A stretch of 63,862 bases of DNA, from assembly GCA_001830285.1 (NCBI GenBank), contig MHYY01000011.1, positions 1 to 63,862 of the forward strand. Direction: 5' to 3'. Position numbers and translations under genes: made by a program. Below are positions 1 through 63,862 of the stretch, piece after piece (within the stretch, counting starts at the first letter, position 1; the number at the start of each line of letters is the position of its first letter). The notes under the pieces were generated by a model. It was not told the DNA's origin. It was given only the letters and a program-made list of their open reading frames with translations, and searched no databases. Source of the stretch: Planctomycetes bacterium RIFCSPLOWO2_12_38_17. GTDB taxonomy: Bacteria; Planctomycetota; Brocadiia; Brocadiales; Brocadiaceae.

Positions 1-93
1 GGCGTAAGCAAGGCAACAACTCAATCTGTCGTAGTTTCTTCTGTTACCGTACTTGTATGGGATTATTTTATGACTTCTGTTTTAGTTCTTTAG
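1..93 (+). CDS. mlaE: MlaE-family ABC permease, C-terminal end (partial)
   Basis: The first 30 codons of frame 1 are open and end in TAG at 91-93. They read as a hydrophobic tail beginning [11 protein letters not shown] and containing [12 protein letters not shown], which resembles the last membrane segment of MlaE/YrbE permeases. The ATPase gene mlaF follows 7 bases downstream, as expected for an mla operon. In the family the protein is the inner-membrane permease of a phospholipid transporter. Only the tail is present, so the identification leans on gene order. Confidence 0.75.
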
Positions 94-100
94 GATATCC

Positions 101-847
101 ATGATTGAGGTTATTGATTTGTATAAAAGCTTTAATAGCCAGAATGTTTTGTGTGGAATTAATTTGAAGGTAGAACCTGGTCGGATAATGGCTTTGATTG
201 GCGGAAGCGGCAATGGTAAGTCTGTGTTATTAAAACTCATAATAGGCTTGATTAGACCTGATCACGGCAAGGTGTTAATAGACAATCTCGATATTAGCAA
301 GCTAAGAGGGAAGTCGCTGAAACAACTGAAGGAACGTTGCGGTATTGTTTTTCAGGGGGGTGCTCTTTTTGATTCGCTTACTGTATTTGGAAATGTAGCG
401 TTTCCTCTTCGTGAAAAGACAAGGATGACGGAATCTGTAATTAGGGATAAAGTGTTAATGGAGTTAAAAAGAGTAGGTCTTTCAGGTTCAGAGAATAAGT
501 ACCCTGCCGAGATAAGCGGCGGTATGAAAAAAAGAGTAGCGCTTGCCAGATGTCTGGTTATGAATCCTGAGATTGTGCTTTTTGACGAACCCACGACAGG
601 GCTTGATCCATTAATTGGCAAGGCTATACATATGTTAATCAGGGAATGCCAGAAAAATCTTAATTTCACAGCTATAATAGTTACACACGAGATTCCAGCA
701 ATTTTTTCTCTCGTTGACCGTGTTGCTATGTTGTACAACGGTAAAATTATTGCTTCAGATAAGCCAGGGGAGATAATTGCATCAAAAGACCCTGTAGTCC
801 ATCAGTTTATTAATGGAGAACTTGAAGGTCCTATTTCGATAAGATAA
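101..847 (+). CDS. mlaF: Phospholipid ABC transporter ATP-binding protein MlaF
   Basis: A 248-residue ABC ATPase that energises the Mla system, which moves phospholipids between inner and outer membranes. Visible motifs are Walker A GGSGNGKS near residue 34, the signature [14 protein letters not shown] near 139, Walker [14 protein letters not shown] near 158 and the switch histidine in VTHE. The Met-Lys-Lys-Arg after the signature is typical of the MlaF/Ttg2A subgroup. It sits between the mlaE tail and mlaD, so it belongs to an E-F-D-C-A operon. Length and motif spacing are normal. Confidence 0.95.
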
Positions 848-872
848 ATTTATTCCTAATGGGTGGCAGGAT

Positions 873-1319
873 ATGAAAAAGTATGACGTAGAAATTGCCG
901 TAGGTATTTTTGTTTTTTTTGGCATATTGTGCCTTGGTTTTATTTCTGTAAAGTTGGGTAAATTAGACCTGATAGGTAGCCATTACTATCCTGTTAAGGC
1001 CGTATTTAGTACAGTCAAGGGGCTTAGAAAGGATACGGTGGTGGAAATATCTGGTGTTGAAGTTGGTAAGGTATCCGATATTAAATTAATTGATTATCAG
1101 GCAGTTGTTAGTATGTTGATTAGGGACGACGTGGAATTACAAGATGATGCAATTGCCTCAATTCGTACAAAGGGTCTTATGGGGGAAAAGTATGTGGAGA
1201 TCATGCCGGGCGGTTCAGACAAAATAATTCAACCCGGCGATACTTTACGTGAAACAGAACCCCCGATTGATTTAGAAAAGTTGATAGGAAATTTTGTTTT
1301 TGGGAAGGTAAAGGAATAA
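873..1319 (+). CDS. mlaD: MCE-domain lipid-binding protein MlaD
   Basis: A 148-residue protein with one N-terminal membrane anchor (about residues 7-27, VGIFVFFGILCLGFISVKLG). One MCE domain follows (about 38-116), with the family-like stretch VKGLRKDTVVEISGVEVGKV. MlaD forms a periplasmic hexameric ring on the MlaFE complex and handles phospholipid. It is shorter at the C terminus than enterobacterial MlaD. Its stop abuts mlaC directly, implying co-transcription. Confidence 0.93.
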   Translation: MKKYDVEIAVGIFVFFGILCLGFISVKLGKLDLIGSHYYPVKAVFSTVKGLRKDTVVEISGVEVGKVSDIKLIDYQAVVSMLIRDDVELQDDAIASIRTKGLMGEKYVEIMPGGSDKIIQPGDTLRETEPPIDLEKLIGNFVFGKVKE

Positions 1320-1322
1320 GTG

Positions 1323-1940
1323 ATGAGATACAAAAGGGTATTTAATAATGTGATATTGGTTGTATGTCTAACGTCTTGTTTTTTTGTTTTTGGAAGTTCT
1401 ATTTTATTTGCAGGTGATCCGGGAAAGCTTGTTATGGATACTATAGATAAAGGTTTGGTCGTACTTAAGGAACCTTCGCTGAAAGGCAATGATAAGGTTA
1501 ATGAACGCAGGCAAAAATTATGGGAAACAATTTCTCATATTTTTAATTTTGAAGAAATGTCTAAAAGGGCGCTTGGTCAGCACTGGAAAAAACGCTCTGA
1601 CGAGGAAAAGAAGGAATTTGTAGGACTGTTTACTAATATCCTTAAAGATGCTTATATAGGGAAAACCGACGCATACTCTGGAGAGAAGGTTATTCTTATG
1701 AAGGAAAGGGTAGATAAAGAATATGCCACAGTACAGACGAAATTTATATTGAATACAGGTTCAGAACTAGTTGTAGATTATAATATGCTTAATAATAGCG
1801 GGGAGTGGAAAATTTATGATGTAATTATTGAAGGGGTGAGTCTTGTTAATAATTATCGAAGTCAATTTAATAGTATCTTAATAAAATCCACTTACAACGA
1901 ATTGGTTCAGAGGATTAAGGAGAAAAAGGCAAATGGGTAA
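1323..1940 (+). CDS. mlaC: Periplasmic phospholipid-binding protein MlaC
   Basis: About 205 residues with an N-terminal signal peptide (hydrophobic run ILVVCLTSCFFVFGSSILFAG) and a MlaC/Ttg2D-type domain. Recognisable elements are WETISHIFNFEEMSKRALGQHW and DVIIEGVSLVNNYRSQF. It shuttles lipid between MlaD and the outer-membrane MlaA. A GTG at 1320 would add one residue; I prefer the ATG at 1323 for its spacing from the upstream AAAGGAA. The 3' end overlaps mlaA by 8 bases, indicating translational coupling. Confidence 0.92.
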   Translation: MRYKRVFNNVILVVCLTSCFFVFGSSILFAGDPGKLVMDTIDKGLVVLKEPSLKGNDKVNERRQKLWETISHIFNFEEMSKRALGQHWKKRSDEEKKEFVGLFTNILKDAYIGKTDAYSGEKVILMKERVDKEYATVQTKFILNTGSELVVDYNMLNNSGEWKIYDVIIEGVSLVNNYRSQFNSILIKSTYNELVQRIKEKKANG

Positions 1941-2745
1941 ATTTTCTGTGACGTTTTTTGTTTTGTTAATTACTGTTTGTTTTTACAAGGTGACTGTTTA
2001 TGCTGAGTCTGCGCCAGTTCCTGAGCCGCAGGCAAAAGAAATAGCAGTTGAAGAAAAGGGTACCGCTGATTTGAATGTGCCTGAAAGCGAGAGTCAGGAA
2101 CCCTTGAATGTAGAATTAGAAGTGAATTTTATTAATGATCCGCTACAGCCGTACAATCGTTCGATTTTTGTCTTTAACGATAAGCTGTATTATTATTTTA
2201 TGAAACCGGTAAGTAATGGATACAAGACAGTGGTTCATGAGAAGGTGCGGTTAAGTATAAGAAATTTCCTTTCAAATATTAGAATGCCTGTTCGTTTTGT
2301 AAACTGTGTTCTGCAAGGGAAAATAGAAGGTGCGAGTACAGAGCTTGCGCGTTTTGTAATAAACAGTATTTTTGGATTGGGGGGGTTCTTTGATCCTGCA
2401 AGCAGTGCAGAGTTGAATTTGAAGAAATATAATGAGGATTTTGGGCAGACACTTGCTAAATGTGGAATTGGTGCCGGCCCTTATATTGAATGGCCTATAA
2501 TCGGTCCGTGTAATGTTCGTGACACTGTAGGGTATGTCGGAGATATAGCCTTAAATCCAATTTCGCTCCTTTCCTTTTTTGCTGGTCAGATTACTAGTTT
2601 TGGGGTTAATGCAGTAGATTATACTAACGAGGTTTCTATAGATAAAGGTGATACGTACGAAAGCATAACAAAACCTGCAATAGACCCTTATATTGCCCTT
2701 CAGGACGCTTACACGCAGAATCGAATCAAAAATATAAAGGAATAA
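1933..2745 (+). CDS. mlaA: Outer-membrane phospholipid-extraction protein MlaA (VacJ family)
   Basis: A 270-residue VacJ/MlaA protein carrying the family motif NDPLQPYNRSIFVFNDKLYYY near residue 66, then SIRNFLSNIRMPVRFVNCVLQG and PYIEWPIIGP. It should take misplaced phospholipid out of the outer membrane and pass it to MlaC. The Pro/Glu-rich stretch after the signal peptide (about 27-60) is an extra linker. The leader lacks a clear lipobox: the only cysteine is preceded by ITV, and a VYA cleavage site seems as likely. It may therefore not be a lipoprotein, unlike the enterobacterial protein. It is the last gene of the operon. Confidence 0.92.
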   Translation: MGKFSVTFFVLLITVCFYKVTVYAESAPVPEPQAKEIAVEEKGTADLNVPESESQEPLNVELEVNFINDPLQPYNRSIFVFNDKLYYYFMKPVSNGYKTVVHEKVRLSIRNFLSNIRMPVRFVNCVLQGKIEGASTELARFVINSIFGLGGFFDPASSAELNLKKYNEDFGQTLAKCGIGAGPYIEWPIIGPCNVRDTVGYVGDIALNPISLLSFFAGQITSFGVNAVDYTNEVSIDKGDTYESITKPAIDPYIALQDAYTQNRIKNIKE

Positions 2746-3027
2746 ATATTATTAGCGATTTTCTGAGAGGCCGTAGTTTAAATTTTTACCAGTTCATTGT
2801 TTAAACAACAACAGTAGATGCTCAAAAGCAACATGCGGTGGGTAAGGTGAATAATAACAGTCTATCGCATTTTACCATGCGCACGCCTTCTTTTAATTAA
2901 TAAACAGTTTTACGTTATAACACTTCATTTCCGGCTTCAATAAAAATTGAATTCACTGTTCTTTTCTGTTAAAATTTTTCAAGTTGCATTTGTTTAAATT
3001 TTGTTAATAGGTAGATATTGAATTAGA
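2746..3027. other. Intergenic region, no gene seen
   Basis: The 282 bases between mlaA and the site-2 protease gene are AT-rich. They hold no convincing ORF, tRNA or terminator. The only element I can support is the sigma-70-type promoter at 2947-2975. Confidence 0.5.
2947..2975 (+). promoter_or_regulatory. Putative sigma-70 promoter for the protease-mnmA pair
   Basis: TTGAAT (2947-2952) and TAAAAT (2970-2975) are separated by 17 bases and lie about 50 bases upstream of the next start codon. Each hexamer has one or two mismatches to consensus. Read by eye, not tested. Confidence 0.5.
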
Positions 3028-3837
3028 ATGGAAGAACTTAATCGTAATAATTTTTTTAGCAGGGCAAGACTTAATGTGTTGCTATTTATAGCAACTTTTT
3101 TTACGACATATTATGTTGATGGCATATGGTATTCTGTTACTATAATGACGATTTTACTTGCTCATGAAATGGGGCATTTCTTCATGTGTCGCAAGTATGG
3201 CGTTGAGTCAACAATGCCTTATTTCCTGCCGTTACCATTTCCTCCTTTTGGTACTTTTGGTGCGGTAATAAAAATGAAGGGTCTTATACCGAACAAAAGG
3301 GCTTTGTTTGATATAGGTGCTACTGGTCCTCTAATGGGTCTTGTTTTTGCAATTCCAGCAATTTTTATTGGGTTGCATCTCTCAGATGTACATCCTGTCC
3401 CGACGGACGATTCTCAATATCTTGGACTTGGAGAACCAATTTTATTCTCTTTTATCTCAAAACTTGTAATCGGGCCATTACCCGAAGGAATGGATATTTA
3501 TCTGCATCCAGTAGCATTCGCTGGCTGGGCTGGGTTATTCGTGACTGCCCTTAATCTACTGCCAATAGGACAACTCGACGGCGGACATATTATGTATGCG
3601 CTGCTGGGTAAAAAGAGCAATATTGTTTATAAAATAGGTATAATAATTTTCTGCGCGATTGCCATCTTTATGTATCCGGGCTGGATGGTTTTCGCCGTGC
3701 TTCTTTTAATCTTCGGTTTCAGACACCCTGCCCCAACAGACGAGATTACCGCACTCGACCCCAAACGAAAGATTTTAGGTATTATTCTGATAATCATATT
3801 TTTTGTATCATTTACACCCGTCCCTTTAAGATTCTGA
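3028..3837 (+). CDS. Site-2 protease family membrane metallopeptidase (M50)
   Basis: A 269-residue multi-pass membrane protein. The zinc-binding HEMGH sits at residues 46-50 inside a membrane segment, and the third ligand motif appears as LNLLPIGQLDGGH in the second half. These are the hallmarks of intramembrane M50/site-2 proteases. The arrangement, with MPYFLPLPFPPFGTFGA after HExxH, resembles the plant EGY/cyanobacterial subgroup more than RseP, because no PDZ domain is present. The substrate is unknown. It precedes mnmA by 11 bases. Confidence 0.85.
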   Translation: MEELNRNNFFSRARLNVLLFIATFFTTYYVDGIWYSVTIMTILLAHEMGHFFMCRKYGVESTMPYFLPLPFPPFGTFGAVIKMKGLIPNKRALFDIGATGPLMGLVFAIPAIFIGLHLSDVHPVPTDDSQYLGLGEPILFSFISKLVIGPLPEGMDIYLHPVAFAGWAGLFVTALNLLPIGQLDGGHIMYALLGKKSNIVYKIGIIIFCAIAIFMYPGWMVFAVLLLIFGFRHPAPTDEITALDPKRKILGIILIIIFFVSFTPVPLRF

Positions 3838-3848
3838 TTCACTAATCT

Positions 3849-4925
3849 ATGAAGTCCAAAGTTGTTATTGCCATGAGCGGTGGAGTTGATAGCAGCGTTG
3901 CCGCGCACCTGCTCGTACAACAGGGTTTTGAGGTTATCGGTCTATTTATGCGTTTAGGAATTGATAAACTCGATTCGATAACCAAGACAAAGGTCTGTTG
4001 CAGTCTTGAAGATGCAAGTGATGCCAGAAACGTGGCAGATCAATTGGGTATTCAGTTTCACGTCTTGAACTTCAGGGATGCCTTCGACCGCATTATTGAT
4101 GACTTTTGCAATGAATATCTAAATGGCAGAACGCCCAATCCATGTATTATTTGTAACCAGGATTTAAAGTTCGGAAGATTACTTGAGTTTGCACGCATGC
4201 TGAATGCCGAATTTGTTGCCACTGGGCATTATGCAAAGGTAGAAGAGATAAACGGAAGATATATTTTAAGGAAGGGTATTGACGTTCTTAAAGATCAGTC
4301 GTACGTATTGTTTTCATTGAATCAGGAACAATTGTCAAGGGCGATTTTTCCTTTGGGTAATCTAACAAAACATGATGTTCGAAAGATTGCTAGGGATTTA
4401 AATTTGAAAACAAAAGATAAACCAGAAAGTCAGGATATATGCTTTGTCCTGGATAATAATTACCATTCTATTTTGTATGAAAGATTTGGTGAACGCATAA
4501 CTCCGGGGTTTATAAAGGATACCAGCGGAAATATTTTGGGGCAACATCCGGGTTCACCCTTTTTTACAATCGGACAGCGCAAGGGTCTTGGGATTGCGCT
4601 TGGTTCTCCGAGATATGTGGTTGACATAAATCCAAATGAAAATACAGTCGTAATTGGCACAAACGATGAACTAATGGAGGATGAGTTAATGGCATCAAGA
4701 TTAAATTGGGTTTCTATTGATACGTTACATAATCCGTTAGAAGTGTGTGCGAAGATCAGGTATAACCATACGCCTGTGCCTGCAACCGTTTATCCTTACG
4801 GAATAGATAAAATCCGCGTTGTGTTCAAAGAACCGCAGAGGGCAATAACACCGGGGCAGGCAGTTGTCTTTTACGACAATGATGCCGTGGTTGGAGGGGG
4901 TTGGATTGAGAGAAAGGGCGATTAA
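3849..4925 (+). CDS. mnmA: tRNA-specific 2-thiouridylase MnmA
   Basis: A 358-residue enzyme that puts sulfur on U34 of Glu, Gln and Lys tRNAs, using ATP and a sulfur carrier. The PP-loop AMSGGVDSS is at residues 8-16. NPCIICN carries Cys99 and Cys102, and SQDICFV carries the second catalytic cysteine. ATGHYAK and FFTIGQRKGLG are also diagnostic. The length matches the family. It is probably co-transcribed with the upstream protease gene. Confidence 0.97.
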   Translation: MKSKVVIAMSGGVDSSVAAHLLVQQGFEVIGLFMRLGIDKLDSITKTKVCCSLEDASDARNVADQLGIQFHVLNFRDAFDRIIDDFCNEYLNGRTPNPCIICNQDLKFGRLLEFARMLNAEFVATGHYAKVEEINGRYILRKGIDVLKDQSYVLFSLNQEQLSRAIFPLGNLTKHDVRKIARDLNLKTKDKPESQDICFVLDNNYHSILYERFGERITPGFIKDTSGNILGQHPGSPFFTIGQRKGLGIALGSPRYVVDINPNENTVVIGTNDELMEDELMASRLNWVSIDTLHNPLEVCAKIRYNHTPVPATVYPYGIDKIRVVFKEPQRAITPGQAVVFYDNDAVVGGGWIERKGD

Positions 4926-5187
4926 ATATTAAATTATAAAATGTAAAGCGAAAAACGCAAGATGCTTAATAGAGTTTATAGTGGATGTAAAAAAGAGATA
5001 CTTCGCTTTTGGTTCAGTATAATAAACCGTCGTTTGTCATTCTGAGCCGTGCGAAGAATATTATTTAATGATTTGAAGCAAAAGAAAGGAGGTGCTTCGC
5101 TTACACTCAAGCATGACGGGTGAACAAGAGATGCTTCATTTCTTTCAGCATGATAAATACTGACTGCCAATCCCTGACCCCTGATCG
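4926..5187. other. Convergent intergenic region holding a dispersed repeat
   Basis: This 262-base gap separates mnmA (+) from the SBBP gene (-). It contains a palindromic repeat copy at 5036-5117 and a 17-base word at 5167-5183 that recurs at 8317-8333. No RNA gene or clear terminator seen. Confidence 0.5.
5036..5117 (+). repeat. Dispersed palindromic element, copy 1
   Basis: It begins GTCATTCTGAG (5036-5046) and ends CTCAAGCATGAC (5106-5117), an imperfect inverted pair. The left end matches the copies at 7630 and 18401, including the following GAAGAAT block. Probably a REP/MITE-like element without coding capacity. Confidence 0.6.
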
Positions 5188-8100
5188 CTACTTTACCACC
5201 TTCACAGTCACCTTTGTACTCAGACTCCCATCCCTGAATGTTACCACTACATTGCCTGTCTTGTTGTTTGCCGTTATCTTAAAACGTGCCTCACCATTTT
5301 CATCAGTAACCTGCATTTGGGGCGCGACACTTATTAATGAAGAATCGCTTACGCTTGCCCTTACCGTATCGCCTTCAACTTGACATCCATTCTCACCTGT
5401 CACAGTAACTATAACTGTATTGCTTTTATTTACCTTTAATATCAGTAAATCAGGTTCTGCTTCTATATCAGTTGCCTCATCGCAAATAATTGGAGTTGGC
5501 GTTGGTGTTGCCGTAGCTGTTGGCGTCGGTGTCGGCGTGTATGGTGTATATGTTACAATAATTGTATCCGCACTTGAATTACCTGCATTATCCGTGGCGG
5601 TTACTGTTATTGTATTATTTCCAACAGAAAGACTTATATTCGATATACTCCAATTTGTCATTCCGTTTGCTGTACCACCACTGCCAACCTTGTCGTTACT
5701 CCACGTTATACTGCTAAGCCCACTCGTTGCATCCATTGCGATTCCGCTAAGACTTATTGTACTACTTGTGGTTGTATAGGTATCATCCGACGTCGGGCTT
5801 GTTATTGCCACTATAGACTCAGTTGTATCCACTACAATGGAGTCTCTCTCCCCGCTCGACACATTGTCATATATATCCTTAAACCATGCATACACAGACT
5901 TACTGCCATCTCCACCGTCTAATTGGTATGGGACATCTTCGTTATAAATGGTTGTGGTTGTGATTTCTGTCCACCCCGAGTCAGATGCAGATGGTTTGAA
6001 GGGATTAGTTGAGCCATAATACCCTGTTACGCCCCATTCATCAGTTGCAGAGAGGTTCAGCGTTACAGAGGTCGTATTTGTGTACTCTGCCCCGCTGTTA
6101 ATGCTTATTGAACCGGTGGGCGCAGTTGTGTCACTGGAAGAGAGATTACTGTCCAGCTTCGAGATAAAGACATCAAAATCACTACCATTGAAAGAGGTAT
6201 CATATACCCCGCTCGTCGTCGGAAAGTCTGTAGAATCAGTATACCCCGTCACAAATACATACCCGCTTGTATCAAGGGCAATGGCACAACCCTCATCATG
6301 GTCAGACCCACCCAGGTACGTGGATGCCGGCAGGCTCGTTAATCCACCATTAAGCTTCGAGATAAAGACATCAAAATCACCACCATTGAAAGAGGTATTC
6401 CATGCCCCGCTCGTCGTCGGAAAGTCTGTAGAATCAGTATACCCCGTCACATATACATGCCCGCTTGTATCAAGTGTAATAAATTGACCATAATCATGAC
6501 CAAACCCGCCCAGATACGTGGATGCCAGCAGGCTGCTTAATCCACCGTCCAGCTTCGAGATAAAGACATCCATACTACCATTTTGAGAGGTATCGTATGC
6601 CTCGCTCGTAGTAGGAAAGGCTGTTGAATAAGTATATCCCGTCACATATACATCCCCGCTTGTGTCGATGGCGAGAGAATAACTCCAATCATAACCAGAC
6701 CCTCCTAGGTAGGTGGAGGCAAGCAGGCTCGTCAATCCGCTGTTCAGCTTCGAGATAAAGACATCACCATAATAACCAACATTAAAAGAGGTATCCCATG
6801 CCCCGCTCGTCGTCGGAAAGTCTGTAGAATCAGTATACCCCGTCACATATACGTTCCCGCTTATGTCGAGGGTAATGGCAGAACCATAGGCATTAGCATC
6901 TCCACCCAGATAGGTGGAGGCAAGCAGGCTTGTCAATCCGCTGTTCAGCTTCGAGATAAAGGCATCCATACTACCATTTTGAGAGGTATCGTATGCCCCG
7001 CTCGTCGTCGGAAAGTCTCTTGAATCGGTCTCCCCCGTCACATATACATGCCCGCTTGTATCAAAGGCAATGGCATAACCCTCATCATGATCAGACCCAC
7101 CTAAGTACGTGGATGCCAGCAGGCTCGTTAATCCACTGTTTAGTTTCGAGACAAAGACATCATGAGAATCATTATGAGAGGTATCATATGCCCCGCTTGT
7201 CGTCGGAAAGTCTATTGAATCAGTATGTCCTGTCACATATACATTCCCGTTTATGTCGAGGGCGAGAGAAATACCCCCATCAAAATTAGACCCGCCCAGG
7301 TACGTGGATGCAAGCAGGCTGTTTAATCCACTATCCAGTTTCGAGACAAAGACATCATGAGAATCATTATGAGAGGTATCATATGCCCCACTCGTCGTCG
7401 GAAAGTCTGTTGAATCAGTATACCCCGTCACATATACATTCCCGCTTGTATCAAGGGTGAGAGAATGACCATGATCATGATTAGACCCGCCCAGGGACGT
7501 GGATGCCAGCAGGGGGTCAATGATGAGGGGTTTGGTGCGGTCGTAAGAGGCTACGGTGAAACCGTACTCGAATTTTTGATTTCGGACTTCGTCGTGAGCG
7601 CTCAGTCGAAGGATTGCGGATTTTTCTCTGTCATTCTGAGCCGAAGGCGAAGAATCTCGTTTCAAAACCAGAGACCCTTCATTGCACTCAGGGTGACACG
7701 TGGTGTCATTTTGTACTGCGGATTTTGGATTTGAAATGCTGTATTCAACATCTACCTCAACCCTCTTACCCTCAATCTCCTGATATGCTACGGGCTTCGT
7801 AAATTTCACAGTCCCAAGTTCCGTCTCTGCCTCAAGCTGTCCCTCTTCATTAACACTCAGTCCCTTAATCCCTTCTACATTTATTTTTATCGAATCAGGG
7901 CCTGCGCCGGGCTTCACACAAAACAATTTTTCTACATTATTTCCATAAGCCCTTAACTTCAGTTCTATACCGTCGTAGATTTCTCCAAGATTTACTGAGT
8001 CGTAGGTTGAAATATTTGTCTTCCATTTAGACGGGTCATTGCCCTTGAAATAATTAACCTTTGTTACAGATTTCTCCTCACCCTGTATTGTTATTGTCTT

Positions 8101-8619
8101 TGCTCCAACAAACTGCTCTTTCAGGGCAACCCCCAGAATTTCAGAATTAGGATTGCTGAATTCTGGATGCTGAATTGAATAATCATAATTTGGAGAGATA
8201 ATTTTGGATATTGAATGACTGCATGAAATCAAGAAAAAGTCCAGCATTTCTGATGGTGATTGTATGCCGCTTCCTGCTATCCGCGGCCCATGACCCGCTT
8301 CCTCTACCCCTGATTCCCAATCTCTGACCCCTGCACCTTGCCCCTCGTCCCTTCCCGGCAACGCATACACAATCTCGCCTTCTTTAGTAACAAACACCGT
8401 CCCGCCGAATGTCTTTGCATAGAACTTTACCTGTCCATTCACCTGACCATTATTAGCAATAAAGGGCATCTGGAGTTTTGCTGTTTTTGTTATAAATTCC
8501 TGATTTGTTGGTTTTATTGCCGGTTCATTGGCGGTCAATACTGGTATGAGTAATAAGAGAAAAGCAATAAGTGATAAAACGCATAGATGGCTTTTGAAGG
8601 GGTTTAAAAGAATAAGCAT
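5188..8619 (-). CDS. Secreted SBBP beta-propeller protein with Ig-like modules
   Basis: A 1143-residue exported protein. A signal peptide (about residues 8-30) leads into an N-terminal SBBP-associated domain (about 40-350, starting FIANNGQVNGQVKFYAKTFGG). Seven SBBP repeats of about 65 residues follow (about 368-828; consensus LLASTYLGGS, GNVYVTGYTDSTDFPTTSGAYDTS, DVFISKL), enough for a closed seven-bladed propeller. Two Ig-like modules (about 830-1045), a Thr-Pro linker and a final Ig-like domain complete it. The start has an AAAGGAGGT ribosome-binding site 7-8 bases upstream. Two stretches (about 95-155 and 295-340) look like dispersed-repeat DNA read in frame. Function unknown; surface display or adhesion is inference. 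Confidence 0.85.
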   Translation of the reverse strand: MLILLNPFKSHLCVLSLIAFLLLLIPVLTANEPAIKPTNQEFITKTAKLQMPFIANNGQVNGQVKFYAKTFGGTVFVTKEGEIVYALPGRDEGQGAGVRDWESGVEEAGHGPRIAGSGIQSPSEMLDFFLISCSHSISKIISPNYDYSIQHPEFSNPNSEILGVALKEQFVGAKTITIQGEEKSVTKVNYFKGNDPSKWKTNISTYDSVNLGEIYDGIELKLRAYGNNVEKLFCVKPGAGPDSIKINVEGIKGLSVNEEGQLEAETELGTVKFTKPVAYQEIEGKRVEVDVEYSISNPKSAVQNDTTCHPECNEGSLVLKRDSSPSAQNDREKSAILRLSAHDEVRNQKFEYGFTVASYDRTKPLIIDPLLASTSLGGSNHDHGHSLTLDTSGNVYVTGYTDSTDFPTTSGAYDTSHNDSHDVFVSKLDSGLNSLLASTYLGGSNFDGGISLALDINGNVYVTGHTDSIDFPTTSGAYDTSHNDSHDVFVSKLNSGLTSLLASTYLGGSDHDEGYAIAFDTSGHVYVTGETDSRDFPTTSGAYDTSQNGSMDAFISKLNSGLTSLLASTYLGGDANAYGSAITLDISGNVYVTGYTDSTDFPTTSGAWDTSFNVGYYGDVFISKLNSGLTSLLASTYLGGSGYDWSYSLAIDTSGDVYVTGYTYSTAFPTTSEAYDTSQNGSMDVFISKLDGGLSSLLASTYLGGFGHDYGQFITLDTSGHVYVTGYTDSTDFPTTSGAWNTSFNGGDFDVFISKLNGGLTSLPASTYLGGSDHDEGCAIALDTSGYVFVTGYTDSTDFPTTSGVYDTSFNGSDFDVFISKLDSNLSSSDTTAPTGSISINSGAEYTNTTSVTLNLSATDEWGVTGYYGSTNPFKPSASDSGWTEITTTTIYNEDVPYQLDGGDGSKSVYAWFKDIYDNVSSGERDSIVVDTTESIVAITSPTSDDTYTTTSSTISLSGIAMDATSGLSSITWSNDKVGSGGTANGMTNWSISNISLSVGNNTITVTATDNAGNSSADTIIVTYTPYTPTPTPTATATPTPTPIICDEATDIEAEPDLLILKVNKSNTVIVTVTGENGCQVEGDTVRASVSDSSLISVAPQMQVTDENGEARFKITANNKTGNVVVTFRDGSLSTKVTVKVVK
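6140..7516 (-). repeat. Seven tandem degenerate repeats of about 195 bp
   Basis: Seven head-to-tail units encode the SBBP propeller blades. At DNA level they share long near-identical stretches, for example around AAGTCTGTAGAATCAGTATA and CCACCCAGGTACGTGGATGC. This suggests recent amplification or ongoing conversion between units. Confidence 0.85.
7630..7697 (+). repeat. Dispersed palindromic element, copy 2, inside a coding region
   Basis: GTCATTCTGAG (7630-7640) and CTCAGGGTGAC (7687-7697) bracket GAAGAATCTCGT and AAAACCA. These blocks occur in the same order in the intergenic copy at 18401-18482. Here the element is translated on the minus strand as part of the SBBP protein without breaking its frame. 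Confidence 0.7.
8317..8333. repeat. 17-bp word repeated at 5167-5183
   Basis: CCAATCTCTGACCCCTG here and CCAATCCCTGACCCCTG at 5167-5183 differ at one base. They lie in the 5' part and just past the 3' end of the SBBP gene. Confidence 0.5.
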
Positions 8620-9106
8620 TCTTATACCTCCTTTTTAACCACTGTGGTTAAAGAAAATATATTCACCACAAAGGTTACAAAGAGCACAGATAAAGCAGAT
8701 TTTATAAAACTATAATAACCACAAAGAACTCAGAGAAGAAAATAAGTTGACTGATTTCTTCGCGTATTTAGAGTCCTTGGTGGTGAAAAGTAAACCATAA
8801 AAGACTCTAAGAATATACATATGAAATATTAAAACTGGGGTTTCAGTACAATATTTACGAATATTATACCTTATGTAAACAAAATTACGAATGAAAAGTA
8901 TGGATTTATTCTCTGCGTTCCCTGGGGGTTTGTTTAATTTGTATGGTTGTTCTCAATTTGTGATTTCAAAAGGATACTTATACCATGCAACCCTGGGCTT
9001 CTTCTATGAGAAAAAGATGATGGAAATCTAAACGAACTTAAGAAATATTTTTAAAGGCTTATTTTTTTAAACCTCGTATCTTTTATAGACTGTTATATAT
9101 CCGCGC
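8620..9106. other. Intergenic region with degenerate short repeats
   Basis: A 487-base gap between two minus-strand genes. Around 8660-8800 the words ACCACAAAG, CACAGA and TTGGTGGTGAAA recur, resembling low-complexity dispersed repeats common in environmental genomes. No ORF of quality, RNA gene or strong terminator is visible. A TATAAT-like hexamer on the minus strand near 8870 lacks a good -35 partner. Confidence 0.45.
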
Positions 9107-10339
9107 TTAATATTTATTTGTTGTTATCAGGGCGTCACGGAGCACCTGTATTGTGTGTTTACACCTAACGGTTGAATCTTTGGTGGCAAGCAGGTCTTCT
9201 ATTTGAAGTATGCATCCTGGACATCCCGTTGCTACGACCTCCGCCCCGCTCTTCTCAATAGCCTTTGCCTTGTACTCACCAATCTTCATGGAGAGGTCGT
9301 AGTGTAATAAATTAAAAACCCCGCCCCCGCCGCAACACCGTTCCGGCGTTTCCATCTCTTGAAATGTGGAAGAACGCTTCAAAATATCTCTGGGTTGTTT
9401 TGAAATATTTTGACCCCAGTGCAGATGACATGGGTCATGGTACGTGATCTTTGTGTTTAGAGGTTTTGTTTCGTATTTGAAATGTTTTTCAATGAATTCA
9501 GATACGTCATATATCTTCTGCGTGAATTTCAAGGAACGGGCGCCTAGTATTTGACGATAATCCCTTTTTAAAGTCCTCCCGCAGGTGGCACATGCGTTAA
9601 CAATAAAATCAACCTTTGCATCTTCAAATACTTTAACATTTGTTTCAGCCAGTTTTAGCGCGGTTTTTACGTCCCCCAGCGACCTTGCGGGGATGCCGCA
9701 GCACAATTGTTTAGGAGGCACAATGACCTCAACGCCAAGGTGGTTCAATACCTCTATTACAGCGTCAGCAATATCCGTATAAACATAGTTTATAAGGCAG
9801 CCCGAGAAAAATCCTACCTTCATCTTTGGAGCGTTTATCTTTTTTGTGTTGCGATACTTTTTCAGCACCGTCTCTTTTGCAAGTGGTGGAACCCATCTAC
9901 CATCCAGAAACATAAAAGGAAGATGTCTCATTGTGCCGTGTCGCTTTAAAGGGGTTAGTTTTTGAAAGGTATATGTAGTTTTCAGGAGTATATTAAAGAG
10001 CCACCTGCGGGTTAAGAAAAGCCTAAATATCATTCGAGGGACAAGCCATATTCCCAGATGATTTGACAGATCATCAAGCATGGTTTGGATGATTAAATCA
10101 TAGTCCACACCCGAAGGGCAAATGCTTGAACATCGAAGGCATTTTTTGCATGAAAGCAGATAGTCTCTCAGTAAATCTGTATAGAAAATTTCGTTATTTC
10201 GCAGAGCCTCAGCAAGGCTGATACGCCCCCTGGCTACCATTGATTCATTGCCAGTTTCTATAAAGACGGGGCATATTGAACGACATTTACCACACTTCGC
10301 ACATTTATTAATTTCTGTTTCAAGTGAGTTAGTAACCAT
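9107..10339 (-). CDS. GlcF-like (Fe-S)-binding oxidoreductase subunit
   Basis: A 410-residue protein with two N-terminal 4Fe-4S motifs, CAKCGKCRSICP (Cys13/16/19/23) and CKKCLRCSSICP (about 66-77). Two cysteine-rich CCG domains follow, showing CCGIPARSLGDVKTA, HDPCHLHWGQ and CCGGGGVFNLL. This matches glycolate oxidase iron-sulfur subunits (GlcF) and related electron-transfer subunits that pair with an FAD-linked oxidase. No GlcD/GlcE partner is in the window, so the substrate is open (glycolate, lactate or other). Confidence 0.85.
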   Translation of the reverse strand: MVTNSLETEINKCAKCGKCRSICPVFIETGNESMVARGRISLAEALRNNEIFYTDLLRDYLLSCKKCLRCSSICPSGVDYDLIIQTMLDDLSNHLGIWLVPRMIFRLFLTRRWLFNILLKTTYTFQKLTPLKRHGTMRHLPFMFLDGRWVPPLAKETVLKKYRNTKKINAPKMKVGFFSGCLINYVYTDIADAVIEVLNHLGVEVIVPPKQLCCGIPARSLGDVKTALKLAETNVKVFEDAKVDFIVNACATCGRTLKRDYRQILGARSLKFTQKIYDVSEFIEKHFKYETKPLNTKITYHDPCHLHWGQNISKQPRDILKRSSTFQEMETPERCCGGGGVFNLLHYDLSMKIGEYKAKAIEKSGAEVVATGCPGCILQIEDLLATKDSTVRCKHTIQVLRDALITTNKY

Positions 10340-10458
10340 GCTTATTTAGAATGTGTAAGTTTTAATTAAAACTGATAATTTGGCTTAAAAAATATAACGC
10401 AAATTTGCTATGATTTAAACAAATCTGTTGATATTATTAAAGCAAAGGAATAAGGTGT

Positions 10459-12288
10459 ATGTCTATAATTAAAATTCTGCCTGTATCTCTAATCAACAAA
10501 ATTGCGGCTGGCGAGGTGATTGAACGCCCTGCCTCCATAGTGAAAGAATTAGTTGAGAATGCCATAGACGCAAAGGCGTCCAAAATAGACGTATACCTGG
10601 AAGACGGAGGGCGGAAGTTAATCCGGGTTACTGATGACGGTATTGGGATGGACGCGGAAGACCTTGCGCTTGCATTTCAAAGTCATACAACCAGCAAACT
10701 TCAAAACGAAGACGACTTATTTGCAATAAATACATTGGGTTTCAGGGGTGAGGCTTTGCCCAGTATTGGCGCTGTTTCTCATGCCTGCATTATTTCGAGG
10801 TTAAGAGGAACTGCAAGCGGCGCCGAAATAAGGATAGATGGAGGTGCTGTGGGAAAAGTCAGGGAGAAAGGCGCACCTGAGGGAACGCAGGTTGAGGTTA
10901 GAGATCTATTTTTTAACATGCCTGTAAGAAAGAAATTCTTAAAGGCAATACCAACGGAGATGGCTCACATTGCAGAGGTTTTGACAAGATTTGCTCTTTG
11001 CTATCCATCAATTCATTTTACCCTCACGCATAATAACAGGGTAGTATTCAATCTGCCGCAGGTTCGGGACACAGCAGAACGAATTGCAACCTTTTTCGGA
11101 GAAGAGATGAGAAACCATCTGATTCCTGTGCTTCACAGGGAAGAATTATTTACGCTTACCGGTTTTATTGTTCCTCCATTTTTTGACAAGGCGAATGCGA
11201 GGATGATGTATATATTCCTGAACGGACGATATATTAAAGATAATGCAATATTTCGCGCTATAAACGAGTCTTACCACGGTAAATTAATGCATAAGAGGTA
11301 TCCGATAGTATTCTTGTTCTTGCAGGTAAAGCCATCCGAGGTGGATGTGAACGTCCATCCGACAAAAATCGAGGTGCGCTTCAGGAATTCAAGCTTTATT
11401 TATAGTTCTGTTCTTACTGCGTTAAAAGAGGGTTTGAATAAATCAGAGGTAAAACCTGTCAACTTTAAAAACCCTGTTTCAATACCTGAAGGGAAAGTAT
11501 CAGGTGCGGCGGGATTAGACTATATAAGAAAATCTTTATGGGAACAGTATTCTTCTGGAAAAGATACCGATAAGATACCGGCATCGGAAATTATAAAACC
11601 AGAAATGGAATTTACTCCTTTATCCGCATCGTTTGATACAGGTTCTTCTGCCCCAAACTTTCAGCATTCGGAATTAGAGACTTTACCTGGAATTGGTAAT
11701 CAATACAGAGAACATGGGGCGTATTTTCAGGTTCACAATACTTTTATAATCGAGGAAATAAATGGAGGATTAAATATAATAGACCAGCATGCATTGCATG
11801 AAATAATATTGTATCATGAGATAGAAAGTAGTTTGCAGAAGGCCGAGAAATTAAGTCAGCGGTTGTTGATTCCTGAGCTTGTCGAATTGGGTCCTAAAGA
11901 TTTCTTCTGTGTTATTAGCTTAAAGGAATATTTAGAATTATTGGGTATTGAATTAGAGGAGTTTGGACATCAAACAATTGTGATACGGTCATTCCCACAG
12001 ATTCTTAAAAATATAAACATAAGGGAATTTATTGAAAGTTTGCTTGCAGAATTGGGGGATAACGAGGAGTATCTAAAAGATAAAGAAAAGATTTTAAATA
12101 AATTAATGAGCATAATGGCATGTAAGGGTGCTGTTAAGGCAGGACAGAAATTAGAATTAGAGGAGATAAAGGCACTTCTTGAGAAGAGAAATACAATGAA
12201 ATTGTATACTAATAATTGCCCACATGGGAGGCCTACGACACTCTTTTTTTCACTCAATGAGTTACAAAAACAGTTCAAAAGAAAATGA
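10459..12288 (+). CDS. mutL: DNA mismatch repair protein MutL
   Basis: A 609-residue GHKL ATPase starting MSIIKILPVSLINKIAAGEV. It shows ENAIDAKAS, DDGIGMD and GFRGEALPSI in the N-terminal domain. The C-terminal half keeps metal-site motifs of endonuclease-type MutL: DQHALHE followed by a glutamate six residues on (one more than the usual spacing), ACKGAVKAGQKL and NCPHGRPT. It is therefore probably a nicking MutL of the non-MutH type. Upstream RBS AAAGGAATAAGG. No mutS is in the window. Confidence 0.96.
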   Translation: MSIIKILPVSLINKIAAGEVIERPASIVKELVENAIDAKASKIDVYLEDGGRKLIRVTDDGIGMDAEDLALAFQSHTTSKLQNEDDLFAINTLGFRGEALPSIGAVSHACIISRLRGTASGAEIRIDGGAVGKVREKGAPEGTQVEVRDLFFNMPVRKKFLKAIPTEMAHIAEVLTRFALCYPSIHFTLTHNNRVVFNLPQVRDTAERIATFFGEEMRNHLIPVLHREELFTLTGFIVPPFFDKANARMMYIFLNGRYIKDNAIFRAINESYHGKLMHKRYPIVFLFLQVKPSEVDVNVHPTKIEVRFRNSSFIYSSVLTALKEGLNKSEVKPVNFKNPVSIPEGKVSGAAGLDYIRKSLWEQYSSGKDTDKIPASEIIKPEMEFTPLSASFDTGSSAPNFQHSELETLPGIGNQYREHGAYFQVHNTFIIEEINGGLNIIDQHALHEIILYHEIESSLQKAEKLSQRLLIPELVELGPKDFFCVISLKEYLELLGIELEEFGHQTIVIRSFPQILKNINIREFIESLLAELGDNEEYLKDKEKILNKLMSIMACKGAVKAGQKLELEEIKALLEKRNTMKLYTNNCPHGRPTTLFFSLNELQKQFKRK

Positions 12289-12364
12289 TGGCTGCAACAA
12301 ATTTTAGTAATCCTATGTTTTTTTACAATGAGCGTTTATGTCTATGTAAGCATATAAAAATACC

Positions 12365-12393
12365 TTGACATTTATTTTCATGAGTGATAAGAT
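12365..12393 (+). promoter_or_regulatory. Putative sigma-70 promoter upstream of queD
   Basis: TTGACA (12365-12370), 17-base spacer, TAAGAT (12388-12393). Transcription would start near 12400, leaving a leader of about 140 bases before the queD GTG. The leader has some GC-rich blocks, but I could not match it to a known riboswitch. Confidence 0.6.
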
Positions 12394-12542
12394 TTTTAAC
12401 AGTCTGATGTTACGGAATTTCAATTTTCCATTTAAATCCACTCTTAAAGGGGGACTAGCATAAGTCGCCGTAGGTAGCCTGATTTATTTTAGATTTAAGC
12501 TCATTGCCGGGCAGAATTAGAGAGTTTTGGGTAGACAGGTAA

Positions 12543-12908
12543 GTGTACGAACTGATTATAGAAACCGATTTTGCAGCCGCTCATAATTTACGGGAATATA
12601 AAGGGCAATGTGAAAAATTACACGGTCATAACTGGAAGGTTAAAATTGTGTTGAGAGCTGAAAAACTTGATAAATTGGGTATGGTTATGGATTTCAGAGA
12701 CGCAAAGTCAATTATTGGGAAATTTGTAAACGATTTTGACCATAACTATTTGAACGACATTGAGGATTTTAAGATACTAAATCCAACAACAGAGAATATT
12801 TCCAAAATAATATATGACAGATTAAAAAATACCTTACCGTCGGGCGTGAGAATAGGTAGCGTTACAACATGGGAGTCTGATTCTTGTGGCGCAGTATATT
12901 ATGAGTAA
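12543..12908 (+). CDS. queD: 6-carboxy-tetrahydropterin synthase QueD
   Basis: A 121-residue PTPS-family enzyme. AAHNL supplies one zinc histidine and CEKLHGHNW supplies the catalytic Cys in the CxxxHGH pattern typical of QueD plus two more zinc histidines. FDHNYLND, PTTENI and WESDSCGAVYYE complete the family signature. QueD converts dihydroneopterin triphosphate to 6-carboxy-tetrahydropterin in queuosine (7-deazaguanine) synthesis. Its precursor route starts with FolE, encoded at 39709. The start is GTG. Confidence 0.92.
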   Translation: MYELIIETDFAAAHNLREYKGQCEKLHGHNWKVKIVLRAEKLDKLGMVMDFRDAKSIIGKFVNDFDHNYLNDIEDFKILNPTTENISKIIYDRLKNTLPSGVRIGSVTTWESDSCGAVYYE

Positions 12909-12932
12909 ACGCTCTTTCATAATTGTAAAATA

Positions 12933-14222
12933 ATGGCAGTAACATTGCAAATTGCTCTCGATTTTATTGACCTTCACAGGGCTATTAAGGTAGCTGAGGA
13001 GGCAGTTAATGCTGGTGCAGATTGGCTGGAGATAGGTACACCCCTGATTAAAAGCGAGGGAATGAATGCCATTCGCCAGTTCAGAAAGTTGTTTCCTAAC
13101 ATAACGCTGGTAGCTGATATGAAGACAATGGATGCTGGACGTGTGGAGGTTGAAATGGCAGCGAAGGCAGGTGCAGACATCGCTGTAGTGATGGGTGAGG
13201 CGTCTGATTCGACAATCAGGGAATGCATACAAGCAGGGAAGAATTATGGAATAAAAATTTGCGCAGACTTTATAAATAATGAAAAAATTGCTGACAGGCT
13301 TAAAGATATAGAAAAATTGGGAGTTGATTACCTTGCCGTTCATACTGCAATAGATGAGCAAATGAGCGGGAAGACGCCTTTTGACGTGTTAAAATTTGTT
13401 TGTGGTGAAGTAAAAATTCCAGTTGCAGTGGCAGGTGGTATAAATTCGGAGAATGTTGTAGATGCAGTGAATTCAGGTGCGAGCATTATAATTGTTGGTG
13501 GATTTATTACAAAAGCAGCAAACGTAAAAACCGCAGTAGAGAATATTAAAAATGCAATTAAAGAAAACCGAGCAGTATATACGCCATTGTTTAAAAGGGT
13601 AACAAATGAAAATATTCGGGAAACACTCTCTAAGGTATCAACTGCGAATATTTCTGATGCAGGACATCGTGCGAAGTGTATAGAGGGTTTGTATCCGATA
13701 TATCAAAATATAAAATTAATAGGAACGGTTGTTACTGTAAGAACCTATCCGGGAGATTGGGCTAAACCAGTTGAGGCTATAGATACTGCAAAAGAAGGAA
13801 GTGTAATTGTAATTGATGCGGGAGGCACAGGTCCTGCAATATGGGGGGAACTTGCGACTCACAGTGCATTGCAAAAAAAGATAAGCGGGGTGGTGGTTAA
13901 CGGAGCGATAAGGGATGTTGCTGAAATCAGAAAGTTGAATTTCCCTGCTTTTGCGAAAATTGTAATGCCAACGGCCGGTGAGCCAAAAGGGTTTGGCGAA
14001 ATTAACGTTCCCATACAAATCTCCGGTGTTCAAATAAACCCCGGAGATTGGATTATAGGTGACGATGATGGTCTAATGGTGGTGCCTCAGGCAGAGGCTG
14101 ATGTGTGGGTTAATTATGGTATGGATTGTCTGGAAAGAGAAAACAGAATCAGACACGAAATACTATCTGAAAAAAGTTCTTTAGGAAAAGTTATAGATGT
14201 GTTAAAATGGGAAAAGAGATAA
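12933..14222 (+). CDS. Hexulose-6-phosphate synthase / RraA-like fusion protein
   Basis: A 429-residue two-domain protein. Residues 1-210 form an orotidine-decarboxylase-like barrel with the Hps motif DMKTMD, IALDFIDL at the start and VAVAGGIN late. Hps condenses formaldehyde with ribulose 5-phosphate, or runs in reverse to make ribulose 5-phosphate. Residues about 225-429 are RraA/HMG-aldolase-like (STANISDAGHRAK, GTVVTVRTYPGDW, VVNGAIRDVAEI, PGDWIIGDDDGLMVVP). Similar fusions are known from archaea and some bacteria. No phi (isomerase) gene is nearby. Confidence 0.9.
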   Translation: MAVTLQIALDFIDLHRAIKVAEEAVNAGADWLEIGTPLIKSEGMNAIRQFRKLFPNITLVADMKTMDAGRVEVEMAAKAGADIAVVMGEASDSTIRECIQAGKNYGIKICADFINNEKIADRLKDIEKLGVDYLAVHTAIDEQMSGKTPFDVLKFVCGEVKIPVAVAGGINSENVVDAVNSGASIIIVGGFITKAANVKTAVENIKNAIKENRAVYTPLFKRVTNENIRETLSKVSTANISDAGHRAKCIEGLYPIYQNIKLIGTVVTVRTYPGDWAKPVEAIDTAKEGSVIVIDAGGTGPAIWGELATHSALQKKISGVVVNGAIRDVAEIRKLNFPAFAKIVMPTAGEPKGFGEINVPIQISGVQINPGDWIIGDDDGLMVVPQAEADVWVNYGMDCLERENRIRHEILSEKSSLGKVIDVLKWEKR

Positions 14223-14262
14223 GAATTTTCAGCATCATATTATGAGTATGAGGTAATATAAC

Positions 14263-14760
14263 GTGAAATGCGAATCCTGTAATAAAAAACACGCTACAGT
14301 TCATTTAACAGAAATTGTTGGTAATGTTAAGAAAGAGCGTCATCTATGTGAAGAGTGCGCGCAGAGCATAAATACACATCTGACAAAAATCCCCTCACCT
14401 ACAGAAATTCTAACAAGTTTGATCAATCAGGTCGCCCCGGAAATCGGCGAAATGTCAAAGATTGCGTGTCCTGTATGCGGGTTGTCTTACATTGAATTCC
14501 GTTCTCATGGTCGTCTTGGTTGTCCGATGGATTATACTGTATTTAGAAAAGGGTTACTCCCTTTATTAGAAAAGATGCATGGAAGCGTCCAGCATGTCGG
14601 GAAAGTGCCTTCTCGTGCTGGAAAAGAATTAATCAAAAAGAATGAATTAATGCAATTGCGAAATGAACTGAATAAGGCTGTTGAAAAAGAAGATTATGAA
14701 AAAGCGGCTGAATTAAGGGATAAGATATATGAATTATCAGGCGCAGATGATGAAAATTAA
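14263..14760 (+). CDS. mcsA: McsA, zinc-finger activator of the arginine kinase
   Basis: A 165-residue protein with CxxC pairs at Cys3/Cys6 and Cys29/Cys32, further cysteines in CPVCGL and GCPMDY, and a C-terminal UVR motif (LRNELNKAVEKEDYEKAAEL). This is the McsA layout; McsA activates McsB and links it to ClpC. The start is GTG. It overlaps the mcsB reading frame by about 30 bases, so the two are coupled. Confidence 0.92.
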   Translation: MKCESCNKKHATVHLTEIVGNVKKERHLCEECAQSINTHLTKIPSPTEILTSLINQVAPEIGEMSKIACPVCGLSYIEFRSHGRLGCPMDYTVFRKGLLPLLEKMHGSVQHVGKVPSRAGKELIKKNELMQLRNELNKAVEKEDYEKAAELRDKIYELSGADDEN

Positions 14761-15808
14761 TGACCTGAGAGATAATACGGGCGAATGGTTGAGAGGAACT
14801 GGACCAGAGTCAGATATTGTTATAAGTACTAGGATACGTCTTGCGAGGAATATTGCGCGTTATCCCTTTCTTTCAAGGGCAAATCTTAAGCAAAAGAAGG
14901 AACTTGAAGAATATATAAGTGAAAAAATAAAAGGATCGGGTATAACAAATGATTTGTGTTATGTTAGACTGTCAGAAACAAGTCCAGTAGACAGGCTTTT
15001 TCTTGTTGAGCGGCATCTAATTAGCAGAGAACATGCAGGCGGCGAAGGTGAAAGAGGCGTTGCCTTTGGTAAATCAGAAACTATAAGCCTGATGGTTAAT
15101 GAAGAAGATCATTTGAGAATACAGGTAATTCATTCTGGATTTGAGCTGATGAAGGCATGGAAGGTAATTGACGATGTTGACAACAAGTTAGAGAAGAAAA
15201 TAAGCTATGCCTATTCTTCGCGGTTTGGTTACTTGTCTGCCTGTCCTACCAATGTGGGCACAGGAATGAGGGCGTCGGTCATGTTGCATCTGCCTGCCCT
15301 TGGGATGACGCATCATATTGAAAAGGTATTCAACGCTGTTATGAAACTTGGACTGGTAGTCAGGGGTTTATATGGCGAGGGGACGCAGGTATCAGGCGAC
15401 TTGTACCAGATTTCAAACCAGTTTACACTGGGTAAGTCAGAACAGGAAATAATTGAGATTATAGAAAGTGTGATTCCCAGAATTACAAATTATGAACGGA
15501 TGGCCAGAAAGGCACTGATTTCAGAAAGCAAAGAACAGCTTGAAGACAGGATATGGCGTTCGTACGGTATGTTAAAGGTTGCCAGATTAATTTCTTCTGA
15601 AGAGGTTATGCATTTATTGTCGCAGGTTCGGATGGGGGTTAATCTGGGTATTATTAATGATATTGAGATGAAAACATTAAATGAGTTATTTATACTTACG
15701 CTGCCAGGTCATTTACAAAAAATAGAGGGGCGCGAACTTGATTCAGCACAAAGGAACATTATTCGTGCCTCGTATGTAAGAAAACGACTGGAGGGTATAA
15801 AAGGTTGA
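14729..15808 (+). CDS. mcsB: Protein arginine kinase McsB
   Basis: A 359-residue guanidino-kinase-family protein that phosphorylates arginines to mark proteins for ClpCP. STRIRLARNIARYPF, EHAGGEGERGVAFG, NEEDHLRIQ and SACPTNVGTGMRASV are characteristic. Start choice: ATG 14729 has AAGGGATAA upstream; ATG 14747 or 14750 would shorten it by 6-7 residues. It lies between mcsA and clpC, as in Firmicutes, but no ctsR gene precedes the cluster. Confidence 0.93.
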   Translation: MNYQAQMMKINDLRDNTGEWLRGTGPESDIVISTRIRLARNIARYPFLSRANLKQKKELEEYISEKIKGSGITNDLCYVRLSETSPVDRLFLVERHLISREHAGGEGERGVAFGKSETISLMVNEEDHLRIQVIHSGFELMKAWKVIDDVDNKLEKKISYAYSSRFGYLSACPTNVGTGMRASVMLHLPALGMTHHIEKVFNAVMKLGLVVRGLYGEGTQVSGDLYQISNQFTLGKSEQEIIEIIESVIPRITNYERMARKALISESKEQLEDRIWRSYGMLKVARLISSEEVMHLLSQVRMGVNLGIINDIEMKTLNELFILTLPGHLQKIEGRELDSAQRNIIRASYVRKRLEGIKG

Positions 15809-15824
15809 AAGGACAGGTGTAGTT

Positions 15825-18305
15825 ATGTTTGACAGATTTACAGATCGTGCAAGAAAGGTCATGGCGTTAGCGCGCGAGGAGGCAAGGCGATTTAACCATG
15901 AATACATCGGTACTGAGCATATTTTACTGGGTCTGGTTAAGGAAGGCAGTGGTGTTGCCGCAAATGTTTTACAAAATTTAGATATCGAATTGAAAAAGAT
16001 ACGCATAGAGGTAGAAAAAATAGTACAGAGCGGTTCTGATTTGGTTTCGGTAGGACAATTGCCGTTTACTCCGCGAGTAAAAAAGGTTTTAGAATATTCA
16101 ATGGAAGAGGCGCGGGCATTCGGTCACAATTATATTGGAACAGAGCATCTGTTGCTTGGATTGCTCAGAGAGCAGGAAGGCGTGGCAGCGCAGGTATTAC
16201 TGAATCTGGGTGTAAAACTTGAGGATGTCCGTGAGGAAGTTATTGGACTTTTAGGGTCGGAAGCGAGTCATGGTAACGTTAATCAGGAAAAAGAGGAAAA
16301 GAGAGGAAAATCCAAGACGCCTGCGCTAGATTCTTTTGGCCGTGACCTTACTCAACAGGCGCGAGAAAGTGAACTTGATCCTGTGATTGGGCGGCAGGAT
16401 GTGATTGAACGTGTTATTCAGGTATTAAGCAGAAGAACAAAGAATAATCCAGTATTATTGGGAGAGGCTGGGGTAGGTAAGACAGCCATTGTTGAAGGTC
16501 TTGCCCAGGCAGTAGTGCAAGGAAATATTCCTGAATTATTAAAAGACCGTAGGATTGTAGTGCTTGACCTTGCAATGATGGTGGCTGGCACAAAATACAG
16601 AGGCCAGTTTGAGGAGCGTATTAAGGCTGTGATGGCTGAGGTGAAAAGGGCAAAAAACGTTATTCTGTTTATAGATGAATTGCACACCCTTGTTGGCGCA
16701 GGGGGTGCAGAAGGGGCAATTGATGCATCTAATGTATTGAAGCCCGCGTTATCGCGTGGTGAGATTCAGTGTATCGGTGCTACCACACTGGATGAATACA
16801 GAAAGTACATTGAAAAAGACGGTGCGCTTGAAAGAAGATTTCAAACAATAGTTGTTGATCCGCCAACAAAGGAAGAAACTGTTGAGATATTAAAAGGCCT
16901 TCGCGGTAGATATGAGGCTCATCACAAGGTTCGAATCACAGACGAGGCGATAGCATGTGCAACAGAGCTATCGGTTCGCTATATTACGGGAAGGTATCTG
17001 CCAGACAAGGCAATTGACGTAATAGACGAGGCATGCGCGAGGGTGAGGTTAAAGGCTAATACACAGCCGCCAGATTTGAGGCACATAGAAGAAGAGATTA
17101 ATAAACTGGAAAAGGATAAAGATGAGTCAGTAGCTATTCAGGATTTTGAGAGGGCAGCGAGGTTAAGAGACAAGGCAGATAAATTGAAAAAGAAAAAAGA
17201 GACAATTGAACGGGAATGGAAGGAAACACGAGCCGAGATAGAGGGATGCGTTAATGAAGAAGTCGTCTCTGAGGTCGTATCCAAGATGACTGGAATACCG
17301 GTAACGCGTATCCAGTCTGCTGAGGCGAAGAGACTGCTTCGTATGGAGGAAGAGCTCCATAAGATGATAATCAGTCAGGATGAAGCGGTAAAGGCAGTTT
17401 CAAAGGCAATACGTCGTTCTCGTGCCGGATTAAAGAATCCTAATCGTCCTGTAGCGTCTTTTATATTTGTAGGTCCATCGGGTGTCGGTAAGACGCACCT
17501 TGCAAGGTCTCTTGCAAAATTTATGTTTGGAGAAGAGGACGCACTTATACAAATAGACATGTCTGAATACATGGAAAAGCATAATATTTCAAGATTAATT
17601 GGCGCGCCTCCTGGTTATATTGGATACGAAGAGGGCGGTCAGCTAACCGAAAAGATTCGACGTCGTCCTTATGCAGTGGTTTTACTGGATGAAATAGAAA
17701 AGGCGCATCCTGATGTCTTTAATATGTTATTACAAATTATGGAAGATGGAAAGTTAACAGATAGTTTTGGCCGCCATGTTGATTTTCGTAATGTGGTCGT
17801 TATTATGACTTCTAATATCGGGGCTGATATTATTAAGCATCAGGCGGCACTTGGCTTCAGAAAGGTATCGGATGAACACACTTATGAAGTCATGAAAGAA
17901 CAGCTGAAGAAAGAAGTGGAAAAACATTTCCGTCCGGAATTTTTGAACAGGGTGGATAATGTTATTGTCTTCAAACCTCTGGGTAGGGATGATTTGAAAA
18001 AGATTGTCGAAATTGAGATGAAAAACGTCAAGAAAAGGCTTGATGGCTACAATATAACTCTTACTATGAGCGACGAGGCATTGGAATTCCTTATAGATAA
18101 GGGATACGATCAACACTTCGGTGCGCGTCCTCTCAGAAGGGCAATAGAGAGTTATTTAGAAGACCCGCTTTCAGAAGAAGTGCTTCAGGGTAAGTTTGAG
18201 GGTAAAAAACATGTAAAGGCAAGGGTTCAAGACAATAAACTGATATTTGATGAAGTGGTTGAAAGTCCTGAACCTGCGCTTGTAAATGCTGAAGGTAGTG
18301 TTTAA
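15825..18305 (+). CDS. clpC: AAA+ unfoldase ClpC
   Basis: An 826-residue Clp ATPase with two N-terminal Clp-N repeats (1-145, each with the YIGTEH(I/L)LLGL pattern). The first AAA module has Walker A GEAGVGKT near 214. A UVR-type middle domain (about 415-455) follows, then the second AAA module with GPSGVGKT near 550. ClpC unfolds substrates for ClpP, including arginine-phosphorylated ones. The gene is 17 bases after mcsB and is followed by a terminator-like hairpin at 18326-18360. Confidence 0.97.
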   Translation: MFDRFTDRARKVMALAREEARRFNHEYIGTEHILLGLVKEGSGVAANVLQNLDIELKKIRIEVEKIVQSGSDLVSVGQLPFTPRVKKVLEYSMEEARAFGHNYIGTEHLLLGLLREQEGVAAQVLLNLGVKLEDVREEVIGLLGSEASHGNVNQEKEEKRGKSKTPALDSFGRDLTQQARESELDPVIGRQDVIERVIQVLSRRTKNNPVLLGEAGVGKTAIVEGLAQAVVQGNIPELLKDRRIVVLDLAMMVAGTKYRGQFEERIKAVMAEVKRAKNVILFIDELHTLVGAGGAEGAIDASNVLKPALSRGEIQCIGATTLDEYRKYIEKDGALERRFQTIVVDPPTKEETVEILKGLRGRYEAHHKVRITDEAIACATELSVRYITGRYLPDKAIDVIDEACARVRLKANTQPPDLRHIEEEINKLEKDKDESVAIQDFERAARLRDKADKLKKKKETIEREWKETRAEIEGCVNEEVVSEVVSKMTGIPVTRIQSAEAKRLLRMEEELHKMIISQDEAVKAVSKAIRRSRAGLKNPNRPVASFIFVGPSGVGKTHLARSLAKFMFGEEDALIQIDMSEYMEKHNISRLIGAPPGYIGYEEGGQLTEKIRRRPYAVVLLDEIEKAHPDVFNMLLQIMEDGKLTDSFGRHVDFRNVVVIMTSNIGADIIKHQAALGFRKVSDEHTYEVMKEQLKKEVEKHFRPEFLNRVDNVIVFKPLGRDDLKKIVEIEMKNVKKRLDGYNITLTMSDEALEFLIDKGYDQHFGARPLRRAIESYLEDPLSEEVLQGKFEGKKHVKARVQDNKLIFDEVVESPEPALVNAEGSV

Positions 18306-18325
18306 ATATAAAAAGTTAAACAAAC

Positions 18326-18360
18326 AAAGGGGAGAGTAAAAACTCTTCCCTTTTTTTATT
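18326..18360 (+). terminator. Rho-independent terminator after clpC
   Basis: AAAGGGGAGAG (18326-18336) and CTCTTCCCTTT (18343-18353) can pair with one wobble around a 6-base loop, followed by a T run. Position 21 bases after the clpC stop supports it. Confidence 0.75.
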
Positions 18361-18400
18361 TTGCTGACAATTGTTCCTTGAATAGTGACCACTTAGGCTT

Positions 18401-18482
18401 GTCATTCTGAACGGAGTAACGCGGAGTGAAGAATCTCGTCTCTAAAACCATGTATCAAACTCTTCGCTATGCTCAGGATGAC
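18401..18482 (+). repeat. Dispersed palindromic element, copy 3
   Basis: GTCATTCTGAA (18401-18411) and CTCAGGATGAC (18472-18482) are inverted ends. GAAGAATCTCGT and AAAACCA lie between them, matching the copy inside the SBBP gene. Confidence 0.65.
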
Positions 18483-18633
18483 ATACGATGTCACATTGGA
18501 ATCTGGATTTCGGAATTTAAAAGGATAGTACATATTGTTTCGTACTTCGTACATCGTACTTCATACATTTTGTATCGTGTAGCGTGAATTATATATCATG
18601 CATTTTTTGTTAAAGAAGTAAATACTGTTAAAT

Positions 18634-19992
18634 ATGGCGAGAACAGGCGTTATTTATGTTTGTCAAAGTTGCGGCTGGAAGAGTCTGAAATGGGTCGGAC
18701 GGTGCGGCGGGTGCGGTGAATGGGATTCAACTGTAGAAGAAATCAGTACAGGCGCTGATTTGAGCAACAAATCAGTTGCCTTAAACCGAGGATTACCACA
18801 GCCGATAACAAGCGTAAAATCATTAGAGTGCCCCTGTATTGAAACAGGAATTAAGGAGTTCGATAGGATATTGGGTGGCGGGCTGATTGCGGGGTCTGCT
18901 GTATTAATCGGAGGAGCCCCTGGAATTGGTAAATCTACCCTCCTTTTACAGGTATGCCATTGCATAAGTGCGAAGGGTTACAAGACCCTTTATGTTACGG
19001 GTGAAGAATCAGCGGCTCAGACAAAGCTCAGGGCAGAAAGATTATCAATCCTTTCGGATAATTTGCTGGTTGTTGCAGAAACAAATTTAGATTTTATTCT
19101 TGAATATATACATAATACAAATCCAACGCTGGTTGTTATAGATTCAATTCAGACGGTTTATAAACCACAATTGGAGTCTTCCCCTGGAACAGTAGCGCAA
19201 TTACGCCAGTGCGCAAATGAGTTAATATACACGGCAAAATCAACTGGTTCTGCTATTTTTCTTGTCGGGCATGTAACTAAAGATGGTATAATTGCGGGTC
19301 CTAAAGTGCTGGAGCATATGGCTGATACTGTTTTATATTTTGAAGGCGAAAAATTTCAGTGGTACCGCATCCTGCGGGTGGTCAAAAATAGATTTGGTTC
19401 TACCGACGAGATTGGCATTTTTGAAATGAGAAAAAACGGATTACAGCAGGTAGAAAATCCAACAGAAATATTTATTTCTCGCGATAGAAAGACGAGTACT
19501 GGTTCTACCGTTATTCCGTGTCTGGAAGGCACGCGCGTATTACTGGTTGAAATTCAGGCGCTGGTAACAAGGGCAAATTTTGGCATACCCGAACGAAAGG
19601 TAAGCGGGGTTGATTACAATCGCGTATCAATGATACTTGCGGTCCTTGAAAAACGTATTGGATTGAAATTGGGAGGGCAGGACATATTTGTTAATATAGT
19701 TGGAGGTGTTCGGGTGGATGAGCCTGCGGCAGACCTTGGAATCGCCCTGACTATAGCATCCAGTTTCAAAGAAAAGGTGGTACCATCAGACACTTTGGTT
19801 ATAGGCGAGATCGGACTGGGAGGAGAAGTTCGAAGCGTGAATCAAATTGAATTGCGATTGAAAGAGGCACAAAGACTTGGTTTTAAAAAAGCAGTTGTTC
19901 CAAAGGATAATATTAAAGGTATAACCAAGGAGTCAAAAATAGAACTAATTGAAGTGCATTATCTTTCTGAAGCAATTGAAATTATGGGGTGA
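18634..19992 (+). CDS. radA: DNA repair protein RadA
   Basis: A 452-residue RecA-like ATPase/helicase that helps branch migration during recombination. An N-terminal zinc finger has Cys10/13/24/27, Walker A is GGAPGIGKST near 92-101, and the RadA-specific KNRFGS motif is near residue 250. The C-terminal Lon-protease-like domain is present (IFVNIVGGVRVDEPAADLGIAL). Order clpC-radA recalls the Firmicutes clpC operon, although a terminator and repeat separate the genes here. Confidence 0.96.
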   Translation: MARTGVIYVCQSCGWKSLKWVGRCGGCGEWDSTVEEISTGADLSNKSVALNRGLPQPITSVKSLECPCIETGIKEFDRILGGGLIAGSAVLIGGAPGIGKSTLLLQVCHCISAKGYKTLYVTGEESAAQTKLRAERLSILSDNLLVVAETNLDFILEYIHNTNPTLVVIDSIQTVYKPQLESSPGTVAQLRQCANELIYTAKSTGSAIFLVGHVTKDGIIAGPKVLEHMADTVLYFEGEKFQWYRILRVVKNRFGSTDEIGIFEMRKNGLQQVENPTEIFISRDRKTSTGSTVIPCLEGTRVLLVEIQALVTRANFGIPERKVSGVDYNRVSMILAVLEKRIGLKLGGQDIFVNIVGGVRVDEPAADLGIALTIASSFKEKVVPSDTLVIGEIGLGGEVRSVNQIELRLKEAQRLGFKKAVVPKDNIKGITKESKIELIEVHYLSEAIEIMG

Positions 19993-19996
19993 TTTA

Positions 19997-21004
19997 ATGA
20001 ATTGGAATAAATCAAGACTTTTAATTCTGTTTGCATTGATTGTTTGTATTGTATTTATAAATAATTCTGTTGGAATTTATGCCGACACTTATAGTGACGG
20101 TCAGATTACTGTGAAACACGAAGAAATAAAAGTTAAAAGGAACCGACAACAAATTCAATTTGAACATCCTTTTGAGATACCGGCGAATGTAATTACAAAT
20201 GCATTATCATATATATCCTATGAGGAAAAGGGCCTGCTGAAGAAAAAAGAAGCAATGAGGGTTTTTCAGGATGATGAAATAAAAAAGTTAGTTCCTTTGA
20301 TTATACAGTCTTTTTCTGTTGCAAAGCCAACCCAAGCGGTAACGGTTTCCTCTTTTTCTGAGCGCATGCTTTTAACAGACCAGCAGAATTACTGTGTAAT
20401 GTTTGTTCATGAGCGGTGTCTTAATATTGTTTTCAGCCGTATACATATGTTTCAGACGTATAATGATTCAATGTCCGATAAAAGGCGACACACCCTAACG
20501 AGAGAAAATCCAACGGAGATAAGCCACAGTCGTTTCTGGAAATTGATTCCATCTGAGGGGCAGAGGCTTGAAGCGGATCACGAGAACTGGCTCGTTGTTG
20601 ACCTGTCCGAGGAATTATATCAGCAGCCGGTGGTGCAAAGAGTCGGAACGGTTGAGGAAAAGTTTAAAAAGGGTACTTCAGAACTTGATGAACGTCTTAA
20701 AAGGTTGGAAGAAAAGCTGGATGGCGTGGATGCTGCGGAACGTGGTGCTGAGATGGTTTCTTCAGAAAAATTAGATACCGGGAACAATATTAAAAACAAG
20801 CTCATTATCTTGCGTGAAATGGTTAATGACGGAATTGTCTCAGAAGAGGATTACAACTACAAAAAGGCAAAATTGCTTAGGGAAGGCATGGAGAACTTGA
20901 GTACAAAAGAACAACTGCGTACGATAAAAGACCTTGCGGTGGATGGATTGATTACAGAAGATGATTATAATGAGAAGAAGAAAGAACTGCTAGATAAGTT
21001 TTAA
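19997..21004 (+). CDS. Exported protein with coiled coil and two SHOCT-like motifs
   Basis: About 335 residues with a signal peptide or anchor (LLILFALIVCIVFINNSVGIYAD). The middle region (about 30-200) is unrecognised. A short coiled coil follows (EEKFKKGTSELDERLKRLEEKL). The C terminus has two SHOCT-like motifs: KLIILREMVNDGIVSEEDYNYKKAKLL and LRTIKDLAVDGLITEDDYNEKK, each split here only for description. SHOCT motifs are thought to aid oligomerisation. I use ATG 19997, just after the radA stop, rather than an upstream start inside radA. Function unknown. Confidence 0.7.
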   Translation: MNWNKSRLLILFALIVCIVFINNSVGIYADTYSDGQITVKHEEIKVKRNRQQIQFEHPFEIPANVITNALSYISYEEKGLLKKKEAMRVFQDDEIKKLVPLIIQSFSVAKPTQAVTVSSFSERMLLTDQQNYCVMFVHERCLNIVFSRIHMFQTYNDSMSDKRRHTLTRENPTEISHSRFWKLIPSEGQRLEADHENWLVVDLSEELYQQPVVQRVGTVEEKFKKGTSELDERLKRLEEKLDGVDAAERGAEMVSSEKLDTGNNIKNKLIILREMVNDGIVSEEDYNYKKAKLLREGMENLSTKEQLRTIKDLAVDGLITEDDYNEKKKELLDKF

Positions 21005-21147
21005 TCAAAACACCTGCCTCTTGAAAATATTTATGTGGTATCGGAGTGAAGTAAGGGGTTCACAATTGAGAAACACTATCGCTAATTTATGCATTTAATC
21101 ACTAGCCGCGAATTTGGCGAATTAACCATTTTACGAAAGGTACTGAA

Positions 21148-21375
21148 ATGAAAAACAAAAAAGACATCACTATTTCCAGAAACATCATTGATAAAGAAGG
21201 AGGCATTGTTATTTTATCAGTTGGTGAATATAAAAGATTATGCGAAAAGGCTGTACCTACATACTATCTGGAAGGCGAGGATGCCGAGAAACTCGACAAA
21301 CTCGTAGAAGAGGGTTTTAGCGCATATCGTAGGGGAAAAACAAAAAAGATTGATTCATTGTCGGAGCTGGACTAA
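21148..21375 (+). CDS. Putative type II antitoxin (Phd-like)
   Basis: A 75-residue protein with the segment GGIVILSVGEYKRLCEKA, recalling Phd/YefM-type antitoxins, and a charged C terminus. It ends 4 bases before a RelE-like toxin gene, the usual antitoxin-first arrangement. RBS GAAAGG lies upstream of ATG 21148. The family call rests partly on this pairing. Confidence 0.65.
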   Translation: MKNKKDITISRNIIDKEGGIVILSVGEYKRLCEKAVPTYYLEGEDAEKLDKLVEEGFSAYRRGKTKKIDSLSELD

Positions 21376-21379
21376 GAGA

Positions 21380-21637
21380 ATGGATATCAATGTTACTCCC
21401 CGTTTTACAAAAAGCTATCAAAAGCTGCCAAAGGATATACAGGGAAAGGCAAAGGCGAAGGAGTCTATTTTTAGGAAGAATCCCTTTGATAAACAACTCA
21501 GGACTCATAAATTATTGGGGAAAGAAAAAGAGGCGTGGTCGTTTTGGGTAGATTATTCGTACCGAATAAAATTCATATTCCTCAAAAAAGATCAGGTTCT
21601 ATTTCTGGACGTAGGTAAGCATGATTTTTACAAGTGA
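21380..21637 (+). CDS. RelE/YafQ-like mRNA interferase toxin
   Basis: An 85-residue basic protein with the RelE/ParE-superfamily pattern: FTKSYQKLPKDIQGKAK, then LRTHKLLGKEKEAWSFWVD, YRIKFIF and a C-terminal FLDVGKHDFYK. The terminal HDxxY-type ending is typical of RelE-family ribosome-dependent nucleases. I use ATG 21380 because it follows the antitoxin stop directly. The pair appears intact. Confidence 0.75.
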   Translation: MDINVTPRFTKSYQKLPKDIQGKAKAKESIFRKNPFDKQLRTHKLLGKEKEAWSFWVDYSYRIKFIFLKKDQVLFLDVGKHDFYK

Positions 21638-21667
21638 TTTTTTTAAAAGGAGGATGTGGTAAAAGCC

Positions 21668-22031
21668 ATGAAGAAATACGTATTGGGTGTATTGTGTGCA
21701 GGATTTTTAGGTAGGAGCCGTCTCCCGACGGCAATTTTATGCTGGGTAATAGTTCACCGCAAAGGACACGAAGACTTCGTCGTGAGCTCAGTCGAACGAA
21801 CGAAGAGAAATAACAAAATAAAGTGGAGCATCCGCATAGTTTTTCTGAACGAACATAATAATATCAACGCAGGCATCATCTGATGCAGACTGATTCTTTG
21901 AGTTTACAGATTTAGATGCAGGTAAGTATGTTATCAAGGCGATAAAGAAGGGTTATAAGAGATATAAGCGGACAATACGCATTGAAGAGGGGGAAGAGAA
22001 AGAGATTGAGATAAAAATGAAGAAGCAGTAA
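21668..22031 (+). pseudogene. Decayed secreted-protein gene with carboxypeptidase-regulatory-like C terminus
   Basis: A start with a strong RBS (AAGGAGG) opens a signal peptide (MKKYVLGVLCAGFLG). The reading then runs into dispersed-repeat DNA and stops at 21881-21883. In another frame, 21861-22031 encodes a domain end (ASSDAD, stop, FFEFTDLDAGKYVIKAIKKG, ending MKKQ). This parallels the last domain of the propeller protein at 23359 (TTSNDGGYFECEGLGTDTY). The TGA at 21891-21893 sits where the paralogue has glycine, so GGA to TGA is likely. Frameshift, nonsense change and missing middle all indicate a remnant. Confidence 0.7.
21798..21844. repeat. 47-bp direct repeat, left copy
   Basis: This segment (AAGAGAAATAACAAAATAAAG ... 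GCATAGTTTTT, abbreviated) recurs at 22846-22892 with about five mismatches in 47 bases. The two copies bracket the vapC region. Confidence 0.65.
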
Positions 22032-22139
22032 AAATAAAATGGTTGTTAGTAATTTATAATACAAAGGGTCCATATATTGTCTTTTGGAGGAAGTATAGTA
22101 TATGAAAACTAGCCTAAAAAAGAGGAATTATGGATATCT

Positions 22140-22461
22140 TTTCCTGAGACTAATTAGTCATGATTACGCGCTACCTACTCTTGATAGAGAATTAGCTATT
22201 TTAGCTAAAGCAATCCGAAATTCTTGTAAAGAGATTGAAAGAGCTAATACGAGCAGCGAAGATTCAAAACAAAATAAAAGCGTCAACTTGCCTTTGTGCA
22301 TTTTTTGCCTTGAGCCCTTTTAGAATCTCATATTGTGCAATATGTGAGATTGTGAAACAGCGATGTTCACTAAGGTATTCCGATGCCCTTGCCTTAACAG
22401 AACTATTTCCTTTAAAGAGTTCTGATAATATATCTGTATCAAGCAGAGATGGTTGATGCAT
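22140..22461 (-). pseudogene. VapC-like PIN-domain toxin, frameshifted
   Basis: The first 65 codons read as a PIN toxin: SLLDTDILSELFKG carries the first catalytic Asp and ISHIAQYEILKGLKAK the conserved Glu. The frame then ends at TGA 22264-22266. In the next frame the line continues plausibly (ALAKIANSLSRVG) before further stops near 22160. The acidic C-terminal residues needed for the nuclease site are lost, so it is probably inactive. The intact antitoxin lies 9 bases upstream. Confidence 0.65.
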
Positions 22462-22470
22462 TGGTAAGTT

Positions 22471-22698
22471 TTAGTCTCTTGAAAAATGGCTTCTGTCAAA
22501 TGCCAGTTTTTCTATATCCTCAATGTCTTTTGGAGAAAGGCCGTCATATACCGTAGAGGCAAGGGAAAGTATATCAAATTTTTCAGCGTGATAGTCTTTG
22601 ATTATAAGACTTACTTTCTTATGTTCTGTGATGTTGTAAAGTGGAGATATTGGTTTAAAGACTCCATTTTCATATATTGCTTCAACTGTTTTTGTCAT
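22471..22698 (-). CDS. AF2212/DUF104-family antitoxin
   Basis: A 75-residue protein starting MTKTVEAIYENGVFKPI, the classic opening of AF2212-like antitoxins, followed by VSLIIKDY. In that family it partners a PIN-domain VapC toxin, here decayed immediately downstream. Complete and in frame. RBS GGGAGAAA precedes the start on the minus strand. Confidence 0.8.
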   Translation of the reverse strand: MTKTVEAIYENGVFKPISPLYNITEHKKVSLIIKDYHAEKFDILSLASTVYDGLSPKDIEDIEKLAFDRSHFSRD

Positions 22699-22782
22699 AG
22701 CTTTTTCTCCCTTTATTTGTGATTATACTTTTATTGTGAGTTTTGTAAAGGGTAAATTAAGTCTTTTTAGGGGAAAAAAGAC

Positions 22783-22811
22783 TTGACAAACATATTTGAT
22801 TTGTTATCTTA
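22783..22811 (+). promoter_or_regulatory. Possible sigma-70 promoter
   Basis: TTGACA (22783-22788), 17-base spacer, ATCTTA (22806-22811). The -35 is perfect, the -10 weak. A terminator at 23187 lies between it and the next gene, so its target is unclear. Confidence 0.35.
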
Positions 22812-22845
22812 ATAAAAATAAAAGTTCCAAATTAAAGTGTGCAGT

Positions 22846-22892
22846 GAACAAAGAGAAATAACAAAACAAAGTAAAGCATCCACATAGTTTTT
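22846..22892. repeat. 47-bp direct repeat, right copy
   Basis: Matches 21798-21844 with about five mismatches. Both copies adjoin other repeat debris. Confidence 0.65.
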
Positions 22893-23103
22893 ATGCTCAT
22901 CCTATAACTGCCCCTGCGATCGTTCGAATGATCATTCGACAAGCTCAGGATGAGTAAGACTATTTCATCCGTGCATGGTAAGCCTGTCGAACCACTAAGA
23001 CGAAGTCTCGGCGTTTCTGCGGTGAGCTGAACTGCTACAATATAGGCAAATCCTTGAATATTTAATATAAATTCTGAGGAGAAAGCGAATGGCATTATCC
23101 TTG

Positions 23104-23127
23104 CAAGCCAAGCCAAGCCAAGCCAAA
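23104..23127. repeat. Short tandem repeat, about four to five CAAGC units
   Basis: CAAGC is repeated head to tail. A slippage-prone microsatellite in non-coding DNA; no function visible. Confidence 0.6.
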
Positions 23128-23186
23128 TAAGACCTATTATCAAATGGACAACGCCTCCTTTGTTGAAGGAGGAATAAGCAAATTAC

Positions 23187-23226
23187 AAACGCCTTTTCTG
23201 GTGGAAATTCCAGAAAAGGCGTTTTT
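23187..23226 (+). terminator. Strong terminator-like hairpin
   Basis: AAACGCCTTTTCTGG (from 23188) and CCAGAAAAGGCGTTT (from 23210) form a near-perfect stem of about 14 bp with an 8-base loop, followed by a T run. An A-rich flank on the other side could allow bidirectional action. It insulates the propeller gene at 23359 from upstream transcription. Confidence 0.8.
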
Positions 23227-23358
23227 TGTGTTGAATATTTACCTAGTTATATCTAGCAATAATTTTCACGAATTAACTCTAATTTCCTTTTTTATTCGTG
23301 ACCATTCGTGTTCATGCGCAGCTCCTAATAGTTTCTTATCGAAAAGGAGGTAATAAAA

Positions 23359-26300
23359 ATGAGAAGTATACCATCATTTTGTATGCCGGTTTTATTGGCA
23401 CTTTTTGCACTGAGCGGAGTCGGAGTGTCAATACATATTCCATCGGCGGCTGCGGCGCCAACGGTGACAGCCACCATTTCAATTGGGGGTCATGTCACTG
23501 GCGTTGGAGTCAATTCCTCGACGAACCGTATCTATGTGGCAAATTATGAGAGGGGTACGGTTGCTGTAATAGATGGCGCTACCAACTCGGTAACATCTAC
23601 TATTTCGGGTATGAGTTATACTCATGGTGTTGGAGTCAATTCCACGACAAATCGTATCTATGTGACAAATTATTATTACGTCAATACGGTGAGTGTGATA
23701 GACGGCGCTACCAATACGATTATATCTACTATTCCGGTTGGATTTGGTGCCCGTTACGTTGGAGTTAATTCCACGACAAACCGTATCTATGTGACAAATT
23801 TACAAGCTGGTACGGTTAGTGTAATAGACGGCACTACCAATACGGTTATCTCTACCATTTCGGTTGGGAGTGGGAGCAACCCTGATGGTGTTGGAGTCAA
23901 TTCCTCGACAAATCGTATCTATGTGGCAACTGGGGGTAGCAAGACGGTTAGTGTAATAGATGGAGCTACCAATACGGTTATCTCTACCATTTCAGTTGGG
24001 AGTGGGAGCACCCCTGCGGGTGTTGGAGTAAATTCCTCGACAAATCGTATCTATGTGTCAAATGGTGGTAGCAATACGGTAAGTGTAATAGATGGAGCTA
24101 CCGATACGGTGATATCTACTATTTCGGTTGGGACAAGTCCCAATGGCGTTGGAGTCAATGTTTCGACAAATCATATCTATGTGGCAAATGGTGGCGGTAC
24201 GGCTAGTGTCATAGATGGCGCTACCAATACGGTGCTATCTACCATTTCGGGTGTTGCAAGTGATCTCCATAGCGTTGGAGTCAATTCCTCGACAAACCGT
24301 ATCTATATGTCAAGTTTTGGTGGCGGTACGGTTAGTGTAATAGATGATTCTCCGTCTTCACCGCCCACTGTAGTGACAAGTTCAGCGACCGATGTAACGT
24401 CAAACTCCGCAACGCTCAATGGCACGGTGAATGCCAATGGGTTATCAACAACGGCATGGTTCAACTACGGCATCACCAGCGGTTCGTACACCGGCACATC
24501 AACCACACAATCAGTAAGCGGTTCAAGCGATACAACTGTCAGCATCGGCATCAGCGGACTTTCATCGAGCACGACCTATTATTACCGGATAGCGGCATCA
24601 AGCAGCGCAGGGACCTCGTATGGAAGCGAGGCATCTTTTACCACATCAGCTCCACCGGATACTAGTGCGCCTACAGGTTCAATCAGCATCAACAGCGGCG
24701 CTTCATACACTAATTCAACAACAGTAACCCTCAGCCTTACAGCTACGGACAGTGTGGGAATAACAGGATATTACCTTTCTACGAGTTCCACCACCCCTTC
24801 CGCATCTGCCTCTGGCTGGACGTCTGTTGCCTCGACTACCAGCTATAGTGCAAGCGTAACTTACACCTTAAGCAGCGGGGACGGCAGCAAAACGGTGTAC
24901 GCATGGTACAAGGATGCAGCGGGGAATGTATCAAGCGCAGCAAGCGACTCCATTACCCTGGATGCAACAGCACCAACCGTCACCATCACCAGTCCCACAA
25001 CCAGCGCTACATATACTTCTACAACCAGTACCATAAGTCTGGGTGGGAGCGCATCGGATAGTACGAGCGGGGTAAGCAGTGTGACGTGGAGCAATAGCGG
25101 CGGAGGTAGTGGGACGGCAAGCGGAACGACGAGCTGGAGCGTTTCGAGTGTAAGCTTAACGAGCGGCAGTAATGTGATAACGGTAACTGCCACAGACAAT
25201 GCGGGCAATACCGCTACGGATACGATAACGGTGACATATGGGGGCACATGGGCCACCAAAACCTCAATGTCTGCGGCACGGTCTTTGGCTGCGGCAGGGG
25301 TGATTACTGATGTCCTCTATGTTGCAGGCGGTCATGATGGGACAGGAGGGACTACTACGCTTCAGGCATACAATCCAACAACAAATACCTGGAGTACTCT
25401 GGCACCCATGCCAGGTCGTCGGTATGCCGGAGATGGTGCTGGCGTAATAGATGGCGAGCTTTACGTGCCAGGGGGATGGAACTATCCTGACAGCAGCCTT
25501 CCACAGTCCCAGTTATATGTCTATAACCCCGGTACTAATTCGTGGAGGACCGAGACCAGCATGCCCACGCTTAGCGGTGATGGAGCTTCCGGCGTAATCA
25601 ACGGCAAGCTCTATGTTACAACCGCAGCCAATGGTTACAGTGGCTTCAGAAACTTCCTGCATGTTTATAACCCGGTCACCGATACCTGGAGCAGCCTGGC
25701 TTCATCACCTAATGCCCACGCAGACCCGGCATTTGGAGTCATTGATGGAAAATTCTATGTGGCAGGTGGAGGCGATGCGAACGGGGCTCCCTCTAGTAAA
25801 CTGGATGTATATGATCCAGCCACAAACACATGGGCTACCAAAGCCTCCATGCCAGCAGCAGGATCACATTTTGCTAGTGGGGTTTACAACGGTAAACTCT
25901 ATGCTGCAGGGGGGTATATAGGCGGCGCCTCCTCTAATACCGTGTATGTATACGACCCATCGGCTAACACATGGACAACTGAGACCTCAATGCCAACAGC
26001 CCGCTACGGTGCAGCGGGTGGCGTCATTAGCAATGTATTCTATGTTGTGGGAGGCATCAATAGCACGGGTAGTACTCTGGCAACTGTCGAAGCGCTTACA
26101 TTTTCATCACTTCCTACAACACCAACGGCAACCGTGACTGCAACGGCAACTGCAACGCCAACACCAACAGTGACGGCAACTCCTACAGCAACGACGACAC
26201 CAACAGCGACACCAACGGCAACCGTGACTGCAACACCAACAGTGACAATTACACCAACACCTACTGGTTCACCGACACCGACGCCTATAGTAATAGTTAC

Positions 26301-28065
26301 GATAACTCCTACTCCGACGGTGACGGCAACTCTTACAACAACGCCAACAGTAACCGTGACTGCAACGCCAACGGCAACTCCTACAGCAACGCCAACACCA
26401 ACAGTTACTGCGACACCCACAACGGCGCTAACACCACAGGTATCATTAGGCTGGGAGCATACGGCGGCATTAATGCCGGATGGCACAGTTTGGACGTGTG
26501 GAAGAAACGATAATGGACAATTAGGCGATGGAACAACACGAGACAAACTAACACCCGTGCAGGTAATTGGATTGAGCGATGTTATTGCCATATCCGCGGG
26601 CGGTTTACATACGATTGCATTGAATGAAGATGGTACAGTGTGGACATGGGGTAATAACATTTACGGTCAATTGGGCGATGGAAGCGCCATCAATAGAAGG
26701 ACAACACCGGTTCAGGTAACAGGTTTAAGAGATATAATAGCCATAGCAGGAGGCGGGTATCATGGTTTGGCGCTTAAGTCAGACGGCACCGTGTGGACAT
26801 GGGGGAATAATGTGTATGGTCAATTAGGGGACAGGACAAAAACGAGCAGGAGTACCCCTGTGCAGGTAAAATTTCTCGATGGTGTTACTGCTATAGCCGG
26901 GGGAGGCTACCACAGTATGGCGCTTGAATCGGATGGTACGGTGTGGACATGGGGTTATAACAAGTACGGCCAACTGGGTGATGGGACGAATAGAGATAGT
27001 AGTATAATAACGCAGATAATCGGATTGAGCAATGTAACAAATATCTCAGCAGGAGGATTACACAGCCTTGCGCGTAAATCAGACGGCACGATATGGACAT
27101 GGGGATATAACAAGTATGGACAACTGGGGGTTGGAGACACAGCAGACAGAAATGTACCCCTACAGGCGCGCAGTATTAGGAATGCAGCAGCTATAGGGGG
27201 AGGTGGATACCATAGCCTTGCGATAAAGTCAGACAATACAGTACTTGCATGGGGAAGGAACAGTTTTGGCCAGTTGGGAGATGGTTCAACGGTTAATAGA
27301 ACAACCCCTGTGAGTGTGCGTGGGATAAGTGATGTTACGATAATAGCCGGCGGGGGGTACCACAGCGCGGCGATAAAGGCAAGCAGGACATTTTGGACGT
27401 GGGGGAGGAATAATCATGGGCAATTGGGGGTTGGAGACAAGGATGACAGGAGCATACCTGTAGAGGTGGGTGCTGAAAGAGAGGCGGTTGTGAGCGGGGA
27501 AGCGATAAGTGAAGAAGCTACAACAGCGTCAGATGATGGGTCATTTACTGTAACGCAGGAAACGGGTGTAATATCAGGGTATGTGCGTGATAGAGAGGAC
27601 AATGCATTAAAGGGTGTTACGATAGACGTGGGAGGGATAGGCGTTTCGAACAATACGGAGACGAATGAGGATGGACACTATGCAGTTACTAATCTTGAGA
27701 GTGGCGATTACACGTTTATATATGAGAAAGAGGGTTACCAGCGGAAGATAAGCGATGCAAGCCTTGGAGAGAGTGAGGGGTTAGACCTTGGGGTAACCAT
27801 CCTGGAAACAAGCGGGAAGGTACATGGTCGTGTGGTGGATGATGAGGGTAATCCAATGGAATCAGTAAAGTTAAAAATCAGAGGTAAGAAAACAATGGTA
27901 CAGAAGACCACCACTTCTAATGATGGTGGGTACTTTGAATGCGAGGGTTTAGGAACTGATACGTATGTGATTACCGCTAGGAAGAGTGGCTATAAGTCTG
28001 GCAGGCAGACAATACGATTAGAGGATGGAGGCAAGGAAGAAATCGAGGTCAGAATAAGGAAATAA
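23359..28065 (+). CDS. Giant secreted protein with YVTN, Kelch and RCC1 propellers
   Basis: A 1568-residue exported protein. Domain order: signal peptide (about 1-33); seven YVTN-type repeats (about 34-330; VGVNSSTNRIYVAN, TVSVIDGATNT); FN3-like domain (about 335-430); two Ig-like modules (about 435-625); six Kelch motifs (about 628-905); a Thr/Pro/Ala/Val linker (about 915-1025); seven RCC1 repeats (about 1027-1370; TWGNNIYGQLGDG); and two carboxypeptidase-regulatory-like domains (about 1403-1568). Three predicted propellers in one chain is unusual. The start has an AAAAGGAGGT RBS. Base composition is visibly more GC-rich than its neighbours. Cell-surface scaffold or adhesin is inference. 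Confidence 0.88.
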   Translation: MRSIPSFCMPVLLALFALSGVGVSIHIPSAAAAPTVTATISIGGHVTGVGVNSSTNRIYVANYERGTVAVIDGATNSVTSTISGMSYTHGVGVNSTTNRIYVTNYYYVNTVSVIDGATNTIISTIPVGFGARYVGVNSTTNRIYVTNLQAGTVSVIDGTTNTVISTISVGSGSNPDGVGVNSSTNRIYVATGGSKTVSVIDGATNTVISTISVGSGSTPAGVGVNSSTNRIYVSNGGSNTVSVIDGATDTVISTISVGTSPNGVGVNVSTNHIYVANGGGTASVIDGATNTVLSTISGVASDLHSVGVNSSTNRIYMSSFGGGTVSVIDDSPSSPPTVVTSSATDVTSNSATLNGTVNANGLSTTAWFNYGITSGSYTGTSTTQSVSGSSDTTVSIGISGLSSSTTYYYRIAASSSAGTSYGSEASFTTSAPPDTSAPTGSISINSGASYTNSTTVTLSLTATDSVGITGYYLSTSSTTPSASASGWTSVASTTSYSASVTYTLSSGDGSKTVYAWYKDAAGNVSSAASDSITLDATAPTVTITSPTTSATYTSTTSTISLGGSASDSTSGVSSVTWSNSGGGSGTASGTTSWSVSSVSLTSGSNVITVTATDNAGNTATDTITVTYGGTWATKTSMSAARSLAAAGVITDVLYVAGGHDGTGGTTTLQAYNPTTNTWSTLAPMPGRRYAGDGAGVIDGELYVPGGWNYPDSSLPQSQLYVYNPGTNSWRTETSMPTLSGDGASGVINGKLYVTTAANGYSGFRNFLHVYNPVTDTWSSLASSPNAHADPAFGVIDGKFYVAGGGDANGAPSSKLDVYDPATNTWATKASMPAAGSHFASGVYNGKLYAAGGYIGGASSNTVYVYDPSANTWTTETSMPTARYGAAGGVISNVFYVVGGINSTGSTLATVEALTFSSLPTTPTATVTATATATPTPTVTATPTATTTPTATPTATVTATPTVTITPTPTGSPTPTPIVIVTITPTPTVTATLTTTPTVTVTATPTATPTATPTPTVTATPTTALTPQVSLGWEHTAALMPDGTVWTCGRNDNGQLGDGTTRDKLTPVQVIGLSDVIAISAGGLHTIALNEDGTVWTWGNNIYGQLGDGSAINRRTTPVQVTGLRDIIAIAGGGYHGLALKSDGTVWTWGNNVYGQLGDRTKTSRSTPVQVKFLDGVTAIAGGGYHSMALESDGTVWTWGYNKYGQLGDGTNRDSSIITQIIGLSNVTNISAGGLHSLARKSDGTIWTWGYNKYGQLGVGDTADRNVPLQARSIRNAAAIGGGGYHSLAIKSDNTVLAWGRNSFGQLGDGSTVNRTTPVSVRGISDVTIIAGGGYHSAAIKASRTFWTWGRNNHGQLGVGDKDDRSIPVEVGAEREAVVSGEAISEEATTASDDGSFTVTQETGVISGYVRDREDNALKGVTIDVGGIGVSNNTETNEDGHYAVTNLESGDYTFIYEKEGYQRKISDASLGESEGLDLGVTILETSGKVHGRVVDDEGNPMESVKLKIRGKKTMVQKTTTSNDGGYFECEGLGTDTYVITARKSGYKSGRQTIRLEDGGKEEIEVRIRK
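26107..26435 (+). repeat. Low-complexity Thr/Pro linker DNA
   Basis: Reiterated ACNCCAACNGC/GTGACTGCAACG-type codons encode a TPTATVTATPT-like stalk joining the Kelch and RCC1 parts. Likely slippage-prone; a shorter stalk of the same kind occurs in the SBBP protein. Confidence 0.8.
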
Positions 28066-28107
28066 AACGCCAGATTCTATAAATTTACTGAACAGAGAAA
28101 GATTATA

Positions 28108-28150
28108 TAAGGGCAAGGGAAGATACCTTGCCCTTATTATTTAGTTTTTT
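28108..28150 (+). terminator. Rho-independent terminator after the propeller gene
   Basis: TAAGGGCAAGG (28108-28118) pairs with CCTTGCCCTTA (28126-28136) around a 7-base loop. A T-rich tract with seven consecutive T residues follows (28145-28151). Confidence 0.85.
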
Positions 28151-28211
28151 TCAACCTTTAAGATGTAGTTAAGCTTATTTTACCCAGCATATACGGGAAC
28201 CACGGTGCTGA

Positions 28212-30483
<2,272 letters not shown>

Positions 30484-30487
<4 letters not shown>

Positions 30488-31329
30488 ACACGCTTCAGAC
30501 CAGAATCACACTCGGCGTTATAATGTTTGCAGTGTTCTTTGGTGTGCTGGCTGTTGATGCAATATTCAAAACAGATATAGGATTTGGATGTCTTGCAATT
30601 ATAGTTTGTGGTGTTGGATTATATGAGTTTTACAACATTGCCAGTAAAAATGGTTTTTCTCCGTTTCGTATTTCTGGTATATGTATCGGTATCTGGTTGT
30701 TTATTTCTTACTGGTTAACTGTGAGAAAAGATGCCGATGTAATTCAACATTTTTTCAGACACGAGACGGTTATAGTATTAATATTCTGGTTATTTTTGAT
30801 TCAGGCGTTTGCTCGAAGTACAAAAGATGCAATTAAAAACATCTCGGTAACGCTCTTTGGGGTTTTATATGTAAGTTTTCTTCTGAGTTATGCAATTGCC
30901 TTGCGTTATCTTAATTACGGTACTTCTGTCCTGGTTATGGTATTACTTGTATCCAAGTTCGGTGATATTGGTGGTTATTTATTAGGAAAAAAATTTGGGA
31001 AACATAAACTTGCAAAGGTGATAAGTCCCAATAAGACAATAGAGGGTGCCTGTTTCTCACTTTCGTTTAGCGTTTTGATTGCAGTTATTTTTAATTTAAT
31101 CCCACAAACAAGAGTAATCAGCATACCGTGGGCGGTATTATTTGGATTGATTGTAGGTTTTTCGGCTATGATGGGTGATCTTGCAGAATCACTTCTTAAA
31201 AGAGATTCTAACGTAAAAGATTCCAGTAATATTGTTCCAGCATTTGGAGGGGTACTGGATGTTATTGACTGTTTGCTGGTAAGTATGCCAGTTGCTTATT
31301 ATTTTCTAACGTTTTTTAAATTAGTATAA
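30484..31329 (+). CDS. cdsA: Phosphatidate cytidylyltransferase CdsA
   Basis: A 281-residue multi-pass membrane enzyme making CDP-diacylglycerol. The C-terminal signature region reads KRDSNVKDSSNIVPAFGGVLDVID. The KR...KD and GGxxD...D elements are kept, while the usual HGG is FGG. KFGDIGGYLLGKKFGKHKL and SPNKTIEG are also typical. The start is GTG within the uppS stop. Confidence 0.92.
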
Positions 31330-31330
31330 A

Positions 31331-32323
31331 ATGAATCAGAAGGTTAAGGTTCAAAAACATCATACAAAAAAGGAACATTACCCACATCCAGCCACATATC
31401 AAAACACTGTCGTTTTGGAAAGCGATGCGGAAGCATCAATTCTATATGGCTGTAATGATAGATACCTCAGGCTTGTAAAGGATACATTTCAGGTACAATT
31501 GGTTGCCCGTCACGGATTGTTAAAACTCGAAGGCGAAAAAGAACAGGTAGATACAAGTAAGGAAGTTTTGAACAGATTGCTTGAAATTGTTCGTTCAACC
31601 GGGAAATTGGAACTGGAAGATGTAGAACAGGTTATTTTAGATGCAAAAAACGGAAGCAAAGATGAACTCTGTCAGATTATTGATGTCTTCCAGAAAAATG
31701 TTGTTATAAAGCCAAAAACAGATGGCCAGATGAAATACATAGAAGCTATCAGGGGGAATGACCTGGTTATTTGTATTGGACCCGCAGGTACCGGGAAGAC
31801 ATATCTAGCTGTTGCAATGGCGCTTTCCTATCTCAAGAACGGGCGTATAAGGAAGATTGTACTTGCCAGGCCCGCGGTTGAAGCAGGTGAAAAGCTTGGA
31901 TATTTGCCTGGCGACATCCGAGCAAAGGTTAATCCATATTTACACCCATTGTATGATGCCCTTGAGGATATGATGGATTTCGGGCATGTAAAAAAATACA
32001 TTGAAAACGACCTTATTGAAATTCTGCCGCTTGCTTATATGCGTGGGAGGACATTAAGCGATGCCTTTGTTATACTGGATGAGGCTCAAAATTGTACTGT
32101 AAAACAGATGAAAACGTTTTTGACGAGACTGGGTACTAAATCAAAAATGGTTGTAACGGGAGACATCACACAGGTTGATTTGTCTGCTGGAGAAATTTCT
32201 GGTTTGATTGATTCACAGGATAGATTAATGAACGTTCACAATATCTCTTTTATTTATCTTAAAAAATCGGATATTGTACGTCATAGGCTTGTTCAGGATA
32301 TTATTGACGCCTATGAGCTTTAA
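31331..32323 (+). CDS. phoH: PhoH-family ATPase
   Basis: A 330-residue PhoH-like (YbeZ-type) P-loop protein. Walker A GPAGTGKTYLA is near residue 152, then ARPAVEAGEKLGYLPGD and Walker B FVILDEAQNCT; GDITQVDL follows. The N-terminal part contains a KH-like/PhoH leader. YbeZ proteins act with YbeY in rRNA and ribosome quality control, and ybeY follows directly here. The start is one base past the cdsA stop. Confidence 0.93.
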   Translation: MNQKVKVQKHHTKKEHYPHPATYQNTVVLESDAEASILYGCNDRYLRLVKDTFQVQLVARHGLLKLEGEKEQVDTSKEVLNRLLEIVRSTGKLELEDVEQVILDAKNGSKDELCQIIDVFQKNVVIKPKTDGQMKYIEAIRGNDLVICIGPAGTGKTYLAVAMALSYLKNGRIRKIVLARPAVEAGEKLGYLPGDIRAKVNPYLHPLYDALEDMMDFGHVKKYIENDLIEILPLAYMRGRTLSDAFVILDEAQNCTVKQMKTFLTRLGTKSKMVVTGDITQVDLSAGEISGLIDSQDRLMNVHNISFIYLKKSDIVRHRLVQDIIDAYEL

Positions 32324-32341
32324 AAAACAGCGGGAATATTG

Positions 32342-32782
32342 ATGAAATTAAATATTATAAACCTGCAGAAATTGCATTTTATAGATAAAAACAGGGTAAA
32401 AAAACTTATAAGTAGTATATTAAAGATAGAAAAGAAAAATGCAGAACTTAACCTTGTTTTCACAGATAATAAAAAAATAAAGAAAATTAATAAAACCTTC
32501 CTCGGTCATAATTTTGTTACAGATGTAATTAGTTTCGCTTATAACAACTCTTCTTTAGAAAATAATATTTCAGGTGAGATTATAATTTCAGTTGAAATGG
32601 CTGTTAAGCTTGCTCAGAAGTTAAAGTGTACAATAGAAGGAGAAATTGCGCTTTATTTGGTGCATGGTCTATTGCACTTGCTCGGATATAATGACAAACT
32701 GAAAAGAGATGCCAGAAAAATGCATCAACGGGAAAAAGAATTGCTTTCCATGTATGGTTATGATGTTTCCATACCTTACTGA
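32342..32782 (+). CDS. ybeY: Endoribonuclease YbeY
   Basis: A 146-residue rRNA-maturation metalloprotein. GHNFVTDVISFAY and ISGEIIISVEMA are present. The zinc motif reads HGLLHLLGYND, where the common form ends GYDH, so the usual third histidine is replaced by aspartate. ATG 32342 is preferred; a TTG directly before it would add one residue. Neighbours phoH and recO are classical partners. Confidence 0.9.
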   Translation: MKLNIINLQKLHFIDKNRVKKLISSILKIEKKNAELNLVFTDNKKIKKINKTFLGHNFVTDVISFAYNNSSLENNISGEIIISVEMAVKLAQKLKCTIEGEIALYLVHGLLHLLGYNDKLKRDARKMHQREKELLSMYGYDVSIPY

Positions 32783-32806
32783 GGATATTAGAAAAATTCT
32801 TTAATT

Positions 32807-33559
32807 ATGTCTGTTCTTAAAACAGAGGCAATTACATTAGGGAGGACGGATTATAGTGATTCTAGCCAGATAATTGTTTTCTACACTCGCGATTACGGGA
32901 AGATACACACTATTGCTAAAGGATTTAAGCGCAATTCCAAGAAGTATGGAACAAAGACAATTGATTTATTAACCTGCTATCAAATTCTCTTTATAAAAAA
33001 AGAGCATTCATCCCTTTATACCCTTACGGAGGCTATTCTACAAAATAATTACCAACCCGTTCGAAACGATTTGGATAAATACTATAAAGCTTCATATATA
33101 GCCGAGCTTGTGAAGGAATTTACAGAAGAAAACGATACCAATAAGCCGTTTTTTGATATATTTTTAGATACGCTAACCGGTATATCAAATAGCACAAACT
33201 CTGCAGTCTGGTTGTTATCTTTTGAATTAAAAATGCTGAAGGTATTAGGTTATTTACCCGAGTTAAGAAGTTGCATAAATTGTAAAAACAGTATTCAACT
33301 AATGCGAGAAGTGTTATTTAATGCCAAGGAAGGCGGTGTGTTGTGCGAATTATGCCAATCAAATATTAGAAATGGTGTGGTTGTTCCCGCTGGTGCGGTG
33401 GTTATAGCAAATAAATTGGTTGATGTAAACATACATAGATTAGAACGTGTTAAAATACAGTCATCTATTTGTATTGAAATAGAAAAGATGCTTAGATATT
33501 ATATCACTTACATATTAAGCAAAGAAACAAACTCCTGCAAGTATATAACATTTAGATAA
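32807..33559 (+). CDS. recO: DNA repair protein RecO
   Basis: A 250-residue protein with an N-terminal OB-like fold (TEAITLGRTDYSDSSQIIVFYT, KGFKRNSKKYG) and a C-terminal zinc site (CINCKNS ... GGVLCELC). RecO loads RecA on SSB-coated DNA with RecR. Position after ybeY is the common order. Confidence 0.9.
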   Translation: MSVLKTEAITLGRTDYSDSSQIIVFYTRDYGKIHTIAKGFKRNSKKYGTKTIDLLTCYQILFIKKEHSSLYTLTEAILQNNYQPVRNDLDKYYKASYIAELVKEFTEENDTNKPFFDIFLDTLTGISNSTNSAVWLLSFELKMLKVLGYLPELRSCINCKNSIQLMREVLFNAKEGGVLCELCQSNIRNGVVVPAGAVVIANKLVDVNIHRLERVKIQSSICIEIEKMLRYYITYILSKETNSCKYITFR

Positions 33560-33578
33560 AACAAAAAGTACGAATAAA

Positions 33579-34499
33579 ATGGTACGAGTAAAATATGTAA
33601 TTCCTGTGTTAATTCTGGTGGTGTGCATGACAAAACCATCCTATGGGAAGTGGGTTTGGAATAAAGAGACAGGTTGGATGCAGAGTACATTTGCCGTTGC
33701 GGCAACGCTGGAACAACGTTACAAATATGCCCTTTCCCTGATTGTAGAACAAAAATACGTTGATGCAGTAAAAGAGTTTGAAGCTATAATTAAAACAGAT
33801 CCTGATTCTGAACATGCAGAAGCGTCTCAAATAAACATAGGATGGGCATATTTCCTGAATGGAGATTACAAAAGGGCGATGAAGGCTTATGAAGGCGCAT
33901 TCCAAAAATTTTCAGGAACTAAAAGAACAAAAGAAATATTAGAAAAGATGTATCAGGTGGGCATTATACAAATGGATACTGACGAAGATGCCGCAATAGA
34001 AATACTCGAAAAGGTTATTCAGAAACAACAACTAGGGCCTCTAGCTCCTGAGGCTCAAGTAAAGATTGCCGATTGTTACTTTAAAAAAAATCAGTTTGAA
34101 GAGGCAATTGACGCTTATGAGAAGTTTATGGAAAATTATCCCAAAAATGAGTGGATCCCTTATATTCAATATCAAATACCGCTCTCAAAAGTATGTCACG
34201 AGAAAAAGCAAGAACGGAATTACGGTTTACTTATTTCTGCAAAAGAGGGTTTCGAAGAGTACATAGTTTCAAACCCTAATGGTGTAAATGTGGAGGACGC
34301 GAAGAAAATGATCGAAGATATAAGGATTCTTGAAGCAGAAAGGGAATTTGATATAGGAGAATTTTACATCAGACGCAAAAAACCTTCAGCTGCTGTTATG
34401 TATTTTGAGTATGTAATGAATCGTTATCCAAATACAATCTGGGCGGAAAAGGCCAACGAAAGAATCGAATTTTTAAGGATGATAGAGGCTGTTAAATAA
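33579..34499 (+). CDS. Exported TPR protein (BamD/YbgF-like)
   Basis: A 306-residue protein with a signal peptide (VIPVLILVVCMTKPSYG) followed by TPR-type helices (about 45-300). It has the spacing of BamD/YbgF outer-membrane-lipoprotein-like proteins, for example AVKEFEAIIKTDPDSEHA and AIDAYEKFMENYPKNEW. The leader has one cysteine (VVC-MTK) but no good lipobox. It precedes lptE, so a role in outer-membrane assembly is likely but unproven. Confidence 0.75.
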   Translation: MVRVKYVIPVLILVVCMTKPSYGKWVWNKETGWMQSTFAVAATLEQRYKYALSLIVEQKYVDAVKEFEAIIKTDPDSEHAEASQINIGWAYFLNGDYKRAMKAYEGAFQKFSGTKRTKEILEKMYQVGIIQMDTDEDAAIEILEKVIQKQQLGPLAPEAQVKIADCYFKKNQFEEAIDAYEKFMENYPKNEWIPYIQYQIPLSKVCHEKKQERNYGLLISAKEGFEEYIVSNPNGVNVEDAKKMIEDIRILEAEREFDIGEFYIRRKKPSAAVMYFEYVMNRYPNTIWAEKANERIEFLRMIEAVK

Positions 34500-34610
34500 C
34501 TTAATGTAAAGGAAATTCAAATAGATTCCTAAACGGTTTCGGAATGATATATGAAAGGGCTACATGTCATGCAGAATCTGGTTCAGCATCTAATTTGATA
34601 CAAATAAATT

Positions 34611-35153
34611 ATGAAATATATTGCAGAACGTAATCAAAAATATCTTTATATACATAAACGCATAAAATTATCAATATATGTTGTTTTATTATTTTTTATT
34701 ATTCCGGTTGTAAGTTGCAGCTATAGTTCAAAGTCATTGCTTCGTTCTAATGTTCGCAGTATCTACATACCAATTTTTGAAAACAATACATTTCGAAGGG
34801 GATACGAGTTTGACATTACTAAGGCAGTGCGTGATCAGATATTGCTCAAAACACGTCTTAACATTGTGGATAAAGATGAGGCTGATTCTATACTATTCGG
34901 AAGAATAACAGGAGTTGATGAAAATGTATTGATTGAAGATACCAGTGATAACATTGTTGAAAGTCGCGCAACCATTACGGTGGAAATCCGATGGGTTGAT
35001 AAACGTACTGGGAGGGCTATTGTAGATCGTAAAAACATTAAAAGACCTACAGAATTTATTGTCAAGAGAAACGAAACACTTAGTTCTGCAAGTGAAGAGG
35101 CATTTGTCAGGGTTGCATTGGGTATAATTGAAGCAATGGAAGAGGACTGGTGA
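34611..35153 (+). CDS. lptE: LptE-like LPS-assembly lipoprotein
   Basis: A 180-residue protein with a signal peptide and lipobox VVSC (Cys at about residue 36). RSIYIPIFENNTFRRGYEFDIT and a beta-rich body containing ILFGRITGVDENVL and SRATITVEI follow. This is the layout of LptE-family proteins, which plug LptD in the outer membrane. Sequence conservation in this family is low, so the symbol is moderately secure. The stop overlaps the folP start. Confidence 0.8.
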   Translation: MKYIAERNQKYLYIHKRIKLSIYVVLLFFIIPVVSCSYSSKSLLRSNVRSIYIPIFENNTFRRGYEFDITKAVRDQILLKTRLNIVDKDEADSILFGRITGVDENVLIEDTSDNIVESRATITVEIRWVDKRTGRAIVDRKNIKRPTEFIVKRNETLSSASEEAFVRVALGIIEAMEEDW

Positions 35154-36037
35154 GTAAATTAACTGAACATATTATTAAAGATGTCTTTAATAAAAGGAAT
35201 ACTTTTGAAGTTACTCATCCGAATGGAAAACTACTTCTTGGCAGAAGAACATATGTAATGGGGATTTTGAATGTAACTCCAGATTCTTTTTATGATGGCA
35301 GCAAGTATAACAGATTGGATAAAGCAGTTAAATATGCTGTCAAAATGGTTCAAGATGGTGCCGATATTATTGACGTTGGTGGTGAATCTACAAGGCCTGG
35401 TGCATACCCTGTATCAGAAAATGAGGAAACAAAAAGGGTAATTCCGATTATAGAAATATTATCGAAATATATCCATAAACCTATTGCTATTGATACTTAT
35501 AAGTCAGGCGTGGCTATTAGGGCGATTGATGCGGGAGCATCAATAATAAATGATATTGGTGGTTTGCAATATGACAGGCTAATGGTAAAAGTTGCGTCAG
35601 AGGCGAAAGTTCCTGTCATCATAATGCATAAAAAAGGGAAGACGAGGACAAAGCAGAAATATTCAGGATATAAAAATTTGTTAAAAGAGATTATATCTTA
35701 TTTTAGAAAATCCATTACGATTGCAACTTCAGCAGGAGTTAAAAAAAATAGAATTATTATTGATCCTGGTATTGGCTTTGGTAAAACCAGGAAGCATAAT
35801 TTGAAAATCTTACAGAAATTGCAGGAATTTCAATGCCTCGGATTTCCTATCTTAATTGGTACATCTCGGAAAAGGTTCATCGGTGATATTTTGAAAGCGC
35901 CTGTACATGAAAGATTATATGGGACACTTGCTACTATTGCAGTGGCGGTTATGAACGGAGCCCATATTGTGCGAGTTCACGATGTTCGTGAAACAGTCCA
36001 TGTAATAAAAATATGTGATGCAATAAGGAATTGCTAA
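35150..36037 (+). CDS. folP: Dihydropteroate synthase FolP
   Basis: A 295-residue TIM-barrel enzyme of folate synthesis. MGILNVTPDSFYDGS, DVGGESTRPGA, IDTYKSGVA, NDIGGL, IDPGIGFGKT and GTSRKRFIG are the expected pterin and pABA-binding loops. The start is GTG overlapping the lptE stop, and the stop overlaps the cdaA ATG by one base. Folate precursors would come from FolE at 39709. Confidence 0.96.
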   Translation: MSKLTEHIIKDVFNKRNTFEVTHPNGKLLLGRRTYVMGILNVTPDSFYDGSKYNRLDKAVKYAVKMVQDGADIIDVGGESTRPGAYPVSENEETKRVIPIIEILSKYIHKPIAIDTYKSGVAIRAIDAGASIINDIGGLQYDRLMVKVASEAKVPVIIMHKKGKTRTKQKYSGYKNLLKEIISYFRKSITIATSAGVKKNRIIIDPGIGFGKTRKHNLKILQKLQEFQCLGFPILIGTSRKRFIGDILKAPVHERLYGTLATIAVAVMNGAHIVRVHDVRETVHVIKICDAIRNC

Positions 36038-36855
36038 TGTTTGGAAGAATATACGAATTATTTGAAAATATAAATATATGGCTGATTGGCAGGTCTCTAG
36101 GCGAGATATTTCTAATATACATGATTGTGTATGTAGTACTGAGAATCATGCAAGGAACTCGCGGCACCAGCATGCTAAGAGGACTTGCATTTATTATTGT
36201 TTTGATTTCTGTTGGGGTTTTGTTCTTTGTAAGAAAATTGCAATTGTACACAATAGATTGGTTGATAACAGAGTTCGTTCCTGTATTCATCATACCAATA
36301 ATTATTCTCTTTCAACCTGAATTCAGACGTGCCTTATTAAGATTGGGGCAAAGTCCTGTTTTTAATGTATTTTTAAAACCTGAATATCATGTAACCAATG
36401 AAATAATAAAGGCTGTTACCACACTATCAAAAAATAAAACCGGTGCGTTAATAGCCATTGAAAGGGAAGTTGGTCTTGATAATTTTGCTGAAACTGGCAC
36501 AAAATTAAATGCTTATGTTTCAAGTGAATTAATATGTACTATATTTTGGCATGGCTCGCCACTACATGATGGGGCAGTCATTATTCAGGAGCAGAAAATT
36601 GTTGCAGCGGGATGCTTACTGCCGCTTACAGAGAATATTGAGCTATCAAAGAGCCTCGGAACACGTCACAGGGCAGGCATTGGACTTACAGAAGAAACAG
36701 ATGCGATTGTTATTATTGTATCGGAAGAAACGGGAACAATTTCTACAGGTTTTAAGGGATCTTTAAATCAGAACATTGATGAGAAGGGACTTAAAAAGAT
36801 ACTTGACGAATTATCAACTGAAAGGTTCAGTATAGCAAGGAGTGCTCAGGTGTGA
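36037..36855 (+). CDS. cdaA: Diadenylate cyclase CdaA
   Basis: A 272-residue membrane protein: three N-terminal membrane segments (about 20-90) and a DisA_N domain with LHDGAVII and GTRHRAGIGLTEETDA, the active-site motifs for making c-di-AMP from two ATP. It pairs with the CdaR/YbbR gene that follows with a 4-base overlap. The order folP-cdaA-cdaR is also seen in other phyla. Confidence 0.94.
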   Translation: MFGRIYELFENINIWLIGRSLGEIFLIYMIVYVVLRIMQGTRGTSMLRGLAFIIVLISVGVLFFVRKLQLYTIDWLITEFVPVFIIPIIILFQPEFRRALLRLGQSPVFNVFLKPEYHVTNEIIKAVTTLSKNKTGALIAIEREVGLDNFAETGTKLNAYVSSELICTIFWHGSPLHDGAVIIQEQKIVAAGCLLPLTENIELSKSLGTRHRAGIGLTEETDAIVIIVSEETGTISTGFKGSLNQNIDEKGLKKILDELSTERFSIARSAQV

Positions 36856-37832
36856 TAAAGAAGATATTCACCGGCAACATACTAACAAAGTTAATGGCGG
36901 TGGTTATGGCTGTTGCCCTCTGGTTGTATGCAATTAACCGTCATACTGGAGATTTAACTGAGGTGATCGGTCTGACGATTTCTGTTCCCGAGGGTATCAC
37001 TATACTGGAACAAAGTACAGAAGAAATTACAGTCCACTTACGAGGACCACAGAACATCGTATATAACGTGGAAAGTTTAATAAAGGATAAAAAGATTCAT
37101 GCCAGATACGCAATACAAGAGTACCCATCCGGGATTGAAGACCAGATTAAACAAACAATTCCTATAACAGGATTACATATAAATAATTTGCCTAAGGATG
37201 TAAAGATTGTGTCAGTTTATCCCGATAAAGTTGACATACTGCTAGGTAAATTACAGAGAAAGAAGTTGAAAGTTAATTTGCAAAAGAAGGGTGAACCTGC
37301 CATTGGATATATTATAGCGAATGAATTTGTATTCCCTGGAGAGATTGAAGTTGCGGGCCCTTTAAATATTTTGAAAGAAACGTCTTATATAAATACGATA
37401 CCTATTGATATTGGTGGGATTACAGAAGATCAGAATCGAACATTTCCATGGAGAATTGGGATTGATCAGAGAATAGCAATTAAGCGTGGTAATAAGGTTG
37501 TGTCCGTGCCTGTTACGTGCAAAGAGGATGTTAGGGTGTGGTTGCAAATAGTAGAACAACAGGATACAAAACTTTTTGCAAAAATAAAAATCAAGGTATT
37601 AAGACCGGTCGGTTATCCTTACGAGATTAACTTAGATGATGAATTTAGCAATGTTAAGGTTAAAGGACCCAGACTTTTACTGGACAAACTGAGCAGCGAA
37701 GATGTGATGTTATATATTGATGTTACTTCTTTAAAACCACCCGGTCCTTATAAATTACCAATAAAGTGTATTTTGCCAAAGAATGTTGAAGTTGTTGATA
37801 AATTACCAGAAATACACTTGGATATCAGATAA
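36852..37832 (+). CDS. cdaR: YbbR/CdaR-domain regulator of CdaA
   Basis: A 326-residue protein with one N-terminal membrane segment ([18 protein letters not shown]) and about four YbbR repeats (motifs such as [37 protein letters not shown] and [10 protein letters not shown]). CdaR modulates CdaA from outside the membrane. The start is GTG, overlapping cdaA. glmM, the usual next gene, is replaced by pdxJ. Confidence 0.9.
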
Positions 37833-37858
37833 TCCTTTCATTATACAGAAATAAGATT

Positions 37859-38596
37859 ATGATAAAATTGGGTGTTAATATAGACCATGTTGCTACATTA
37901 CGTCAAGCCAGAAGAACCTTTGAGCCCGATCCTGTGATGGCAGCTTCACTGGCAATATTGGGAGGTGCTGATATTATCACCGTTCATTTGAGAGAAGACA
38001 GGAGACATATACAAGACCGTGACCTGAAATTGCTTCGCCAAATAGTTTTTACAAAACTTAATCTTGAGATGTCTATTTCTAGAGAAATAGTAGATATTGC
38101 AATAGAAACCGGGACTGAGCGGGTTACTATTGTACCTGAGAAAAGGCAGGAAATTACTACTGAAGGCGGACTTGATGTAGTGTCACAAAATAGGGAAATT
38201 ACTAACGTTGTCAAAAGGCTTAAAGAGACAGGCATAATTGTCAGTCTCTTTATTGACCCTGACGGAGCCCAGATATCTGCCTCGAAAGATGTAGGTGCTG
38301 AGTTTATTGAATTGCATACTGGCAACTATGCAAACGCAAGGGATGATAAGTTAAGAAATAAAATGATTGAAAATCTCAGAACAGGCGTTGAGATTGCTAA
38401 AAAATTAGGTCTGAAAGTCAACGCTGGACATGGGCTAACTTATCAAAACGTTGGAATGATTGTGGAATCCCTGGATATTGAGGAATTACATATTGGGCAT
38501 AGTATTATATCTAGGTCAGTTTTTGTTGGAATTCAGAGGGCTGTTTCTGAGATGAAAGAATTAATTTTTAAACACACATACAATCACTATAAATAG
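37859..38596 (+). CDS. pdxJ: Pyridoxine 5'-phosphate synthase PdxJ
   Basis: A 245-residue TIM-barrel enzyme closing the pyridoxine ring. [16 protein letters not shown] at the start, [37 protein letters not shown] and [10 protein letters not shown] are conserved. Full length; 26 bases after cdaR. Confidence 0.97.
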
Positions 38597-38687
38597 TATT
38601 TAAAATACGATGTTGTTGATAATATTATTTAATACAAGATTGCAAAACAGCCAAACAATATTTATTTAGTATAGAAGGGGAATAATT

Positions 38688-39557
38688 ATGTTTGAAGGTT
38701 CTCTAGTAGCAATGATAACTCCATTTAAAAATGGAGAAGTTGACTATAAAAAGCTAAAGGAACTCGTTGAGTTTCAGATTAAAAATGGAATTAACGGGAT
38801 CGTTCCTTGCGGCACGACTGGCGAATCTGCGACACTTTCGTTTGAAGAACATGAAAAGGTGGTTGGCGAAGTTGTCAATATGGTAGCAGGGAGAATACTT
38901 GTACTTGCCGGAACAGGTTCAAATAACACCGCGGAGGCATTACGGCTGACAAAACATGCAAAAAAAGTAGGAGCAGACGGCGCCTTACTTATCACTCCAT
39001 ACTATAATAAACCTACACCGGAAGGTCTTTATCGTCACTATAAATTAATTGCGGAAGATGTTGACATACCAATAATAATTTACAACGTTCCTTCCAGAAC
39101 AGGGATTTCTATTTTACCTGAGACAGTTGCAAGTCTTTCAGAAATTAAAAATATCGTTGGAGTAAAGGAAGCCAGCGGAAATATTGACCAAACAACTCAG
39201 ATACTGCAACTGTGTAACATCACAATTCTATCTGGTGACGATTCTCTTACATTGCCTATTATGTCTGTTGGTGGTAAAGGGGTAATATCAGTTGTCGCTA
39301 ATCTTGTTCCTTCGGCTGTATCGGAGTTAACGAGATATTGTCTGGAAGGTAAGTATGATGCGGCAAGAAAGTTGCATCTTAAGCTTTTCCCACTATGTAA
39401 GGGAATGTTTATTGAAACCAATCCTATTCCTGTAAAGACAGCCATGAGATTGCTCGGGAGGCTAAATGGAGAAATGCGTCTCCCGCTGTGTGAGATGACA
39501 AAAGAACATGAGAAACAATTAACAAAAGTTTTGAAAAATTATGGATTGATGTCATAA
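38688..39557 (+). CDS. dapA: 4-hydroxy-tetrahydrodipicolinate synthase DapA
   Basis: A 289-residue aldolase condensing pyruvate with aspartate semialdehyde in lysine/diaminopimelate synthesis. CGTTGESATLS, IIYNVPSRTG with the catalytic Tyr, and VGVKEASGN with the Schiff-base Lys are present. RBS GAAGGGG precedes ATG 38688. A 91-base gap from pdxJ could hold a promoter, none clear. Confidence 0.96.
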   Translation: MFEGSLVAMITPFKNGEVDYKKLKELVEFQIKNGINGIVPCGTTGESATLSFEEHEKVVGEVVNMVAGRILVLAGTGSNNTAEALRLTKHAKKVGADGALLITPYYNKPTPEGLYRHYKLIAEDVDIPIIIYNVPSRTGISILPETVASLSEIKNIVGVKEASGNIDQTTQILQLCNITILSGDDSLTLPIMSVGGKGVISVVANLVPSAVSELTRYCLEGKYDAARKLHLKLFPLCKGMFIETNPIPVKTAMRLLGRLNGEMRLPLCEMTKEHEKQLTKVLKNYGLMS

Positions 39558-39708
39558 CATAATACTAGGGACTTCAATGTGGTGAAGACATAAAGCTTCG
39601 TATCTGTTTGATGACTTGTATAGAAATAGTTACTACCAAGAAATGATACTGCTTAAGGTTCTTATTTGTTATTGAGGGTGTCTACTAAATAAAGAATAAA
39701 GAGGTTTT

Positions 39709-40299
39709 TTGAATGAAATTATAGAGGAGTATATTTTGATTGATAAGAAAAAAATTATAGAATCCATCAGACTATTCCTGGAAGGGATAGGCGACAATCC
39801 AGACCGTGAAGGTTTGTTAGAGACGCCCGAAAGGGTTGCAGATATGTGTGAAGAGATTTTTGCAGGTATCGGGCAGGATTCATCTTTAGAAATAAAAGTG
39901 TTGAAATCTGAAAAGTATGATGAGATTGTTCTTCTAAAGGATATACCATTCTACTCAATGTGTGAGCATCATTTACTTCCATTTAGTGGTGTTGCGCATG
40001 TTGCTTACGTTCCACAAGGGAACAGGGTAACTGGAATCAGCAAACTTGCGAGGGTTGTTGAAATTGAGGCAAAGCGCTTGCAGGTACAGGAAAGACTTAC
40101 TACAGACATAGCAGATGCAATTATGAAGGCATTGAAACCCAAAGGCGTGCTTGCTATTATTGAGGCGGAGCATCTCTGTATGACAATGAGAGGTATTAAA
40201 AAACCGGGTACAAAGGTACAGACCTCTGTAGTGCGCGGTATCTTTCGTGATAATCCTGCTACCCGCGCAGAAGCTATGGCATTGATCAAAGGACATTAA
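39709..40299 (+). CDS. folE: GTP cyclohydrolase I FolE
   Basis: A 196-residue enzyme giving dihydroneopterin triphosphate, precursor of folate and of QueD product. [11 protein letters not shown] supplies zinc and catalytic residues, [10 protein letters not shown] and [13 protein letters not shown] follow, and [11 protein letters not shown] gives the last zinc Cys. No in-frame ATG exists near the front, so TTG 39709 just after AGAGG is taken; a TTG at 39736 is possible. Confidence 0.95.
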
Positions 40300-40300
40300 A

Positions 40301-41914
40301 TTGGACAGGATGATTACAAGAAATAAAAAATTCAAAAAATACTGCATATATATATCTGTTGCCATATACATTGTTTTATTCAATGTAAAAGTTTCATCTG
40401 GTATTGGAAGTGAAAATAAGGACCAGATTACACCTAAGGCAACCAAACAAAATATTGAGATGTCATCTAATTTAAGGTATATGAGCTTGAGTCTTAAGGA
40501 TAGCATTATCTATGCGTTGCAGAATAATTTTGACATTGAGATTTCTAAACTCGATTCCAGGATAGAAGATTATAATATTACTGTAGAGAAGGCTAGGTTT
40601 GATCCAGTAGTAAAATTAACAGGTAGTATTGAAAATGATGAAGAACCAATTAATAGCCAGCTTGTTGGTGGTCTTGAGACAACATCTATAAGTCCATTTG
40701 TTGAGGAGGGTAAAACTGCCGATACTGTAATACAATCAATGATTCCTACCGGTGCGACGCTATCTCTTGAATATAATATATTCAGTGACTTTGTTGATCC
40801 AAATCCATTTAGATTATTAAATCCTGCTTACCAGAATTACATTGAAGCCAGGATTACTCAACCACTATTAAAAGGGGGCGGGTGGTTCTATAACAGAAGT
40901 CCAATCTATATTGCAAGAAACAATAAAATAATCTCTCTGAGTAAATTCAAAGCTACGACTATAGAAATTACTGACTCTGTGCAGGAGGCGTACTGGAATC
41001 TGGTAAGAGCAATCGAAGACTTAAAGGTGGCAAATAAATCATTGGAACGTGCAGAAGATTTGCTAAAAAAGAATAAAATACAGGTCGAAGCAGGTACGCT
41101 CGCTCCAATTGAAATTATTGATGCAGAGGCTGGCGTGGCTTCAAGGGTTGAGGCAGTAATATCAGCAGAAAATACTATTAAAGATAAAGAAGATGAGCTT
41201 AAGAGGATTATGAATTTCACTGATGGAGAAATTATTTCAGAGGCAATCATAACTCCGACAGACAAGCCAATATTTGAGCCTAAGAAATTTGAATTAAAGG
41301 ATTCTATCAAATTAGCTATGGAAAATCGCCCAGAATTACAGCAACTTCACCTTAAGACAGAAAATGCAGGTATGCAAACAAAAAGGCGGAAAAACGAACT
41401 GCTTCCGGCTCTCGATTTTACAACAGGTATACGGTATGCAGGACTTGGAGATGAGGTGTCAAGCGCAAATGACTCTGTATTTTCAGAAGATTTTCAGGGG
41501 GAGTTTTTTACTCTGTCCCTTGCGATACCGGTAGGAAATAGGTCGGCAAGAAGTCAGTATAATAAGTCAAAGACTGAAGAACGTCAGGCGAATATAAACG
41601 TTAAAAAGAAGGAATTGGATATAGTGGTAGAAGTACGCGTGTCGGTCAGGCAAGTAACTACAAATATTGAAAGGGTAAAAGCTACAAAAAAGGCAAGAGA
41701 ACTTGCGCAAAAAAGGTTAGATGTAGAAGAAAAAAAATATAGTGTGGGACGCTCAACAAGCCTTGAAGTTCTACGTGCGCAGGAAGACCTTGCAACTGCA
41801 GAAGGCAACGAAGCAAAAGCTATTATTGACTATGAAATATCTTTAGGAAATCTGGAAAAGGCAAAAGGAACAATTCTCGATGCTTACGATATTAAACTCA
41901 AAGAAGAAGTATAA
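40301..41914 (+). CDS. TolC-family outer-membrane efflux protein
   Basis: A 537-residue protein with a signal sequence (IYISVAIYIVLFNVKVSSG) and two long coiled-coil halves typical of OEP/TolC channels (DSVQEAYWNLVRAIEDLKVANKSLERA; RQVTTNIERVKATKKARELA). ARITQPLLKGGGW is the usual strand before the first helix. It would form the outer-membrane duct of an exporter, but no inner-membrane pump is adjacent. Start TTG 40301 has AAAGGA upstream; ATG 40310 is the alternative. Confidence 0.88.
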   Translation: MDRMITRNKKFKKYCIYISVAIYIVLFNVKVSSGIGSENKDQITPKATKQNIEMSSNLRYMSLSLKDSIIYALQNNFDIEISKLDSRIEDYNITVEKARFDPVVKLTGSIENDEEPINSQLVGGLETTSISPFVEEGKTADTVIQSMIPTGATLSLEYNIFSDFVDPNPFRLLNPAYQNYIEARITQPLLKGGGWFYNRSPIYIARNNKIISLSKFKATTIEITDSVQEAYWNLVRAIEDLKVANKSLERAEDLLKKNKIQVEAGTLAPIEIIDAEAGVASRVEAVISAENTIKDKEDELKRIMNFTDGEIISEAIITPTDKPIFEPKKFELKDSIKLAMENRPELQQLHLKTENAGMQTKRRKNELLPALDFTTGIRYAGLGDEVSSANDSVFSEDFQGEFFTLSLAIPVGNRSARSQYNKSKTEERQANINVKKKELDIVVEVRVSVRQVTTNIERVKATKKARELAQKRLDVEEKKYSVGRSTSLEVLRAQEDLATAEGNEAKAIIDYEISLGNLEKAKGTILDAYDIKLKEEV

Positions 41915-42040
41915 TAAGTATTTTAGAGATTGTGGTTTAAAGGAAAAAGCAAAGGCAGAAGTAACCCAGTAATAAGGTATCTAATTTAATTAATTTGGAT
42001 GAATATGCTTTATTAGAGATATAAAACGGAATTTCCCAAT

Positions 42041-42553
42041 ATGGATAAAAAAAAGTTGTTTGAAGTTTATGATGAAATATATGCAACAAAATTTGGTTTC
42101 ATACCTTGTATAGAAGAGTGCGATGGGCGCTGCGAAAAAAAGCCTTTATCAGTGTTACTGCCATTTGAGGATGAATATATATTTAAGCGGAGTGGTAAAC
42201 AAATCTGTAATGAAATACTTGAGTTGTCGGGCGGATCGCTTAAGATTATAGGTGGTATGTGCGATTATACTGATGGAATAAAATGCTTTATCCATGAGTA
42301 TCGTCCTATTTCATGCCGTTTGTATCCATTTTACATGAACTTAACGGTGGATGGTGAGTTAGAACTTTTGGGAGATGAAACATGTCCACTTACTGAATCG
42401 CTGATTAAAGATTCGACCTATTTGCCCAATATGATGCTGGCTCTAAATAAACTTACATTATTAATTGATAAGAATTACTGGAAGACGCTAGAAGAGATAC
42501 CTGAGCACCTATGGGATAATACTTGCAAAGATAGACATGTGTGCAAATTATAA
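42041..42553 (+). CDS. YkgJ-family cysteine-cluster protein
   Basis: A 170-residue protein with the zinc/Fe-chelate cysteine pattern of the YkgJ family: ECDGRCEKKPLSVLLPF, GGMCDYTDGIKCFIHEYRPISCRLYPF and later a CPLT. Function in the family is poorly known; metal binding is likely. It is convergent with the amidohydrolase gene 7 bases away. Confidence 0.75.
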   Translation: MDKKKLFEVYDEIYATKFGFIPCIEECDGRCEKKPLSVLLPFEDEYIFKRSGKQICNEILELSGGSLKIIGGMCDYTDGIKCFIHEYRPISCRLYPFYMNLTVDGELELLGDETCPLTESLIKDSTYLPNMMLALNKLTLLIDKNYWKTLEEIPEHLWDNTCKDRHVCKL

Positions 42554-42560
42554 AGTGGTA

Positions 42561-43799
42561 TTAATGGCACGTCATATTATAGCAAATAACACCATTAATC
42601 ATTGTAAAAATGTTTTCGGAAGAAGTATCGAATAATCGTTTATAAATATCAACAGTTTTATTGCCTTGTAATTTTATTCCACAAATATCTGCTTTAAAAC
42701 CTTTACTGATTTGCCCGACCTGCTTCTCCATACCAAGTGCCTTCGCTCCATTGATTGTTGCCATGGAAATTATGGTTCTTGGCAGAATTGAATAGTGATG
42801 GAACAAATATTTCATTTCATCAAGAATACTTAGAGAATCGTTACTTGCAAGACTATCAGTGCCTAATCCTACATTTAAATTCGCGTCAAGGAGTTTTAGT
42901 AACGGATGTTGTTTGTGGCCAAAAAAGTGATGGCTTCTTGGACAAAATACAACACTTGCTCCAGATAATTTAATCAACGGAATTTCTTCATCAGTTATAT
43001 AATTACAGTGTATAAGAAGCGGATGGTTATTTAAAAAACCGGTGTCATTAAGGTATTTTATTGGTGTAATTTCAGGGGGTTGCCAGTTGTCAGGCAGGGC
43101 GCGTAACTGTCTTAATAATGCGGGAAAATCTCCTGTACCCTTTGTCAGGAATTCAATTTCATCCTGTGTTTCTGCAATGTGAGTACAGACAGGTATATTC
43201 ATTTCTTTTGCAGTTTGCGCTACGGCTTTATATAATTCTTTTGAAACGGAGTATGGTGCATGAGGTGAAATTCCTTTGAGAAGCAGAGCATCTGTTTCAA
43301 TATTTGATAGTTCTGATAAATTTTTATTAATTACTTCATTTGCATGTTCAGGATTTAAGTCTATAACCTCTTTATAAATAATCTTGCGTAACGGACTTTT
43401 TTTTAGTACGTAGAATGAATGCCCCGTATTAGTAATATCAGCAACGGTTGTAGTGCCAGATTCTATGCTGAGTGATATACCCTTTTCAATAGAAGATATA
43501 TAATCCTCATTTTTCCATCTTATTCTTGCACACACAATCTGATAAACCCAGTGTGTAAATCTATTTGTTGGTTTGATAAGGTTATGAAGGTTCGTCAGGT
43601 CAAGATGCGTGTGCAGGTTTATTAAGCCGGGAAGGATAATAGCATTACCTAAATCAATAATCTTTTCAACTTTGCAGATTGATTTGATTTCATTAAAAGT
43701 GCCAACATGTGTTATTGTTGAATCATTAACAACTACAGCACCGCTTTCAATGCAGTTTTTTGAATCTGGAATGAGGTATTTTGCCCTTATTATAACCAT
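42561..43799 (-). CDS. Amidohydrolase, MTA/SAH deaminase-like
   Basis: A 412-residue metal-dependent hydrolase. HTHLDLTN gives two metal histidines, CTHIAET and LIHCNY further ligands, and GLGTDSLASNDSLSILDE the catalytic Asp. It resembles 5-methylthioadenosine/S-adenosylhomocysteine deaminases and chlorohydrolase relatives. The upstream gene on the same strand is an MTA phosphorylase relative, which supports a methylthioadenosine role. Substrate not proven. Confidence 0.82.
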   Translation of the reverse strand: MVIIRAKYLIPDSKNCIESGAVVVNDSTITHVGTFNEIKSICKVEKIIDLGNAIILPGLINLHTHLDLTNLHNLIKPTNRFTHWVYQIVCARIRWKNEDYISSIEKGISLSIESGTTTVADITNTGHSFYVLKKSPLRKIIYKEVIDLNPEHANEVINKNLSELSNIETDALLLKGISPHAPYSVSKELYKAVAQTAKEMNIPVCTHIAETQDEIEFLTKGTGDFPALLRQLRALPDNWQPPEITPIKYLNDTGFLNNHPLLIHCNYITDEEIPLIKLSGASVVFCPRSHHFFGHKQHPLLKLLDANLNVGLGTDSLASNDSLSILDEMKYLFHHYSILPRTIISMATINGAKALGMEKQVGQISKGFKADICGIKLQGNKTVDIYKRLFDTSSENIFTMINGVICYNMTCH

Positions 43800-43914
43800 T
43801 TAATTTGTTCTATGGTTATTTTATTACGAAATTCAAATTATTACTTCACCAATGATTTTATAAAGTAATTAGGTGGTAAACAGTCTGTTTTATATAATCA
43901 GTAATTTATTATAT

Positions 43915-44793
43915 TTACGTTACCCACTCATGCCAGTCTGTTCCAATATCCCCGCGTATTTTATATCTTTCCATCGAAGATTGACACTGACAAATTAATT
44001 CTTGCTGTTTTATATTTTTAGCAATTTCGGTTATTATAATTGGGAATTTGGATACTGCTTTTTCTACTGTCTTGCGGTCTGTATCATTAGAAAGTCCCTC
44101 AAATAATTCTCCTGCTTTAAATGGTCTGTTAAGAATACCTTCGGCATAATTTGTAACATAACAAATAGCCGCATAACACATTTCCAGTTCCTTAGCTAAG
44201 AATACCTCAGGTACAAGGGTCATCCCAACCAAGGCGCCTCCATAAGATTTGTATTTTCTGATTTCAGCGGCTGTTTCCAGACGGGGTCCTTGCGTGCATA
44301 CATATGTTCCACTTTCAGAAAAATTTATAAGTAGGTTATTTAATGAATATCTTATACAATTTCTTAAAGTAGGGCAGAAGACAGGAAATTGTCGAATAAA
44401 TCCGATACCCTTGTTCTTGTAAAATGTAGATTCTCTACCGTGTGTTTCATCAACGATATCATCTGCCAGTACAAATTCTCCAATTTTATATGACTGATTG
44501 ATTGTGCCAGGACCTGACCATGAAACAATTTGTTTGACTCCGAGCTCTTTTAGCGCATATATATTGGCACGATAGTTAACAAAAGGGGCGGTAATATTGT
44601 ATCCTTTTTCTCCGTGTCGCGAGAGAAAAAGCATATCGTATTGTGGGTTTTGAATTAGGTATACAGGCTGTGAGTTCCCAAAGGGTGTTTGTAATGCTCC
44701 TATTCTTTAGCCATTTATATTACCATTTTGTAATAGATCGTAAGCCCGGCTCCCACCAATTACAGCAAAAGTAACATTAATATTGTATTTCAT
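43915..44793 (-). pseudogene. mtnP: MTA/purine nucleoside phosphorylase gene interrupted by a stop codon
   Basis: Read from ATG 44793 the frame gives FAVIGGSRAYDLL, the phosphate-binding start of MTA phosphorylases. A TAA at codon 29 (44707-44709) follows, then the frame continues without shift through RIGALQTPFG, LSRHGEKGYNITAPFVNYRAN, CTQGPRLETAAEI and GMTLVPEVFLAKE to 43915. Total length without the stop is about 291 residues, normal for MtnP. A downstream start (44634) would lose the phosphate loop. It is either a fresh pseudogene or a sequencing error. Confidence 0.75.
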
Positions 44794-45478
44794 CCAGAGT
44801 ATAATTTAACTTATAAATAACTGTATTTTCGGATTTGAATGTTCCATTGTTGTTAATTAGAGGTAAATTTAAGAATAAGGAAAAAGTATAGATATCTCAG
44901 AGTAAATTGTGTTTGGCAAATTAGAAGAGACGTCCCTACGCTTTGAATAAAGATACCACCAATTTATCGGTTAAAGCAAGAGATTTCTAAGTAATTTATA
45001 GTGGTAAGCTCTTACAAAAAGTGAACACTTTATATTTTACTGGGCATATATATAAATTGCTGAAATCGCTTTGTAAAATACGGTAAATATCATAAAATTG
45101 GTGGCTGGAATGGTACTTTACCCTATTATATTTGTGTCTCAATATAATATAGTGATACCCAAATTTACTTGCTTTAACTAATAAACAACTAGATAAAATG
45201 GCTGATTAACACCAAAGAATATTATCTATTACTATAAAAATTTATGTGATTAATCTATTATTGTGGATTGTATTTACATATCTATTTTTTAAATCGCTAC
45301 TTAAGTGAATAGGCTAATAAATCTTTTATAAACAAGATTTGCACGGTATGCCAATTGCTGGTTTTGCAACTGTAGATATTCCTATATATAGAAGTCTTAA
45401 ATGAGTTGAACGTCGTCTGAATATGTAATTTGAGGTTATGTTTCAAATCGGGATATAACGAAATTAAGAAGAATATAT
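44794..45478. other. Long AT-rich non-coding region
   Basis: About 685 bases between the mtnP start and the PAS gene. It is strongly AT-rich, with no convincing ORF, tRNA or terminator. Near 45340-45375 a stretch with TTGCACGG and the inverted pair TTGC/GCAA loosely recalls a sigma-54 site, but the conserved GG is not intact. Decayed or regulatory DNA are both possible. Confidence 0.4.
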
Positions 45479-45865
45479 ATGATTCCCAGTAATATACAAA
45501 GAGCAAAGGCACAAAAGTTAAAACTTGAAGACATTTTTAATGCCATAAATGACCCTATAGTCGTTTTTGATAGGAAATTTAATGTTATAAAAATAAATAA
45601 AGCTGCAAAGAAATTCTTTATAGAAAATCCTACTGGTAAAAAATGTTTTTATACAAAACATAAATTTGCGCTTGCATGTAAAAATTGCCCAACATGGCAG
45701 ACATTGAAAACTGGCAGAGTAATGACAAGCGAGATTTTAAGCCCAAAAACACGACTTCCTCTTCTTCTGAAAACATATCCGATTTATAACAGACTCAGGA
45801 ATGTAAAGGGCGCAGTGTTAATTGGAAGAGAAAGTAGCGACATACCTATAAAATGGAAAATATAA
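45479..45865 (+). CDS. Orphan PAS-domain protein with cysteine cluster
   Basis: A 128-residue single-domain protein. IFNAINDPIVVFDRKFNVIKINKAAKKFF is a PAS N-cap and core, then GKKCFYTKHKF and ACKNCPTWQTLKTG give three cysteines in the spacing seen in PAS domains of anaerobe and redox sensors. No kinase, cyclase or DNA-binding domain is attached. A stand-alone redox or ligand sensor is inferred. Weak RBS; flanked by non-coding DNA. Confidence 0.65.
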   Translation: MIPSNIQRAKAQKLKLEDIFNAINDPIVVFDRKFNVIKINKAAKKFFIENPTGKKCFYTKHKFALACKNCPTWQTLKTGRVMTSEILSPKTRLPLLLKTYPIYNRLRNVKGAVLIGRESSDIPIKWKI

Positions 45866-45872
45866 AAGAACG

Positions 45873-45901
45873 TTGACAATTCAATGCTTATTACTTAGCA
45901 T
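45873..45901 (+). promoter_or_regulatory. Putative sigma-70 promoter for the lipoprotein gene
   Basis: TTGACA (45873-45878), 17-base spacer, TAGCAT (45896-45901), about 47 bases before ATG 45948. Confidence 0.5.
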
Positions 45902-45947
45902 TTTGTTATTAGTAAAAGCTATTGTATTTGTTAAGTAAGGGCATTAA

Positions 45948-46631
45948 ATGCAACCCAAAAAACTCATTTTCCTAAAAATTTGTCTATTGTTATTTGTTAT
46001 CGCTTTTAACGGCTGTATAGATGGAACGAGACCACCAGTAAGAATTACCTCTGAGCTTGATAAGAGATTATACCAGGTAACACAACTGCCTCTAAACGTT
46101 GGTATTTATATTGATCCTTCTTTACGAAATCATGTCCAGGAAGAGTGGTTAAGACACTATATCTACGGTGTTAATCGCTTTATTTTCCCGATTGGGAAAC
46201 CACTTTCTTCAAATATTGAGGAAATGTCGCGTTGCTTGTTTAAGAAAGCCACCACACTGAATAATTTGCAAGATAAAGAACTTATAGGTAATGAGGGCTT
46301 AGATGGCATTCTGACTATAGGTCTAAAGGAATCTGTTATTGTACTTACTATCGAAGAGGCTGTCTGGAGGGCTATTGGACAACACAAACTCTCAATTATC
46401 GCCACATTTCTTGATTCAAAACAAAATAAGATATGGGAATCAGTGGTTTCAGTTGAAGGGAAAGGTTTTGATTTTGTAACATCAAAGGTTGAACATGAAT
46501 GGTGGGTTATATCCGGACCAAACTTTGCGCATGCTGTTAATGATGCAATTCAAAAGGTTACGTATGAACTAGCGCAAAAACTTATTGCTTCGAAAGAAAT
46601 TTCAGAATATTTTTATAGACAAAAGTCTTGA
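45948..46631 (+). CDS. Uncharacterised lipoprotein
   Basis: A 227-residue protein with a signal peptide and lipobox FNGC (Cys at residue 23). I do not recognise the mature domain (about 40-215). It contains LNVGIYIDPSLRN, an Asn/Leu-rich middle and ISGPNFAHAVNDAIQKVTYELA near the end, which recalls periplasmic lipoproteins with an alpha/beta fold. It converges on the PpiC foldase gene 15 bases away. No function is claimed. Confidence 0.65.
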   Translation: MQPKKLIFLKICLLLFVIAFNGCIDGTRPPVRITSELDKRLYQVTQLPLNVGIYIDPSLRNHVQEEWLRHYIYGVNRFIFPIGKPLSSNIEEMSRCLFKKATTLNNLQDKELIGNEGLDGILTIGLKESVIVLTIEEAVWRAIGQHKLSIIATFLDSKQNKIWESVVSVEGKGFDFVTSKVEHEWWVISGPNFAHAVNDAIQKVTYELAQKLIASKEISEYFYRQKS

Positions 46632-46646
46632 TGTTTACCTTCAAAA

Positions 46647-47573
46647 TTATTCATTAATTGTTATGTTAGCCTCCTTTTTAAGGCGGTCAAGTAATTTGAT
46701 TATCTCCACATCCAGTGCTTCCGTATATACTTTATTCTTAACATCTTCAAATTTAATATCCAGACCTTCTTTTTTATCTGTAACCTTTATTATGTGATAC
46801 CCATATTCAGTCTGCACTGGTTCGCTTATCTGACCTACCTTCAAAGAAAATGCTGTATCAAGAAAGGTCTTTGCAAAATTACCTTTTTTCTGAATAAATC
46901 CAAGATCACCGCCATATTGTGCCGATGGACAATTAGAATATTTTGCTACAGCTTCGTCGAAGGATAAACCTCTATTAATCTCTTTCTTGATATCACTTAT
47001 TTGCTCTAATGCTTTTGAAAATTCTTCCTTCGTTTTCATGCCTCTTGTATTTATAAGGATATGACTTATCCGTACAGATTCACCGTTAAACAAGCCTTTA
47101 TTTTCCTCAAAAACCCTTTCCAGCGCTTTATTATCGAGTTTATCTTTAAAATATTTATTAAGGGCAATAGAGTGTTTTACACTCGATTTTAATTCATTTA
47201 TATTGGACCCTATCAAGGCAAGAACATTTTCAAGTGATTGCGTGGTGTTTAGCTGGTTGCCTGCAAAATCCTTTGTCATCCGGTTTAATTCATCTTCAAT
47301 CTCCCTTTGAGTAACAATCAAACCCTGTTTATCAACGAATTCTTCAAGTAATATATCGGTAACCAGATGGTCAATAATTTCTTGTTTAATTGAACTAAGT
47401 GTTAAAGCGTCGGCATTTTTAAAGTTTGCAAGTCTGCGCAGAACATCTTCCTGTGGTATTGTTTTGCCATTAACGGTTGCTATTATTTTTCTCTGTGCGC
47501 TCTCATCTGAAAGTGCGAATGGCTGTATTAACGCCGAAAATAATATAATAATTGGAATCAATAAAGTTCTCAT
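46647..47573 (-). CDS. PpiC-type periplasmic peptidyl-prolyl isomerase
   Basis: A 308-residue exported foldase. A signal peptide (LIPIIILFSALIQPFALS) is followed by a SurA-like N-terminal chaperone region (about 25-165). One parvulin domain (about 170-285) has RISHILINTRG, SNCPSAQYGGDLGFI and EPVQTEYGYHIIKV. It would assist folding of exported or outer-membrane proteins. A second member lies at 57480. Confidence 0.88.
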   Translation of the reverse strand: MRTLLIPIIILFSALIQPFALSDESAQRKIIATVNGKTIPQEDVLRRLANFKNADALTLSSIKQEIIDHLVTDILLEEFVDKQGLIVTQREIEDELNRMTKDFAGNQLNTTQSLENVLALIGSNINELKSSVKHSIALNKYFKDKLDNKALERVFEENKGLFNGESVRISHILINTRGMKTKEEFSKALEQISDIKKEINRGLSFDEAVAKYSNCPSAQYGGDLGFIQKKGNFAKTFLDTAFSLKVGQISEPVQTEYGYHIIKVTDKKEGLDIKFEDVKNKVYTEALDVEIIKLLDRLKKEANITINE

Positions 47574-47851
47574 CTTCTAACCTGTAAGATTATTAATTGA
47601 ATATTAGGAATATCAGAAAATCCCAAAATAATATTGTTAAGCATCTAACTCGATGTTAAGGAATTTTAATCTTGTGGAGGCGCACCACAGTGCGTCCGTA
47701 CATTAATAAATCTACAATCTCTGTATAACCATAATGACTATACAAAACCGTATAAAAAATGTCAAATTTATAGCAGACAAAACAGCTTTTGGATTTTTTA
47801 TTTTGGCTCTCACTTAACCATTACATATATGTTAAAACTGATTTTAAGTGT
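47574..47851. other. Intergenic region with a short hairpin repeat
   Basis: 278 AT-rich bases. A GC-rich hairpin at 47679-47696 (GGCGCAC, CACA, GTGCGTC) stands out and resembles short palindromic repeats found in many genomes. No gene seen. Confidence 0.45.
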
Positions 47852-48331
47852 TTATCGGTTCACGTCTTTCAGAATTTCATTTAGTTTACTTATTATTTTA
47901 ATCCTGTGTGTACCTGGCCAGTATATGCGTGAACATCGCCTGCAATTGTAGAATTTATCATGATTCATGTACACATATTGAGGCAATATATTTTTTATTC
48001 TTTCTTTCTCAATAGTATCAATTTGTTCGTTACATAATATACATCTAGTAAAAATCTTAGATTTGTAGTCAATATTATACCTGATAATGACCTGCCTTAA
48101 CTGCTCTTTATAATCACTGCTTTCGATGAAAAACGAATTCTTAGCCGACTTGCGTTCAACTAAATTTCTATCCATTGTTAATATAACACGGCTTTCCTTA
48201 AGCGCCCTGGCTATAAGGTCATCGTCAGAAATAACTGATTCGTATACTACATCATATCCAAGTATCCGTAACCACCTTGCAAGCCTGCCAAGCATCGCAT
48301 CTGCTATAAACTTTACAGGTTCCAATATCAT
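47852..48331 (-). CDS. Mut7-C RNase-domain protein with zinc ribbon
   Basis: A 159-residue protein. FIADAMLGRLARWLRILGYDV and VILTMDRNLV are the PIN-like Mut7-C active-site region. C-terminal CILCNEQ and CRRCSRIYWPGTH form a zinc ribbon. The family is predicted to be ribonucleases. The start lies in a region shared with no other gene; it is transcribed away from the sirtuin's 3' end. Confidence 0.85.
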   Translation of the reverse strand: MILEPVKFIADAMLGRLARWLRILGYDVVYESVISDDDLIARALKESRVILTMDRNLVERKSAKNSFFIESSDYKEQLRQVIIRYNIDYKSKIFTRCILCNEQIDTIEKERIKNILPQYVYMNHDKFYNCRRCSRIYWPGTHRIKIISKLNEILKDVNR

Positions 48332-48415
48332 AATAAAATGATGTTTGACATTTTCTGTTTTTACTTAGCCCATAAAAGTTCTATTAGTATCCTCTGCCAA
48401 CTAGATACTAAATGT

Positions 48416-49156
48416 TTATCTGTCTATAGTTATCGTCCTAATAGTATCAACAATCTTTGGCAATACAACCCCCGCCTTCCCCTCAATATAATAATCTGCA
48501 TTAGGGAACGCCCGCTCTATATTAATTTCAACAATCTGAGCCCCGTTTTGTTGGGCAAGATGAGGTAAAGATGCCGCAGGATAAACAATTGCCGATGTAC
48601 CAATCAGCAACATTATTTTACACGTCATTGACTCATGTTTCGCCTTCATTATCGCTTCAGGAGGTAATTCTTCTCCAAACAAGACAGTATTTGGTTTAAG
48701 AACTCCGCCGCACGAACAATAAGGCGGTATCCCATCCGGTATGTTTGGAGTCTCATATTTTTTGTTACATTTAAGGCAAAATATTTCTCTGATACTACCA
48801 TGAATTTCTATCACATTTTTACTACCGGCTTTTATATGTAAACCATCTATATTCTGTGTTATTACACATCTTAATATCTCCATCTCCTCCAAATCCTTCA
48901 AGGCGTAATGTGCTTTGTTTGGCTTATAATCATCGTAGTTCTTTATGAATAAATCTCGTAACGACCAATACTTTGAAGGGTCTTTCATGAACACATCAAT
49001 AGAAGCGTAGACCATCGGGTCATATTTCCCCCACAATCCACCTTTATCTCTGAACGTAGGTATACCGCTTTCCTCAGAAATACCTGCCCCGGTCAATGCA
49101 ACGCATTGCTTCAGATTTATCATCGTTTCGGCGACTTTTTTATATAAGTTTTCCAT
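48416..49156 (-). CDS. cobB: NAD-dependent deacylase (sirtuin)
   Basis: A 246-residue Sir2-family enzyme removing acyl groups from lysines with NAD. ALTGAGISEESGIPTFRD, TQNIDGLHIKAG, EIHGS with the catalytic His, a zinc site (CLKC ... CSCGG), LFGEELP and GTSAIVYPA are all present. Full length. Confidence 0.94.
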   Translation of the reverse strand: MENLYKKVAETMINLKQCVALTGAGISEESGIPTFRDKGGLWGKYDPMVYASIDVFMKDPSKYWSLRDLFIKNYDDYKPNKAHYALKDLEEMEILRCVITQNIDGLHIKAGSKNVIEIHGSIREIFCLKCNKKYETPNIPDGIPPYCSCGGVLKPNTVLFGEELPPEAIMKAKHESMTCKIMLLIGTSAIVYPAASLPHLAQQNGAQIVEINIERAFPNADYYIEGKAGVVLPKIVDTIRTITIDR

Positions 49157-49257
49157 ATCGAATTGTCTGACAGAAATCTTTAACTCTATTTACCATACAA
49201 GAATAACAAATATTAAAGTTTTTACTATAGTTTAGCAATTTAACTTCTATGCCAAAA

Positions 49258-49286
49258 TTGACAAAAATATTTTATAAGAATATAAG
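49258..49286 (+). promoter_or_regulatory. Upstream sigma-70 promoter of the radical SAM gene
   Basis: TTGACA (49258-49263), 17-base spacer, TATAAG (49281-49286). Confidence 0.6.
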
Positions 49287-49313
49287 AATAATTGTGAAGT
49301 AATTATACATCGC

Positions 49314-49342
49314 TTGACACATAAATATAATGTCAATATAAT
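49314..49342 (+). promoter_or_regulatory. Consensus sigma-70 promoter of the radical SAM gene
   Basis: TTGACA (49314-49319), 17-base spacer, TATAAT (49337-49342), both perfect. A start near 49349 lies about 70 bases before ATG 49421. Confidence 0.8.
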
Positions 49343-49420
49343 TCAATTATCAAGAAATTATTATAGTTTGAGTATGTTAATACATTTAAAAAACTTTTGT
49401 TTCAGTATTTAATCAAACAT

Positions 49421-50587
49421 ATGGATTCTAAACATAGGGCATTTATGATTAGCAGAAGGGCACTAATAAAGGCTGGAGTTTTCGGGGCATGCAGTCTATG
49501 CCTCGGAAATAAACTGAGCACTTTTGCAGAAGACATATATACTCCTGAGTCACTTAAAGGTATAAACCAGGGATTTCCTGTTAAAGAAGCAATGTACTAC
49601 AAAAAGCTAGAAGACCTGAGAATAGAATGCGAACTATGCCCTAGAAAATGCACTGTTGCCGATATGGAACGAGGTTATTGCGGTGTGCGGGAGAATCGCG
49701 GCGGTATATATTATACACTTGTACATTCGCGTGTGTGCGCCCTCAATATAGACCCAATTGAAAAAAAACCGCTATTTCATTATCTGCCCGGTACAAAGGC
49801 TTATTCACTTGCCACCGCTGGTTGCAATATAGAATGTAAATTTTGTCAGAACTGGCAAATCTCCCAGTATCGTCCTGAACAAATTGACAGTATCAAACTT
49901 ACTCCCGATGATATAGTAAAAGATGCCCAAACAAGCGGCAGTAAAACTATTGCTTATACATATTCAGAACCTGTTGTTTTTTATGAATACATGTACGACA
50001 CCTCACAACTCGCCAGAAAACTGGGGCTTAAAAGTGTTATGATATCAAACGGCTATATTCAGGAAAAACCTCTAGTAGAGTTATGCAAATATCTGGATGC
50101 AGTAAAAATTGATTTAAAAGGATTCACAGAAAAGTTTTATAGCGAGACATGTTCAGGCGAATTAAAACCTGTTCTGGATACGCTAGTAGCGCTAAAAAAG
50201 ATTGGCATCTGGTTTGAAATTGTGGTGCTTATAGTGCCTACACTGAACGATAGCGAGAAGGAAATCAAAGAGATGTGTGCATGGATAAAGAATAATCTTG
50301 GTACAGATGTCCCTATTCATTTCACCCGTTTCCATCCAACATATAAGATAAAGAATCTCCCGCCAACGCCCCTAAATACTATTGAAAATGCAAGACAGAT
50401 TGCAATTGATACTGGACTTCGATTTCCTTACATTGGAAATGTGCCAAATCACGAGGGTGAAAATACTTATTGTCCGCACTGTAAGCAGGTAATAATCCGA
50501 AGAGTCGGATTCTCAATATTAGAAAATCACATTAAAGACGGTAAATGTAAGGATTGCAGTCAGCCAATCCCTGGGGTATGGTCATAA
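49421..50587 (+). CDS. amrS: AmrS-like radical SAM protein with Tat-like signal
   Basis: About 388 residues. The N terminus has a twin-arginine leader (ISRRALIKAGVFGACSLCLG, then LSTFAED). CELCPRKCTVADMERGYCGVREN follows, then the radical SAM motif CNIECKFCQNW, SNGYIQEKPL and a C-terminal zinc-ribbon-like CPHC ... CKDC. The body matches the AmmeMemoRadiSam-type AmrS/PflA-like family of unknown role. ATG 49421 or 49445 are likelier starts than the TTG at 49397. The export signal is unusual for an oxygen-sensitive radical enzyme. Confidence 0.85.
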   Translation: MDSKHRAFMISRRALIKAGVFGACSLCLGNKLSTFAEDIYTPESLKGINQGFPVKEAMYYKKLEDLRIECELCPRKCTVADMERGYCGVRENRGGIYYTLVHSRVCALNIDPIEKKPLFHYLPGTKAYSLATAGCNIECKFCQNWQISQYRPEQIDSIKLTPDDIVKDAQTSGSKTIAYTYSEPVVFYEYMYDTSQLARKLGLKSVMISNGYIQEKPLVELCKYLDAVKIDLKGFTEKFYSETCSGELKPVLDTLVALKKIGIWFEIVVLIVPTLNDSEKEIKEMCAWIKNNLGTDVPIHFTRFHPTYKIKNLPPTPLNTIENARQIAIDTGLRFPYIGNVPNHEGENTYCPHCKQVIIRRVGFSILENHIKDGKCKDCSQPIPGVWS

Positions 50588-50870
50588 TAGTTATGATCTA
50601 AAAATTGCGGTCTAACGCGGATGAACACTGATTTATGCTGATTTTTCAATAAAATATACAAGCATTGTCACATAATGGGTTAGTTAACACAAAGAATTAA
50701 GTTGTTACTTGTACTTATCTGTGTCAATCTGTGTCCAATTGCAGAATTTAGTTATGAATCAAGATACAATATCACTCCAAAATAAATTCAGAACCCATTG
50801 AATAGACAGGAAATTCTTTTGTATTGAATGTGCCTAGTTAAATATGCACAATTATCTAATATATTGACAT
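50588..50870. other. Intergenic region with degenerate repeats
   Basis: Holds words of the GCGGATGAACACTGATTT and ATCTGTGTCAATCTGTGTCC type (about 50612-50650 and 50718-50740), which resemble low-complexity dispersed repeats. No gene seen. Confidence 0.4.
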
Positions 50871-51329
50871 ATGATTCATGCCGTTGACCATATCAATCTT
50901 GTAGTTTCTGACCTTGAACGCTCGGTACAATTTTACACAAAGTTGCTAGGGTTCAGAGAAACCAAGAGGGCACACCTTGAGGGTAAATGGATAGAGACGA
51001 TTGTTGGTCTTAAAGGTATCAGCGCAGACGTTGTTTACATAATGGCGCCTGCAGGTGAACCGCGGCTAGAGTTGCTTTGCTATAAATCGCCAAAAGGCGA
51101 GGCAATTCCTGTAAATTCCCTTGCAAATACAATTGGGCTGAGACATATTGCCATGCGGGTTGATGGTATCCATAACATGGAGAAACACTTGAAGGAGGCC
51201 GGGGTAAAGGTAATCAGCGAACCTGTTGTTGTGCCTGCAAGCACAATAACGCACGAGGCGGGACAAAAAACACTCTTTTATATTCTCGACCCAGACGGGA
51301 TATTGCTGGAATTGGCTGAATACAAGTAA
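50871..51329 (+). CDS. VOC (glyoxalase/dioxygenase superfamily) protein
   Basis: A 152-residue protein with two beta-alpha-beta-beta-beta units: VDHINLVVSDLERSVQFYTKLLGF, then RLELLCY, LRHIAMRVDGIHNMEKHL and FYILDPDGILLELAEY. His7 and the Glu residues are placed as VOC metal ligands. It could be a glyoxalase, epimerase or resistance enzyme; the context gives no hint. Confidence 0.8.
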   Translation: MIHAVDHINLVVSDLERSVQFYTKLLGFRETKRAHLEGKWIETIVGLKGISADVVYIMAPAGEPRLELLCYKSPKGEAIPVNSLANTIGLRHIAMRVDGIHNMEKHLKEAGVKVISEPVVVPASTITHEAGQKTLFYILDPDGILLELAEYK

Positions 51330-51486
51330 AAAAACACACCTTACCAAACACCGTTCACATATTCAGGGCTTCTTATTTAGTGGAAATACATTGTAACCAC
51401 AGCATGCAAACAGGAAACATGGGCTTATCTGACATTTACGTCACAGGGGTCACATCTTCGTAGCTAACGACCAAGCTCACCTGCCG

Positions 51487-51909
51487 CTATGGAGCGCATC
51501 TTTGGGCAATCTTTTTTATTAGATTCAATTTACGATTTAATTTCCCCAACTTGATTTCATGCTCCCATATTCTGATTACGACCCAGCTTTTATCTTTTAA
51601 ACCTTTTGTTGTTTTTTTGTCCCTACTTTTATTATTCGCGATTTTGGTGCGCCAATAATCTTTATTTGAAGCAGGCATACGGCAATGACTGGGACAGCCG
51701 TGCCAAAAGCAGCCGTCAATGAAAACCGCTATCTTTAAGCGTGGAAAAACAAAATCAGGATTGCCAGTTACTGGATAATTGCGGTGCCAGCCGGTAATGC
51801 TTTTTTCCTTAAGGATGGAAAGAAAACGAAGATCTGTGGATTTATTGTTTGCAGACTTCACACTCGCCATTATTCTTGAGCGTTCCGTTTTTGAAAATGT
51901 ATCCACCAT
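51487..51909 (-). CDS. vsr: Very short patch repair endonuclease Vsr
   Basis: A 140-residue Vsr nuclease. RSRIMASVKSANNKSTDLRF and the core GNPDFVFPRLKIAVFIDGCFWHGC plus SHC carry the catalytic Asp and zinc residues. Vsr nicks at T:G mismatches left by deamination of 5-methylcytosine, so it protects the methylase site. It is the last gene of a three-gene minus-strand operon, starting one base after the restriction gene stop. Confidence 0.93.
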   Translation of the reverse strand: MVDTFSKTERSRIMASVKSANNKSTDLRFLSILKEKSITGWHRNYPVTGNPDFVFPRLKIAVFIDGCFWHGCPSHCRMPASNKDYWRTKIANNKSRDKKTTKGLKDKSWVVIRIWEHEIKLGKLNRKLNLIKKIAQRCAP

Positions 51910-51910
51910 A

Positions 51911-52648
51911 TCACTTGATAATTTCTATCCAAGACTCATCGAATTTGATTGCCTTGAGGATTTCGTTTCGGTTGACTATTGGAGGTTGCTTAATTCTTAT
52001 CGCGAGCCTGTCGTCAGGAACGTCCTCAACGATGGTAAACTGAGAACCATGAGGCTGCCAAGTGAAGATGTGTTGGTTGCTGTCCTTATTAAAGCCCTCT
52101 AAGTTGTTCCTCTCGTTCCATTGCCACCAATAATTTTCGCTTCTATGAAGAATTGTCTCAAATTCAAACACAGCGGCTTCAAGCAAGTCATCGGATTTAA
52201 TGAGCACAACTGTCCTGACATGCTTGTAGAGTTTGCGGATTCCCGCCACACGCTCATTCCATATAGAAAGAATCTTACCACCAAGTTCTTCTGGGTCAGC
52301 ATCGCTGATTTCGCGGTCGCCAAAAGAATAAATTGGAGAATTTCTCCCTGAAATCAACCGGACTTTAGAAACCGTTGACGGTTTTTTATTCTTAACTGTT
52401 TTTGCTCCCCATGCTGTTTGTTGGAGAACGACATCGTCTAAGCCGACATTTGAAGGCTTCCATTGTGCGCTGACAAGACGCGCGAATATTTCTTCCCAAT
52501 CCTCGCCTTCAAGCCTTGGCGTTCCACGAGACGCAAGGAAGCAAACAAGCTCTCTACCCAAATTGAACGGAAAGTCTTTTGGAAATTTATTTAGAGGATA
52601 AGGCGGCTTGTACTTCTCTACTGTTCTTAATTTTGGATTTTCTGCCAT
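51911..52648 (-). CDS. Putative type II restriction endonuclease
   Basis: About 245 residues, not matched to a named enzyme. The segment VGLDDVVLQQTAWGAKTVK looks like a PD-(D/E)xK-type core, followed by VRLISGRNSPIYSFGD, a phrase I associate with restriction enzymes coupled to m5C methylases. Placement between a cytosine methylase and vsr strongly suggests the nuclease of the system. ATG 52648 (AAGG upstream) is chosen over a TTG at 52666. It overlaps the methylase gene by 62 bases. Recognition site unknown. Confidence 0.75.
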   Translation of the reverse strand: MAENPKLRTVEKYKPPYPLNKFPKDFPFNLGRELVCFLASRGTPRLEGEDWEEIFARLVSAQWKPSNVGLDDVVLQQTAWGAKTVKNKKPSTVSKVRLISGRNSPIYSFGDREISDADPEELGGKILSIWNERVAGIRKLYKHVRTVVLIKSDDLLEAAVFEFETILHRSENYWWQWNERNNLEGFNKDSNQHIFTWQPHGSQFTIVEDVPDDRLAIRIKQPPIVNRNEILKAIKFDESWIEIIK

Positions 52649-53678
52649 ATCTTGCCTTTTTTTCAAAAATCCTCATTTGACCATCAATAATATAATGCTG
52701 AAGGTCATAATTGCTGTAATCAATGTGTCCGTTATTCCAGCCCTGAGATACAAATAAATTTTTTAAAACTGCTTTAGCTATAGGCACGGGCAGGCTGTTT
52801 CCCGCCTGTTTTCGAATCTGGCTGTAATTGCACACAATTTTAAAACTGTCTGGAAATCCTTGTAACCGTAACATTTCACGAGGAGTGAGTCGCCTTTCGC
52901 CGTTAACCAGCAAATAATTGTATGAAGCTCCAGCACGTAAAGCACAGGAATAGGGATATGCGCTGATGTGTCCTGCTTTATTTTCATGCCATATTGTAAG
53001 CTCATTGGTAGGTTTATGCTTTTTTAGACGGTTTGCCCTGATATACTCAGAAGCATAGTGTTGTTCAGGCACATTACTCTCCAAAATTTCCTTTAGGGGA
53101 GTCATTGCTGCGCCGCCTTTCGGCCAATTGAATGAGCAAGGTTTCTTAAAGCCGACAATAAAAATGCGTTCTCTTTTTTGAGGAAGGCCGAATTCAAGGG
53201 CATTTAAAACTCGAAAATCAGCAAAATAGCCTAAATCTCGCAAACCTGACATTATACGTTTGAGAGTTTTGCCTTTATTATGACCTGCCAATAATTTCAC
53301 ATTCTCAAGAACAAAAGCTAGTGGTTTTTTTGCTTCAAGTATGCGGGCAATCTCAAAGAAAAGGGTACCGCGAGTGTCGTCGAAACCTTTTCTGTGGCCA
53401 ATTATACTGAATGGCTGGCAAGGAAAACCGGCAAGAAGGATGTCATGATTAGGTATGTTTTCAGCTTTAACAGCCGTAATATCGCCCACTGGCTTTTCGC
53501 CAAAGTTGTTTTCATAAGTTCTTTGACAGTCTTCATCAATATCGCTTGAAAAAACGCATTTAACAGGAATGCCTGACTCATCGGCGGTCTGTTGAGTGGC
53601 AATGCGAAAGCCGCCAATGCCACAGAATAAATCAATGTATCGAATTTCCTTTGGGGTCATTTTCCTATGATTTGTCAT
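52587..53678 (-). CDS. DNA (cytosine-5-)-methyltransferase
   Basis: A 363-residue m5C methylase. Motif I DLFCGIGGFR, motif IV GFPCQPFSIIG with the catalytic Cys, motif VI FVLENVKLL, motif VIII QKRERIFIVGF and motif X-type AGNSLPVPIAKAV are in order. It should protect host DNA from the restriction enzyme encoded downstream. First gene of the operon; ATG 53660 is an alternative start. The extension after motif X overlaps the restriction gene. Confidence 0.95.
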   Translation of the reverse strand: MTNHRKMTPKEIRYIDLFCGIGGFRIATQQTADESGIPVKCVFSSDIDEDCQRTYENNFGEKPVGDITAVKAENIPNHDILLAGFPCQPFSIIGHRKGFDDTRGTLFFEIARILEAKKPLAFVLENVKLLAGHNKGKTLKRIMSGLRDLGYFADFRVLNALEFGLPQKRERIFIVGFKKPCSFNWPKGGAAMTPLKEILESNVPEQHYASEYIRANRLKKHKPTNELTIWHENKAGHISAYPYSCALRAGASYNYLLVNGERRLTPREMLRLQGFPDSFKIVCNYSQIRKQAGNSLPVPIAKAVLKNLFVSQGWNNGHIDYSNYDLQHYIIDGQMRIFEKKARYGRKSKIKNSREVQAALSSK

Positions 53679-54213
53679 GTCAATATCAATACCATTATAG
53701 GGGCAGTTTATTCAAGTATCTTTTTAATGCCCAACTTATAATTAGACTGCCTAATTAATTTATTCTTTTACCCAATATGAGCAAACTAAAACTTCTCATT
53801 TCTGATCATCATTATTTGAAAATTATCTTACAACAATCCGGTAAATATAATCAATAAGATTTCTATAATTCCGTAAATATTTCCATAGAATTTATTTTAT
53901 TATTATAGATTGGATAAAAGTAAATAAATACATACCTTAAATTCACATTAATTATTTAAATACACATTAATCCAGCTTTCATAATACCTATTAATTTTAA
54001 TGTATGCATCCAAATAGTTGATTTCTCTTACCATTTTATATTAAAATAAATACGTCTCTTAAAGAGATATTAAGCATTACTTAACACATTATGTTTATTT
54101 CTATTTTAATCTACGCACGAAATACACGAAAATGACTAAATTTAATTCGTTTCTTTCGCTTGTTTTGTGGGTGATACACTGCTGCCGAATGCAGCCCAAT
54201 TTGTTAATTGCAC
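53679..54213. other. Very AT-rich intergenic region
   Basis: 535 bases between the methylase (-) and mfd (+). No ORF or RNA gene is convincing. A TATAAT-like hexamer (minus strand, near 53694) lacks a matching -35. A short CACGAAATACACGAAAA word near 54115 belongs to the degenerate repeat type. It may mark one boundary of the restriction island. Confidence 0.45.
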
Positions 54214-57200
54214 ATGGAAAACTTAATCAAACTACTTCATAAAAATAAAATTTTTAAAGATATACTCTCTAATCTTCAGTCTGGCAGGGACTGCTCCGTA
54301 AATGGATTGTGGGGGTCGTCTGCGAATTTCTTTACATCGGCTATTTTACTTGAACATCTGAAATCGTCCAGTACAAGAGCCAGATTATTGCTGGTTGCAC
54401 CACACATCGAGGAAGCGAAAGAGGATTTTGAGGATTTAAATACCTTTCTGGAAGGACACGTCAGTTTATTCCCGGCTTTTGAAAACTTAGTTGAACAAGC
54501 CAGCGAAATTGAGTCTGAAATACAATCGCAAAGGCTTCAAATCATAAATCAGATAATACACGACAGTTCACTTAAAAAGCTGGATATTATCGTTGCGCCA
54601 ATCCATGCAGTTTTACAGCCGGTTCCATCCAAAGGATCAATTTCTAAAAATGTTATAAGTATTCGTAAAAATCACGAACATCCCATGGAGGAGCTTGTAG
54701 CATGGTTACACGACCACAATTACCAATCTGTTTATCAGGTAGAAAATTCTGGAGAATATGCTACACGAGGCGGAATTATTGATGTTTATTCTTACGCTTC
54801 TGAATATCCATATCGTATAGAATATTTCGGAGATGAAGTCGAATCCATCCGTAAATTTAACATTGAATCCCAGCTGTCTGAAGACACATTAAACTCGTGC
54901 CAAATATTTTCTATAATTGAATTTAAAGATACATGCCTTAGCCATACCAGCGGCGAAAAGGCATCTTTACTTTCATATCTCAATAAAGAAACAATAATTA
55001 TCCTTAAGGAACCTGCTTCATTGGAAGAGCAGTCTAACAAGTTGCTGAATAGCTTCAACAACAGTGAATTGTTCAGCTTTAGAGATATATCCAGTCAATT
55101 TAAATCATTTGTTAATATAACAATAACAAAACTACCTCTTGCCTCATCAAATGGGCAATATACATTTCATGTAAAGTCTGCTGATAATTTCTCACAAAGC
55201 GTTCAGAACATTGTTACTGAAATCAGTAATATTATAAAAGCAAACAAAAATACTGTCATTCTGTGTAACAATACTGCAGAGGAACACAGATTTAAAGAAA
55301 TAATTAACGAGTCAGATTTAAAGAATAATGATAGTTTAAACTTACAAATAGGGTACATACGTAATGGTTTCCAATTTACTGAAATACAAACCGCTATCCT
55401 TGCTCATCGTGAAATCTTTCATCGTTATAAGCAGCGCCGCGAAATAAAGAAACCAGTCCTTACGCGAGCAATTGATTCATTTCTGGAATTAAAAAAAGGT
55501 GATTATGTAGTCCACTTATCGCATGGGATTGGCCGTTTCCTATGTATGGAGACGATTGAAGAGGAAGGTTATAAAAGGGAATTTCTGATTATCGAATTTA
55601 ACGAGGGCACAAAGATATACGTTCCAGCCGCTAAAATTGAGTTGATACAAAAGTATATTGGCAGTTCAGAACATCATCCGAAGTTAGATAAAATCGGTTC
55701 AAAACACTGGGAGGTCAGGAAAAAGAGGGTTGAGAATGCGGTATCCGATATTGCAAGCGATTTGCTATGTGTACAGGCGTTAAGAAACGCAAAGGAAGGT
55801 ATTGTCTATCCTGAAGACAATGATTGGCAAAAAGAGTTTGAGGCTGAGTTCATATATGAAGAGACCCATGACCAGCTACGAACAATGGAAGATATTAAAC
55901 GTGATATGGAGTCTAAAAGACCCATGGACCGTCTCATTTGCGGTGATGTTGGTTACGGTAAAACTGAACTTGCCATGCGCGCCGCATTTAAAGCCGTTAT
56001 GAATGGTAAACAGGTGGCGATGCTCGTTCCAACCACGATTCTTGCACAGCAGCATTACAAGACATTCTCTGAGCGTATGGCAGATTACCCTGTCAAAATT
56101 GAGGTAAGCAGCCGTTTTAAAACACATAAGGAACAACATGAAGTTATTGAAAAAACATCAGCAGGACTTATAGATATACTAATCGGTACTCACCGTATTT
56201 TGCAGAAGGACGTTTACTTTAAAGACCTTGGACTTGTTGTTATTGATGAGGAACAACGGTTTGGTGTTGCGCATAAAGAACGTCTCAAACAAATGCGCCG
56301 GTTGGTAGACGTGCTTACCCTGACGGCTACGCCCATTCCCAGAACGCTTCATATGTCACTGATGGGAATTAAAGATATTTCATCGCTTAATACCCCGCCG
56401 CTGGGCAGGCAGGCTATAACCACAAGGATTATAAGGTTTGACAAAACGTATATTCAACAGGCAATCAGACTCGAACTAAATCGTGATGGGCAGGTATACT
56501 TTGTTCATAACCGAGTGTATAACATCGAACGGATTGCCAGGAATTTATCGGAAATTGTTCCCGAGGCAAGGATATTAACTGTTCACGGACAGATGGATGA
56601 GAAACTCATGGAGCAAAGGATGAAAGACTTTGTAAATGGCGAAGCTGACATGCTTGTTTCAACTACGATTATTGAGTCAGGACTGGACATCCCCAATGTT
56701 AATACGATATTTATAAATTGCGCTGATACTTTTGGTCTTGCAGATTTACATCAGTTACGAGGCAGGGTAGGGCGGTACAAACATCATGCATTTGCATACA
56801 TTATAATCCCGGATGACCGTCCTATCACTCCAGATGCTGAAAAACGTGTAAAAGCAATCGAAGAATTTGCAGAACTTGGCGCTGGTTTTAAGATTGCCAT
56901 GCGCGACCTGGAAATCAGAGGTGCTGGAAACATACTTGGCACAGAACAGCACGGTCACATTGCTGCTGTAGGGTATGAAATGTATTGCAGGTTACTGGAA
57001 ATAGCAGTACGCAAGGCAAGACATGAATCTGTAGAAGAACCAGTAGACGTCTCAATTGACTTGAAAATCGAGTCTTTTATTCCACGAAGTTATATATCTG
57101 ATGATTCAATAAAGATGGATATATACCGAAGATTGAATCGTTCCGCTTCTTCTGATGAAATAATGGCTATTTCGGAAGAACTGGTTGATCGCTTTGGTGG

Positions 57201-57468
57201 AATTCCTCTTTCTGTAAAAAATCTGCTTTCTGAAAGTAAATTAAGGATTATTGCTCAAAAATCAAAAATTCGTTCCATTATAAGGGTTAATAATATATTG
57301 TATGTACGTGTAGCCGACTTGAAAAAGGCGGAGAATTGTTTGTATAATCTAAAAAAATACATACGCATTATTAATGAAGATACTTTACATCTAAGACTGC
57401 CATACAATAGAATAAAATCAGAGGATTTGCTGGAATATCTGAATAAATCAATTAAAACTAAGGTATAA
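54214..57468 (+). CDS. mfd: Transcription-repair coupling factor Mfd
   Basis: A 1084-residue protein that removes stalled RNA polymerase and recruits UvrA. UvrB-like homology occupies the N terminus ([13 protein letters not shown]). The polymerase-interaction domain begins near 420 ([14 protein letters not shown]). The translocase has Walker [10 protein letters not shown] near 575, DEEQRFGV near 676 and [25 protein letters not shown] and a TRCF C-terminal domain complete it. ATG 54214 is preferred to the TTG two codons before. Confidence 0.97.
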
Positions 57469-57479
57469 CTCCAATTGCT

Positions 57480-58484
57480 ATGAAAATATCGGTTAAATTC
57501 CCAATATTTCTTTTTTTGTTTGCAATAATCTTAATTCCCGCCGTATCACAAGGAGCGGTGGACGATTTTAACAAGAATAATATTAATTCTATCAAAGCCA
57601 TTGTAGGCGATGAAATTATCACAAGAGAAGATGTCCTGAAACGTGCAGTCGTTGCCATAAGAGAGGCACAAGGTAAGTATAAGGAAGAAGAATTTATTGA
57701 AAAAGTTGAAGAAATATTGGAAAATACCTTGTATGAGTTAATTGACAGGAAGGTCTTGGTAAAAGAGGCGCAACAAATATTTGGCACGAATGAGGCAATG
57801 ATGAAAGAGATCGAAAAAGACTTAGAATCCTTTATGAAAGGCGCTGTTAAAAATGTTGGCTCTTTATCAAAATATTATGAAATTGCCGAATCTCAGGGAA
57901 TTAATCCCGTCGAAAAAAGAAATGAGTTAAAAGAAGATATTATGATAGACAAGATAATTAAGGAGAATGTTTACAATAGGGTTAAAATACAACCTAAATC
58001 ACTCAGGCGATATTATTGCGAAAATATTAGTGAATTCCACCAAGAAAAAGAAGTGCATTTAAGACATATTATGATTAAATTCTCTGCACATGATAATAAT
58101 AAGGAAGAAGCCCTTCCCATAGCCAGACAGGCTATAAAGCGTTTGCAGAAAGGAGAGGATTTTATAGCGCTTGCCAAAAAATACTCGGAAGGTCCTAATG
58201 CAGAGAATGGAGGATTAATGAGTCCGGAAGAAACAAATGAATTAAGGAAAGACCTCAGAGATATTGCCTGTAATCTAAAAGACAATGAGTACAGCAAAAT
58301 ACTGGAATCTCCGGTTGGTTACCATATATTTAGAATGGAACTTAATAGACCTGAAATGACACAACCATTTGAGACAGTGCAGGATGAAATATACAAAAAG
58401 CTTTATAAAGAGGAAATAAGCAGACTAAAAAGGTTATACATTGACAGCCTTAAAGCAGGTCTTTTTATAAAAGTCTATAATTAA
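57480..58484 (+). CDS. SurA-like periplasmic chaperone/isomerase
   Basis: A 334-residue protein with a signal peptide (FPIFLFLFAIILIPAVSQG), a SurA N-terminal domain (about 35-190; SIKAIVGDEIITREDVLKR) and one parvulin domain (about 195-295; LRHIMIKFSA, ALAKKYSEGPNAENGGL, SPVGYHIFRME). Role: folding of outer-membrane proteins. It starts 11 bases after mfd, so the two are probably co-transcribed. Confidence 0.87.
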   Translation: MKISVKFPIFLFLFAIILIPAVSQGAVDDFNKNNINSIKAIVGDEIITREDVLKRAVVAIREAQGKYKEEEFIEKVEEILENTLYELIDRKVLVKEAQQIFGTNEAMMKEIEKDLESFMKGAVKNVGSLSKYYEIAESQGINPVEKRNELKEDIMIDKIIKENVYNRVKIQPKSLRRYYCENISEFHQEKEVHLRHIMIKFSAHDNNKEEALPIARQAIKRLQKGEDFIALAKKYSEGPNAENGGLMSPEETNELRKDLRDIACNLKDNEYSKILESPVGYHIFRMELNRPEMTQPFETVQDEIYKKLYKEEISRLKRLYIDSLKAGLFIKVYN

Positions 58485-58522
58485 ACTTAGCTTCTATTTA
58501 ACAACTTATGTATTTACATATA

Positions 58523-59014
58523 TTATGTAAGATGTCGGTAACGCTCCACCACATCAAGACGCACAACAGACCCGTCAATCGGTTGTCCATTTGTAATATT
58601 AAATAAGTTTTCCCAGCCTTTTTCTTTCCAGAGATTTATATCAATCTTCTGCATATTCTTTACCCCCAGGTGGTCACTCCATAGATTAAGAAGCAGTTCT
58701 TTAATTATATTCTTTTTGTTTGAATCCCTTTCTGTATGTTTCCACCAGACGTTCATTTCGGAATCCTGTTCACCGTTAAGTCCCAAACTTGTAGGGCTTA
58801 TATTTGCCGAGCCTATTGTTGCCCAGTGCTGAATTTCTGTATTTGATTGACAATTCAGAAAGATTGAACATTTGGAATGGATGTATATATTACTATTTAG
58901 AAGAAAGTTACGATATCTGTTATTAGGTGTATTTGAATTTTGTGGATTGTTAGGAGCATTATCTGCTTTCATATTACTAACTAAAGTATATGCCATAATA
59001 TCGCTGACAGTCAT
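58523..59014 (-). pseudogene. Phospholipase-D-like fragment
   Basis: The 163-codon frame includes YIHSKCSIFLN and WATIGSANISPTSL, then DSEMNVWW, which match the second HKD region of PLD-family proteins. The conserved Asp four residues after HxK is replaced by Leu, and the first HKD half is absent. The frame stays open upstream to 59095 without a start. A 42-codon frame (59023-59151) with a good GGAGG site may be its displaced N terminus. I read it as a decayed gene. Confidence 0.55.
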
Positions 59015-59022
59015 TACTTCAT

Positions 59023-59151
59023 TTACTTGTAAGGTGACACACGGAACGCAGGTTGTACTGAGTTTGGTTGTGGATATGGGGCTGGTTGTAACCCACTAAA
59101 TAACTGATTTGGTCGTCTTCTTAATTTTTGTTCAAGGTGTTTCCTATTCAT
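59023..59151 (-). CDS. Small ORF with strong RBS, possible N terminus of the broken gene
   Basis: ATG 59151 follows GGGAGGCGATAAAC, a good ribosome-binding site. It encodes 42 residues (MNRKHLEQKLRRRPNQLFSG, then a Pro/Gln-rich tail ending VSPYK). It overlaps the open upstream part of the PLD-like frame in another phase. Either a frameshift split one gene, or this is a short independent peptide. Confidence 0.35.
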   Translation of the reverse strand: MNRKHLEQKLRRRPNQLFSGLQPAPYPQPNSVQPAFRVSPYK

Positions 59152-59278
59152 GTTTATCGCCTCCCTGTAAAAAGGATGTTGGTAACTCGCGATTGGAAAC
59201 TACAGAAAGATTCAAATAAATAATACTTACACGGCTTGCATTCTTCGCATTATAACATGGAAATATTTAAACATTGTA

Positions 59279-60103
59279 TCATAATACTTCTCCTAGTTTT
59301 TTTGACTTTAGTGTGGCGGCCTCAACGGCGTTTATTATCGCTGACCTGAATTTACAATCTTCTAATTTGCTTATTCCCTCAACTGTTGTACCGCCAGGAG
59401 ATGTTACTGCATCTTTTAATTGTGCAGGATGTTGTCCTGACTCTAAAACCATCTTTGCGGCACCCAGTACGGTTTGTGCGGCAAGTGTGGTAGATACATC
59501 TCTCGGTAGTCCCATTTTAACGCCGCCATCAGATAAAGCCTCAATGAACATATAGACATAAGCAGGACCGCTCCCGCTTAAACCAGTAACGGCGTCAAGA
59601 TACTTTTCATCCAGACGGAATACCTTCCCAACTGCATTAAATACGGTGTGTACAAATATTGCATCTGTTTCTGTAGCGTATTTACCAGAGGCAAACGCAG
59701 TAGCAGAAGAGGCAACAAGGCAAGGCGTATTAGGCATTACACGTATTACACGAGTACCTTCTTTTAATCTGGATTCTATAAATCTTATCGGTATACCTGC
59801 GGCAATTGATACAACAAGATGCCGATTGGTAATATCGTTCTTAAGTTGATTTAGAACATCATTCATCAACTGTGGTTTTATAGCCAGAATAACAACATCG
59901 GCAAAAGTTACAACTTCTTTATTGTTTTGAGTGGTTTTTATACCAATATCTGCGGTTAAATATTTGCAGCGTTCCATTAACGTATCACTAACCATGATGT
60001 GGTTAGTGTCACTAAGTCCTGCCTCAATAATGCCCCTACACAGGGCTTCCCCCATCTTACCGCCACCGATAAATCCAATCATTTCTTTAAGCATAATAGT
60101 CAA
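59279..60103 (-). CDS. proC: Pyrroline-5-carboxylate reductase ProC
   Basis: A 274-residue NAD(P)-dependent enzyme of proline synthesis. Rossmann motif GFIGGGKMGEALCRG lies near residue 10, and VIRVMPNTPCLV, GLSGSGPAYVYMFIEAL and SPGGTTVEGI follow. A start at the second Met (60091) is possible. Complete. Confidence 0.96.
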   Translation of the reverse strand: MTIMLKEMIGFIGGGKMGEALCRGIIEAGLSDTNHIMVSDTLMERCKYLTADIGIKTTQNNKEVVTFADVVILAIKPQLMNDVLNQLKNDITNRHLVVSIAAGIPIRFIESRLKEGTRVIRVMPNTPCLVASSATAFASGKYATETDAIFVHTVFNAVGKVFRLDEKYLDAVTGLSGSGPAYVYMFIEALSDGGVKMGLPRDVSTTLAAQTVLGAAKMVLESGQHPAQLKDAVTSPGGTTVEGISKLEDCKFRSAIINAVEAATLKSKKLGEVL

Positions 60104-60231
60104 TTCAAGATTTAATAAATATCTAGAATGGGTAAAGAAACATATTCTAATGTCTTATAACGTTCGGGATTATATCTTTATTTTTTACAAAATCAAGGAA
60201 GGAATATTAAAACAATTTGCATGAGGTTATT

Positions 60232-60260
60232 TTGACATCTTTATTATAATGTTTTATAAT
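60232..60260 (+). promoter_or_regulatory. Perfect consensus sigma-70 promoter
   Basis: TTGACA (60232-60237), exactly 17 bases, TATAAT (60255-60260). A start near 60267 gives a 37-base leader to the small gene at 60304. Confidence 0.85.
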
Positions 60261-60303
60261 TTATACTAATAAAAAATATTAAGGTTAAAACAGGAGTAGT
60301 CTG

Positions 60304-60573
60304 ATGGACAAGCATACTGAAAAAGGATATACACCTTACCAGCAAAAGGTTATTAAGAACTTTTATGAAAATAAGGACCTTCGTCTTGTACAAAAGATGG
60401 GCGAGTTAGTATCAAATATGTACCTGGAAAAGAGCGAAAAGAGACTCGAATCTGGGTGGAAAAAGATAGAAAAAATACTTACAGATTTAAAAGTATATCC
60501 TAATGAGATAGAATATCTGACAAAAGATAAAAACCTTTCATTAATTACAAAAAAATTGGCAGATATTTTTTAA
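60304..60573 (+). CDS. Unknown small charged protein (89 residues)
   Basis: An 89-residue, Lys/Glu-rich, probably all-helical protein without signal peptide or cysteines (KGYTPYQQKVIKNFYENKD; RLESGWKKIEKILTDLKV). I do not recognise it. It is monocistronic, with RBS GGAG and a perfect consensus promoter, so it is likely well expressed. The neighbours proC and a TPR gene (both minus strand) give no functional clue. A cytosolic binding or regulatory protein is possible. Confidence 0.7.
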   Translation: MDKHTEKGYTPYQQKVIKNFYENKDLRLVQKMGELVSNMYLEKSEKRLESGWKKIEKILTDLKVYPNEIEYLTKDKNLSLITKKLADIF

Positions 60574-60686
60574 CTTATTTAATGAATACAGTCATCAATA
60601 ACAAATTCATGGCAAGTAAGTTAAAAAGAGGAAATTTATAGTTGCTAAATTTGTTATCTTCTCAAAAAGAACTTCTGGCATAAAAG

Positions 60687-61652
60687 CTATTTACTCTTAG
60701 CTGACTTTGACTGTTTTTTATATAAGCTAAAATAGTTATCTGCGTCTATTTTCATACCCTTAGCCTTATATACATTGCCAATGTCATTATAAATCTCAAT
60801 ATTGCTAGGATTTGACATTACGGCTATTTGAAATGCGTTTATTGCGTCATCATATTTTTTCTTTTGCATGTAAATCTTACCCAAACGGTATTGGGCATCT
60901 GAATTAGTTGAATTTATTTCAATTGTTCTATTATAATATTTAAATGCTTCTTCTGTATTTCCTGCCCTGTCACATAATGAAGCAATATTATAGAGCGCAT
61001 TTTCGTTTCCAGGGTCAATCTCCAGCACCCTAGTATATTCTGCCAGCGCTTCCTTATCCATGCCTTTCAAAGAATAAACTATGCCAAGGTTCAGGTATGT
61101 TATTAAAAGATTTGGATCTAATTCAACACGTTTCTTCAGTACCTTTATGGCATCGTCGTACTTGCCAATCGTGGAATAAGCAATACCTAACATAGAGTGC
61201 GCGGAACGATGGTCAGGACTAATTTCTATAGTTTTCTGAAAATATACAATCGCCTTATCAAAATCACCCTTATCAAAATACGCAGAGCCGAGATTATAAG
61301 AGGCATCGTCGTCTTTGGGTCTGTGTTCTAAAACCTTTTTAAATGACTCGATGGCATTATCATGCATACCTTTCTGATAATACGCAATTCCAAGATTTTT
61401 ATATGCCTCAATATTATTAGGATTTATTTCCAAAGATTTTTTATACATTTCAAGTGCTTCATCATATAGTCCATATTGTGCGTAGCTCATCCCTTGTTTA
61501 TAATATTCTCTTGCGAAATCAATATTAGCGGAATTACCCTTTCCCCTGCCAGCAGTATTTTCATCCTGTGCCATCAAATGAACAGGATATAACAATCCCA
61601 GAGTTGCAATATTGCAACAGAATGTCATAGCTATAATTCTTTTTAGGTTCAC
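60687..61652 (-). CDS. Exported tetratricopeptide-repeat protein
   Basis: A 321-residue protein with a signal peptide (IAMTFCCNIATLGLLYPVHLMAQ) and eight consecutive TPR units (about 50-315; for example EALEMYKKSLEINPNNIEAY, AIESFKKVLEHRPKD and AINAFQIAVMSNPSN). TPR stacks are protein-binding scaffolds. Location outside the cytoplasm is inferred from the leader. A promoter-like site lies at 61708-61737. Confidence 0.85.
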   Translation of the reverse strand: MNLKRIIAMTFCCNIATLGLLYPVHLMAQDENTAGRGKGNSANIDFAREYYKQGMSYAQYGLYDEALEMYKKSLEINPNNIEAYKNLGIAYYQKGMHDNAIESFKKVLEHRPKDDDASYNLGSAYFDKGDFDKAIVYFQKTIEISPDHRSAHSMLGIAYSTIGKYDDAIKVLKKRVELDPNLLITYLNLGIVYSLKGMDKEALAEYTRVLEIDPGNENALYNIASLCDRAGNTEEAFKYYNRTIEINSTNSDAQYRLGKIYMQKKKYDDAINAFQIAVMSNPSNIEIYNDIGNVYKAKGMKIDADNYFSLYKKQSKSAKSK

Positions 61653-61707
61653 AAATTTACTTCCCTTCGTTAATTAGATGATATTGATAAATGACAAATT
61701 AAACCCA

Positions 61708-61737
61708 ATTATACTAGTTATATAAATCATATTTCAA
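61708..61737 (-). promoter_or_regulatory. Putative sigma-70 promoter of the TPR gene
   Basis: On the minus strand TTGAAA (61737-61732), 18 bases, TATAAT (61713-61708). The -35 overlaps the end of the upstream permease gene. Confidence 0.55.
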
Positions 61738-62606
61738 TTTTTTCTTTTAAGACGCACACAAAGCTTTCCCAAATATAAAATTATTAGGATAACACATAAC
61801 AACGCGACATCTGTTGGACCGGTTGGAAGATCGTAGCGATAGGAAATATAAAAACCAATAAAAGATGCGGTGGTACCTATGATAGATGAAACAATGCAAA
61901 ATGGAAGAATACCGCGAACAACCATCCTAGCGGCAACTGGAGGTATCAACAGGAATCCAAAGATAACCAATGGGCCAACGGTCATTACTCCGAAGGAAAT
62001 AACTATGCCGATAATCAGATAGAGCATGATGTCCCACAGTATAACCTGCTTTCCAAGGGTAATTGCCATATCGGTGTCATACGATACCAGCACAAAATTG
62101 CGATGAAACCCTACCAAACAAATAAAGATCGTGCCGTAAATAACCAGCATTGACCATAGGTAGAAATCAGGAATGGAAACGATCTCCCCCCGAATCATGG
62201 AAAGCACTTCTGTTTGTCCATATGGATTCCAGGAAACAAACAATATAGAAACTGCACCTGCAAGAACGTAAGTAAACCCTATTCGGTTTTCAGTAAATCC
62301 CTTTCGTTTGCGTTCAAGGATGGCTAGGGTAAAGATGGCAATGAGCGCAAAGATAACGGAACCTGTCAATGCCATCGTCTTCTCGGATTCCATGTGTGGG
62401 AAAAAATGCCATCCGATTGTGTGCAATAAAAATGCAAAGGCAATTCCTGCATTTGACACTTGAGGCAAGGCTATACCCAATAAAACCATTCGACGCAGCA
62501 CAAAAAATATACCGACCTGTGGACACACAAATCCCACGATCAATCCTGCATAAAATGCGTTTCTCAAAAGAAAATGTGGATTAATTATCTCTAAAAGGTG
62601 TTCCAT
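61734..62606 (-). CDS. Metal ABC transporter permease (ZnuB/MntB family)
   Basis: A 290-residue ABC-3 permease with about eight membrane segments. NAFYAGLIVGFVCPQVGIFFVLRRM at the start and MTVGPLVIFGFLLIPPVAARMV are family hallmarks. It forms the channel of a zinc or manganese importer with the ATPase 12 bases upstream and the binding protein before that. The metal cannot be told from sequence. Confidence 0.9.
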   Translation of the reverse strand: MEHLLEIINPHFLLRNAFYAGLIVGFVCPQVGIFFVLRRMVLLGIALPQVSNAGIAFAFLLHTIGWHFFPHMESEKTMALTGSVIFALIAIFTLAILERKRKGFTENRIGFTYVLAGAVSILFVSWNPYGQTEVLSMIRGEIVSIPDFYLWSMLVIYGTIFICLVGFHRNFVLVSYDTDMAITLGKQVILWDIMLYLIIGIVISFGVMTVGPLVIFGFLLIPPVAARMVVRGILPFCIVSSIIGTTASFIGFYISYRYDLPTGPTDVALLCVILIILYLGKLCVRLKRKN

Positions 62607-62618
62607 CTATAATTATCC

Positions 62619-63320
62619 CTAAGTTGGTATTTCATCGATCGTTGATAAAGAAATTATCTCTTCCAATGAGCCAAGTACTACTTTATTGTGGTGAATATGG
62701 ATTATTTTATTTACCCAGCTTGGAATATGCTGAACCTCGTGGGTGACCATCATAATCGTTAATTGGCGCTTTTTGTGTAATTCAGAGATAAGTTCTATGA
62801 TTTTCTTTTGGGCAATAATATCAACCCCTGTAATGGGTTCGTCAAGCAGCAAAACATTTGGTCTTGTAGCCAATGCACGAGCAATGAGTATCCGCTGTTT
62901 CTGACCACCTGACAATTCAGAAAATAATTTCTTTCTCATATCGAGCATTCCGACATCTTTTAAACATTGTTCTATCCAAACACGGTTAGTTTTTGGGGTA
63001 GGACAAAATGGTTTTGCCTGTCCGAAAGTGCCCATCAACACCACCTCCTCTGTTGTAAAAGGATATATTTCGTCCAGGTACTGACGCTGCGGTACATAAC
63101 CAAATCGTGTGGGATGACCATCACCGTATCTGATAGCACCTTGAATAAGCGGAATAATCCGCAGAATGGTTTTGAACAGCGTGGTTTTTCCAGAGCCGTT
63201 CGGTCCAAAAAGGACTACGAACTCCCCCACTTTTAGAGAAAAGTTAATGTCTTTGAGGAGAACTTTTCCACTATAACCAATCGCAACATTTTCCAGTGTG
63301 ATACAATTATCTGTGTTCAT
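62619..63320 (-). CDS. Metal ABC transporter ATPase (ZnuC family)
   Basis: A 233-residue ATPase. Walker A GPNGSGKTTL near residue 39, Q-loop VPQRQYLDE, signature LSGGQKQRILIARA, Walker B NVLLLDEPITGVD and VTHEV. The order binding protein, ATPase, permease with very short gaps is that of Znu/Mnt/Trо-type operons. Confidence 0.92.
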   Translation of the reverse strand: MNTDNCITLENVAIGYSGKVLLKDINFSLKVGEFVVLFGPNGSGKTTLFKTILRIIPLIQGAIRYGDGHPTRFGYVPQRQYLDEIYPFTTEEVVLMGTFGQAKPFCPTPKTNRVWIEQCLKDVGMLDMRKKLFSELSGGQKQRILIARALATRPNVLLLDEPITGVDIIAQKKIIELISELHKKRQLTIMMVTHEVQHIPSWVNKIIHIHHNKVVLGSLEEIISLSTIDEIPT

Positions 63321-63325
63321 GATTG

Positions 63326-63862
63326 TTATGATTTCGTTTTCAGGGCTGATACGATTTGATTAATAGTATAATCAAAAAGGGCAAGATAGTCGTCTGTTTC
63401 TTTTTGCCCTCCTACCATGATTGGTAAAATAACAACCTTTGCCCCCGTTTGAGCAGCGACAAACTCCGGTACTTTACGTTCCCGAAATTGTTCAATAAGA
63501 ATAAGTTTAACCCCTTCATTTTTCATCTTTGGAATAAGGCTGTTGATATGGGTAGGGGAAGGAGGAATTCCCGGCTTTGGTTCAAGTGTTCCTACCACAT
63601 TCAGATTAAACCTATTTGCAAAGTAAGGAAACGTTTTATGATAGGTAACAATTTTTGTCCCACGAAATGGCTCTAACATTTTTTGCCATTCGGATAATTT
63701 CTGATCCAGTCTTTTTGTAAAATCCTTTAAGTTGTCCTTATAATAGGCACAATTTGCCGCATCGATTTGGCATAACCGCTCACAGATATGCGTTGCGACG
63801 ATTCTTCCGTTTAATGGATCCAGTGAATAATGTGGGTTTCCCATGGGGTGGACATCTCCCAT
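63326..63862 (-). CDS. Metal ABC transporter substrate-binding protein (ZnuA-like), partial
   Basis: The frame is open to the window edge, so the N terminus with its signal peptide is missing. The visible 178 residues hold GNPHYSLDPLNGR with a metal His, TKIVTYHKTFPYFANRFNL with another, LEPKPGIPPSPTHIN and GVKLILIEQF. These are typical of cluster A-I zinc/manganese-binding proteins. It is the first gene of the importer operon, 5 bases before the ATPase. Confidence 0.9.
   Translation of the reverse strand: MGDVHPMGNPHYSLDPLNGRIVATHICERLCQIDAANCAYYKDNLKDFTKRLDQKLSEWQKMLEPFRGTKIVTYHKTFPYFANRFNLNVVGTLEPKPGIPPSPTHINSLIPKMKNEGVKLILIEQFRERKVPEFVAAQTGAKVVILPIMVGGQKETDDYLALFDYTINQIVSALKTKS

Follow-up and report, generated by a model that had tools for sequence, protein, structure and literature searches.

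Probable in-frame insertion of a dispersed REP doublet into a tolerant DUF7948 loop of an SBBP protein in Brocadiales

The occurrence of REPs and RPEs in frame within ORFs is already a published phenomenon (PMC3733652, PMC10969869). As summarized in these two papers, the RPEs (Ogata et al. 2000, 2002) are dispersed palindromes that lie in frame in unrelated ORFs of Rickettsia. In the superfamily of CGTC-tagged REPs, TGTC is a common variant of the tag, some copies are located in ORFs, and there is no dedicated transposase (PMC3733652). In REPINs, two inverted REP units form a mobile-looking doublet (Bertels and Rainey 2011, PMC3116915). The new aspects of the case described here are the host lineage (Brocadiales, the anammox group) and the repeated capture of the element by the loops of a single domain family.

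The window, that is, the whole stretch of 63,862 nt that was analysed, is contig C11 of a 2.10-Mb MAG (181 contigs, 85% complete), for which Candidatus Brocadiaceae are the closest relatives that bear a name. It contains the following relevant features:

5188-8619, minus strand: host gene, encoding a secreted-type SBBP beta-propeller protein of 1143 aa (ORF and Pfam)
7585-7713, minus strand: insert of ~129 bp (43 codons, aa 303-345) relative to paralogue C4, edges approximate (blastn flanks, core HMM, pLDDT)
7629-7698, unstranded: REP doublet of 70 bp, TGTC...GACA outward (alignment and unit search)
7630-7660, plus strand: REP unit 1, stem ATTCT/AGAAT, read in the gene as KRDSSPSAQND (unit model R1, 41.5 bits)
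7669-7697, minus strand: REP unit 2, stem ACCCT/AGGGT, read in the gene as CHPECNEGSL (unit model R1, 35.1 bits)
7611-7734, plus strand: block of 124 bp common to the window and loop 1 of paralogue C12, 90% identity (DNA alignment)
7584-7613, plus strand: fragment of a second, unrelated dispersed element B (~27 bp, GTCGTGAGCGCTCAGTCGAA), 93% identity over 30 bp to loop 1 of C12
18401-18482, unstranded: intergenic REP doublet (units 18401-18439, plus, and 18454-18482, minus), with weaker similarity past the doublet
5036-5154, unstranded: intergenic unit cluster past the 3' end of the SBBP gene (5036-5064, plus; 5087-5117, minus, weak; 5126-5154, minus)

The doublet (TGTCATTCTGAGCC...CTCAGGGTGACA) is translated in frame in the SBBP gene as CHPECNEGSLVLKRDSSPSAQND. 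The initial annotation, made from the sequence of the window, described it as a palindromic element; the repeat is real and consists of two inverted units of ~30 bp rather than one simple palindrome. The 29-position unit has the form TGTC-A-NNN-T-GA-loop-GA-A-N'N'N'-T-CT, with a stem of 5 bp followed by tandem GA/GA mismatches, a second pair that is T-A or C-G, and the tail CT; the TGTC tag is present in 25 of 29 units from the same genome. The middle bases of the stem vary among the units yet remain complementary (ATTCT/AGAAT, ACCCT/AGGGT, ATGCT/AGCAT). Among the model matches, in an alignment fitted to the model, 96% of the stem cells are paired, and the covariation score is 0.349, compared to 0.148 for shuffled alignments and at most 0.052 for slid ones.

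Within the window, there are 5 matches to GTCATTCTGAG (0.93 expected; 5 reached in 0 of 100 shuffles), including exact ones at 7630-7640 and 5036-5046 and ones with a single mismatch at 18401 and 18472 (minus strand). Aligned with itself, the 69-bp element gives an E value of 3.4e-30; with contig C12 of the MAG the value is 2.8e-26 (96%), and with the elements at 18401 and 5036 the alignment is only partial. The previously claimed recurrence of the 7630-7697 block at 18401-18482, and in part at 5036-5117, thus holds in the form of GTCATTCTGAG matches and partial alignments. A search of the entire 2.1-Mb MAG with the unit model produced 47 matches at E<0.1; among the best 30, 22 are located outside ORFs of at least 100 aa, and the remaining 8 reside in four genes, three of which are DUF7948-SBBP paralogues. 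Unit matches were detected in 38 of the 39 genomes included in the search of relatives, with a maximum of 146 in one genome; the exact unit pattern was found in 19 of the 199 genomes of the phylum and the reversed pattern, used as a control, in none. The element accordingly is what the term REP denotes, a dispersed palindromic unit of 20-40 bp that is mostly extragenic, and the genome-wide count, together with the in-frame copy that a paralogue carries in another position, supports the earlier interpretation of a captured repeat. No Rfam family corresponds to the REP element in the 7400-7900 region, the only match being a sub-threshold one to a snoRNA that lies elsewhere; literature matches to the words GTCATTCTGAG, CHPERSEG and CHSEERSEESR appear to be chance hits to primers or oligonucleotides.

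Like the CGTC-REPs (PMC3733652), the Brocadiales element is a short hairpin with an A-T first stem pair, forms doublets, has some copies in ORFs, and comes without a detectable dedicated transposase. Its unpaired tag reads TGTC instead of CGTC and may correspond to the common variant in that superfamily. It differs from them in the tail (CT instead of CCA) and in the stem, which spans 5 bp with tandem G/A mismatches rather than 8-9 bp starting with A-T, A-T, so that neither the stem nor the tail that define the CGTC-REPs is found here. The arrangement of two inverted units resembles that of REPINs (PMC3116915) but the GTAG tag is absent, and no RAYT neighbourhood was found for the family; neither of the hallmarks of the GTAG-REP/RAYT system, the tag and a repeat-flanked RAYT gene, applies to the family. 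A RAYT or transposase source, as proposed initially, could not be substantiated for the family as a whole: scanning of 40 Y1_Tnp loci with the unit model showed no family-wide link to a transposase, and RAYT was rejected as the general source because only one of the 40 loci is flanked by units and one more has a doublet ~1 kb away. In the former, the Y1_Tnp gene of G031 (contig C13, L214) is flanked on both sides by strong units and represents a candidate source element in that genome; the latter is the locus of G038 (L215), and matches at two further Y1_Tnp loci are weak. The similarity to RPEs, likened by description as given in the papers cited above, concerns the in-frame placement of dispersed palindromes in unrelated ORFs, where they encode extra peptide segments; RPEs are ~150 bp long and come from Rickettsia, whereas here a 70-bp doublet of ~30-bp units is found in Brocadiales. 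Also unlike RPEs, the Brocadiales element repeatedly enters the loops of one domain family.

The host gene is a single uninterrupted frame of 1143 aa with the doublet included, as maintained in the initial annotation. The protein matches the Pfam families SBBP (3.2e-53, 177.8 bits) and DUF7948 (1e-52, 179.7 bits) above the cut-off, and consists of a DUF7948 domain (aa 53 to ~370) that is interrupted by the insert, SBBP propeller repeats and C-terminal Ig-like domains; a fold search of the DUF7948 model against PDB returned no match at E<0.001. The host protein carries a 42-aa insertion at position 221 of the core HMM. Paralogue C4 matches both flanks of the insert in blastn, the exact edges being uncertain given that the full pairwise DNA alignment with C4 is ambiguous in this region. 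The part of the protein that precedes the insert matches positions 1-193 of the 214 in the DUF7948 profile, and the last strands (FEYGFTVASYDRTKPLIIDP) follow the insert. The repeat therefore lies inside DUF7948 and not, as its original placement just before the propeller would suggest, between this domain and the propeller. Within the insert, CHPE begins at aa 308 and AQND finishes at aa 330, so that the earlier estimate of residues 295-340 was correct within a few positions. The segment is missing in homologues with ~57-63% identity to the host DUF7948, supporting the claim that it has no normal counterpart; as in RPEs, this is an in-frame insertion in an intact ORF that is absent from homologues. 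The AlphaFold model places the insert in a segment whose pLDDT stays below 50 and which runs into a helix of low confidence, between strands of a core with values of mostly 85-97.

In-frame units in DUF7948 recur in relatives: one in G024 (contig C64) occupies the same loop as in the window gene, another is in loop 1 in G016, and a third, in G024 (contig C25), falls at profile position 112|112, within the conserved Y-x-GID motif. In a census of 116 DUF7948-matching ORF regions from relatives, 12 REP motifs were found in 23.2 kb of variable loops compared to 1 in the remaining 204.5 kb (Fisher test, 1.5e-11). The loops are defined as insertions relative to the core model, so that the enrichment within DUF7948 is partly circular; comparison with the propeller is free of this circularity and is the fair one. 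Three other classes of repeat motifs are enriched in the same loops, less strongly (6e-5 to 5e-6). Outside DUF7948, in-frame units were identified in a U32 peptidase, a glycosyltransferase, CbiD, a Memo-AMMECR1 linker and a pentapeptide protein. Tolerance of in-frame units is general across proteins, with DUF7948 over-represented. Among the 129-bp stretches around intergenic units, only 8 of 132 frames (6%) are open; the surviving in-frame copies thus are a filtered minority.

Comparison of the window gene with C4 shows that 0.26, 0.21 and 0.47 of the first, second and third codon positions, respectively, differ in the DUF7948 core, and changes in the propeller between paralogues are likewise concentrated at third positions. 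The 124-bp block shared with C12 has 6, 4 and 2 changes at the three positions, from only 12 changes. Constraint is thus evident for the flanking gene, but none is visible for the insert on this small count; because the insert, unlike the core, lacks an excess of third-position changes, tolerated selfish or neutral DNA is its best reading.

Taken together, the dispersal of the units, the covariation in the hairpins, the in-frame position, the absence from homologues, the recurrence in loops and the weak constraint on the peptide make it very probable that a dispersed REP repeat, itself selfish or neutral, inserted in frame and is tolerated in a disordered DUF7948 loop of the SBBP protein. Under this scenario, a REPIN-like, non-autonomous doublet of TGTC-tagged hairpins would have arrived, by transposition or ectopic recombination, in a loop that is exposed, disordered and close to the C-terminus of the domain, and a fragment of the second dispersed repeat would have entered the same loop together with it. 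The insert presumably persists given the tolerance of such loops to extra hydrophilic sequence, and insertions that hit the core or the propeller, or that break the frame, would be purged. The nearest homologues lacking the insert are paralogues or lie at family distance (57-63% identity) rather than being alleles of the same gene, which limits this explanation. The notion of capture as protein-coding sequence is fair in the sense of a tolerated insertion; nothing indicates a new function.

The copies in the window and in C12 have flanks in common past the doublet, which makes transfer from one paralogue to another no less possible a route than transposition. Conceivably, although with a clearly lower probability than the insertion scenario as a whole, the block did not transpose into this gene but came from another SBBP paralogue, through ectopic recombination or gene conversion; GGATTT heptad tracts present in the loops may have guided the process. 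Indeed, the 124-bp block, which contains the doublet and is in frame in C12, is longer than the 70-bp doublet and has GGATTT-like heptads at both edges; the heptad motif is enriched in the loops, and C4 and C12 share another unit in loop 2 (around DUF7948 position 150). However, the block occupies non-homologous loops, loop 3 in the window gene and loop 1 in C12, and REP insertions in other genomes require an independent source. Furthermore, across the genome the density of heptads rises only mildly in the vicinity of units (4.0 vs 2.4 per kb), and given this weak enrichment a general association of heptad tracts with the units was rejected.

The tolerated-insertion reading can be extended, with considerable doubt, to the proposal that three DUF7948 loops in Brocadiales repeatedly capture dispersed repeats of several unrelated kinds. 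If so, these loops would provide a standing route from intergenic selfish DNA to exposed protein sequence, and would diversify a family of secreted propeller proteins that exists in multiple copies. Irrespective of this, the many DUF7948 paralogues constitute a countable natural experiment in which intergenic repeats repeatedly enter the reading frame at the same loops, and open up the question of whether the peptides are carried along as neutral passengers or ever become domesticated.

Selection for the inserted peptides, with repeat capture diversifying the exposed loops of secreted propeller proteins for surface variation or binding, appears improbable. Several repeat types use the same loops repeatedly, and the DUF7948 loops of the genome itself contain 6 units in 1.78 kb, more than the 0.10 per kb estimated for intergenic DNA (the intergenic size being extrapolated from the ORF cover of the window); but the shared block shows no third-position excess, the units in CbiD, the Memo-AMMECR1 linker, the U32 peptidase and the glycosyltransferase point to general tolerance, and the independent events are few. 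It is highly unlikely that the ORF is open by chance in a decaying or unexpressed gene: in a near-identical pair from G021 and G019, a stop follows soon after a unit in loop 3, whereas the window gene remains open over 1143 codons with third-position-heavy changes in both core and propeller. An assembly artefact, for which one could invoke the fragmentation and incompleteness of the MAG, can be practically dismissed given that the element is in frame on two contigs of the MAG and similar in-frame insertions exist in other genomes.

The database peptides that resemble the translated units, such as CHSERSEES and AQND, call for caution as they can be a sign of repeat DNA instead of a conserved domain. 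An in-frame CHSERSEESS unit is present in the CbiD gene of G024 (L244:649-1818, contig C55; 325 bits, whole profile matched); the unit in the linker of the Memo-AMMECR1 fusion comes from the same genome (L245, contig C73), and the one in the glycosyltransferase gene of G004 (L118, contig C168) precedes the matched domains. The L061 and L187 stretches, 2.5 kb long and 99.3% identical, were for this reason treated as a single case; they belong to MAGs placed in different genera, their near-identity reflecting either a recent transfer or a shared mis-binned contig. Element B has another copy in the window, at 21773-21799; in C12 (L046:4198-4224, G000), it forms a 27-bp in-frame addition that has no equivalent at the matching place in C4 (L045, G000), and identical 27-bp copies occur at many places in G018. 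The window also contains tandem arrays at 26093-26448, 23500-24346 and 26550-27131, with periods of 12 nt, about 130 nt and about 150 nt.
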